Origin: Oscillospiraceae bacterium | GTDB taxonomy: Bacteria; Bacillota; Clostridia; Oscillospirales; Acutalibacteraceae | Length of the DNA stretch: 35,494 nt | Assembly: GCA_009779995.1 (NCBI GenBank) | Contig: WRDW01000018.1 | Span: forward strand, 1 to 35,494 | Direction of reading: 5' to 3' | Part shown: positions 1 to 35,494 of the stretch, piece by piece | Layout: every line of letters begins with the position of its first letter | Numbering within the stretch: position 1 is the stretch's first letter | Position numbers and translations under genes: made by a program | The notes under the pieces: model-generated | Seen by the model: only the letters and a program-made list of their open reading frames with translations | Databases searched by the model: none | Told to the model about the DNA's origin: nothing

Positions 1-1062
1 CAAAAATCCGTCTACGGCGCAACCCAAAAAGAAGTGCTGAAGCAGCTACAGCAGATACAGGCCGACATGGAGCGCGGCGTGTTCCTGGAGCCGTCCAAAA
101 TGACGGTTGCGCAGTGGCTGGACGTCTGGACGGCTGAATACCTGGGCGGCGTAAAGCCGAACACAAAGTATGACTATGAGCGGGTGCTTGAAAATTACAT
201 CACGCCTGCTCTCGGAGCCGTGAAGCTGCAAAAGCTTAACCCCCACAATGTGCAGCAGTGCTATAACGACATGCAACGGATCAAGGGGCTTTCGTCTAAG
301 ACAATCAAGAACACACACGGCGTATTCCATAGCGCCTTGAAGCAAGCGCAGCGGCTCGGCTATATTCAGCGCAACCCCGCCGATAATATCGCGCTGCCCC
401 GCATTGAACGCCCGGAGGTTCAGCCCATGTCCGATGATGTGCTGCCCGCCTTCCTGGAGGCCATACAGGGGCACGAGTTCGAGGCCGTGTACTTCGTTAC
501 CGTGTTCACGGGGATGCGCAAGGGGGAGGTGCTGGGCCTCACCTGGAACAACGTGGACTTTGAGCGCGGCACGGTGTGCATTCGTCAGCAACTGCTAAAG
601 AAGCGCGGCGAGAACGCTTTCATGCTGGCCTCGCCGAAAAACGACAAGCCCCGCACCATCTCACCATCCCCTAGCGTCATGGCCGTGTTGCGTGGAGAGC
701 GGGTGAGGCAAAAGCGTAACCAGTTGCAGGCTGGAACTGCCTGGAGCAACCCGGATAACCTGGTATTCACAAACCCGCTCGGGCGGCACCTCATTCCGAA
801 CACGGTGTATTGCAAGTTCAAGCGCATAGCCGCCGACCTGGGCGTTGCCGATTTGCGGTATCACGATCTCCGGCACACCTACGCCGTCAACGCTCTGCAC
901 GGCGGGGATGATGTGAAAACGGTGCAAGGCAACCTGGGCCACCATACCGCCGCCTTTACCCTCGACACCTACGGCCACGTCACGGAGCAGATGCAGCGCG
1001 ACAGCGCCGCCCGCATGGAACGGATCATTGAGGACGCCAAGAAGCGAAGCAAAAGTGGTTGA
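1..1062 (+). CDS. int: Tyrosine recombinase / phage-type integrase (5' end cut by window edge)
   Basis: The reading frame is open to base 1. Residues before the GTG at 34 (KSVYGATQKEV) still match the arm-binding domain of Gram-positive integrases, so the true start lies outside the window. An N-terminal SAM-like core-binding domain follows, then the catalytic domain. All catalytic residues are visible: Arg (codon at 517, in TGMRKGEVLGL), Lys in the SPKNDKPRT hairpin, His-x-x-Arg (codons 862 and 871, HDLRH), His (940, LGHH) and the Tyr nucleophile (970, DTYGHV). The protein should cut and rejoin attP and attB of a prophage, ICE or other genomic island. Its 3' end is 175 bases from the 3' end of a tRNA-Leu, the usual target type. 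The element it serves therefore extends leftwards out of the window. It appears intact in the part visible. Confidence 0.95.
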   Translation, partial: QKSVYGATQKEVLKQLQQIQADMERGVFLEPSKMTVAQWLDVWTAEYLGGVKPNTKYDYERVLENYITPALGAVKLQKLNPHNVQQCYNDMQRIKGLSSKTIKNTHGVFHSALKQAQRLGYIQRNPADNIALPRIERPEVQPMSDDVLPAFLEAIQGHEFEAVYFVTVFTGMRKGEVLGLTWNNVDFERGTVCIRQQLLKKRGENAFMLASPKNDKPRTISPSPSVMAVLRGERVRQKRNQLQAGTAWSNPDNLVFTNPLGRHLIPNTVYCKFKRIAADLGVADLRYHDLRHTYAVNALHGGDDVKTVQGNLGHHTAAFTLDTYGHVTEQMQRDSAARMERIIEDAKKRSKSG

Positions 1063-1087
1063 CACTCCCGCTCAGGAAAATGCGAAG

Positions 1088-1128
1088 ACCCCGCCGCCCG
1101 GCGCTCACCGGGAAGCGGGGTTTATTTA
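1088..1128 (+). terminator. Rho-independent terminator after the integrase
   Basis: A stem ACCCCGC (1088-1094) pairs with GCGGGGT (1115-1121). A second stem, CCCGG (1097-1101) with CCGGG (1108-1112), is stacked inside it. A T-rich run (TTTATTTA) follows. It sits 26 bases after the integrase stop and should end integrase transcription before the oppositely oriented tRNA. Confidence 0.75.
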
Positions 1129-1195
1129 TGTGCCAAATAAGGGACAAAAAAGCTGTAAAGGGTAAACCAAAGGGTGAACGGCCATTTTCCAGGCC

Positions 1196-1231
1196 CTTGA
1201 AAAGCTTGAAAGCCTTGACATGCAAGGCTTT
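1196..1231. repeat. CTTGA direct repeats and AAAGCCTTG/CAAGGCTTT inverted repeat beside the tRNA
   Basis: Three CTTGA units occur at about 9-10 base spacing (about 1196, 1205 and 1214). The last one is part of a perfect 9-bp inverted repeat, AAAGCCTTG (1209-1217) and CAAGGCTTT (1223-1231), with a 5-base spacer. Lying between integrase and tRNA, they could be integrase or excisionase binding sites of attL/attR. Alternatively, the hairpin could be a weak terminator for the tRNA on the minus strand. The function is inferred from position only. Confidence 0.4.
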
Positions 1232-1262
1232 CATCATGGTGCGAGAGACGGGACTTGAACCC
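1232..1262. other. Candidate attachment site (element/chromosome junction at the tRNA-Leu 3' end)
   Basis: The integrase lies on the side of the tRNA-Leu 3' end (T-arm, acceptor and CCA at 1237-1262 on the plus strand). Integrases of this family commonly recombine within the 3' portion of tRNA genes and leave the tRNA intact. The exact core cannot be set without the other element end, which should repeat part of this sequence outside the window. Confidence 0.4.
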
Positions 1263-1321
1263 GTATGGGAGATCCCACACGCCCCTCAAACGTGCGCGTC
1301 TGCCACTTCCGCCACTCTCGC
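1237..1321 (-). tRNA. tRNA-Leu, anticodon GAG, CCA encoded
   Basis: Read on the minus strand, the acceptor stem GCGAGAG (from 1321) pairs with CTCTCGC (1241-1247). It is followed by discriminator A and an encoded CCA (1237-1239). The anticodon arm CACGT-TTGAGGG-GCGTG gives anticodon GAG. A long class-II variable arm (GTGGGATCTCCCAT region) and the T-loop GGTTCAAGTCC identify a leucine tRNA that reads CUC/CUU codons. It is 85 nt long and its 3' end faces the integrase. All stems pair, so the gene is probably functional despite the adjacent integration. Confidence 0.95.
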
Positions 1322-1503
1322 AACAGTAGTATTATACCAATAAGGCTGTGTGCTGTCAAGCACTTTTTTCTGGCGTTTAACCGCAGGGAATTTTTTGGCC
1401 GATTACCCTTCCACCTGCCCGCCCGAAGAAAAGAGTAGCCCACCGGGCGAAAAACCTGTAAACTGTTGGTTACCACACTAACAAGAGACAGGAGGCGCAG
1501 CCG

Positions 1504-2546
1504 ATGAGCCAAGAAGATGGTAACACAAAGGAGAGGAAATGTCCACCGCTAAATTTTGCGGAGCGGCAAGCGATCGAGCGGATGCTGGGCGAGCGGAAGA
1601 ACAAAGGAGAGATCGCCAGGGCGCTGGCGCGGGACAAAAGCACGATCAAGCGGGAGGTACGGCGCGGGGAGGTGGAGCAGATGGACAACGAGCAGCGCAA
1701 ACGGTGGGTATATTTCGCTGATGCGGGGCAACGGATCGCTGATGAAAACCGAGCGAAAACGGGCAGAAAGAGCAAGCTCGTCACATGCAGAGAGCTTATA
1801 GAATTCGTGGAAGACCAGATATTGGGGCCGGAAAAGTGGTCACCGGACGCGGCGCTGGGGCATGCGTTGGAGACCAATAAGTTCCGGGGCAGTCAATATC
1901 GACGAAGGCGTTCTATGATTGGATTGACGACGGGCTGGTGCGGGCCAAGAACATCGACCTGCTGCTGAAGGTTCGGCGCAAGCCGAAAAGCCCGCGCATG
2001 GAGCGCAAGAGGAAGCTGGGCAGGAGCATTGAGGAACGCCCAGAAAGCGTTGATACACGGGAAGAATTCGGGCAGTGGGAGGGTGATGGGATCGTTGGAA
2101 AGGGGCAGAACGGCTTCCTGATCAGCCTGGTTGAGCGCAAGCTGGGAGTCGGCTTTCTGTTCAACGTGCAGACGAAAGGCAGTTGCCGGATTGTAGATGT
2201 TTTGGACAACCTGCAAGCGCGATACGGCGCACACTTCACGAAAATCTTCAAGACCATCACCTTCGACAACGGCTCGGAATTCGCAGCCAGCGAGGCGATA
2301 GAGCGCGACAATCGAACACAGGCCTGCTGCGCGCATCCCTGCAGCAGCTATGAACGGGGCACGATCGAGAATTGGAACGGTAACGTGCGGCGGTATATCC
2401 CCAAGGGCAGCAGCTTCGAGCGGCTGACGAACGACGACATGATTCGCATCGCAAATTACATCAACACGCTACCGCGCAAGCGTTTCCGATACCGCACGCC
2501 AAAGGACTTGTGGGAGGAGGAAATCCATGTTATAATGGCAGCGTAA
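1504..2546 (+). pseudogene. IS30-family transposase, split by a frameshift
   Basis: The first frame (1504-about 1890) holds the N-terminal HTH_38-type DNA-binding region (LNFAERQAIERML, followed by the KGEIARALARDKSTIKREV helix-turn-helix). The second frame (about 1890-2546) continues with STKAFYDWIDDGL and carries the IS30 integrase core. Its DDE triad is complete: Asp at codon 2085 (WEGDGIVGK), Asp at 2265 (TFDNGSEF) and Glu at 2367 (GTIENWNG). The switch is a -1 shift near TTCCGGGGC (1882-1890), where the first frame runs on to an unrelated tail ending at 1968. IS30 transposases normally use a single frame, so this is most likely an inactivating indel or a sequence error. A ribosome binding site (GGAGG, 1491-1495) precedes the ATG. 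Joined, the protein would be near 345 residues, typical for IS30. Confidence 0.85.
1504..2546 (+). mobile_element. IS30-family insertion sequence, ends not resolved
   Basis: The transposase pseudogene marks an IS30-type insertion sequence between tRNA-Leu and the AOR operon. Convincing terminal inverted repeats were not found by eye. A short match (GTTGGTTAC near 1464 against GTTGAGTTAC on the opposite strand near 2534-2545) may be part of the termini but is too short to define them. The span given is the coding part only. Confidence 0.6.
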
Positions 2547-2566
2547 CTCAACGAGCGCGGCGCGGC

Positions 2567-2619
2567 GATTTGTGAAAATCCTCCACTTCGCTGCGCTCCG
2601 TTCCGGATTTTCACAAATC
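2567..2619. repeat. Perfect 15-bp inverted repeat (hairpin) between IS30 and the AOR operon
   Basis: GATTTGTGAAAATCC (2567-2581) is perfectly complementary to GGATTTTCACAAATC (2605-2619), with a 23-base loop. A run of five T follows on the plus strand (after CACCC, about 2624). It may terminate transcription leaving the transposase. On the minus strand it lies about 50 bases past the last AOR operon gene but has no U tract. It could also be an interspersed palindromic repeat. Confidence 0.6.
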
Positions 2620-2669
2620 GCACCCTTTTTCCAGCCGTTTGCCGGTTTTCTGAGGAGGCAGTTGTTGCT

Positions 2670-3455
2670 TCAATCGGGGCAGGGAATTTTTCCGCAGGCG
2701 GGGCAGGCGCTCCCACGGGCAATTTCCGCCCGCGCGAAGGACAGGCTCTCGCCGTCGATGCACAGCAGGTCGTTCCCCAGGGGGGTAAGCAATCCCAACA
2801 GCAGGACGAGCGCCGCGTCGGCCATCAGCGAAGAGACCACAGCCACCGGTGCGCCCAGGGAAGGCAACTGTTCTGCCTGGCCCTCCGGCCCGGCTGCGCC
2901 GTAAAGGCACTCCAGGCAGGGGGTCACGCCCGGCTGGACGATTTGCAGCGTCCCGTAGAAGCCATCCACGCCGCCATTGATCAGCGTGATACCCGCTTCG
3001 CAGCAAGCTTTGTTCACCGCCAGCCTCGCCTCAAAATTATCAACGGCCAAAATCACGATGTCCCAGCCTACAACCAGCGCCGGGGCGTTTATTTCGTTCA
3101 CGCGCTGTTTCTGCGGCACAATTTGAATATGCGGGTTGAGCGCGGCCAGCCGTTCTGCTGCCGCGAAAGCCTTCTCCCGGCCGAGGTCGGCCATGGTAAA
3201 CAAAAACTGCCGGTTCAGGTTGCTCTCCGACACCACGTCGTCGTCAATGATCCCGATGCGCCCCACCCCGGCCCCCGCCAGGCACAGCAGCAGCGTGGAG
3301 CCCAAGCCCCCGGCGCCGATCACCAGCGCGGAAGCGCCCGCCAACCGGGCCTGTCCCTCGGGCCCAATCTGCGGCATTATTAATTGGCGGGCATAACGTT
3401 CCAAGGCTGGACTCACTTTCGCATTGTTTGTTGCTAAAACAGATTTGCTATGCAA
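2670..3455 (-). CDS. ThiF/MoeB/HesA-family adenylyltransferase
   Basis: This 261-residue E1-like enzyme belongs to the family that adenylates the C-terminal Gly-Gly of MoaD/ThiS-type sulfur carriers. Visible features are the YARQL entry motif (21-25), the ATP-binding Rossmann loop GAGGLGS (47-53), the NLNRQFLF arginine motif (79-86), the DNFEARLAVN motif (139-148), and a zinc site of two CxxC pairs (C180/C183 and C251/C254). It is the last gene of the AOR operon, where a matching Gly-Gly carrier is encoded upstream. Its likely role is activating that carrier for pyranopterin cofactor synthesis. The start is uncertain. TTG at 3455 is the longest choice, 17 bases after the DUF362 stop, but has no clear ribosome site; a GTG at residue 14 is an alternative. 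The family is firm, the exact partner inferred. Confidence 0.9.
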   Translation of the reverse strand: MHSKSVLATNNAKVSPALERYARQLIMPQIGPEGQARLAGASALVIGAGGLGSTLLLCLAGAGVGRIGIIDDDVVSESNLNRQFLFTMADLGREKAFAAAERLAALNPHIQIVPQKQRVNEINAPALVVGWDIVILAVDNFEARLAVNKACCEAGITLINGGVDGFYGTLQIVQPGVTPCLECLYGAAGPEGQAEQLPSLGAPVAVVSSLMADAALVLLLGLLTPLGNDLLCIDGESLSFARAEIARGSACPACGKIPCPD

Positions 3456-3472
3456 TATTCGTGGCTTTGCTG

Positions 3473-5122
3473 CTAAACAATCTTAACATCCCTCTTCAGC
3501 CGCCTCTTGTCCTTCGCCGTCATGGGCGGGAAGGGCCAGGGGAGGTAATCTTTTTGCATGTCCTCATCGCTGAGTTCAGGGATGGGGTGGATTTTGTCAT
3601 GGTCCTTCTGGTCATAGGGCAGGTCGACATACTCCCCGGCGTCGATGAGCTTTCGTCTGATACGCACGGTCTGGAAGCCCGCCAGGAACATGGGCACTAC
3701 GCCTTTGTTGCCCAACGAGAACATGGGAACGAGCCTGCGCGTGGCCGCCATGATGGCAAGCGTCGTCCTGCCGACGTCCACGCAGCCGCCGCTGAATATC
3801 GTGGCGGCGTCCCTCATGCTGCGGGTGCACTCCCCTATCGCCAGCTTGCGCATGGGCAGGGCCTTGATGGCCGCCCTGTCGTAGGGCTTGCCATTGCCGT
3901 CGAAGTAATATTCCTTCCCGTTCACGAGAACAGGCCTGCCGAAGAACACTGCCAATTCAATATCAACAGGTTTTTTGGCGTAGAGGTACATTTCCAGAAT
4001 GGTGGACACCGCGGGCAGGCAGCCGCCGCCGCACATCCCCTCCATTTCGCGGACGATCTCAGGCGTCACGCTGTGGATGTCAGTTATTAGGTGTTTGTCG
4101 TTGTTCGGCGTGAGACCCACAAGCAGCTTGATCTTCGGCCAGTTCTTCATGAAGCGCTCGGAGAGCATGGATTTATCGGCGGGCCGGAAGTGCAGGTAGC
4201 GCGGCGTGCCGATGATCTCGACCTCGGGGTCGTCATAGCCCCTGGAGACTGCCTCTATAATGAGCTGATTTGTCTTGGAGCCTATGCCCATCATGTCGGT
4301 CGTGAGCCTGTCTGCTTCTACAGAATGGTTGCTGACGACGACCATCCTGGAATCCACAGGGTCCACGGGGCCGGGGGTGACGCCCTCCGCGCCCACGATG
4401 CCGTCGATCACCACCAGGTCGGGCTTGAAGAGATACAGCAAATCGACAAGCTTTTTTTCGATCTGGTAGCTGTGGTTACGATAGCGCAGGTGGGTGGGGA
4501 TGGTCCCCATGGCGTTTTTGAAGCCCAGGGTCACGCCCGTGTAGGCGTTGGTTTTCATTTTTGGCACGGAGACATAGTAAGCCTCCCCGCGCACCACCTC
4601 GCTGAGCAGGCGCGGCACGGCCACCTCCTTCATGATCTCCGCCTTGGGCAGAATGTACCTGTCGATGGGCATGTTTTCGAAAGCCACAAGCTCTGCGTTG
4701 TAGCGCTTGGCGATCCTATCCAGCCCGACTATTTTAAAATACGCGGTCGTCCCCAGCTGGCCGCCGGTCGATTCTGCGAGGGTAATCTTATCGGTGAAGC
4801 GCGTCATGTAGTCCACCACGGCTTCAAATACGCGGGGGTCGGTGGACTGCGGCATGTCCTTCACCTTGAAGCCCGCGTTGTGGAACACCGCCACCAGGTT
4901 GGGCTTGATAATCACCCGCCGCCCGGCGATTTTTTCGTTCAGGCCGATGCGGGCGTCCAGGGCGTCGAGGGACTCAAACACCACACGGCGTATCTCCTTG
5001 ACGTCCTCCCGGGCATAGTAGGCCGCGCTGCCGTAATTCTCCGGCAGCGCGACGAAATCCCGCAGGTAGCCCTGAGGCTTGGCTTCGCCTATTATAATAT
5101 AACTTTTCTCTTTATTCTCCAT
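3473..5122 (-). CDS. DUF362-domain protein of the AOR operon
   Basis: This 549-residue protein has DUF362 features: VIIKPNLV near residue 70, the LAESTGG segment, SVPKMKTN, a GFKNAMG stretch, and VVIDGIVGAEG followed by a conserved aspartate-rich loop. The C-terminal half has two Cys/Gly clusters (GMCGGGC and a later ECTRSM...SGGCVDVG) that could bind a metal or Fe-S cluster, but no classical ferredoxin motif. DUF362 proteins occur beside Fe-S and cofactor-assembly genes, and their reaction is unknown to me. It overlaps the preceding 62-residue membrane gene by 11 bases, which implies translational coupling within the AOR operon. It is probably cytoplasmic, as no signal peptide is seen. Confidence 0.85.
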   Translation of the reverse strand: MENKEKSYIIIGEAKPQGYLRDFVALPENYGSAAYYAREDVKEIRRVVFESLDALDARIGLNEKIAGRRVIIKPNLVAVFHNAGFKVKDMPQSTDPRVFEAVVDYMTRFTDKITLAESTGGQLGTTAYFKIVGLDRIAKRYNAELVAFENMPIDRYILPKAEIMKEVAVPRLLSEVVRGEAYYVSVPKMKTNAYTGVTLGFKNAMGTIPTHLRYRNHSYQIEKKLVDLLYLFKPDLVVIDGIVGAEGVTPGPVDPVDSRMVVVSNHSVEADRLTTDMMGIGSKTNQLIIEAVSRGYDDPEVEIIGTPRYLHFRPADKSMLSERFMKNWPKIKLLVGLTPNNDKHLITDIHSVTPEIVREMEGMCGGGCLPAVSTILEMYLYAKKPVDIELAVFFGRPVLVNGKEYYFDGNGKPYDRAAIKALPMRKLAIGECTRSMRDAATIFSGGCVDVGRTTLAIMAATRRLVPMFSLGNKGVVPMFLAGFQTVRIRRKLIDAGEYVDLPYDQKDHDKIHPIPELSDEDMQKDYLPWPFPPMTAKDKRRLKRDVKIV

Positions 5123-5300
5123 CGCCCGCCTCCAGCTTTCTCTTCAGGGGCAGCCACCAGATGAAGCCGCCCAGCACGCAGAACAAGAACGACTTTTTAG
5201 CGGGCAGGCCCGCACGGTCGCCGATTTTGCGGCCAATCAGAAAATACTCCAGGGCATGCACAGCCAAAGTGCCCGCCAGGGCGAGCAGGATTTTTTTCAT
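5112..5300 (-). CDS. Small membrane protein of the AOR operon (62 aa), unknown function
   Basis: The ATG at 5300 is chosen because the Shine-Dalgarno AGAGGAGG ends 8 bases upstream, inside the last codons of the MoaD-like gene. The protein has two hydrophobic segments (about residues 4-20 and 36-52). A basic, charged stretch (GRKIGDRAGLPAKK) lies between them and a charged tail follows, consistent with a small hairpin-type membrane protein. No family was recognised. Its strict position between the carrier and DUF362 genes, with overlap into the latter, suggests a real gene. It might tether part of the AOR assembly machinery to the membrane, but that is speculation. Confidence 0.7.
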   Translation of the reverse strand: MKKILLALAGTLAVHALEYFLIGRKIGDRAGLPAKKSFLFCVLGGFIWWLPLKRKLEAGDGE

Positions 5301-5304
5301 GTTC

Positions 5305-5541
5305 TCATCCTCCTCTGATAAATACCACGCAGCTGATGACGTCACTGTCCTTCAGCGGGGTATTGAAAGGCAGCGCCTCGCCGTTGAGACGCAGCATACA
5401 TATCTTGGCCACCGGGCCGGGCATTCCCAGCCCGGCGGCCGCTTTGCCGAAGGTGGCCCCCTCCGGCAATTCCATCCAGCCCCTTTCGTCCAGCTTTTTA
5501 TTCGGCAGCCCGAAAGGGGTGAACACCTTGACCCTGATCAT
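5305..5541 (-). CDS. MoaD/ThiS-like ubiquitin-fold sulfur carrier
   Basis: This 78-residue protein ends in Arg-Gly-Gly immediately before the stop, the hallmark C-terminus that E1-like enzymes adenylate. The sequence fits a beta-grasp protein (VKVFTPFGL start, LPEGATFGKA loop, LRLNGEALPFNTPLKDSDVI near the end). In MoaD the terminal glycine is converted to a thiocarboxylate that supplies the dithiolene sulfurs of molybdopterin. Here it is encoded with an AOR, so a tungsten- or molybdenum-pyranopterin role is the natural inference. It starts 3 bases after the ferredoxin stop and its own stop is 4 bases before the next ATG. Its adenylating partner is probably the ThiF-like protein at the end of the operon. 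Confidence 0.88.
   Translation of the reverse strand: MIRVKVFTPFGLPNKKLDERGWMELPEGATFGKAAAGLGMPGPVAKICMLRLNGEALPFNTPLKDSDVISCVVFIRGG
5308..5316 (-). promoter_or_regulatory. Shine-Dalgarno made of the Arg-Gly-Gly codons of the MoaD-like gene
   Basis: The minus strand reads AGA GGA GGA TGA. These are the last three codons and stop of the sulfur carrier and also an excellent ribosome binding site (AGAGGAGG), about 8 bases before the ATG of the 62-residue membrane protein. The essential di-glycine and the translation signal for the next gene thus share the same bases. Confidence 0.8.
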
Positions 5542-5544
5542 AGC

Positions 5545-5760
5545 TTATGCGTTCCCGTCCATACGGATGGCCCCCATGGGGCAGGCCTTCTCGCAGATGC
5601 CGCAGCCCGTGCAGCCTGAAGCGTCCACTTTGGGGTAGAGATTCTTCAGCGCGTCCACGCCGTTGACGGACAGCGTGATGCAGCTGAACGGGCAGGCCAG
5701 CACGCACACGCTGCAGCTGACGCAGGGTTCGAAATCGAATACGGGCAGTTTGCCTTTCAT
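5545..5760 (-). CDS. 2x[4Fe-4S] ferredoxin of the AOR operon
   Basis: This 71-residue bacterial-type ferredoxin has two cysteine motifs. The first is C13-x2-C16-x2-C19-x3-C23-P and the second C50-x2-C53-x2-C56-x3-C60-P. Each should ligate one [4Fe-4S] cluster. Its ATG overlaps the AOR stop (ATGA, 4-base overlap), so the two are translationally coupled. AOR passes electrons from aldehyde oxidation to ferredoxin, making this the likely dedicated electron carrier or an electron-transfer subunit. The segment between the motifs is longer than in the shortest clostridial ferredoxins (about 55 residues), and the N-terminal motif follows a short extension. No signal peptide is present. Confidence 0.93.
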   Translation of the reverse strand: MKGKLPVFDFEPCVSCSVCVLACPFSCITLSVNGVDALKNLYPKVDASGCTGCGICEKACPMGAIRMDGNA

Positions 5761-7748
5761 GCTCCGACCTCCATTTCCAGCAGGGCGTTGATGCCCAGGG
5801 CTTCCACGGTCTCGGGCGCGGGGACGCCGGTTTCGCCGTCCCAGCCCATGACCTTCCAGTGCAGGCTGACCTGCTCCTTCGCGTAGGGGGCCTTGACGCC
5901 CTTCAGGGGCCCGCTGCGCAGGGAGGGGTAGCCCAGCGCCCGTCCGGGCAGCTTCACCGAGGCCGGGTCTATGCCCTGCTTGACGTTGAACAGCTGCCGC
6001 ATGGTTTGGACGCGCTTGCCTATCTCCATATAGTCGTCGCCGGAGCGGCCCCAGCCGGCGGCGGCGTTCAGGTACTCTATCAGCTTGAAGGTGTGCACGC
6101 CCATCATCTCGCCGTAGTAGCAGCCGCCCGCGCCGTCCATCATCATGGTGTAGCAGGCGTTGGCCGCCGTGGCCAGGGCGACGGTCTCCGTGGGCTCCAG
6201 GTTCTCCTTCTTGTTGCGCAGCTTCGCGGGGGGGGCCCAGGAGCAGATGTCGCACAGGGACATCGCGTTGTACATCAGGTCCATGGCCACGGTGTGCTTG
6301 CCCGGCGCGGGCTCGGCGGCGTAGTGGGTCACCAGGTGGCCGTCGTTCTTGGAGTCGTGCGCGGGCAGCTCGCTGCCGCCCACCTGCATGGCCAGGCGCT
6401 CGCTGCCCTTGCCGATGCGCCGCGCGGCGATCCGGGAGCCGTCCGCCAACACGTCTCCGAAGCCCTCACGGGCGATCATCTTCTTCACCAGGGCGATGAT
6501 GGCCTGCGTGTTGCCCCAGGTGAGTTCCAACCCGTCGGTATCCGCCTTGGTGAGGATGCCCACCTCGAAGCACTCGATGGCGAAGGCGACCGTAGCCCCG
6601 GCAGAAATCGTATCCATGCCCGCGCGGTTGAGCAGCTCGTTGATGATGAAGATGGAATCCAGCGAATTGTTCACCAGCAGCGGCCCGAACTGGTTCATGG
6701 TTTCATATTCCGGCTTGTGGGTCTCATCATACTCCATGCCGGGCACCTTGCCGGTATCCAGCATCCCGCCGCAGCCCATGGGGCAGGAGTAGCAGTGGTA
6801 TTTGGCGGTCTCCATGGCCAGGATTTTATCGGGATTAAATTCTTTGTTGGCACCGGGCACGTCCTTGGGCCCGCCGCTCCAGTTTTTCAGCGGGGCGTCC
6901 CCGCTGACCACCGCCAGGGCCTGGTTCATGGGGGTGCCCCATTTTTTCAGGAGCATTCCGGACATCGCGCCGTCCATGGGGAAGGAGACGGGCAGCCCCA
7001 TCATCCGGCCCACCATGGGGAGCATGGCGCCGCTCACGGGAGGGACCAGCATACGCTTGATCTTCCGGCCCATCACGCTGCTGAGTTCCTTCACCCGCTC
7101 CGGCTGCGCGCTGCGGATGGGCAGGCTGCCCGCCAGCACCACGGCCTTCAGGCGCTTGGAGCCCATCACGCCGCCGAGCCCCGAGCGCGCGGCGATCCTG
7201 CCGCCGTCGTTGCAGATGCCCGCGATGCACGAGCGGTTCTCGCCCGCCTGGCCGATTACGGCCACCCGTGGGAGCTTCTTGCCCTTTTGGCTGTCTTCGG
7301 TCAGGCGCTTTTCGGCTTCAGTGGCGTCCAGGCCCCAATAGGCGGAGGCGTCGCGCAGCTCGCAGGTCCTGTTGTCCATGTAGAGGTAGACCGGCTTCTC
7401 GGAGACGCCGCGGAAGAAGATGGCGTCCACGCCGCACTGCTTGATGGCGGGCGCGAACATGCCCCCGCAGTTGGAGTCCCCCCAACCGCCGGTGAGCGGG
7501 GACTTGCCCACCACGGTCCAGCGCCCGCAGAACAGCGCGCCGGTGCCGGTCAGGGCCCCACTAGTGATGCCGAGGATGTTGTCCGGCCCCAGCGGGTCGG
7601 CCCCCGCCGGAATGTTTTTCAGGCAGTACCAGGCGCCCAGGCCCTTGCCCGAAAGGACGTTGTAGTAGATTTCGTCCGGAACCTTGGTCTTCTTGATCTC
7701 GCCGGAGGTCAGGTCGACCTCCAGGATGGAACCCATGCAGCTTACCAT
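5757..7748 (-). CDS. aor: Aldehyde ferredoxin oxidoreductase family (tungsten/molybdenum pyranopterin enzyme)
   Basis: At 663 residues this is near the usual AOR length (about 600-650). The N-terminal domain begins LEVDLTSGEI and has the family signature KGLGAWY, the TGTGA segment, and WGDSNCGGMFAP. The [4Fe-4S] ligands are visible as C319-x2-C322-x3-C326 (HCYSCPMGC), with the distant fourth cysteine in CDICSW (C502; C499 is nearby). Such enzymes oxidise aldehydes, or reduce acids, using a bis-pyranopterin tungsten or molybdenum cofactor and ferredoxin. The actual substrate is not readable. It is the first gene of an operon with ferredoxin, MoaD-like carrier and ThiF-like activator. The ATG at 7748 has AGGAGG 9 bases upstream; a second Met at residue 5 is less well placed. 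Confidence 0.93.
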   Translation of the reverse strand: MVSCMGSILEVDLTSGEIKKTKVPDEIYYNVLSGKGLGAWYCLKNIPAGADPLGPDNILGITSGALTGTGALFCGRWTVVGKSPLTGGWGDSNCGGMFAPAIKQCGVDAIFFRGVSEKPVYLYMDNRTCELRDASAYWGLDATEAEKRLTEDSQKGKKLPRVAVIGQAGENRSCIAGICNDGGRIAARSGLGGVMGSKRLKAVVLAGSLPIRSAQPERVKELSSVMGRKIKRMLVPPVSGAMLPMVGRMMGLPVSFPMDGAMSGMLLKKWGTPMNQALAVVSGDAPLKNWSGGPKDVPGANKEFNPDKILAMETAKYHCYSCPMGCGGMLDTGKVPGMEYDETHKPEYETMNQFGPLLVNNSLDSIFIINELLNRAGMDTISAGATVAFAIECFEVGILTKADTDGLELTWGNTQAIIALVKKMIAREGFGDVLADGSRIAARRIGKGSERLAMQVGGSELPAHDSKNDGHLVTHYAAEPAPGKHTVAMDLMYNAMSLCDICSWAPPAKLRNKKENLEPTETVALATAANACYTMMMDGAGGCYYGEMMGVHTFKLIEYLNAAAGWGRSGDDYMEIGKRVQTMRQLFNVKQGIDPASVKLPGRALGYPSLRSGPLKGVKAPYAKEQVSLHWKVMGWDGETGVPAPETVEALGINALLEMEVGA

Positions 7749-7777
7749 GAATGATCGCCTCCTTTTTTCTCGCCTTT

Positions 7778-7806
7778 ATTGTAGCATCGTTTGGAGCGGC
7801 TGTCAA
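7778..7806 (-). promoter_or_regulatory. Promoter of the AOR operon
   Basis: On the minus strand, TTGACA (7806-7801), a 17-base spacer and TACAAT (7783-7778) form a near-perfect sigma-A promoter 29 bases before the AOR ATG. It is back to back with the transporter promoter on the other strand. Confidence 0.85.
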
Positions 7807-7835
7807 GCAAATTACAGCCAATTCCCGCGATTTAT

Positions 7836-7865
7836 TTGACAAGGCCGTATATCCTGTGTTATACT
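7836..7865 (+). promoter_or_regulatory. Promoter of the KimA-like transporter
   Basis: TTGACA (7836-7841), an 18-base spacer and TATACT (7860-7865). Transcription would begin around 7872, leaving a leader of only about 20 bases before the ATG. No riboswitch can fit downstream of this promoter. Confidence 0.8.
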
Positions 7866-7889
7866 AAATATATATACTTATAGAGAGGG

Positions 7890-9752
7890 ATGGTTATTAA
7901 CTTGAAGAAACTCAAAACAATCCTGCTTGGCAAGGCGCTTGCCAACGACCGCCTGAGCCACGAGAAGCTCTCTCGCACCTGGGGGCTCCCCATCGTGGCC
8001 AGCGACGCGGTCTCCTCCGTGGCCTACGCGGTGGAGGAAATTCTCTACGCCATGCTCCCCATGATGGGGCTGCTTGCGGTGCGCTATGTGGGAGGGGTCA
8101 GCCTTTCCATTATTTTTTTGCTGCTCATCCTGGTGTTCTCCTATTCCCAGACCATCACGCATTACCCCAAGGGCGGCGGGGCGTATGACGTCTCGAAGGA
8201 GAACTTCGGGCGCGGCATCTCCCTGGCGGCGGCGGCCTGCCTGATCGTGGGCTACATCCTCACCGCCGCTGTGAGTATCGCCTCCTCCACGGCGGCCATC
8301 GTGGCGGCCTTCCCCTCGCTGGCGGAGCAAAGGGTGCTCATCAGCCTGGTGTGCCTCGCGCTCATCACACTGATCAATCTGCGCGGGGTTTCCGAATCCT
8401 CGAAGATCTTCGGCGTGCCCACCTACCTGTTTATCGCCTCCATGGCGGTTTTGATCGTTGCCGGGGTGCTGCGCTCCCTTTCGGGCAGCCTGGCCCCCAT
8501 CGACTACAGCGCCCACAGGGACATCCTCCCCTCCGGGGCGGCCTCCGGCATGACGCTCATGGTCTTCCTGCGCGCCTTCGCCTCGGGCTGCTCGGGCCTG
8601 ACGGGGGTGGAGGCCGTGAGCAACACCGTGCCCAACTTCAAGGACCCGCCCGTGAAAACGGCCAAGCACGTGCTCTACATGCTGGGCGGGATCGTCATTT
8701 TTATTTTTGGAGGTACGGGCTTCCTGGCCGGGCAGCTGCAGGTGATCCCCCTGGAGAAAACGACGGTCATCTCGCAAATAGCCGATGCGGTGTTCGGCAA
8801 GGGAATCATGTTCTATGTACTGCAATTTACCACGGCGCTGATCCTGCTCCTGGCCGCCAACACGGCCTACAGCGGTATGCCGGTTTTAATGTCAATTTTG
8901 TCGCACGATAGATTTGTACCCAAGCAGTTCTCCCACAGGGGGGCCAAGCTGAGTTTCTCCAATGGGATTATTTTGATTTCCGTGGTCAGCGCCCTGCTGC
9001 TGGTCGCATTCAACGCCGATACCCACGCCCTCATCCCCTTCTACGCCGTGGGCGTGCTGGTCTCGTTCACGATTTCGCAGGCGGGCATGTTCGTCAAGTG
9101 GATGAAGATGAAGAGCGCGGGCTGGCAATACAAGAGCCTCATCAACGGCTTCGGCGCGCTGGTGACGCTGGTGGGCTCCGTGGTGGTGTTCGCCATGCGT
9201 TTGCTCGAGGGCGCGTGGGTGATTGCCATCATCATCCCGCTGGTCATGTGGTTCATGTCATTCACGCATAAGAATTATCACAGGTTTTCCCAGGCGATCC
9301 GCGCGGAAGGCTATGATTATCGCAATCAAGGCGCCCGGGAGGCAGTCCCCGCGCCCTGCGTGGTGCTGGTGCACTATATGAACAAGGGCACGCTCAAGGC
9401 CCTGGACTACGCCATGGACATCTCCTCGGAGGTCTGTGCCGTGCACATAGACACCACGCCCTCCCACACGGCGCTTTTGCGGGAGCAGTGGGAGGCCCTG
9501 GGCATAGCCATCCCCCTGACCGTAATCCCGGCCCCCTATCGGGACGTGCTCGAGCCCCTCGCCGATTACATCTCCGAACGCGAGGCACGGCTGGCGCCGG
9601 GCGAGCACCTGACCGTCATCCTGACGAAGTTCATGAGCGACCGATACTTCAGGCTCTTCCACAACCAGACGCCCCTATATATCGAGCGGCAGCTCAGCCG
9701 CCACAAAAGCGTCGTGACGTCCGTGGTGCCGTTTATCTGCGACGAGGAATGA
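7890..9752 (+). CDS. KimA-like APC-superfamily transporter (probable potassium uptake)
   Basis: This protein of about 620 residues starts with LLGKAL and carries the SDAVSSVAYAVEEIL and YPKGGGAYDVSKENFG motifs of the Bacillus KimA (YdaO) group of APC transporters. About twelve hydrophobic segments follow (residues 30-470), then a roughly 130-residue cytoplasmic tail resembling a universal-stress-protein-like domain (from VVLVHYMNKG). KimA proteins import potassium with protons and are inhibited by c-di-AMP. That role is inferred here by similarity. The start is unsettled: GAGAGGG abuts the ATG at 7890 directly, so TTG at 7902 (spacing 12) is possible. It is monocistronic, with its own promoter and a downstream terminator at 9877. 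Confidence 0.88.
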   Translation: MVINLKKLKTILLGKALANDRLSHEKLSRTWGLPIVASDAVSSVAYAVEEILYAMLPMMGLLAVRYVGGVSLSIIFLLLILVFSYSQTITHYPKGGGAYDVSKENFGRGISLAAAACLIVGYILTAAVSIASSTAAIVAAFPSLAEQRVLISLVCLALITLINLRGVSESSKIFGVPTYLFIASMAVLIVAGVLRSLSGSLAPIDYSAHRDILPSGAASGMTLMVFLRAFASGCSGLTGVEAVSNTVPNFKDPPVKTAKHVLYMLGGIVIFIFGGTGFLAGQLQVIPLEKTTVISQIADAVFGKGIMFYVLQFTTALILLLAANTAYSGMPVLMSILSHDRFVPKQFSHRGAKLSFSNGIILISVVSALLLVAFNADTHALIPFYAVGVLVSFTISQAGMFVKWMKMKSAGWQYKSLINGFGALVTLVGSVVVFAMRLLEGAWVIAIIIPLVMWFMSFTHKNYHRFSQAIRAEGYDYRNQGAREAVPAPCVVLVHYMNKGTLKALDYAMDISSEVCAVHIDTTPSHTALLREQWEALGIAIPLTVIPAPYRDVLEPLADYISEREARLAPGEHLTVILTKFMSDRYFRLFHNQTPLYIERQLSRHKSVVTSVVPFICDEE

Positions 9753-9876
9753 GCATTTAAAAAAGCACAAAAAGCCTTATGATTATGCGCTAAAACATTC
9801 GCTTTTTTCTTTGACAAACAATCAGCGATACACCGTTTGCTGCCCTTGCTTTGCCATGCGTCTCTACGGCATCTGC

Positions 9877-9907
9877 AAAAAAACCGCCCCCACCGGGCGG
9901 TTTTTTT
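9877..9907. terminator. Bidirectional rho-independent terminator
   Basis: The stem is CCGCCC-CCACC-GGGCGG, flanked by seven A on the left and seven T on the right. It can therefore act on either strand. It ends the KimA-like transporter transcript and isolates the following ABC transporter. The stretch from 9753 to 9876 holds no gene I can support. Confidence 0.92.
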
Positions 9908-9947
9908 ACGCAACCATTATACCACAAAACTTTTGTAAATACAAGAC

Positions 9948-9976
9948 TTGTAATGCAAAAATATGTGCTGTATAAT
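9948..9976 (+). promoter_or_regulatory. Promoter of the ABC exporter
   Basis: TTGTAA (9948-9953), a 17-base spacer and a perfect TATAAT (9971-9976), 28 bases before the ATG at 10005. Confidence 0.8.
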
Positions 9977-10004
9977 AGTGAAAACCAATCATGAAGGAGA
10001 ACCC

Positions 10005-11846
10005 ATGGAGGACAAGAAGCTCAAGGGCCTGGCAAAGATCAAGTACATCTTTTTTCTCATCAAACCCTACTGGAGATACGGCAAGCCCTACATGGTCATC
10101 ACCATCGCCATGGCGGCGGTGCTCCAGCCGCTTTCCACGTACCTCGCCACGCTGCTGCCGCAGAAGGCCATCGACGCGGTGATGGCGGGGGCCGGGCGCG
10201 GCGAGGTGTTCCGGGTGATCGGCCTGTATACCCTGGGCATCGCGCTGATCGCCGCTGTGACGGAGCTGGTGAAGATGGGCTATTCCGACCTCGCGCGGCA
10301 GCAGATCCGTATGCGCATACAAAACGAGGTGAACGAGAAGGCCCTGTTCACGGACTACAAATACTACGACAATCCGGATTTTTTCAAGAAATTCATGTAC
10401 GCCCAGGAGGAGTACCCCGACCACGCGGGCATGGTGTCTTGGTTTTTGCCGCGCATCGTCACCGGCACCATCACCATCGCCGCCATGACCACGCTCATCG
10501 CCATGACGGGCCCCGTCTTGCTGGGCGTGACGCTGGCCTTCGTCGTCCTCGGCGGCGTGGTGCTGCTGCCCACGCTCAAGCCGGAGGCGGACCTGCGGGT
10601 CCACTGGAACGACAGCTGGCGGCCGATCGAATACGCGACCCGCCTGCTCAAGCAGAAGGAAAACGCCGCCGAGCTGCGCTCCTCCGGCGCGGGCATCAAA
10701 TTCCTGCGGTCGGTGGATTCCGTCATCGGCCGCAACCAGACCGCCTACCGCATCTTCAAGAAGAAGACCATGCCCTTCTACGTGACGCAGGAGATCGTTA
10801 CGCCCATCCAGACCGCCTGCATCCTGGCCTACATCATCCTGTTCGTCATCGAGGGGGACACCTCCAAAATCGGGCTGTACGCCTCCCTCACGGTGGCCTC
10901 CGCCGCGCTGGCCTCCAACATCGGCACCGTGTTCGACTGCATCAAGGACATGCTGCAGTGGACGCTGCACGGCGAGCGCATCGCCGCGTTTTTCGAGGCC
11001 AAGTCCGAGATCGAGCCCCCGCGCGAGGGCGTCCTCCCCGCGCCGGAGGGCGTGTACGACGTCGAGCTGCGCGACGTCTCCTTCGGCTACGACAACGCCG
11101 CCTTCGCCATCGAGCACCTGAATTTGCGCTTCAAGCCGGGGCAGCGGGCGGCAATTGTCGGCGAAAACGGCGCGGGGAAGACCACGCTGACCAAGCTCCT
11201 GCTGCGCCTGTACGACACAAAAGATGGCCAGGTGCTCATCAACGGTGTCAATATTAAAGAGTATGACATTCACAAGCTCAGATTGCACATCGGCATCGCC
11301 TTCCAGGACGTGCGCGTGCTGGCCATGAGCCTGCGCGACAACCTGACCGTCTACAACGATGTGCCCGACGAGCAGCTCCTCGAGGTGATCCACAAGCTGG
11401 GGCTGGAGAGCGTGCTGGAAAAGGCGGGGGGCGACGGTTCCGACATGCTGTCAGACGCCAACAAAGCGGCGCTGGACAAGATGGTCTCCCGGGAGTTCAC
11501 CGAGGACGGCGTGGCGCTCTCCGGCGGGGAGGCCCAGCGCATGACCCTGGCGCGGCTGTTCACCGGGCAGTTCGGCCTGCTGGTGCTGGACGAGCCCTCC
11601 TCGGCCCTCGATCCAATGGCCGAATACAACCTCATGCAGATCATCCTGGACGCCTCCAACACCGCCACTACCCTCATGATCGCCCACCGGCTCTCCACCG
11701 TGCGCGATTTCGACGTGATCTACCACATGGAGGGCGGCGCGATCATAGAAAGCGGCACGCATGACGATCTCATGGCTGCGCGGGGGAAATACTGCGAGAT
11801 GTTCACGCGGCAGGCGGAGAATTACCAGAATGCCGCGGAGGGGTGA
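10005..11846 (+). CDS. ABC transporter, fused permease-ATPase (type IV exporter fold)
   Basis: The start at 10005 is set by AAGGAG (9994-9999). The 613-residue protein has an N-terminal six-helix membrane domain (about 1-330) and a C-terminal nucleotide-binding domain. Walker A is GENGAGKTT (386-394), the signature LSGGE (505-509), Walker B LLVLDEPS with the catalytic D529/E530 pair, and the H-loop AHRLST. Such half-transporters work as homo- or heterodimers and export lipids, peptides or drugs. Only one half-transporter gene is present, which suggests a homodimer or a partner elsewhere. The ATPase domain has an extended loop before the signature motif (a Gly/Asp/Ser-rich stretch near 475-500), seen in a subgroup linked to peptide or bacteriocin export. 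The substrate is unknown. Confidence 0.92.
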   Translation: MEDKKLKGLAKIKYIFFLIKPYWRYGKPYMVITIAMAAVLQPLSTYLATLLPQKAIDAVMAGAGRGEVFRVIGLYTLGIALIAAVTELVKMGYSDLARQQIRMRIQNEVNEKALFTDYKYYDNPDFFKKFMYAQEEYPDHAGMVSWFLPRIVTGTITIAAMTTLIAMTGPVLLGVTLAFVVLGGVVLLPTLKPEADLRVHWNDSWRPIEYATRLLKQKENAAELRSSGAGIKFLRSVDSVIGRNQTAYRIFKKKTMPFYVTQEIVTPIQTACILAYIILFVIEGDTSKIGLYASLTVASAALASNIGTVFDCIKDMLQWTLHGERIAAFFEAKSEIEPPREGVLPAPEGVYDVELRDVSFGYDNAAFAIEHLNLRFKPGQRAAIVGENGAGKTTLTKLLLRLYDTKDGQVLINGVNIKEYDIHKLRLHIGIAFQDVRVLAMSLRDNLTVYNDVPDEQLLEVIHKLGLESVLEKAGGDGSDMLSDANKAALDKMVSREFTEDGVALSGGEAQRMTLARLFTGQFGLLVLDEPSSALDPMAEYNLMQIILDASNTATTLMIAHRLSTVRDFDVIYHMEGGAIIESGTHDDLMAARGKYCEMFTRQAENYQNAAEG

Positions 11847-11855
11847 TTTTGGGGA

Positions 11856-11884
11856 TTGCTTTTTTCAGCGAATGCGTGTATACT
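11856..11884 (+). promoter_or_regulatory. Promoter of the PIN-domain gene pair
   Basis: TTGCTT (11856-11861), a 17-base spacer and TATACT (11879-11884). An AGAGGTGA ribosome site precedes the ATG at 11906. The promoter begins 9 bases after the ABC transporter stop, so the pair is probably transcribed on its own. Confidence 0.75.
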
Positions 11885-11905
11885 AGGGGTAGAGGTGATT
11901 AGCGC

Positions 11906-12382
11906 ATGAAAAAAATGAAAATTTACCTGGAGACGACGGTGTTCAATCGGTATTTCGAGCCGGAACGGGATAACTACAGGGACACGGTTCGGCTGTTTGA
12001 GGAAATTGCCGAGGGTCGGTTTGAGGCGTACACATCAGCTTATGTGGTAAAAGAACTGTTGGATACTACAGACGAACCGAAACGTGAAGCGATGATGGCG
12101 CTTCTCCGTCGGCATCATGTAATTATCCTTGATGAATCGAGAGAAACTGAGGTGCTGGCGGAAGCGTATGTAACGCATGGCGTTATAACAAGGCCGCATC
12201 AATACGACAGGCTGCATATCGCCTGTACGTCCGCGCATGGCCTGGATGCCATTATCAGCCTCAATTTTTCCCACATCAACAGGAAGAAGACCAAGGAACT
12301 CACGGAGCCTGTCAACAGACTGTACGGCTACATCAAAATTTTCATCGGTACGCCAATGGAGGTGATTAATGATGGCGAATAG
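11906..12382 (+). CDS. PIN-domain protein, probable toxin/ribonuclease
   Basis: The 158-residue protein has the PIN-fold layout. The first acidic residue is in IYLETTVFNRYF (Glu where VapC usually has Asp, as in the YIETSV subgroup). A second acidic residue is in AYVVKELLDT. The last pair is in YDRLHIACTSAHGLDAIISLNFSHI. These acidic residues normally bind Mg or Mn for RNA cleavage. It overlaps the next gene by 11-14 bases, which suggests a toxin-antitoxin pair in toxin-first order. The DNA is visibly more AT-rich than the flanking genes, a hint of horizontal origin. The PIN fold is well supported; toxin activity is inferred. Confidence 0.8.
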   Translation: MKKMKIYLETTVFNRYFEPERDNYRDTVRLFEEIAEGRFEAYTSAYVVKELLDTTDEPKREAMMALLRRHHVIILDESRETEVLAEAYVTHGVITRPHQYDRLHIACTSAHGLDAIISLNFSHINRKKTKELTEPVNRLYGYIKIFIGTPMEVINDGE

Positions 12383-12551
12383 CTTGGACTACGAGAAAGA
12401 GATCGACGAGCTCCGTGCAAGGCTTTACGAGGAGTATCTTTCGATGAAACCAGAGGAGTGGCGCAAGATGATCAGCGACACAGCCCACGAGGCCGCTGAG
12501 AAATATGGCCTGACTATCATCCCCTCCCGCTCCGTCCGCACAACCTACTAA
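12372..12551 (+). CDS. Small partner of the PIN-domain protein (59 aa), putative antitoxin
   Basis: GGAGGTG at 12358-12364 precedes two adjacent in-frame ATGs (12369 and 12372). The second has the better spacing and gives 59 residues. The sequence is highly charged and helical (DYEKEIDELRARLYEEYL, then MISDTAHEAAEKYGL) with no membrane segment, as expected for a small antitoxin-like or regulatory protein. It lacks a recognisable DNA-binding motif. Its start overlaps the end of the PIN gene, so the two are translationally coupled. The antitoxin role rests only on this arrangement. Confidence 0.6.
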   Translation: MANSLDYEKEIDELRARLYEEYLSMKPEEWRKMISDTAHEAAEKYGLTIIPSRSVRTTY

Positions 12552-12559
12552 ACGCCCCC

Positions 12560-12589
12560 AGCCCCCGGCTCCTTGCAGGGCCGGGGGCT
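12560..12589. terminator. Hairpin between convergent genes
   Basis: AGCCCCCGGC (12560-12569) pairs perfectly with GCCGGGGGCT (12580-12589), with a 10-base loop. It lies between the PIN module and the convergent symporter gene. No clear T run follows on either strand, so termination may rely on the very stable GC stem. Confidence 0.6.
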
Positions 12590-12609
12590 AATGCTATCCT
12601 GTATTCTGC

Positions 12610-14166
12610 CTACTCCGCCAGGCCGCCCTCTTCGCGCCGCCTGATTTGCAGGACCTCGAGCACCTCGGCGAGCTTGGCCTCGGTCAGCTCGTATTTACGC
12701 ATGGGCAGCAGGGCCAGCACGTTGGAGATGGCGGGGATGATGGAGATGGCGATGAACATCATGGTAAAGAAGTTGAAGATCTGGCCGGAGGTCAGCGCGC
12801 CCTCTGCGATGCGGTGGACGACCATGTCGCCGCCGCGCTGCATCACCTCGCGGGGGATTTTGCCCTCGTTGAGCATATTCTGCAGGATCATGAGGTTCAC
12901 CCCGGACATGCCCACGATGGCGCTGAGGGTCTGGTAGAGCAGCGTGGAGATGCCGTTGCCTATCTTCGCCATAAAGGTGAGGCCCGAGAAGAACACGCCG
13001 TCGGGCCGGACGTTGTGGGTGAAATCCTCGTAGTCCACCGTGTCGGTGATCATGGCCGTCTGCAGCACGATGAACAGGCCCATGGCCACGCCCTTCACCA
13101 GGAACATCGCCGTGAGCACGACGAGCATGGCGGGGTGGGTCAGACCGCCGGGCAGCCGCAGCGAGAGCAGGTACACGAGGAAGAGCAGCAGGTTGATCGG
13201 CAGCTCGCCCAGGTTGCACCACATGTAGAGCCTGTGCTTGCCGAAGCGGTCCATGAGCCGCGGGGCCAGGATCTGCGCCGGGAACATTCCCGCGAAGACG
13301 CCGCCGCCGATCAGCGCGGTGTAGAACAGCGCCTTGCCCGGGTCCTTGCTGGAAAAATAATAGGTCACTAGGGGCACGGCCACCAGCATCAGGATGTTGC
13401 GCGGGGTGGCCAGCACGCCCGAGACCAGCAGCTGCCGGAAGGGCCTGTTGCTCCACAGCATCTGGACATTCTCCTTGAAGGTGTTGACCTTCTGGTTTTG
13501 CGTGGTGATCTTCTCGCGCACGAAGATGCCCGCCATCTGGAAGGCGATGTAGCCGAGCGTCAGGAAGCCCAGCGCCGTGACGATGACGCCCGACCTGTCG
13601 GAGCCCAGCGACTGCCCCACGGCCAGCGCGATGGGCTGGAACAGCGCCATGGCCAGCCCGCCGCCTATGCCGCCGATGATGCGCGCGTTGGCCTGCAGCT
13701 TCTGCCGGTGCTTCTCGTCCTCGGTCATCAGCGCGGTGATGCCCCACAGGGGGATGTCGCCCGCGGTGTAGAACAGGTCGAACAGGATGTAGGCGATCAG
13801 CGCCCAGGCCACCACGCCCACGTTGCGCCAGGGCGAGACGCCCTCGGCGTAGGAGTAGGGCGGGCAGAGGAAGCACAGCATGGTGAAGACGTACACCCCC
13901 GACGGCGCCCACATCAGGTAGGGCCGGCATTTGCCGTACTTGCTGCGGGTCCTATCCACGATGACGCCCATGATGGGGTCGTTGATGGCGTCCCACACCT
14001 GGGCGATGGTCATGATGAGGCCCACGATGATCGCGGGGATGAACAGGACGTCCCTGGCGACATAGTTGGTGAACATGGGGATGGTGCTGAAGATCATGTT
14101 CTGCCCGAACATGGCGAAGAGGTACATGTTGCGCTCGCGCGGGGTGTAGGTTTTCAGCTGCCGCAT
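12610..14166 (-). CDS. GPH-family sugar:cation symporter (MelB/XynB-like)
   Basis: The 518-residue protein has about twelve hydrophobic segments and the glycoside-pentoside-hexuronide family signature at residues 59-86 (DAINDPIMGVIVDRTRSKYG, then KCRPYLMW). It includes the paired aspartates D59 and D63 that act in cation coupling in MelB. GPH transporters import glycosides or hexuronides with Na+ or H+; the substrate is not evident. A GH2 glycosidase is encoded 15 kb away, with no closer sugar genes. The ATG at 14166 has only a weak ribosome site. It is transcribed alone from the promoter at 14203-14231. Confidence 0.9.
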   Translation of the reverse strand: MRQLKTYTPRERNMYLFAMFGQNMIFSTIPMFTNYVARDVLFIPAIIVGLIMTIAQVWDAINDPIMGVIVDRTRSKYGKCRPYLMWAPSGVYVFTMLCFLCPPYSYAEGVSPWRNVGVVAWALIAYILFDLFYTAGDIPLWGITALMTEDEKHRQKLQANARIIGGIGGGLAMALFQPIALAVGQSLGSDRSGVIVTALGFLTLGYIAFQMAGIFVREKITTQNQKVNTFKENVQMLWSNRPFRQLLVSGVLATPRNILMLVAVPLVTYYFSSKDPGKALFYTALIGGGVFAGMFPAQILAPRLMDRFGKHRLYMWCNLGELPINLLLFLVYLLSLRLPGGLTHPAMLVVLTAMFLVKGVAMGLFIVLQTAMITDTVDYEDFTHNVRPDGVFFSGLTFMAKIGNGISTLLYQTLSAIVGMSGVNLMILQNMLNEGKIPREVMQRGGDMVVHRIAEGALTSGQIFNFFTMMFIAISIIPAISNVLALLPMRKYELTEAKLAEVLEVLQIRRREEGGLAE

Positions 14167-14202
14167 TTCATCACGCTTTCAAATAAATTTTATGTTTAGG
14201 CC

Positions 14203-14231
14203 ATTATAGCACGCATATTGATAAAATACAA
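14203..14231 (-). promoter_or_regulatory. Promoter of the GPH symporter
   Basis: On the minus strand, TTGTAT (14231-14226), a 17-base spacer and TATAAT (14208-14203), 36 bases before the ATG. The -35 box lies just beside the -35 box of the divergent promoter. Confidence 0.78.
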
Positions 14232-14233
14232 GC

Positions 14234-14262
14234 TTGCAGGACAGAAAAAAACGTGATATAAT
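14234..14262 (+). promoter_or_regulatory. Promoter of the 500-residue membrane protein operon
   Basis: TTGCAG (14234-14239), a 17-base spacer and TATAAT (14257-14262). The ribosome site AAAAGGGGG follows before the ATG at 14289. Confidence 0.78.
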
Positions 14263-14288
14263 AAATCACAGGAAAAGGGGGTGTATGT

Positions 14289-15791
14289 ATGGCATTGACC
14301 GGTGCCTGGCCCATCGCGCTGTTTGTCGGCGTGTCCATCCTTGCCGTATCCTACGGCTGGGGGATGCGCGGGACCACCCTTGGCGGCGAGAAGGGCGCGA
14401 TGCTTCCCGGGGCGCTGATGGGACTGCTGATCGCGGTGTTCAGCGGGTCGGCGTTTTTGCTGGAGCGCTTCTACCTTCTCAGCGCGGCGGGGGCGTTGGG
14501 GATGTACTTCGGCGGCTCGATGTCCTACATGCAGAGCATTGGCCTGGGCTCCGACCGCAACCCGCCGGAGGACCTCAAGCGCGGCCTGACGGGCATCGCC
14601 GTGAAGGGCTCCATCTGGTTCGGCATCTTCGGCGCGGTGGTGGGCCTGTTTTTGACCTTCCTGGCCGGGGCGTACAGCCTGAAAGCTGTGCTGCTATTGT
14701 TCGGCGCCATGCCCCTGGCGGGCCTGATTGGGTCAAGGCTGTTCGACCGGCCCTTCGACGAGGCGAAGGGCATACATCCCAAGATATACTTCTCGCGCAA
14801 CCGGCCCGAGGGCATGGGCGTGCTCTTCGGCATCCTGGCGGCGCTGGTCGTCTTCGCGGCGGCGAACAGGGACGCCCTGGCGCTCTGGCTGACGCTGGGC
14901 AGCACGGTTTCCGGCGGCGCTGGCTTCGTGCTGGCGCAGCTGCTCCACATACGCTCCAAATACCCCAACAAGAGGGGCCGGGTGTTCCTCGGCAGGTACA
15001 GGGGCTGGATAGGCTACTGGAAGGTGGCCGAGTGTACATACGGGGGCATCGCCGGGCTGGGCATCTCCGTTACATTTGTGCTGATTGCGAGGCTTTTGCC
15101 GGGGTACCAGGAGAGGTACGCCTCCATCGCCTGCGTTCCCCAGATGCTGCAAATCGAGCCTTGGATACTGCCCGCGATTTTCGCGATCCTGCTGGGGATA
15201 GACCTGCTGAAGTATATCCGCCGGCGGCCGAAGACCGAGAAGGAGCTGCGCTACATGCTCAGCCGGGGCTGGATGAGCGGCCAGGAGCTGGAGCTGGCCC
15301 TGCAAAGGCCCGGCAGGGAGCCCTCGAGGGCGTTTCAGCTCTACGAGAAGCTCGCGCACATCGCTGAATTCCCCATCTATTGCTACATTCCCCTGCTGAT
15401 GCTCTTTTTGGGAAGCGGCGAGGCGGCGGAGCTCGTTTCGTTTTATGTGCTATATTACGTTATCATCGAGCACCAGTTGTTCGAGCGCTTCAAGTGGTTC
15501 CGGACGATCATGCTCTGGCGCGCCGCGCTGCTCGGGTTTGGGTTTTTGATTGTCTTCGCGCAGTTCTATTGGCACTGGTCGCCCGGTCTGCTGCCCACCA
15601 TGCTGCTCTACGGCGCGGGCTACGAGGCGATCACCCTGGTGGGGAACATCGCGAAGAACAGCCCGGACCGCCACGGGAAGAAGACCATCAAAGAGAGCTC
15701 CCTGAAGGAGGCCTACGGGAGCGCGGCGACCATGCACGGGTATTACTTCATATGCATCGCCGTTATCACTGCATTTGCCGCCCTAATCTGA
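14289..15791 (+). CDS. Polytopic membrane protein of unknown function (500 aa)
   Basis: No family was recognised with confidence. The protein has about ten to twelve hydrophobic stretches. The first loop has a conspicuous Gly/Arg motif, YGWGMRGTTLGGEKGAMLPG (residues 22-41), that looks like a functional site. A central cytoplasmic-looking, basic loop (HIRSKYPNKRGRVFLGRYRG) and a charged stretch of about 60 residues (RRRPKTEKELRYML onward) split the membrane regions. The C-terminal part ends in a final helix. The next gene, a CDP-alcohol phosphatidyltransferase, starts 23 bases downstream and is probably cotranscribed, so a role in lipid or polyol-phosphate polymer metabolism is conceivable. 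The ATG at 14289 is favoured by the ribosome site; an ATG at 14285 is in another frame. Confidence 0.85.
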   Translation: MALTGAWPIALFVGVSILAVSYGWGMRGTTLGGEKGAMLPGALMGLLIAVFSGSAFLLERFYLLSAAGALGMYFGGSMSYMQSIGLGSDRNPPEDLKRGLTGIAVKGSIWFGIFGAVVGLFLTFLAGAYSLKAVLLLFGAMPLAGLIGSRLFDRPFDEAKGIHPKIYFSRNRPEGMGVLFGILAALVVFAAANRDALALWLTLGSTVSGGAGFVLAQLLHIRSKYPNKRGRVFLGRYRGWIGYWKVAECTYGGIAGLGISVTFVLIARLLPGYQERYASIACVPQMLQIEPWILPAIFAILLGIDLLKYIRRRPKTEKELRYMLSRGWMSGQELELALQRPGREPSRAFQLYEKLAHIAEFPIYCYIPLLMLFLGSGEAAELVSFYVLYYVIIEHQLFERFKWFRTIMLWRAALLGFGFLIVFAQFYWHWSPGLLPTMLLYGAGYEAITLVGNIAKNSPDRHGKKTIKESSLKEAYGSAATMHGYYFICIAVITAFAALI

Positions 15792-15814
15792 GAAATGTGA
15801 AAGGGGAAATATTC

Positions 15815-16396
15815 ATGAAATTCGCAAGGCAGATTCCCAACGCGCTTTCCATCTTCCGGCTGGTGGGCTCGTTTTCCCTGCTGGCCATCACGCAGATCCC
15901 CGACCGCGCCGTGATGCGCGCGGCGTTTACGCTGACCTACCTCATCGTGGGCGGTACCGACGCCCTGGACGGGTGGATCGCCCGGAAATGGCACTTTGAA
16001 AGCGAGTTCGGCGCGAAGATCGACAACATCGCAGATACCTGCGTGTTCGTCACGGGCTTCGTCAGCCTGCTGTTCCTGCTGAGGCTGTACCCCTCCCTGC
16101 CGAGCATCGCGGTGCTCAGCCTCGGCGCGGCGCTGAAGGTGTTCAGCTTCGCGCTGACAAAGGTGCGCTTCGGGGAGTGGAACACCATGCACACCTACAC
16201 CAACAAGGCGCTGGGCGTGGTGATGTTCTCCGCCGTGCCCGTGTGCGTGTGGATGGGCGAGATCAACTTCTGGGCCGTGGTGGCCGTGACGGCCTGCATC
16301 GCCCTGACCGTGGCGGAGGACACCTACATCCTGCTGACCAGCGAGACCTACAATGTCAACCACAAGGGCCTGCTGTTCGAGAAGAGGGCGAAATAA
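15815..16396 (+). CDS. CDP-alcohol phosphatidyltransferase
   Basis: The 193-residue integral membrane enzyme has the complete family motif: D49-x2-D52-G53-x2-A56-R57, then G66-x3-D70-x3-D74 (DALDGWIARKW...GAKIDNIADT). The aspartates bind the two metal ions that activate the CDP-alcohol. These enzymes transfer a phosphoalcohol from a CDP-linked donor to an acceptor such as glycerol-3-phosphate, inositol-phosphate or serine. The motif does not show which. The size is typical of PgsA-like enzymes. ATG 15815 is preceded by AAAGGGGA. It forms an operon with the upstream membrane protein and converges on the DUF6054-like gene, only 3 bases separating their ends. Confidence 0.9.
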   Translation: MKFARQIPNALSIFRLVGSFSLLAITQIPDRAVMRAAFTLTYLIVGGTDALDGWIARKWHFESEFGAKIDNIADTCVFVTGFVSLLFLLRLYPSLPSIAVLSLGAALKVFSFALTKVRFGEWNTMHTYTNKALGVVMFSAVPVCVWMGEINFWAVVAVTACIALTVAEDTYILLTSETYNVNHKGLLFEKRAK

Positions 16397-16399
16397 GCC

Positions 16400-16735
16400 C
16401 TACTGATAGCGTCTGACGACCTCAATCAAACGGTCCAAAAAGGCGTGCTCGCCCAAGGTGTTAATCTTGAGCAGCACCGCCTGGCTGCCGCCGGAGGTGA
16501 TGGCGGAGAGGAACAGCCGCCCACCGCTCTGCACCAGGGTGACGTTCAGGCTCACCCGGTTTTTGCCGACCATGCTGTAGCGCTCGTAGACCCGCACCGC
16601 GCAGCGCATGTCCGGCCCGGCGAAGTCGCTGCCGTCCTCGTAGCTGGCCGAGGCGCTGCCGCGCAGGATGCCGTCGTGAATAGCACCGGCAATTTCGTCA
16701 AAATTGCCTCTGAGATAGCTTTCGAATTTGGCCAT
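16400..16735 (-). CDS. Small DUF6054-like protein (111 aa)
   Basis: The pattern is a short N-terminal helix (MAKFESYLRGNFDEIAGAI), SASASYEDGSDF, CAVRVYERYSMVGKNRVSLNVTLV and SAITSGGSQAVLLKIN. It resembles, from memory, a family of small Firmicute proteins named DUF6054, of unknown function. It contains no signal or membrane segment. It begins 12 bases after the FMN-binding split-barrel gene and is likely cotranscribed with it. The family assignment should be treated as tentative, while the coding status is well supported. Confidence 0.75.
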   Translation of the reverse strand: MAKFESYLRGNFDEIAGAIHDGILRGSASASYEDGSDFAGPDMRCAVRVYERYSMVGKNRVSLNVTLVQSGGRLFLSAITSGGSQAVLLKINTLGEHAFLDRLIEVVRRYQ

Positions 16736-16747
16736 GGAAAAATCTCC

Positions 16748-17572
16748 TTAAAACTCCGTAATCGCCTCCGGCTTTGCCGCCTTGGGATAGATGTAGCCCG
16801 AGGCGGGGGGCATGGAGTTGTAGATTCTTTCAATGTCAATCACATGCGCGCCGGCCTTTTTGCCGAAGTAACTGCCCTTGACCAGCACGCTTTGCATATC
16901 CAGGTTCAGCGCCATCACGCTCACGGGCGTGCCGGGCGCGAGGCCCGCAAGGTCCTCGCCGAAGGGGCTGCCCGCAAAGGCGATGCGGTCCGTGCCCGCG
17001 TGGGTGGCCTGCACGATTGGCGTAATGGACAGGCCGTTCTCTCCGGTGCAGCAGAGGAATTTCGGGCTGTCGATCCCCGCGAAGAGCGCCCTGCCGAAGA
17101 GGTTGAGGGCGTTCTTTTCGCTCTTCGCGGCGAAGGGCGCGGCGGCGCGGCTGAGCAGCGCCCCAAGGCCGATCTGCAGCACGGGCAGCTTTTCTACTTC
17201 CGTGATTTCAAGCAAATCCAGATACCATACGGTGTTGACGCCGAAATACGCATTGTAGCGGAAGAGCGGCTTGTTGTTGTACATGTCGAACTCCGGGCCG
17301 GTTTTGGCCGTGTGGGTGAAGCGCGCGCGGCCGCGCAGCCACTTCATGTCGGCCGTGAGGGCCAAAAAGGCGCAGTCGGGCCGCTTGGGTAAAAACTCCT
17401 TGCTCAAGCCCACGCAGAACTGCCCGAACATGACCCTGTCCTCCCCCAGGCCCTCCAGCGAGCTGAGGAAGGTCAGGTGGGGCTTGCCCTCGTCGTCGAT
17501 TGTGCCCAGCAGGGCGAGCTTGCTGGTCAAGGCGAGCAGCTCCCGCGCCGCCGGGCTGATGGTGTTGTTCAT
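16748..17572 (-). CDS. Pyridoxamine 5'-phosphate oxidase-like FMN-binding split-barrel protein
   Basis: The 274-residue protein has the N-terminal split-barrel signature KLALLGTIDDEGKPHLTFLSSLEG followed by RVMFGQFCVGLSKE, typical of PNPOx-like flavin or heme binding proteins. The N-terminal domain covers about residues 1-130. The C-terminal half holds a second similar region (LSITPIVQATHAGTDRIAF), possibly a degenerate barrel repeat. No specific substrate can be assigned; members include flavin reductases and F420- or heme-binding proteins. The start is supported by AGGAG 9 bases upstream of ATG 17572. It is first of a two-gene unit with the DUF6054-like gene. Confidence 0.8.
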   Translation of the reverse strand: MNNTISPAARELLALTSKLALLGTIDDEGKPHLTFLSSLEGLGEDRVMFGQFCVGLSKEFLPKRPDCAFLALTADMKWLRGRARFTHTAKTGPEFDMYNNKPLFRYNAYFGVNTVWYLDLLEITEVEKLPVLQIGLGALLSRAAAPFAAKSEKNALNLFGRALFAGIDSPKFLCCTGENGLSITPIVQATHAGTDRIAFAGSPFGEDLAGLAPGTPVSVMALNLDMQSVLVKGSYFGKKAGAHVIDIERIYNSMPPASGYIYPKAAKPEAITEF

Positions 17573-17604
17573 AGGTAATACTCCTGTCTGTGTAAATCAA
17601 TGCG

Positions 17605-18087
17605 CTAAAAAAATCTATCTGTCAACACTTTGAATTCCGGCTTTGTTACATAGGAACAATAGCAGGCCTCGCCGGCAAAATGCAGCACCTTTTCAAATCG
17701 GAATCGCAAAACCGGCATGGTGACATACCGCATCACCTCGGTTTTGGGGATCCACATAACTTCGCTTGTTTCGTCCGAAATGGTGGGCTGGCCATCTACA
17801 TAATCACAAAGGAAGTCGAACATCACTTTTGTCGGCACATGCGTTACGCCGTCATGATAAAGATATTGCCCGACGTTGGAATACACCCCTACCAAGCATC
17901 TGACGGAAGCCGTAATGCCGCTCTCCTCAAAGATTTCCCGCAATACGCCTTCCACAAGATTTTCGCCGATTTCAACCTGCCCGCCCGCGGTATCCCAGCC
18001 TCTGTGATGTGTTTTCACGAGAAGCAGGTTTCCGCTTTTATCCTCCACATAGCCTGCAGCGGCTACAATATGTGTAGGAAAGCCCAT
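17605..18087 (-). CDS. Nudix hydrolase
   Basis: The Nudix box is complete: G36-x5-E42-x7-R50-E51-I52-F53-E54-E55-S56-G57-I58. The start is ATG 18087, because the better ribosome site (GGAGGGA) lies just upstream; a TTG five codons earlier would overlap that site. The 160-residue protein should hydrolyse a nucleoside diphosphate linked to another moiety, with Mg bound by the box glutamates. The phosphorylated substrate is unknown. It is 49 bases after the glycyl radical activase gene on the same strand, so it may be read through from that operon. A functional link is not evident. Confidence 0.9.
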   Translation of the reverse strand: MGFPTHIVAAAGYVEDKSGNLLLVKTHHRGWDTAGGQVEIGENLVEGVLREIFEESGITASVRCLVGVYSNVGQYLYHDGVTHVPTKVMFDFLCDYVDGQPTISDETSEVMWIPKTEVMRYVTMPVLRFRFEKVLHFAGEACYCSYVTKPEFKVLTDRFF

Positions 18088-18136
18088 GCTGGTTCCCTCC
18101 AAGAGAATTATTTCTGATTTTGCCTGGCCGCCTCTG

Positions 18137-19078
18137 CTATTCTTTCACCGCGCCCGTCCAGCGGGTATCCGAACAGGCGCCGGTGGATTTCGCGATTTCG
18201 CACAGCGCCTCCATTTTTTCGCGGGCGGCCAGAGGCACACCTGCGAATTCCCAGGCACGGCCCATGCTGCGATATTTTGATTCGCACAGGTTGTTGAACG
18301 CGCACAGCTCCCAGCGTTCGATTGCATCGCTGTGTTCTTTGAGCAATTCGCCTATAGCCCGGATATTTTCATCGCTGTCCGTCGCGCCGGGGATAATCGG
18401 CGTTCGTATCCAGCACCTGCGGTGCGATTCAGCCACGATTCGAAAATTGCGCAGGATCTCTTCGTTGCCCGCGCCGGTCAGCTCTCTGTGCTTTGCGCTG
18501 TCGGCTACTTTTATATCGTACAGCACCATATCGCAATGCTCCAGTGCCGCGCGCAGTCGCGCTTCCGGCACCAGGCCGCAGGTGTCAATCGCCACATGCG
18601 CGCCCCGTTCCTTCAGCAGGCGCAGCAGCTCGAGCGAGGCCCCCTGCATCAGCGCCTCCCCGCCCGAGAGCGTCACGCCGCCCTCGGCGCCCCAGTAGGC
18701 CCTGTCTTTGAGCAGCTCGCGGCAGAGCTTTAAAACATCCCAAGGCAGGCCTTTAGCCTCCAGAGCGCCCGCCGGGCAGGCCTCGCAGCAGGCGAAGCAG
18801 CCCACGCAGCGCGCCCGGTCAATGGCTACGCCGGATGCTTCGAAGGCCAGGGCTTTTTCCGGACATGCGATTGCCCCCTGGGGGCAGACAGCGGCGCAGC
18901 TCCCGCAGCCCATGCATCGCGCGGCGTGCCACAAAACTTCTCTGCGCGGGTCAATGCTCTCGGGGTTGTGGCACCAGCCGCAGCGCAACGGGCAGCCCTT
19001 GAGGAACACCGTGGTGCGCAGGCCGGGGCCGTCCTCGCTGGACATGCGCTGGATGTCGAGGACTGTGAGGGTGGGCAT
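18137..19078 (-). CDS. Glycyl radical enzyme activating enzyme (radical SAM)
   Basis: The 313-residue radical SAM enzyme has the CxxxCxxC cluster motif C29-PLR-C33-GW-C36 preceded by EDGPGLRTTVFLKG. A ferredoxin-like insert carries two further [4Fe-4S] sites (C55/C58/C61/C65 and C91/C94/C97/C101). That layout marks activases of eliminase- and decarboxylase-type glycyl radical enzymes rather than the shorter PFL activase. It would cleave S-adenosylmethionine to 5'-deoxyadenosine and methionine and abstract hydrogen from Gly814 of the enzyme encoded at 21882-24401. It is separated from that enzyme by four genes on the same strand. The ATG follows AAAGGAAAC. Confidence 0.95.
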   Translation of the reverse strand: MPTLTVLDIQRMSSEDGPGLRTTVFLKGCPLRCGWCHNPESIDPRREVLWHAARCMGCGSCAAVCPQGAIACPEKALAFEASGVAIDRARCVGCFACCEACPAGALEAKGLPWDVLKLCRELLKDRAYWGAEGGVTLSGGEALMQGASLELLRLLKERGAHVAIDTCGLVPEARLRAALEHCDMVLYDIKVADSAKHRELTGAGNEEILRNFRIVAESHRRCWIRTPIIPGATDSDENIRAIGELLKEHSDAIERWELCAFNNLCESKYRSMGRAWEFAGVPLAAREKMEALCEIAKSTGACSDTRWTGAVKE

Positions 19079-19088
19079 ATGTTTCCTT

Positions 19089-20327
19089 TCAAGGTTGATT
19101 TAAGGCATTGAGCGCATCTTCATATATTTTCAAGTAATCCTGATTATTTGACATATATAGCGGCTCGCCGTCATCAATAAAATAATATAGCTGGCCGTCT
19201 TTGATAATCATCTTGCGTAAAATTGTGTAATCAAACAGTTCGTCCGCTTCGCCGAATTCGTCTGTATCCTCGGAAAAGAAATGGCTGGAATATTCCACGC
19301 GATCACAGGTGAGCGCGAGAATATCTTCGAAGGGATAATAGCGACAGATGACACGCGATGTCTCAAAATCAAATGCAGCCTCAACAATTTTCAGGTCTCC
19401 ATTCCCATCGCGATATGCTCTGAAGAAGGAACCTTTCTTCGCTGGATAGATGCCGGATGCATCGGCTTCGGTCTTTTCATATGTGTCAATCGAAGCATCA
19501 CGCATATGGCGCATCGCGTCGAATTTGAATTCGCTGTATCGAAAAGCAGCACTGTGTGCTTCCCTCATCGCCAACGCCTCGATCACACTTGCCGTATCTT
19601 CGGCTGCCTTTTCAGCCGAAATCGGCCCGTGCTTGAAAAAGCCCAGGAGAGAGCTGTTTTCATAGGTATCGGACATACTTCTTATAATCAGCAGGGGGAC
19701 GCCCAGTTCCTGCGCGGCCTGCACAACGGCATAGCTCTCCTGGTCCACGGCCACCGCGCCGCAGGCGTTCGCGATTCTGTCGTAGTCGCTCTTGCGCCAG
19801 GTCATCTTGTTGCCGGTGGCGACGGGGGCGAGCTGCGCATCCTTGAGAACGCCATCAGCGAGGGCCGCGAGGGCCGCGTCTGTCTTGATGGAGACCCAGT
19901 CGTCCTTCCACGCCGGAAAGACCTCGCTGGCAATTATAGTTTCGTAGAGGCCAATCTCGGGCACGATGCCGCCGGACATCCCGAACAGGACGAGCACATC
20001 TGGCTGGAAATTCTCGATGAGCGCCCGCGCGCCCGCCTCGGCTTTGTCCAGGCCCATGCCGCACTGGTGGAGGATGACATGCACTGAACCAATCCTGCCA
20101 TATGTGTACTTTTTCCCGGCATTCTTGATTTCCCGGGCGTCGTCCATCCGGTCAATCATGTGTTTTGCCTCCATGTCCATAGCGGCGAGGAGAGCAACGG
20201 AGGGTTTTCCGGGGAGCACGAGGCCATACGCCTCCTCGGTGCCGATGAACCATATCGCAAGGGCTGCGCCCGCAATACAAATCACCAGCGCGATTGCGCT
20301 GAGAAGTATGACTATGCGTTTTTTCAT
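19089..20327 (-). CDS. Membrane-anchored nucleosidase-like protein with C-terminal extension
   Basis: The 412-residue protein has an N-terminal hydrophobic segment (about residues 5-28: basic start, then IVILLSAIALVICIAGAALAIWF). It acts as an uncleaved anchor or signal. Residues about 43-255 form a PNP_UDP_1 (MTA/SAH nucleosidase-like) domain: VALLAAMDMEAKH with Glu53, QCGMGLDKAEAG, and VDQESYA (Glu197) followed by IIRSMSD with Asp220. All three residues correspond to catalytic E12, E174 and D197 of E. coli MTAN. About 150 residues follow (260-412) with no recognised family, encoded by noticeably more AT-rich DNA. It is a paralogue of the upstream gene, 5 bases away. An extracytoplasmic nucleosidase is unusual, since known substrates (MTA, SAH, 5'-deoxyadenosine) are cytoplasmic. 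Confidence 0.8.
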   Translation of the reverse strand: MKKRIVILLSAIALVICIAGAALAIWFIGTEEAYGLVLPGKPSVALLAAMDMEAKHMIDRMDDAREIKNAGKKYTYGRIGSVHVILHQCGMGLDKAEAGARALIENFQPDVLVLFGMSGGIVPEIGLYETIIASEVFPAWKDDWVSIKTDAALAALADGVLKDAQLAPVATGNKMTWRKSDYDRIANACGAVAVDQESYAVVQAAQELGVPLLIIRSMSDTYENSSLLGFFKHGPISAEKAAEDTASVIEALAMREAHSAAFRYSEFKFDAMRHMRDASIDTYEKTEADASGIYPAKKGSFFRAYRDGNGDLKIVEAAFDFETSRVICRYYPFEDILALTCDRVEYSSHFFSEDTDEFGEADELFDYTILRKMIIKDGQLYYFIDDGEPLYMSNNQDYLKIYEDALNALNQP

Positions 20328-20332
20328 GCTGT

Positions 20333-21070
20333 CTATCCCATTTCAGCTAATTTCTTGATCACGGCTTCCGTGCCTTCAGCGGCCTTGTCGGCGGCGATAG
20401 GGCCGTTTTTGGGCCAGGCAGGCAACGTGGAGTAGTGGTAGGTGTTCGCCGTGCAGCGGATCACCAGCAGGGGGATGCCCTTCTCCTTGGCCACCTTCGC
20501 CACGGCGTAGCTCTCCAGGTCGATAGCCACCGCGCCGCTCTGGGCCGCGATGCGCGCCATGGCCTTCGGCGTGATGGAGAAGCCCGATTCCGCCACCAGG
20601 CGCACGCGCCGGGCGTGGGGCAGCAGTTCCTGCGCGAGGGATACGAGCGCTTCGTCGGCGGGGATGGCGTCGCCGCCCTCCACGCCTTCCAGGCTGAGGG
20701 AATCCGCAATCATCACCTGGTGCACTTCGAGCTCGGGAACGAGCGCGCCGGAGGTGCCGTAGACGAATAAATTGCTCGGCTGGAAGGCATCGATCATGTC
20801 GCGCACGCCGGCCTCGGCCTTCTTCAGGCCCATGCCGGTCTGCACCAGCACGACCTCCGTGCCGCCAATCGTGCCGCGGGTATATGTCCTGCCCGCCACC
20901 TTGACTTGACGCACGCCGTCCATGCGCTTGACCAGCTGCTTGGCCTCCACTCTCATCGCCGCCAGCACGGCGATGGGTACCTGTTCGGGCTCTGCCTCCG
21001 GCGCGCCGCAGGCCGCGAAGGCGAGCAGGCACAGCAGCAATACCAATGCTGACGTTATTGCTTTTTTCAT
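20333..21070 (-). CDS. Nucleosidase-fold putative lipoprotein (MTAN-like)
   Basis: The ATG at 21070 is preceded by GGGGG. The 245-residue protein begins with a lipoprotein-type signal (MKKAITSALVLLLCLLAFAAC; candidate lipid-bearing Cys21, though Phe at -3 is not ideal). The rest is a single PNP_UDP_1 domain: IAVLAAMRVEAKQ (Glu42), QTGMGLKKAEAG, and DLESYAV (Glu186). At the position of the catalytic aspartate of MTAN it has Asn209 (RCTANTY) where its paralogue has Asp. Such an Asn is known, to my memory, in futalosine-hydrolase-like relatives, so it may mean altered specificity rather than a dead enzyme. It lies in the glycyl radical operon between the 51-residue Cys protein and the larger paralogue. 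Confidence 0.82.
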   Translation of the reverse strand: MKKAITSALVLLLCLLAFAACGAPEAEPEQVPIAVLAAMRVEAKQLVKRMDGVRQVKVAGRTYTRGTIGGTEVVLVQTGMGLKKAEAGVRDMIDAFQPSNLFVYGTSGALVPELEVHQVMIADSLSLEGVEGGDAIPADEALVSLAQELLPHARRVRLVAESGFSITPKAMARIAAQSGAVAIDLESYAVAKVAKEKGIPLLVIRCTANTYHYSTLPAWPKNGPIAADKAAEGTEAVIKKLAEMG

Positions 21071-21086
21071 AGCAATTCCCCCTAAT

Positions 21087-21242
21087 TTATGTTGTCTTGA
21101 TATCCATACACGCCTCGGCGTCCGCCGGGTCGCGGAAATCCTCCCGGAGAGTGCACCAGAACTTCTGCTCGATGAGATCAAGCTCGCTGTAGACGCAGTC
21201 CTGGCATTCGCGGTTGATGTAAAGGTCGTAGACGAAGCCCAT
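21087..21242 (-). CDS. 51-residue four-cysteine protein, candidate Fe-S small subunit of the glycyl radical enzyme
   Basis: A short frame from ATG 21242 to TAA 21087 fills the gap between the rhomboid-like gene (15 bases upstream) and the lipoprotein gene (16 bases downstream). AAAGGGA sits ahead of the start. The 51-residue product begins MGFVYDLYI and has cysteines at 13, 16, 30 and 45 (CQDC...FWC...EAC). This CxxC-x13-C-x14-C pattern resembles the small HiPIP-like [4Fe-4S] subunits of benzylsuccinate synthase (BssB/BssC) and, more loosely, the small subunit of 4-hydroxyphenylacetate decarboxylase. Membership in the glycyl radical operon supports such a role. No family search was possible; coding is inferred from position, cysteine pattern and tight packing. 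Confidence 0.65.
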   Translation of the reverse strand: MGFVYDLYINRECQDCVYSELDLIEQKFWCTLREDFRDPADAEACMDIKTT

Positions 21243-21257
21243 GGGTGTCCCTTTCTG

Positions 21258-21875
21258 TCAAGTTAGTAGAAACGCCAGCCCAATGCCCGAGAGGAATCCA
21301 TAGCCATGCGCTAACATGCTGCCCGGGTCAACCACGTTCGATATCACATAGAGCAGCAGGTAGATCCGTCCGGGCCACGAAATTGCTTGCAGCAGCTGCG
21401 GCTCCCGCACAAGCATGATCGCAAGCACCGCCAGCGCCCCGTAAATCGCCGGTGAACCCCCTTGGCCGTATTCAGAATCGGGGAAATGAAATACCGATAA
21501 CAGGCTGACAACCAGACCGCTAACCAGCAGCACCAGAAGATAACGCCAAGGGCCGAGCTGTGACTCCATAAAACTGCCCATGGCCCAAAGCGCCGCGCAA
21601 TTGCCCGCCAAGTGAAACAGCCCGCAATGCAAAAACAGATAGCTCACTAGCCGCCAGAGCTGGCCGCGCCGCACGGCCGGGGCATTCAGGCAAAGGGCTT
21701 TGTTGAAGGGTGTGTGGTGCTTGCCCATTTGAATTCCGCAATTGCCTTGCTTGCCCAGGACAAGATATGAATAGCTCCAGCGTTTTACGCCCTTGGGCGG
21801 GAACACCAGGTAATCCAGCACGTGCACAATAACCAACAATGCGATCAGGCTATATGTAACCATATTGAACCTCAT
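21258..21875 (-). CDS. Rhomboid-family intramembrane protease-like protein
   Basis: The 205-residue protein has about six hydrophobic segments. The rhomboid hallmarks are GQLWRLVSYLFLHCGLFHLAGNCAAL in the loop and second core helix, GGSPAIYG with the candidate catalytic serine, and a last-helix histidine in AHGYGFLSGIG. The serine motif is GxSP rather than the usual GxSG. In active rhomboids the Ser-His dyad cleaves membrane proteins within the bilayer. It begins 6 bases after the glycyl radical enzyme stop, so it is cotranscribed with it, which is not a pairing I know. An internal ATG (residue 5, preceded by GAGG) is a possible start. Confidence 0.82.
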   Translation of the reverse strand: MRFNMVTYSLIALLVIVHVLDYLVFPPKGVKRWSYSYLVLGKQGNCGIQMGKHHTPFNKALCLNAPAVRRGQLWRLVSYLFLHCGLFHLAGNCAALWAMGSFMESQLGPWRYLLVLLVSGLVVSLLSVFHFPDSEYGQGGSPAIYGALAVLAIMLVREPQLLQAISWPGRIYLLLYVISNVVDPGSMLAHGYGFLSGIGLAFLLT

Positions 21876-21881
21876 TGAACC

Positions 21882-24401
21882 TTAATATTTATTGTGCGAT
21901 TCCCTTGCTATAATCTCGTTTTGCAGCTCCCTGCCCACGGCGGTGAAGTAGGCGTTGTAGCCTGTCACGCGCACCAGCAGGTTGCGGTAGTTCTCCGGGT
22001 GCTTTTGGGCGTCGCGCAGCATGGCGGCGTCGAGGACGTTGATCTGAAGGGCCGTGCCGCCATTTTGCACATAGCCGCGCAGGAAGCTCTTGAGCTTGGC
22101 GCGGCGCTCGTCGCCCTTCAGCAGGGCGGGCGAGAGCGTGATGGTGTGGCTCGCGCCGTTGGGCAGGCAGTTGTTCCAGCGCTTGTAGTCCCCCGCCCCG
22201 TCCTCGGCGAAGCCGCCGAGGGCCGTGCCCACGGAGTTCGCGTTGGCCGTGGGGCCGTTGACGTCCGCGCCGTTCACCGGGCATATGGCGTTGCTGAGGA
22301 ACTGCCCCCGGGCGCGGCCGTCCGGGCTGGCGGGGAGCACGAAGCCCGAGCCGATCCAGTAGTTCCAGCTGAGCATCCCCCCGCGGTACTGCGCGCCGGT
22401 GGGCGTCTTATACTTCCAGGGCTCCTCGCTCCACAGAGCCATCACGCGCCGGGCCAGGGCGTCGGCCTCGTCGTCGTCGCGGCCATACTTGGGGGCTTTA
22501 TTGAGCGCCTGCGCCTGGAGCACCTCATGGCCCTCCCAGTTGTCCTTCAGGGCCTGGATGAGCTCTGCAATCGTGCATATCTTTTTGTCATACACCAGGT
22601 ACTTGATCGCCAGCAGGCTGTCGACCGTACTGGCGAAGGTGACGCCCTCAATGGTGATGAAGTTCAGCTGCGCGCCGCCCTGCGTGATGTCCAGGCCCTT
22701 CTCCGCGCAGCCGTCCACCAGGCAGGAGAGATAGGGCGTGGGGGCGAACTCGGCCCTGACGGCACACGAGCGGTTGTAGAGATCGACCATCTTCTTCACC
22801 AGGAACTTGATCTGGGCCTCGAAGGCGGCGAAGAAATCCTCGAAGCTCTTAAAGCCAGCAGGATCGCCGGTTTTCGGGGCGTTTACGGGGGTCTCGTAGG
22901 GCTTGTTCCAGAGGGAATCCCTGTAGTCCACCAGCTCCTCCCCGTTCCCAAGGGCCAGTTCCACGGCCTTGAGCAGGTTCAGATTACAGTCGACAGTTGC
23001 CGAGCGGTCGTTGCCGCACATGGTGTTCTCCAGGCAGCCCACGGAGGCATAGTCATGAACGTTACTCTCGTTTATTAAGTCCTGCACCCCCGCGCGCGAG
23101 GCCTCGCGCAGCATCCCCGCCATGGAGCGCTCGTCGAAGTTGAGCAGGAAGGGCGCGCCCTGGCTGTCCGCCACCATATCGACCACTTTGTCGAGCAATT
23201 CCTCCGGGGTGCCGCTGTGCAGGCGCACATTGGGCTTGGGCTCCAGGATGGGCGACATCTCGTCCAGGACCTCCAGCAGCGCGTAGGTCAGGCCGTTGGT
23301 CATGTCCTGCCCGTCCGGGCCCATGCCGCCCATGTTGAACAGCTGCCCGTAGCCCGCCGTGATCCCCTGGTCCCCGGTGGCGATCATGGCGTCGTAGGCA
23401 TAGTTGCAGTGCACCCAGAAGCACTTCAAAATTTCTTTGCCGAACTCTCTGCTCATGCCCTCTTCGATGGAGGCCTGCCAGTAGGGGTAGAGATACTGGT
23501 CCAGGCGGCCGAAGCTGACGCCGGGGCCGGGGTAGTTCTCGTCGCTCATGATGAGCATGTGGGTGATCCACAGGCTCTGCACGGCCTGCCAGAAGCTCTG
23601 GGCCGGTTTCGCCGGGACGACGTCCAGGTTGGCCGCCATGTCCAGCAGCTCCCGCTCACGCATCTCGCCGCTCTCGTTCGCGGCCAGCTCACGGCACTTG
23701 GCGGCGTATTTCTTGGCGAGTTCTATGGGTATGTCGCAGGCGGTCATCATAGCCCGCAGCTGCGCGGCCTGCGAGCCGGTTTTGTCGCCCAGGGCGTCAT
23801 AATAGCCCTTGATTTCTTTTTTGATGCCCTCGAAGCCCAGCCGCAGCGCCTTGGGGTAATTTGAAATCAAATGCCCCGAGGTGGCCCCGCAGTTGCCGAA
23901 GCCCCGCTCCTCGTATTCGATAATGTCGCTGCGCAGGCCGCCGCCCTTGTTCTTCTTGCCCCAGAGGAGCTCGTCATGCTTTTGCGCTTCTTCTTTCGTG
24001 AAGCAGCGCGAGGTCAGCAGGTTGAAGCGCCCGCCCGCGAGCAAATCCCCCGGCAGGACCTCCTGGGGCATGTACGCCACCATGGCCTCCTTGACGAACC
24101 AGGCCCGGCGCTCGGGGAGGCTCCACGCATAGAAGCCCGCCGGAGGGGCGATCTCGCAGGCGTTCTGGTGGAAGCACTTGAGCATGGGCCGGAAAAACGG
24201 GTAGGTCTCGGGCGTGATGTAGAAGGTCTGCTCGTTGAATTGGCTGTCCCAGGGCTCGCCCGTGGTGAAGGACTGCCAGGCGTTGTTCCACTTGCGGCCG
24301 TTACCCTTGAAGTAGTAGTCGCGCAGCCACTGTACACGCGGGCTGAGATTGTAGGGCGTCTTCACGCCGTGCTGGTCCTGCTTGGTGGGTGTGCATGTCA
24401 T
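21882..24401 (-). CDS. Glycyl radical enzyme, CxE type, substrate unknown
   Basis: At 839 residues it is the usual size. The C-terminal glycyl radical motif RVTGYNAYF has the radical-bearing Gly814. The active-site thiyl loop is VGCLENTMCG with Cys456 and Glu458, a Cys-x-Glu motif shared by diol/amine eliminases (PduC-type GRE, CutC) and by hydroxyphenylacetate decarboxylase. PFL instead has a Cys-Cys pair. The N-terminal part carries an unusual motif, GFGNCGATSGHLISNYPKAL, in the substrate-channel region. None of the named specificities can be assigned by eye. Its operon holds an activase with ferredoxin insert and a 51-residue four-Cys protein, pointing toward decarboxylase or X-succinate synthase-like enzymes with small Fe-S subunits. 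The start ATG follows AAAGGGGA and a consensus promoter. Confidence 0.93.
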   Translation of the reverse strand: MTCTPTKQDQHGVKTPYNLSPRVQWLRDYYFKGNGRKWNNAWQSFTTGEPWDSQFNEQTFYITPETYPFFRPMLKCFHQNACEIAPPAGFYAWSLPERRAWFVKEAMVAYMPQEVLPGDLLAGGRFNLLTSRCFTKEEAQKHDELLWGKKNKGGGLRSDIIEYEERGFGNCGATSGHLISNYPKALRLGFEGIKKEIKGYYDALGDKTGSQAAQLRAMMTACDIPIELAKKYAAKCRELAANESGEMRERELLDMAANLDVVPAKPAQSFWQAVQSLWITHMLIMSDENYPGPGVSFGRLDQYLYPYWQASIEEGMSREFGKEILKCFWVHCNYAYDAMIATGDQGITAGYGQLFNMGGMGPDGQDMTNGLTYALLEVLDEMSPILEPKPNVRLHSGTPEELLDKVVDMVADSQGAPFLLNFDERSMAGMLREASRAGVQDLINESNVHDYASVGCLENTMCGNDRSATVDCNLNLLKAVELALGNGEELVDYRDSLWNKPYETPVNAPKTGDPAGFKSFEDFFAAFEAQIKFLVKKMVDLYNRSCAVRAEFAPTPYLSCLVDGCAEKGLDITQGGAQLNFITIEGVTFASTVDSLLAIKYLVYDKKICTIAELIQALKDNWEGHEVLQAQALNKAPKYGRDDDEADALARRVMALWSEEPWKYKTPTGAQYRGGMLSWNYWIGSGFVLPASPDGRARGQFLSNAICPVNGADVNGPTANANSVGTALGGFAEDGAGDYKRWNNCLPNGASHTITLSPALLKGDERRAKLKSFLRGYVQNGGTALQINVLDAAMLRDAQKHPENYRNLLVRVTGYNAYFTAVGRELQNEIIARESHNKY

Positions 24402-24433
24402 GGGGATTCCCCTTTCTTTTGGGCGATGTGTTC

Positions 24434-24462
24434 ATTATAGATGATTTATGTGATTGTGTCAA
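24434..24462 (-). promoter_or_regulatory. Consensus promoter of the glycyl radical operon
   Basis: On the minus strand, TTGACA (24462-24457), a 17-base spacer and TATAAT (24439-24434) match the sigma-A consensus exactly. It lies 33 bases before the ATG. The -35 box overlaps the last codons and stop of dnaE (stop at 24459-24461). Confidence 0.9.
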
Positions 24463-27400
24463 GAAACATTCGCCACCACGTTCCCCTCCCCCAGCAGCCG
24501 CGTGAGCTCGCGTGACAGAGCGGGGTTCCAGTCCGCGCCGGGGCGTTTTTCGTATTGCTTCGTGTCCTCATAGTAAATCGAAACGGGCAGCTGCCCCTCG
24601 AAGATCTCCAGGAAGCGCAGCACTGCCGGCAGGCGGGGGTCGTCTTTGGAATCAAGGCGCAGGAACACGCCCCTGCGGCCCTTTTTTTGCGCAGGCGCTG
24701 TCGGCTGCTGGTCAGACGCCTCGCCCATGTCCTCTATCGTGTTGCACAGAAGCTTCGCTTCTTTATTTTCCTGCAAGCTCAATCGCCCGGAAATGAGCAC
24801 CGTGCGGCCCTCCTGGAACAGGTTGGCGCAGCGCTCCAGGGTGCTGGGGAACACCAGGCACTCCATCTGTCCGTAGAGGTCTTCGATAGTCAGGAAGGCC
24901 ATGACGGCGTCGTTCTTCACGGTCTTTTTCTTCACCCCGGCGATGACGCACAGCAGGCGCAGGTCTTCGTTGTCCTGATAGGGCCCCTGGCCGGTCTCGT
25001 TGGCGGGGTCCAGCAGGTCGGAGATCTTCGCGCTGCCCAGGCGCCGCGCCAGGTCGTCCAGCTTCGACAATGGATGCCCTGATAAATAAAAGCCCAGCGT
25101 CTCCTTCTCGTTTGCCAGTAGCTCCTCGTGGGAAAATTCTGCTTGTTTTGGCACTGGGGGCTCGGCGGCGCGCTGCGCCCCGGCGGCGAGCATGCCGATC
25201 ATATCGGAATCGAAAAAGCCGATCTGCCCCTCCACGTTGCGGCGGGCGTCGTCCTCCAGCTCTCCTATGAAGGCCCCCAGGGCCATCATCATCTCGCGCC
25301 GGTTCGCGCCCAGGCCGTCGAGAGCCCCGGCTTTGATGAGGCTTTCGGCCGCACGCCTGTTAAAATCTTTATCGTGCATACGCTTGAGAAAATTGTAGAA
25401 GCCGGTGAAGGGGCCGTTGGCTTCGCGCTCGGCGATGATCTGCCGGATGAAGCCGCTGCCCAGATTCTTGATGGCCAATAGGCCGAAGCGTATGCTGTCG
25501 TTCTCAACTGCAAATTTTTCGTGCGCGCTGTTCACGCTTGGCGGCAGCAGCTTGATCCCCAGCCGCGCGCACTCGGCGGCGTATTCCGCCACCTTGCCGC
25601 TGCTGTCCATCCAGCTGCTCAGCTGCGCGGCCATGAACTGCCTGGGGTAGTAGCATTTGAGAAACATGGACTGGTAGGCCACCAGGGCATAGGGCGCGGC
25701 GTGGGACTTGGTGAAGGCGTAGCTGGCGAAGGACGACATGTCGTCGAAAATCTTGTTGGCGATTTGCGGGGCAATTCCATTCCTTGCGCAGCCCTCGATG
25801 AATATGGGGCGTTCCCGCTCCATCTCCTTGTGCTTTTTTTTGCTCATGGCCCGGCGCACGATGTCCGCGCGGCCGAGGCTGTAGCCCGCCAGCTCCCGGA
25901 ACGTCTGCATCACCTGCTCCTGGTAGACCATGACGCCGTAAGTGACGCGCAAAATCGGCTCCAGCATGGGGGTGAGGTACTTGATTTTATCGGGATGCCT
26001 GCGGTTCTCAATACAGGTCGGGATAAACTCCATGGGCCCGGGGCGGCAGAGAGAGGTCACTGTGGTAAGGTCCTCGATGCTCTCCGGCTTGAGGTCAATC
26101 AGCACATTTCGTACCCAGCCGGCCTCAAACTGAAAGATGCCCGTGGTGTCTCCCTTCGCGAACAGTTCGAACACGGCGGGGTCGTCGTAGGGCATGGCTT
26201 CCAGCGAAAAACCGGGATTGACCGCCCTGGCCATCTCCGCGGCGTCGTGGATCACCGTAAGATTGCGCAGGCCTAAAAAGTCGATTTTCAGCAGGCCCAG
26301 TTCCTCCAACGTGGTCATGGTGAACTGGGTGACGATGCTCTCGTCGTTGCGTGCCAGGGGAACGTAGCTGCGCACGGGCTCCCGGGTGATGACCACCCCC
26401 GCCGCGTGGGTGCCCGCGTTGCGGGGCATGCCCTCCACCATGCGCGCCATGTCCACGAGCTCCCTCACGGCGTCGTCTCCGGCGTACTCGGCCCGCAGCT
26501 CGGTTGAGGCCTGCAGAGCTTTTTCGAGGCTGATCTTCAGTTCAAAGGGCACCAGCTTGGCGATGCGGTCAACAACGCCGTAGGGCATACCCAAGGCCCG
26601 GCCCACGTCCCTCAGGGCGCTGCGGGCGGCCATAGTGCCGAAGGTGACGATCTGCGCCACGTGGTCCGCGCCGTATTTCGCTATGACGTAGTCGAGCACC
26701 TCGCCCCGGCGCTCGGTGCAGAAGTCGATGTCGAAGTCGGGCATACTCACGCGCTCCGGGTTCAGGAAGCGCTCGAACAGCAGGTTGTATTTCATGGGGT
26801 CAATATCGGTGATGCCCAGGCAGTAGCTGGCCAGGCTCCCCCCACCGGAGCCCCGCGCCGGCCCCACGGGGATGCCCTGCGATTTGGCGTAGCTGATGAA
26901 ATCGTGCACGATCAAGTAATAATCGACATAGCCCATGCTGTTGACAATGCCCAGCTCATAATGCAGGCGTGCTTTGTAGGCCTCCGGCGGGTTTTCGCCA
27001 TAACGATGTACGAGGCCCTGCTCGCACAGCTGGGTGATCCATTCGCAGTGATCCCTGCCACCCGGCACTTCAAAGTAGGGCGGGCTGGTGTGGCCGAACT
27101 CAATTTCCACGTTGCAGCGCGCGGCGATTTTTGCCGTGTTTTCTATGGCCTCCGGGGGAAATAATGCGGCCATTTCGGTCTCGCTTTTGAGGTAGAACTC
27201 CTGCGTCTCGAACTCCAGGCCGGTGCTCTCCCCCAGGACGTGATTTGTCTGGATGCAAATGAGCACCTGCTGGACTTTGTGATCTTGCTTTTCGACATAA
27301 TGCACGTCGTTTGTCGCGACAAGCCCTATGCCGGTCTCCCCGGCCAGGCGAATGAGCTGGGGCAGGATGCGCTCCTGCTCGGCCAGGTGGTGATTCTGTA

Positions 27401-27920
27401 TCTCGATAAAGTAATTGCCTTTGCCGAAGAGATTTTCGTGCCACAAAGCAACTTCTTTGGCCCTGTCGTAGTCATTTTCCAGCAGGGCCTGGGGAACCTC
27501 CCCCGCCAGGCAGGCCGAAAGGCAGATGAGCCCCTCGTGATACTTTCCCAACAGCTCCCTGTCAATGCGCGGCTTGGTGTAGAAGCCGTCCACCCAGGCC
27601 TCGGAAACCATGGCCATCAGATTTTTGTAGCCAGTCTCGTTCTCGCACAGCAGCACCAGATGATAGCGCTGAGAATCAAAATTCTTGTCTTTGTCGAAGC
27701 GCGTTCGCGATGCGACATAGCACTCGCAGCCGATGATGGGCCGGACGCCTTTCTCCTTCGCCAGGCGATAGAAATCGATCACGCCGTACATGTTCCCGTG
27801 GTCAGTAATAGCCAGGGAGTCCATCCCCAGCTCTTTGACACGGTCCAGCAACCGCCCCAAACGGCAGGCGCCGTCGAGCAGGCTGTATTCGGTATGTACG
27901 TGTAAGTGGGTGAAGGGCAT
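24459..27920 (-). CDS. dnaE: DNA polymerase III alpha subunit, DnaE type
   Basis: The 1153-residue protein (E. coli DnaE has 1160) begins with the PHP domain (FTHLHVHTEYSLLDGA; SLAITDHGNMYG). The polymerase active site has PDFDIDFC with catalytic Asp397 and Asp399, and a later KIDFLGLRNLT aspartate. The tail holds a helix-hairpin-helix region, a beta-clamp binding motif QIGFF (899-903), and an OB-fold near 970-1060 (VIAGVKKKTVKN, ECLVFPSTL). It replicates DNA as part of the polymerase III holoenzyme. GGAGG lies 5 bases before the ATG, immediately after a 7-bp tandem repeat. It has no visible promoter of its own and may be read from the upstream Nudix gene. Everything needed for function appears present. 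Confidence 0.97.
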   Translation of the reverse strand: MPFTHLHVHTEYSLLDGACRLGRLLDRVKELGMDSLAITDHGNMYGVIDFYRLAKEKGVRPIIGCECYVASRTRFDKDKNFDSQRYHLVLLCENETGYKNLMAMVSEAWVDGFYTKPRIDRELLGKYHEGLICLSACLAGEVPQALLENDYDRAKEVALWHENLFGKGNYFIEIQNHHLAEQERILPQLIRLAGETGIGLVATNDVHYVEKQDHKVQQVLICIQTNHVLGESTGLEFETQEFYLKSETEMAALFPPEAIENTAKIAARCNVEIEFGHTSPPYFEVPGGRDHCEWITQLCEQGLVHRYGENPPEAYKARLHYELGIVNSMGYVDYYLIVHDFISYAKSQGIPVGPARGSGGGSLASYCLGITDIDPMKYNLLFERFLNPERVSMPDFDIDFCTERRGEVLDYVIAKYGADHVAQIVTFGTMAARSALRDVGRALGMPYGVVDRIAKLVPFELKISLEKALQASTELRAEYAGDDAVRELVDMARMVEGMPRNAGTHAAGVVITREPVRSYVPLARNDESIVTQFTMTTLEELGLLKIDFLGLRNLTVIHDAAEMARAVNPGFSLEAMPYDDPAVFELFAKGDTTGIFQFEAGWVRNVLIDLKPESIEDLTTVTSLCRPGPMEFIPTCIENRRHPDKIKYLTPMLEPILRVTYGVMVYQEQVMQTFRELAGYSLGRADIVRRAMSKKKHKEMERERPIFIEGCARNGIAPQIANKIFDDMSSFASYAFTKSHAAPYALVAYQSMFLKCYYPRQFMAAQLSSWMDSSGKVAEYAAECARLGIKLLPPSVNSAHEKFAVENDSIRFGLLAIKNLGSGFIRQIIAEREANGPFTGFYNFLKRMHDKDFNRRAAESLIKAGALDGLGANRREMMMALGAFIGELEDDARRNVEGQIGFFDSDMIGMLAAGAQRAAEPPVPKQAEFSHEELLANEKETLGFYLSGHPLSKLDDLARRLGSAKISDLLDPANETGQGPYQDNEDLRLLCVIAGVKKKTVKNDAVMAFLTIEDLYGQMECLVFPSTLERCANLFQEGRTVLISGRLSLQENKEAKLLCNTIEDMGEASDQQPTAPAQKKGRRGVFLRLDSKDDPRLPAVLRFLEIFEGQLPVSIYYEDTKQYEKRPGADWNPALSRELTRLLGEGNVVANVS

Positions 27921-27930
27921 TTTTGCCTCC

Positions 27931-27958
27931 GGCAGTTGATAGTTGACAGTTGACAGTT
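27931..27958. repeat. Four tandem copies of a 7-bp unit upstream of dnaE
   Basis: On the minus strand the units are AACTGTC, AACTGTC, AACTATC and AACTGCC, back to back. The first unit overlaps the Nudix-NTF2 stop codon and the last abuts the dnaE ribosome site. Such a unit can vary in copy number by slippage and would change the spacing between the two genes. Confidence 0.85.
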
Positions 27959-28787
27959 AGTTTTGCAGCTTCGTCCCCTGGTGATACGCCGCGCGCCAGA
28001 TTTCCCCCTCGCGCCGCCAGAGGGTGGAACGCCTGGTTTTGCCCCCGCGCCAGTGCAGAATGTATGTCGCCAGGCAGACGCTTTCACTCAAGGCGCGCAC
28101 GGCGAAGCCCTCAAATTTCCAGGGCTCCTGCGATGCCTCGCTGCGTTGCAGCAGGTATTCTATCCCCGCCGCGCGGGCGCAGATGTGCCCGGAGGAGCCG
28201 ACCTCGACGAAATCCTCGGCCAACAGCGCCTCGATGGCCTCCCGGCATGTGCCCGGCGGGGGGCAGATGAGCAGCTCCTCGCGCTCGAGTATATCGGCGA
28301 AGAGGAACAGTTGCTCCATGTACGCGAAGGGGAAGCAGGTCTTTTCGTGCAGCATGGCACGCAGCTCCGCGGGCGTGACAAGGCGGGCGTCGATGGTTTC
28401 GCCGGGCTGGGAGATGAAATCATCCAGCGAGACCTCCTGCCGGAACAGCCACACGTCGGCGAAGTCGCAAAATTCACCCTCGCGGCGTATGCTCTCGAAC
28501 ATGAGGCCGTTTTCCGGCTTCAGCGTGAGGCCGGTCTCCTCCTTCACCTCGCGCAGGGCGGCGGCCAGGCTGTCTTCCCCAATGAGGGCCGCGCCGCCCG
28601 TGGCCTCCCAGATCAGCGGGTAGGCTTCTTTCTCGGGGGCGCGCCGGGTGATGAAATATTTATCCCCGCTGCGTATCCACACGTGCACCACCAGGTGGTA
28701 ATCGCCCGGTGGGATGGGGTCGCCCCGGCGGCAGATGCGGCCGGTGGGCTTCCGATTGGCGTCGTAGAGGTCCCAGGTTTCGTCCAT
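27957..28787 (-). CDS. Nudix hydrolase fused to a DUF4440/NTF2-like domain
   Basis: The ATG at 28787 gives 276 residues; a longer upstream frame would run into the inverted repeat. Residues about 1-170 are an IPP isomerase-like Nudix domain (WDLYDANRKPTGR start, as in YfcD-type hydrolases). Its complete Nudix box is G65-x5-E71-x7-R79-E80-V81-K82-E83-E84-T85-G86-L87. Residues about 178-276 match NTF2-like DUF4440 proteins (EALLAEDFVEVGSSGHI; then YILHWRGG and STLWRREGEIWRAAYHQGT). Both halves usually occur as separate proteins. The substrate is unknown; the second domain may bind a small ligand. It precedes dnaE by 36 bases on the same strand. Confidence 0.85.
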   Translation of the reverse strand: MDETWDLYDANRKPTGRICRRGDPIPPGDYHLVVHVWIRSGDKYFITRRAPEKEAYPLIWEATGGAALIGEDSLAAALREVKEETGLTLKPENGLMFESIRREGEFCDFADVWLFRQEVSLDDFISQPGETIDARLVTPAELRAMLHEKTCFPFAYMEQLFLFADILEREELLICPPPGTCREAIEALLAEDFVEVGSSGHICARAAGIEYLLQRSEASQEPWKFEGFAVRALSESVCLATYILHWRGGKTRRSTLWRREGEIWRAAYHQGTKLQN

Positions 28788-28799
28788 TGCATGGCCTTT

Positions 28800-28882
28800 C
28801 GGTAGGGGACGGCCTCCGTGACATCCCAAGCTAAACCTTTGCTTTTTTGACCCAGGGACGTCACGGAGGCCGTCCCCTACCG
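28800..28882. repeat. 23-bp perfect inverted repeat with 37-base spacer
   Basis: CGGTAGGGGACGGCCTCCGT followed by GAC (28800-28822) is exactly complementary to 28860-28882. It lies between the GH2 stop and the Nudix-NTF2 start. The spacer contains a T run (GCTTTTTTG, 28841-28849) but neither arm is followed by a classic T tract. It may be a mobile palindromic repeat (MITE or REP-like) or a stable transcript end structure. Confidence 0.85.
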
Positions 28883-28888
28883 ATTGCT

Positions 28889-30538
28889 CTATTCCTCCAC
28901 CGCCGCCTTCTGCGTGTTCACCCTGTGGAAGAACGCAACCTCAAACTTGGGTTCGCGCTCGTAGGTGTATACGCCGTTGCGCTCCTGCTCCACGTCCGTC
29001 AATTGGGTGTAGCAAAAGGCGAACATATAGGGGTTTTGCAGCAGCACGTTTGTGAGGGCCTCGTAGCGGTCTTTGAACTCCTGCTCGGTCTCCGGGCCCT
29101 TGCCGTAGCCCCAGCCTTCGCCGGTGTTCCAGCCGATGCCGCCGTACTCGCTGACGAACACGGGCTGGCCGGGGATATACCCGCAGCCGCGGCGGCTCTC
29201 GTGGAATTCACCTTTCCCCAAGTCCTCATAGTGAGCAGCGAAGCGACTTGGGTTCTGCTCGTAGTCGTGCACGTCGAAGACGTCCGTCACCACGTGGACG
29301 TAGCCGCTGGTATCGATGCAGGGCCTGCCGGGGTCGAGGCGCTTGGTGGTGTTGTAGACGGTGCGCAGGGTGCTCTCGCACTGGCCCACGTGGGTCTCGT
29401 TGAAGGGACACCAGCCCACGATGGCCGGGTGGTTGCGGTCGCGCACGATCTCCTCGCACCACTGGGGCAGCAGCTTCCCCAAAAGGGCGGGGTCGGCGGT
29501 ATCGCCGCCCCAGCTGGGGAACTCCCCCCAGACCAGATAGCCCAGCTTGTCGCAATAGTACAAAAACAGGGGTTCGAAGATTTTCTGATGCAGCCTGGCC
29601 CCATTGAAGCCCGCCGCCATGCTCAGCATTATATCATTTTCCAGGGCCTCGGCTGTGGGCGCGGTGTAGATGCCGTCGGGGTAGAAGCCCTGGTCCAGCA
29701 CCAGGCGCTGGAAGACGCTCCTGCCGTTGAGAAGAAATTTGTAGCCGTCCATCGCGATGCCGCGCAGGCCGAAGTAGCTGTGCACTTTGTCCTCATTGAA
29801 GCTGAGCTCCAGGTCGTACAGGCCGCCGACGCCCACCTCCCACAGGTGGGTTTCGCTCAGCTCGAGGGTGAGCTGAGCGTCGCTGCCGACGACCTGGGCG
29901 CTGGCAAAGCCGACCTCGCGGCCCTCCCAGAGGGCCCTGGCTTGGAGCTCCCCTGTCCCCTGCCCTACAACCGAGGCTTTGATATGCAACAGGCCGTTCT
30001 CCGGGTCTCCTTGATATACCGCGTTGTATATGTAATCCCGGGGCACGAACTCCAGCCAGACCGTCTGCCAGATGCCCGTGGTGCGGGTGTAGTGGCAGCC
30101 GTGGGACTCTTGTCTTTCGCTCTGCTTGCCGCTGCAGACCAGGGGATTGCGGCAGTCGTCCTCGCAGCACAGGGCGAGCTCGTTTTCGCCCGCCTGCACG
30201 TGCCGCGTGATGTCAAAGCAAAACGGCGTGTAGCCGCCCTCGTGGCTGCCGATTTCGGCATGGTTGACCCACAGGGTGGCGAGGTAATCCGCCGCGCCGA
30301 AGTGCAGGAGCACCCGGCCGCGCAGCTGCTCGGGCGTGAGCTCGATCTTGCGGCGATACCAGACCACCTTCATAAAATCTGTGTTTCCTATGCCGGAAAG
30401 CGCGCTCTCGGGGCAGAAGGGCACGGTGATCTCTTTTCCGAAAGAGTCGTCGAAGCCGAATTCCCACTGGCCGTTCAGGTTCAGCCAGTTTTCGCGCTGC
30501 CACTGGGGGTTGGGGTGCTCGGGGCGGGGGATACTCAT
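28889..30538 (-). CDS. Glycoside hydrolase family 2 protein
   Basis: The start at 30538 is supported by GGAGG 7 bases upstream; the open frame extends further back without a ribosome site. The 549-residue protein has the GH2 order. First is a sugar-binding jelly roll (about 1-160: LNGQWEFGFDDSFG, LHFGAADYLATLWVN, GGYTPFCFDIT). Next is an immunoglobulin-like domain, then a TIM barrel beginning FGLRGIAMDG. The acid/base Glu381 is in PFNETHVG and the nucleophile Glu464 in VSEYGG. Members hydrolyse beta-galactosides, glucuronides or mannosides; this short form without the beta-galactosidase small domain cannot be assigned. No signal peptide is seen, so it is probably intracellular, acting on imported sugars. 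Confidence 0.92.
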   Translation of the reverse strand: MSIPRPEHPNPQWQRENWLNLNGQWEFGFDDSFGKEITVPFCPESALSGIGNTDFMKVVWYRRKIELTPEQLRGRVLLHFGAADYLATLWVNHAEIGSHEGGYTPFCFDITRHVQAGENELALCCEDDCRNPLVCSGKQSERQESHGCHYTRTTGIWQTVWLEFVPRDYIYNAVYQGDPENGLLHIKASVVGQGTGELQARALWEGREVGFASAQVVGSDAQLTLELSETHLWEVGVGGLYDLELSFNEDKVHSYFGLRGIAMDGYKFLLNGRSVFQRLVLDQGFYPDGIYTAPTAEALENDIMLSMAAGFNGARLHQKIFEPLFLYYCDKLGYLVWGEFPSWGGDTADPALLGKLLPQWCEEIVRDRNHPAIVGWCPFNETHVGQCESTLRTVYNTTKRLDPGRPCIDTSGYVHVVTDVFDVHDYEQNPSRFAAHYEDLGKGEFHESRRGCGYIPGQPVFVSEYGGIGWNTGEGWGYGKGPETEQEFKDRYEALTNVLLQNPYMFAFCYTQLTDVEQERNGVYTYEREPKFEVAFFHRVNTQKAAVEE

Positions 30539-30571
30539 GGGGCGACCTCCGAATTTTTTATTTATGTATGA

Positions 30572-30600
30572 ATTATACCCTGTGGGCTGTGGTTTGTCAA
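30572..30600 (-). promoter_or_regulatory. Consensus promoter of the GH2 gene
   Basis: On the minus strand, TTGACA (30600-30595), a 17-base spacer and TATAAT (30577-30572), an exact sigma-A match, 33 bases before the ATG. No catabolite or operator palindrome was evident beside it. Confidence 0.88.
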
Positions 30601-30662
30601 TGAAAAACAGCCGCCACACCCGACAGCCGTTTTCGCTTATGCTATATTTCCACAAAAAGTCC

Positions 30663-30691
30663 TTGCGCTCCGCCGCGTTTTATAGTATACT
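30663..30691 (+). promoter_or_regulatory. Promoter of the DUF4234 gene
   Basis: TTGCGC (30663-30668), a 17-base spacer and TATACT (30686-30691). AAGGAAGGAG follows before ATG 30727. Confidence 0.72.
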
Positions 30692-30726
30692 CAGAGTACC
30701 AAGCGAAAGGAAGGAGCGTTTCCACC

Positions 30727-31215
30727 ATGGACCAGCCCCCTTACAACGTCAATGTCAACATCAACCAACCCTACCAACAGCCGTATCAGCAGCCCTACCA
30801 GCAGCCGGTGTTCCAGCCCCCGGCGCAGAAGCTGCCCACCGACCGCAACGTGGTTGTGGTGATACTGCTCAGCTTCGTCACCCTCGGCATCTATTCCCTG
30901 GTGCTCCACTGCAAGCTGGCCAATGAGATCAACCTCACCGCGAAGGCGGACGGCAAGCACACCGTGCACTACATCGGCGCGCTGCTGCTGGGCATGATCA
31001 CCTTCGGCATCTACACCCTGATCTGGACGCACAAGTTCAGCGAGCGCGTGGGCTACGAGGCCGCGCGGCGCAACACGGGCGTCGCCTTCGGCGCGGCGGA
31101 TTACTGGATTTTCAGCGTGCTGCTGGGCTTCACCGTGATCTGCCCGTTCATCTACCTGTACAAGCTACTCCAGGCGACCAACGCGATCAACAACAGCTAC
31201 AACTACTACGGCTAA
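30727..31215 (+). CDS. DUF4234 membrane protein with Pro-Tyr-Gln-Gln repeat N-terminus
   Basis: Residues 13-32 are a low-complexity PYQQ repeat (NQPYQQPYQQPYQQPVFQPP), probably cytoplasmic and disordered. The DUF4234 core follows: RNVVVVILLSFVTLGIYSLVLHCKLANEIN, then GALLLGMITFGIYTLIWTHKF. A third hydrophobic stretch (WIFSVLLGFTVICPFIYLYKL) and a Tyr/Asn-rich tail complete 162 residues. DUF4234 proteins are small membrane proteins of unknown role. A secreted protein gene starts 29 bases downstream and may be cotranscribed. Confidence 0.85.
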   Translation: MDQPPYNVNVNINQPYQQPYQQPYQQPVFQPPAQKLPTDRNVVVVILLSFVTLGIYSLVLHCKLANEINLTAKADGKHTVHYIGALLLGMITFGIYTLIWTHKFSERVGYEAARRNTGVAFGAADYWIFSVLLGFTVICPFIYLYKLLQATNAINNSYNYYG

Positions 31216-31244
31216 AAAAAATTTTTTGAAGGAGGCAATCCCAA

Positions 31245-32141
31245 ATGAAAAAACTGTGTTCTATCCTGCTGGCGCTGTGCATAACGGCAAGCTTCGCCGC
31301 GTTCACAGCCATCCCCGCCGCAGCGGAAGTCAACCCCTACGAGCCCCCGGCCAACCTGGACCAGCTCACCCAGGCCCAGCAGCTGGCATACTTCAATCTT
31401 GTTGTGAATCGTGTTAGGGCGGAAAGGCCGGGGTTTCAGTCTAGAGAGCTGGTGCAAATTGCGGGCTTTCGGTCTTCTCTCGCAGAAGGCGCGATGGACG
31501 GCCTGATCAACGAGGTCGTCAAGCAACTGATGCCTGCCGAGTGGAGACTGCGCACCTTTGAGACGGCGCAATCCAACCAGGGCTGGTTCTTTTCCGAAAA
31601 CGTAAACGCTTCCGACCTGCGCCTGGAGGACATTCTCTCTATCAACAGCAAAAAAGACGGTGACAACTGGATCATTGAGCTGCTGATTCCGGAAGAAACC
31701 AATCCCGGCAAAGGGCTGAGCAGCGCTCATGCCCGCATCGGCCCTGTCGCCACCAGAGAGGAGGTCGTCGCTGACCTTACCGAGGCCGGTATGTTGCTCA
31801 GCGTGAGCAATGCCACTCTACGCTACCACAACGGCTTTGCCCGCGTGACGGTGAACGACCAGGGCCAGGTGATTGCCGGTGCGAACGGCTTCCAGGTGCT
31901 TGTACTGGCCTACAACGCGAGGATCGCCATATTTTCTTTCGACATAGCCGCTTTGCAGAATGCCGAATTTCAGTACGCTCATTTCACCTGGGCCCCGGAG
32001 GAGGGCTTTCCTGAGGCCAACTTCGATGTCGATGGCGTCTCCATTCCTCCCATTCCTCCGCTCACATGGTGGCAGCGCCTGCCAAGCTTATTCCAGTTCA
32101 TCCTGCGCTGGTTCTTCTTCGGCTGGCTTTGGATGAGATAG
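31245..32141 (+). CDS. Secreted or membrane-attached protein of unknown function (298 aa)
   Basis: A clear signal peptide opens the protein (MKKLCSILLALCITASFAAF, cleavage likely after AIPAAA near residue 27). The body is mixed with no family recognised: QLTQAQQLAYFNLVVNRVRAERPGF near residue 40, and segments such as LLSVSNATLRYHNGFARVTV near residue 190. The end is an aromatic, hydrophobic stretch followed by Arg (LFQFILRWFFFGWLWMR) that may hold the protein in the membrane after secretion. AAGGAGG precedes the ATG. Its function cannot be inferred from neighbours beyond a possible operon with the DUF4234 gene. Confidence 0.8.
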   Translation: MKKLCSILLALCITASFAAFTAIPAAAEVNPYEPPANLDQLTQAQQLAYFNLVVNRVRAERPGFQSRELVQIAGFRSSLAEGAMDGLINEVVKQLMPAEWRLRTFETAQSNQGWFFSENVNASDLRLEDILSINSKKDGDNWIIELLIPEETNPGKGLSSAHARIGPVATREEVVADLTEAGMLLSVSNATLRYHNGFARVTVNDQGQVIAGANGFQVLVLAYNARIAIFSFDIAALQNAEFQYAHFTWAPEEGFPEANFDVDGVSIPPIPPLTWWQRLPSLFQFILRWFFFGWLWMR

Positions 32142-32176
32142 CGCACTGCAACGCAATCCCGTTCCATATGAGCCCC

Positions 32177-32387
32177 CTGCTATGCCCCTTCCGCCGAAAG
32201 CGGTCAGCCGCTCACGCGGAAACCACCCCGGCGCTGCGCGCCACCCCTCCACGGAGGGGAAGTATCTGTAGCCATTGGCTGGTGGCTGGCGAAAAGAAAA
32301 TAATTCCCCTCCGTGGAGGGGTGGCGCGCAGCGCCGGGGTGGTCTCCGCGGAGCGGCTGACCGCTTTCGGAAGAAGAGGCATAGCAG
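32177..32387. repeat. About 210-bp imperfect palindrome (MITE-like or interspersed repeat)
   Basis: The left arm (32177-32261) and right arm (32304-32387) are inverted copies, each about 85 bases, around a 42-base centre. They differ at only a few places (for example CTCACGCGGAAACC against CTCCGCGGAGACC). The inner part, CCACCCCGGCGCTGCGCG and CCCTCCACGGAGGGG, is itself rich in short palindromes. The element contains no gene. It fills most of the 325-base stretch between the secreted protein gene and spoIVA. Elements of this look recur in clostridial intergenic regions, to my memory, but copy number in this genome is unknown. Confidence 0.88.
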
Positions 32388-32420
32388 TGCCTGTTCTTTT
32401 ACAAGAAGAAAAGTACACAA

Positions 32421-32452
32421 ACAAGCGGACGGCCACCCGGCCGCCCGCTTGT
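32421..32452 (-). terminator. Terminator of spoIVA
   Basis: A long stem, ACAAGCGGACGGCC (32421-32434) with GGCCGCCCGCTTGT (32439-32452), has one mismatch and a 4-base loop. On the minus strand it is followed by a T-rich tract (TTTGTGTACTTTTC). It starts 14 bases after the spoIVA stop. Confidence 0.8.
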
Positions 32453-32466
32453 GCTATGTTGGGCTA

Positions 32467-33945
32467 TCACAGGATGATGCATATCAGCCCCGAGCACCCC
32501 TCGTTGATGACCTTTTCGATGGTCTCCTGGAACTTCATGCGGGCGTCGGCGGGCATACGGTAGAGCTTGTTGTGCAGGCCCTCGTTCACCAGCTCGTGCA
32601 GGGACTTGCCGAAGATGTTGCTCTCCCAGATGGCGGCGGGGTTCTCCTCGAACTCGTTGAGGAGGTACATGACGAGCTCCTCGCTCTGGCTCTCGCTGCC
32701 GACGATGGGGGCGACCTCCGTGGTGATGTTGGCCCGCATGATGTGCAGCGAGGGCGCGCTGGCCCGCAGGCGCACGCCGTACCTGCCGCCCTGCCGCATG
32801 AGCTCCGGTTCCTCCAGGCGCAGCTCCTCCAGGGAGGGCATGACGATGCCGTAGCCCGTGGCGTCCACCTCGTCGAGGGCGTTCTTGATGCGGTCGTAGC
32901 TTGCTTTCGTGCGGGAGAGCTCCGTGAGCCAGCGCAGCAGGTCCTGCTCGCCGCTGATGTCGAGACCTGTGGACTCTGCCAGGACTTTGTAGAACAGCTC
33001 GGCGATGACGCTCAGCTCCACCACGGCGGAGCCGTCGCTGAGGTTCAGCGCGCCCAGATTCGTGGAATTCACGTGCTCGCTCACCCGCAGGCCCGCCACG
33101 AAGCTCTCGGTGTCGCGCATGACCCGCAGGCCCTTGGCGCAGGCGCGCACGCTGGCGTAGAGGCTCCGGCGCAGCCAGTGCTCGCTCTCCAGGGAAACGA
33201 TCCAGCCGGGCAGGTTCACGCTCACCTCCCGGATGGGGAACTCGAAGAGCACCTGGGAGATGATTTGCTTGATCTGGGGCTCGGTGAGCTGCAGGCAGTT
33301 CACCGGCAGGGCGGGCACGCCGTATTTCGCGCTTAAGGCTTGTGCCATGGCAATTGTCGCGGGGTTTTCCGGGTTGGCGGAGTTGAGCAGCACGATGAAG
33401 GGCTTGCGCAGCTCCTGGAGCTCCTTCACCACGCGCTCCTCGGCCTCGGCGTATTCGTCCCTGGGAATCTCGCTGATGGAGCCGTCGGTGGTGACCACCA
33501 GGCCGATGGTGCTGTGCTCGGTGATCACCTTGCGGGTGCCGATCTCGGCGGCCATGTTGAAGGGGATCTCCTCGTCGAACCAGGGTGTCATCACCATGCG
33601 CGGCTGATCGTTCTCGATGTAGCCCAGGGCGCTGGGCACGATGTAGCCCACGCAGTCGATCATCCTCACCCGGAAGCGCGCGTTGCCGGGCAGGGCGATC
33701 TCCACGGCCTCCTCGGGGATGAACTTGGGCTCCGTGGTCATGATGGTGCGCCCGGAGGCCGACTGCGGCAGCTCATCCTGGGCGCGCCCGCGCCGGGCCT
33801 CGCTCTGGATGTTGGGGATGACCAGGGTATCCATGAACTGCTTGATGAAGGTCGATTTTCCCGTCCTAACGGGCCCCACCACGCCGATGTAGATGTCCCC
33901 CTGGGTGCGCTGGGCGATGTCGTTGTATATGCTGCGTTCTTCCAT
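32467..33945 (-). CDS. spoIVA: Stage IV sporulation protein A, spore coat morphogenetic ATPase
   Basis: The 492-residue protein matches SpoIVA throughout: MEERSIYNDIAQRTQGDIYI start and Walker A GPVRTGKST (24-32). It also has the TTEPKFIPEEAVEI stretch, MIDCVGYIVPSALGY, TTDGSISEIPR, and the C-terminal LYRMPADARMKFQETIEKVINEGCSGLICIIL that directs it to the forespore membrane in Bacillus. SpoIVA hydrolyses ATP to polymerise into the basement layer of the spore coat. Length equals the B. subtilis protein (492). The ribosome site TAGGAGGAG is strong. The expected sigma-E promoter was not evident in the 76 bases upstream. This gene is the strongest evidence that the host forms endospores. Confidence 0.98.
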   Translation of the reverse strand: MEERSIYNDIAQRTQGDIYIGVVGPVRTGKSTFIKQFMDTLVIPNIQSEARRGRAQDELPQSASGRTIMTTEPKFIPEEAVEIALPGNARFRVRMIDCVGYIVPSALGYIENDQPRMVMTPWFDEEIPFNMAAEIGTRKVITEHSTIGLVVTTDGSISEIPRDEYAEAEERVVKELQELRKPFIVLLNSANPENPATIAMAQALSAKYGVPALPVNCLQLTEPQIKQIISQVLFEFPIREVSVNLPGWIVSLESEHWLRRSLYASVRACAKGLRVMRDTESFVAGLRVSEHVNSTNLGALNLSDGSAVVELSVIAELFYKVLAESTGLDISGEQDLLRWLTELSRTKASYDRIKNALDEVDATGYGIVMPSLEELRLEEPELMRQGGRYGVRLRASAPSLHIMRANITTEVAPIVGSESQSEELVMYLLNEFEENPAAIWESNIFGKSLHELVNEGLHNKLYRMPADARMKFQETIEKVINEGCSGLICIIL

Positions 33946-33978
33946 GATGCTCTCCTCCTAATGATGATGTTTTCGGGG

Positions 33979-34023
33979 GACACCCCCCACCCCCTTCGGG
34001 GGTACAAAGGGCCATGGGGTGTC
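33979..34023. repeat. Two-tier hairpin upstream of spoIVA
   Basis: GACACCCC (33979-33986) pairs with GGGGTGTC (34016-34023), enclosing a CCCCC-TTC-GGGGG stem (33990-34002). It begins at the stop codon of the upstream DUF3794 gene and ends 34 bases before spoIVA's ATG. It may attenuate or end transcription between the two genes, though no T run follows on the minus strand. Confidence 0.65.
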
Positions 34024-35494
34024 ACACACACGGGATCAGCAGCATCTGCCCGGCAGTGGCAACGTCGGCGGATAGTTCGTTCTCCTGGCGCACGGCGCTC
34101 ACGGTGGTGCGGTAGCGCTTGGCGATCTCCCACAGGGGCTCGCCGTCGGCGGCGAAGTAGATGGTCAGCGGCGAGCGGCGCGGCGGGTCGCAGGCCTCGT
34201 CCCGGGCGGCGGAGCCCACCACCGTGCGGCTCTCCACCGAGAAGACGTCGCCGAAGGCCGCCAGCTCCATCCGTATCTCCAGCGAATCGCCGGAGGCGCC
34301 GCCCTGCACGCTCAGCAGCTCGATCTCTATTTCTGCCAGGGCGCCGGGTGCGTTTTTCTTCAGCGCGCGCCGGAAGGAGAAGCCCAGCTCCTTCTCGATC
34401 ACGGCCGCCTTGCCCTCGCCGTCGATATACACGGCGGTGGCCTTGACCTTGCCGGCGGCGGCGACCGCGCCGTCCTTCACGATGATTTCCACGGGCAGCA
34501 GTTCGCCGGTGAGCAGCTGCAGGCCCTGTATTTTACCCGGAATGTCGAAGCTCTCGCGGGCGGCAAAGCCCTCGCGGAAGCTCTCCAGCAGCGAACGGGT
34601 CTCCAGGCGGCGGGATTCCAGGGCCACGCCGCACTGGGTGGAATAGGCGTCCTTCACCACGGCCAGCTCCACCGGCGCGTAGGCGCGCACCTCCGCGCCA
34701 ACCCTGGCGCTGACCTCCAGCAGGCGGGCCTCGCCGCTGCCGTCTGCCTTCGGGGCGGCATCCAGCGAGCTGATGCGCAGGCGCAAGGTGTTGGCCGTGA
34801 GCTCCGATACCCCGGCGGCCTCGATAATCTGGCTGATGGGCATGGTATGCAGCACCTGCACGGGCTCCTTCGCGCCCCGGCTTTGGTACATCACGCGCAG
34901 CTCCAGGCTGCCCTTCACCAGCAGCTTGTTCTTGATGGCCTTGACCTCCGTGGCCACGGCCGAGGCGCGGCGCAGCACCACCTGGTCGATGGCGGGGGCC
35001 CCGGCGTCGATCTCGATCACCTCGTTCAATGGGAAGCTCACCGCGTGCAGGGCCTCCAGGCTGGAGAGGCCCACCTGCTCGGCGAGGGCCTGCATCCCCC
35101 CGCCGGCCAGCCCCGTGAGCACGGCGTCCTCCCGGCGGCGGCGCGCCTGCAGCGGGATGGTGAGCATCCCGTGGATGTCAAGCCGGCGCGGGCTGACGGC
35201 ACGGGCATTGGCGTATTCCGCGCGGGCACTGGCTGTCACCGCGCACTGGTCGGTCAGGTTACCCACGTCAGCCCCCCGGCTGAAGGGGTAGCTCTGCTCG
35301 AAGCTCTGCAGCGTGCCGTCCTCGGCGGCGTAGAGCACGGTGATGCGCGCGCTGCCGTCGATGTTTACGCGCTCCCCCGTGGCCTGCACGGCGTGTATCG
35401 AGGGCTCCATGCCGCAGCGCAGGATGCGCAGGATATCCGGGCAATACTCGGGCAGGGTGATGTCGCCGTCCACCGCCTGTTCCAGCTTGCCGTC
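34022..35494 (-). CDS. DUF3794 (SPOCS) and LysM domain spore-associated protein (5' end cut by window edge)
   Basis: The frame continues past the right edge (bases 35474-35494 encode DGKLEQA in frame), so the start is missing. The visible part of about 490 residues has DUF3794/SPOCS repeats. The first contains DITLPEYCPDILRILRCGM and RVNIDGSARITVLY. A second lies around residues 170-270 (the LLVKGSLELRVMY stretch), and there is a third region near 300-400. The C-terminal 50 residues are a LysM domain (YFAADGEPLWEIAKRYRTTVSAVRQEN ... AGQMLLIPCV) that binds peptidoglycan. Such proteins are typically found in spore-forming Clostridia. It lies upstream of spoIVA on the same strand, consistent with a sporulation role, likely in the coat or cortex. 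Confidence 0.9.
   Translation of the reverse strand, partial: DGKLEQAVDGDITLPEYCPDILRILRCGMEPSIHAVQATGERVNIDGSARITVLYAAEDGTLQSFEQSYPFSRGADVGNLTDQCAVTASARAEYANARAVSPRRLDIHGMLTIPLQARRRREDAVLTGLAGGGMQALAEQVGLSSLEALHAVSFPLNEVIEIDAGAPAIDQVVLRRASAVATEVKAIKNKLLVKGSLELRVMYQSRGAKEPVQVLHTMPISQIIEAAGVSELTANTLRLRISSLDAAPKADGSGEARLLEVSARVGAEVRAYAPVELAVVKDAYSTQCGVALESRRLETRSLLESFREGFAARESFDIPGKIQGLQLLTGELLPVEIIVKDGAVAAAGKVKATAVYIDGEGKAAVIEKELGFSFRRALKKNAPGALAEIEIELLSVQGGASGDSLEIRMELAAFGDVFSVESRTVVGSAARDEACDPPRRSPLTIYFAADGEPLWEIAKRYRTTVSAVRQENELSADVATAGQMLLIPCV

Follow-up and report, generated by a model that had tools for sequence, protein, structure and literature searches.

A three-gene cassette around an orphan glycyl radical enzyme, repeatedly linked to glycerol catabolism genes

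The YbiW/PflD glycyl radical enzymes (GREs) cleave the bound cyclic ethers 1,5-anhydrohexitol-6-phosphates, and HPAD (HpdBC) pairs a large GRE with a small Cys-rich protein. In B12-independent glycerol dehydratase (GD, 1r8w), His281, Ser282, and Asp447 are taken here to be substrate contacts and His164 to have an active-site role, while Glu637 of HPAD is presumably the second active-site Glu of the arylacetate decarboxylases. We know of no split-barrel partner for B12-independent glycerol dehydratase. The window analysed in this study (a stretch of 35,494 nucleotides) encoded a GRE of 839 residues (21882..24401, minus strand; PF02901 426 bits, Gly_radical PF01228 83.5 bits). It shared with glycerol dehydratase the fold, the GRE-activase pair, the Cys-x-Glu motif, and the equivalents of His164 and Gly763, but was 26% identical to it in the structural alignment and kept none of the five residues His281, Ser282, Phe333, Tyr339, and Asp447. 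Equivalents of Cys434, Glu436, and Gly765 of the hydroxyproline dehydratase HypD (6vxc) were present, whereas six substrate-side residues of that enzyme were all replaced. The fold was also related to YbiW/PflD (8id7, 8id0), whose entries hold the cyclic ethers by title, and an ether-cleaving GRE is therefore plausible, but no sugar-phosphate context was seen in the present analysis. The adjacent Cys-Cys pair of pyruvate formate-lyase (PFL) was absent.

The seven genes of the initial annotation were recovered in the order claimed, all on the minus strand, from their coordinates and domain scores. The GRE gene was followed by a rhomboid-family protein (21258..21875; PF01694 87.5 bits, above the gathering score of 22.6, and 58 bits on the rhombosortase model, below its cut-off of 84), a four-Cys protein of 51 residues (21087..21242), nucleosidase 1 (20333..21070; PNP_UDP_1, 98.3 bits), nucleosidase 2 (19089..20327; PNP_UDP_1, 78.9 bits), the radical SAM GRE activase (18137..19078; TIGR02494 295.8 bits, cut-off 174.35), and a Nudix hydrolase with a TTG start (17605..18102; PF00293 55.8 bits). 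By eye, nucleosidase 1 carried a lipoprotein-like signal and nucleosidase 2 an N-terminal membrane segment, and both should therefore be extracytoplasmic. The gaps were as tight as described (6, 15, 16, 5, 10, and 34 bases, the last being 49 if the Nudix gene starts at its first ATG). The run had been taken to end at the Nudix gene (17605), but it continued after 32 bases into a gene for a tandem split-barrel protein of the FMN/PNPOx type (16748..17572, minus strand), assigned from profile matches and predicted fold, and then into a DUF6054 gene (16400..16735) starting 12 bases past it. The consensus promoter ahead of the GRE was also present (TTGACA-17-TATAAT, 24434..24462, minus strand, score 12/12), and the dnaE stop codon fell inside its -35 box. 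The promoter scan gave 3 promoter-like sites against 2.9 expected, and this was the single perfect one. A 12/12 promoter stood upstream of the GRE in three other loci (L008, L206, and L010) and was absent from L007.

Comparison with curated models placed the GRE outside every characterised isofunctional group, in keeping with the substrate having been left unassigned by the initial annotation. The GRE reached the cut-off of none of the models for HypD (391 bits, cut-off 1100), CutC (326, 1050), indoleacetate decarboxylase (253, 1100), HPAD (183, 1150), and PFL (92, 994). Identity was 47-85% among 31 aligned family members and 21-27% to the solved GREs compared, and the best PDB match by phmmer was HypD 6vxc (330 bits). 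The AlphaFold model (pLDDT 85.0, pTM 0.89) had dehydratase and lyase GREs as its top Foldseek matches, including 1r8w, 5i2g, 9rcp, 6vxc, 8id7, and 5fau; the best-ranked were the glycerol and propanediol dehydratases together with HypD, YbiW, and CutC, all classed here as eliminases, and the fumarate-adding enzymes came lower. The decarboxylase or C-C lyase proposed before was not favoured by this ranking. Profile scores and folds thus assign the GRE to an orphan family within the eliminase class, and its reaction would be a 1,2-elimination on a hydroxylated substrate.

The predicted CxE motif without a PFL-type Cys-Cys was upheld (Cys456-Leu-Glu458, preceded by Gly455). Cys456 and Glu458 were invariant in all 79 family sequences, Gly814 of the glycyl radical motif was found in 78 of the 79, and residue mapping showed that His177, Cys456, Glu458, and Gly814 are retained in the window GRE. 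All 11 main substrate-side residues of glycerol dehydratase and hydroxyproline dehydratase were lost. GD His281, Ser282, Phe333, Tyr339, and Asp447 corresponded to Pro293, Gly294, Gly346, Gly352, and Val470, so that the two aromatic positions Phe333 and Tyr339 became glycines; Gly294, Gly346, Gly352, and Val470 were invariant (79/79), Trp679 was present in 78 of 79, and the equivalent of GD Tyr640 was Leu677. The segment Trp679-Asn-Tyr-Trp682, Glu288, and Tyr290 were almost invariant. PMC7077986 gives Asp278, Ser334, Asp339, Phe340, Tyr450, and Thr645 as substrate-side residues of HypD, none of which was kept, and Lys326 was likewise lost; it also pairs HypD Ser334 with GD Phe333, as did the present alignment, in which the HypD row begins after His160 (essential by mutagenesis). 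HypD position 682, considered as a pocket Phe, was dropped, the residue being Gly in the chain. Because the active-site loops of the model had pLDDT below 50, pocket size was judged from the alignment, which points to a pocket that is remodelled and probably enlarged.

A survey of related loci in anaerobic bacteria showed that the GRE belongs to a conserved cassette of three genes, GRE, radical SAM activase, and tandem FMN-type split-barrel protein, the last being a real third partner overlooked in the initial annotation. Among the 109 loci having enough sequence, 105 had the activase downstream of the GRE at no more than 3 kb, 106 had the split-barrel protein, and 103 had all three together; L010, a locus of the window's genus, had no split-barrel gene. 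The split-barrel protein of the window had no Pfam or NCBIfam match of its own, but one homologue matched PF01243, and profile matches to HupZ and COG3576 proteins were obtained. Its AlphaFold model (pLDDT 94.1) matched 3in6 (E 2.3e-7) as well as HupZ, F420, and FMN proteins in Foldseek; the predicted structure has the FMN-binding split-barrel fold, and the protein may bind flavin. A GntR regulator was immediately upstream of the cassette in about a third of the loci, and the single upstream regulator scanned with Pfam (L036) had a FadR-type domain.

The rhomboid and both nucleosidases had no sequence match in 141 GRE loci, including those of the four congeners that also carry the GRE, and the proposal of a functional unit joining the GRE to an intramembrane protease and exported nucleosidases was thus not sustained. 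Absence of these genes beside homologues is the outcome that the initial annotation had itself named as refuting, and on synteny across relatives this system was rejected. The rhomboid gene stood between the GRE and four-Cys genes in the window genome only, among the genomes compared. Nucleosidase 2 was a tandem paralogue of nucleosidase 1 (43% identical), and elsewhere in the genus it occurred only in G412, a genome where the GRE was not found. The Nudix protein gave one weak match in the 141 loci, 5.7 kb from the GRE of L021. The GC content was 0.625-0.638 in the core genes and 0.492 in the Nudix gene, and it was also below the core genes in the rhomboid and nucleosidase 2 genes but not in nucleosidase 1. 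With three separate insertion points, the rhomboid, nucleosidase, and Nudix genes look like local, lineage-specific insertions carried as passengers behind a strong promoter. In L036, L054, and L065, uridine-phosphorylase-like PNP_UDP_1 members were present 6-8 kb upstream of the GRE, and a further one occurred in L199; they are the nearest approach to a counter-example, with no match to the window nucleosidases at E 1e-3. A role as MTA/SAH-nucleosidases removing the 5'-deoxyadenosine made by the activase was also considered for the two proteins and rejected, given their N-terminal signal or membrane segments and their retention in no other locus.

The possible small Fe-S subunit held up in part. 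A small four-Cys protein beside the GRE was conserved within the genus, with C13, C16, C30, and C45 invariant in all four sequences (window, L007, L010, and L206), and it remains a candidate Fe-S accessory. It was found nowhere outside the genus (3 of 141 loci, in 3 of the 4 other GRE-positive congeners). It had no family match and no significant PDB match, and an HpdC-like small subunit was rejected on the lack of a match and on the restriction to the genus.

In 16 of the 141 loci, glycerol catabolism genes stood at a distance of 0-7.6 kb from the GRE; they represent two alternative routes, and the 16 loci require 8 changes on the tree. In the other 125, the retrieved sequence (mean 15 kb) contained no glycerol gene. 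Glycerol kinase (GlpK) was found in 13 of the 141 loci, and the nine proteins scored gave 678-752 bits (cut-off 590); GlpK was separated from the GRE by 1-43 bases in five and lay 5-8 kb away in four (L011, L040, L060, and L075). Unsupervised clustering of the neighbours gave GlpK as the largest non-core cluster (8 of 80 loci, one a ribulokinase). L073 had the order GldA-DhaK-DhaL-GRE, and glp genes stood right behind the cassette in L075 and in L080, the latter with a GlpP antiterminator (PF04309, 203 bits). Pure chance was rejected for the GlpK adjacency, as a rough estimate from density gave about 0.4 copies expected in 2.18 Mb of loci against 13. Across one order, 39 of the 42 genomes with the GRE carried GlpK, as against 40 of the 113 without it (Fisher p 2.9e-11, kinship ignored), with 7 of the 79 GlpK-positive genomes counted on matches below the family cut-off alone. 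In the window's genus GlpK was in 13 of 14 genomes irrespective of the GRE, and no copy was found in the genome of the window itself (66% complete).

Other neighbours were varied and included TRAP, ABC, and MFS transporters, and ornithine aminomutase genes at L230. FAD enzymes like geranylgeranyl reductase (GGR) directly followed the cassette or GRE in L019 and L207 (the latter of the window's family), neither of them reaching a curated cut-off, as did phytoene desaturase-like proteins in L020 (320 against a cut-off of 238), L207 (below cut-offs), and L030 (by eye). L225 had an SCP2 lipid-transfer protein and a glycerol kinase ahead of the GRE, and the sister loci L208 and L212 had an acyl-CoA dehydrogenase between GRE and activase. 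Within the genus, all 5 genomes with the GRE and 3 of the 9 without it encoded the GGR-like protein, only a hint of a GRE-dependent partner; in the window's genome this protein sits on another contig, and it scored 124-153 against the cut-off of 580 for the archaeal DGGGPL reductase model.

The preferred reading, held tentatively, is that the cassette encodes a C-O lyase acting on a bulkier glycerol-containing compound, with the glycerol fed to metabolism. The activase would generate a radical at Gly814 that passes to Cys456, which would abstract a hydrogen atom from the hydroxyl-bearing carbon of a substrate held by Glu458 and His177, and the adjacent C-O bond would then break in the manner of the dehydratase and lyase GREs. 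Given the altered and probably larger pocket, the substrate should be bulkier than free glycerol or hydroxyproline. The likeliest physiological role is the release of glycerol, or of a C3 unit on the same route, from a hydrolase-resistant compound, most simply a glyceryl ether; the product would then be taken up by glycerol kinase and glycerol-3-phosphate dehydrogenase or by glycerol dehydrogenase and dihydroxyacetone kinase. The split-barrel protein may supply the activase with electrons or have the reaction product as its substrate. A narrower form, an anaerobic glyceryl-ether lyase yielding glycerol and a carbonyl compound, possibly from archaeal isoprenoid or bacterial alkyl ether lipids, is doubtful; ether lipids are hinted at by the GGR-like, phytoene desaturase-like, SCP2, and acyl-CoA dehydrogenase neighbours and the FadR-type domain. 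If true, it would be a radical route for recycling ether lipids without oxygen, and the anaerobic fate of these lipids would become testable. Standard eliminase chemistry would convert a simple alkylglycerol to hydroxyacetone or 3-hydroxypropanal; glycerol would be formed only if it were itself the leaving group. A betaine-lipid headgroup was dropped as a substrate because it offered no clean chemistry.

Alternatively, the enzyme may be an eliminase whose substrate is not a glycerol compound but, for example, an aryl ether or a hydroxylated amino or ammonium compound, with the glycerol genes adjacent for another reason. This is possible but somewhat unlikely: the almost invariant Trp679-Trp682 segment, Glu288, and Tyr290, the varied transporters, and the amino-acid catabolism genes among the neighbours are consistent with it, but the glycerol linkage recurs across the tree. 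A variant of B12-independent glycerol or propanediol dehydratase would catalyse the reductive side of glycerol fermentation, and GlpK or GldA-DhaKL would provide the oxidative side. The loss of the five GD residues, an iron alcohol dehydrogenase of the L047 type in just 4 of 142 loci, and the lack of any GlpF-like protein by motif in the 142 loci make this unlikely, even though its folds are the nearest, the equivalents of GD His164 and Glu435 are retained (His177 and Glu458), and the gene order of L073 recalls the dha regulon. The CxE motif and the small four-Cys protein resemble HPAD and would suit an arylacetate-decarboxylase-like or C-C-cleaving GRE with an Fe-S subunit, but this is improbable with the decarboxylase scores well under cut-off, dehydratases and lyases as first-ranked folds, and the small protein confined to so few loci. 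A single system, in which the rhomboid, exported nucleosidases, Nudix, and four-Cys protein act with the GRE, draws on the close spacing after one promoter, the retention of the four-Cys protein in congeners, and the PNP_UDP_1 members of other loci, unlike the window's two as these are; it is very improbable in view of the unmatched rhomboid and nucleosidases, the separate insertion points, and the lower GC of the rhomboid, nucleosidase 2, and Nudix genes, though not of nucleosidase 1.

The invariant active-site motifs, the unusual fixed partner of flavin fold, and the repeated glycerol link make the GRE family a target for a new radical reaction. No description of the cassette was found in the literature searched (titles and starts of abstracts, with subscription papers mostly outside). 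The 80 records retained when the collection was scanned were all titled as MAGs, which may explain why the family has gone unstudied. Its distribution is patchy: among the genomes searched, the cassette GRE was found in 42 of 155 from one order (that holding the Syntrophaceae loci), and in 25 of 301, 18 of 393, and 5 of 198 from the groups centred on the Anaerolineaceae, Chloroflexi, and Spirochaetales loci, respectively.

Domain searches confirmed seven minus-strand genes in the order reported by the initial annotation: the glycyl radical enzyme (GRE, 839 residues, 21882-24401), a rhomboid (21258-21875), a four-Cys gene (21087-21242), nucleosidase 1 (20333-21070), nucleosidase 2 (19089-20327), the activase (18137-19078), and a Nudix gene (17605-18102). 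The perfect sigma-70-type promoter ahead of the GRE (24462-24434) was also confirmed; the dnaE stop codon falls inside its -35 box, and promoters of equal grade preceded the GRE at three of four loci from genus relatives (L008, L206, and L010). The run had been stated to end at the Nudix gene; it continues with a 274-aa gene (16748-17572, minus strand), starting 32 bases past the Nudix gene, and a DUF6054 gene (16400-16735, minus strand; PF19524, 145.5 bits) 12 bases further on, for which no convincing relative was found in the GRE loci compared. The gene order in the window is real, but the single system read into it, joining the rhomboid and nucleosidases to the GRE, did not hold, as the rhomboid and both nucleosidases had no match in 141 loci with GRE relatives. 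That reading is replaced by a conserved cassette of the GRE, the activase, and the 274-aa split-barrel gene, the last of which had been overlooked.

The contig scan with the GRE gave 129 loci with relatives, and the best 80 of the 129 were kept. Together with 62 further stretches, picked for long contigs and newness, these made 142 loci (141 distinct); 49 weaker scan relatives and some genome-search hits were left out. Genome searches found the GRE in 18 of 393 genomes in the class of G001 (centre L042, Chloroflexi), 42 of 155 in the order of G002 (centre L084, Deltaproteobacteria), 25 of 301 in the order of G009 (centre L060, Anaerolineaceae), 5 of 198 in the class of G003 (centre L063, Spirochaetales), 7 of 198 genomes related to that of the window, and 1 of 295 in the window genome's order.

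Where the sequence extended 3 kb or more beyond the GRE on its downstream side (109 loci), the activase was present in 105 (missing in L078, L202, L209, and L211), the split-barrel gene in 106 (missing in L010, L209, and L216), and both together in 103. A GntR regulator lay directly upstream of the GRE in 44 of 125 loci. The activase was present in 75 of the first 80 loci and started at most 609 bases from the GRE, compared with 2.8 kb in the window. As far as the literature was searched, the cassette appears uncharacterised. The 274-aa protein had no match in Pfam or NCBIfam; a 55-member profile of it matched HupZ-type and COG3576 split barrels over two separate stretches, and its model (pLDDT 94.1) resembled FMN- and F420-binding split barrels in the structure search, which together point to a tandem split barrel. 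We infer flavin binding, and likewise the task, of this putative FMN-type protein. Small ORFs between the GRE and the activase in L060 (11517-12137; IS200-like transposase match PF01797, 24.3 against a cut-off of 23) and L193 (11297-11851; no Pfam match) show that cassette insertions happen outside the window too.

The Nudix gene had a single weak match in the 141 loci, 5.7 kb from the GRE of L021. In L036, L054, and L065, uridine-phosphorylase-like proteins of PF01048, the superfamily of the two nucleosidases, are encoded 6-8 kb upstream of the GRE, and L199 has another; this cautions against too simple a reading of the absence of the nucleosidases. The GRE was found in 5 of 14 genus genomes: that of the window, G415 (L008), G416 (L007), G418 (L010), and G419 (L206). 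The four-Cys gene lay between the GRE and the activase in L007, L010, and L206 and was absent there in L008. Comparison within the genus thus shows the window run to carry extra genes at three places: the rhomboid behind the GRE, the two nucleosidases ahead of the activase, and the Nudix gene behind it. The GC content of the rhomboid (0.552), nucleosidase 2 (0.531), and the Nudix gene (0.492) was below that of the core genes (0.625-0.638), but this split does not hold for nucleosidase 1 (0.650) or for the four-Cys gene (0.551). One GRE-negative congener has a nucleosidase 2 homologue; inspection by eye of the stretch retrieved around it revealed no rhomboid. Nucleosidase 1 has Asn where nucleosidase 2 has Asp, in a stretch we take to be the catalytic Asp motif of MTA/SAH nucleosidases; activity may be lost or changed in one of the two paralogues.

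The closest solved relatives of the GRE by sequence were trans-4-hydroxy-L-proline dehydratase (HypD) and B12-independent glycerol dehydratase (GD). Identity to solved chains was 21-27% in structural alignments (50 chains among the matches listed), plasmid matches listed, spanning 78-80% of the query, were 24-32% identical, and the GRE scored below every NCBIfam equivalog cut-off. The family is tight, with 79 sequences that are at least 50% identical sharing the motifs VGCLENTMxGNDRSxTVD, YPGxGxSFGR, and GMLSWNYW, and a sister branch at 47-50%. In that branch (about 49% identical), an acyl-CoA dehydrogenase gene lies directly behind the GRE in L208 (7486-8775), L212 (910-2190), and, by eye, L209 (11425-12708), and is followed by the activase in L208 and L212. 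The window genome itself has three more long PFL-like genes and a contig-edge piece of another (contigs C1, C17, C28, and C32).

The AlphaFold model (mean pLDDT 85, pTM 0.89; active-site loops below 50) was nearest, among the structure matches listed, to glycerol dehydratase, propanediol dehydratases, HypD, YbiW, and CutC. HypD Ser334 is paired with GD Phe333 in the published account (PMC7077986), and the joint alignment reproduced this pairing. The radical machinery and the GD His164 equivalent were kept in the GRE, whereas the remaining substrate-side positions had changed: GD residues 281, 282, 333, 339, and 447 were replaced by Pro293, Gly294, Gly346, Gly352, and Val470, and HypD Thr645 by Trp679; HypD His160 falls before the start of the aligned HypD row. 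Judged from the alignment, two glycines in place of aromatics may enlarge the pocket.

The most likely reaction would be eliminase-type C-O cleavage of a bulkier hydroxylated substrate, after which glycerol or a C3 unit would enter central metabolism. Of the linkages that glycerol forms, only ethers would, to our knowledge, call for radical chemistry; hydrolases cleave its esters, phosphoesters, and glycosides. According to their PDB titles, YbiW and PflD bind 1,5-anhydrohexitol phosphates, which are cyclic ethers. Release of glycerol itself would require either that it be the leaving group of a 2-hydroxyalkyl-type ether or that the pathway contain an additional step, and this requirement is the weakest link of the proposal. 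The cassette is of moderate interest at present, and would be of high interest if it encoded an ether lyase.

A glycerol context recurs around the cassette. Unsupervised neighbour clustering of 80 loci returned the GRE, activase, split barrel, and GntR, and then a glycerol-kinase cluster (8 loci), whose L078 member is a ribulokinase by score. In the full set of 141, GlpK was found in 13 loci, abutting the GRE with gaps of 1-43 bases in five (L168, L170, L223, L224, and L225) and lying 1.1-7.6 kb away in the others. Nine of the 13 were scored (L060, L011, L080, L168, L221, L223, L225, L170 of genome G697, and L224 of G700), all above the cut-off (678-752 against 590); those of L040 (contig-cut), L042, L044, and L075 were assigned by BLAST (46-52% identity to L060). 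Glycerol-3-phosphate dehydrogenase-type genes, with no GlpK in view, were present in L035 and L193, and L073 has the order GldA-DhaK-DhaL-GRE. Excluding L078 and a GldA-like match in L174, 16 of the 141 loci were glycerol-linked. The label required 8 changes on the FastTree tree against a mean of 15.4 with shuffled labels, so it is clustered, yet in several clades. L080 reads TRAP transporter, GRE, activase, split barrel, GlpP antiterminator (PF04309), GlpK, GlpD-like, FAD protein, and Fe-S protein, and L075 is a second locus joining the cassette to a glp run; a two-NPA motif scan found no GlpF-like protein in 142 loci. Across the order of G002, GlpK was present in 39 of 42 GRE-positive and 40 of 113 GRE-negative genomes (p 2.9e-11, uncorrected for relatedness). 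Against a glycerol link, 125 of the 141 loci had no such gene in the stretch seen, and GlpK is near-universal in the window's genus whether or not the GRE is present.

Elsewhere in the window, an aldehyde ferredoxin oxidoreductase is encoded at 5757-7748 (minus strand; PF01314, PF02730), with AOR-family genes also inside L020, L048, L208, and L212, and a 500-aa protein, hydrophobic by eye and matching none of the Pfam families at E 0.01, at 14289-15791 (plus strand). In L229 and L230 of the spirochaete-centred class, ornithine-fermentation-type genes stand directly before the cassette, upstream of GntR-GRE; those of L230 include a D-ornithine aminomutase and an alanine-racemase-like protein, both confirmed by Pfam.
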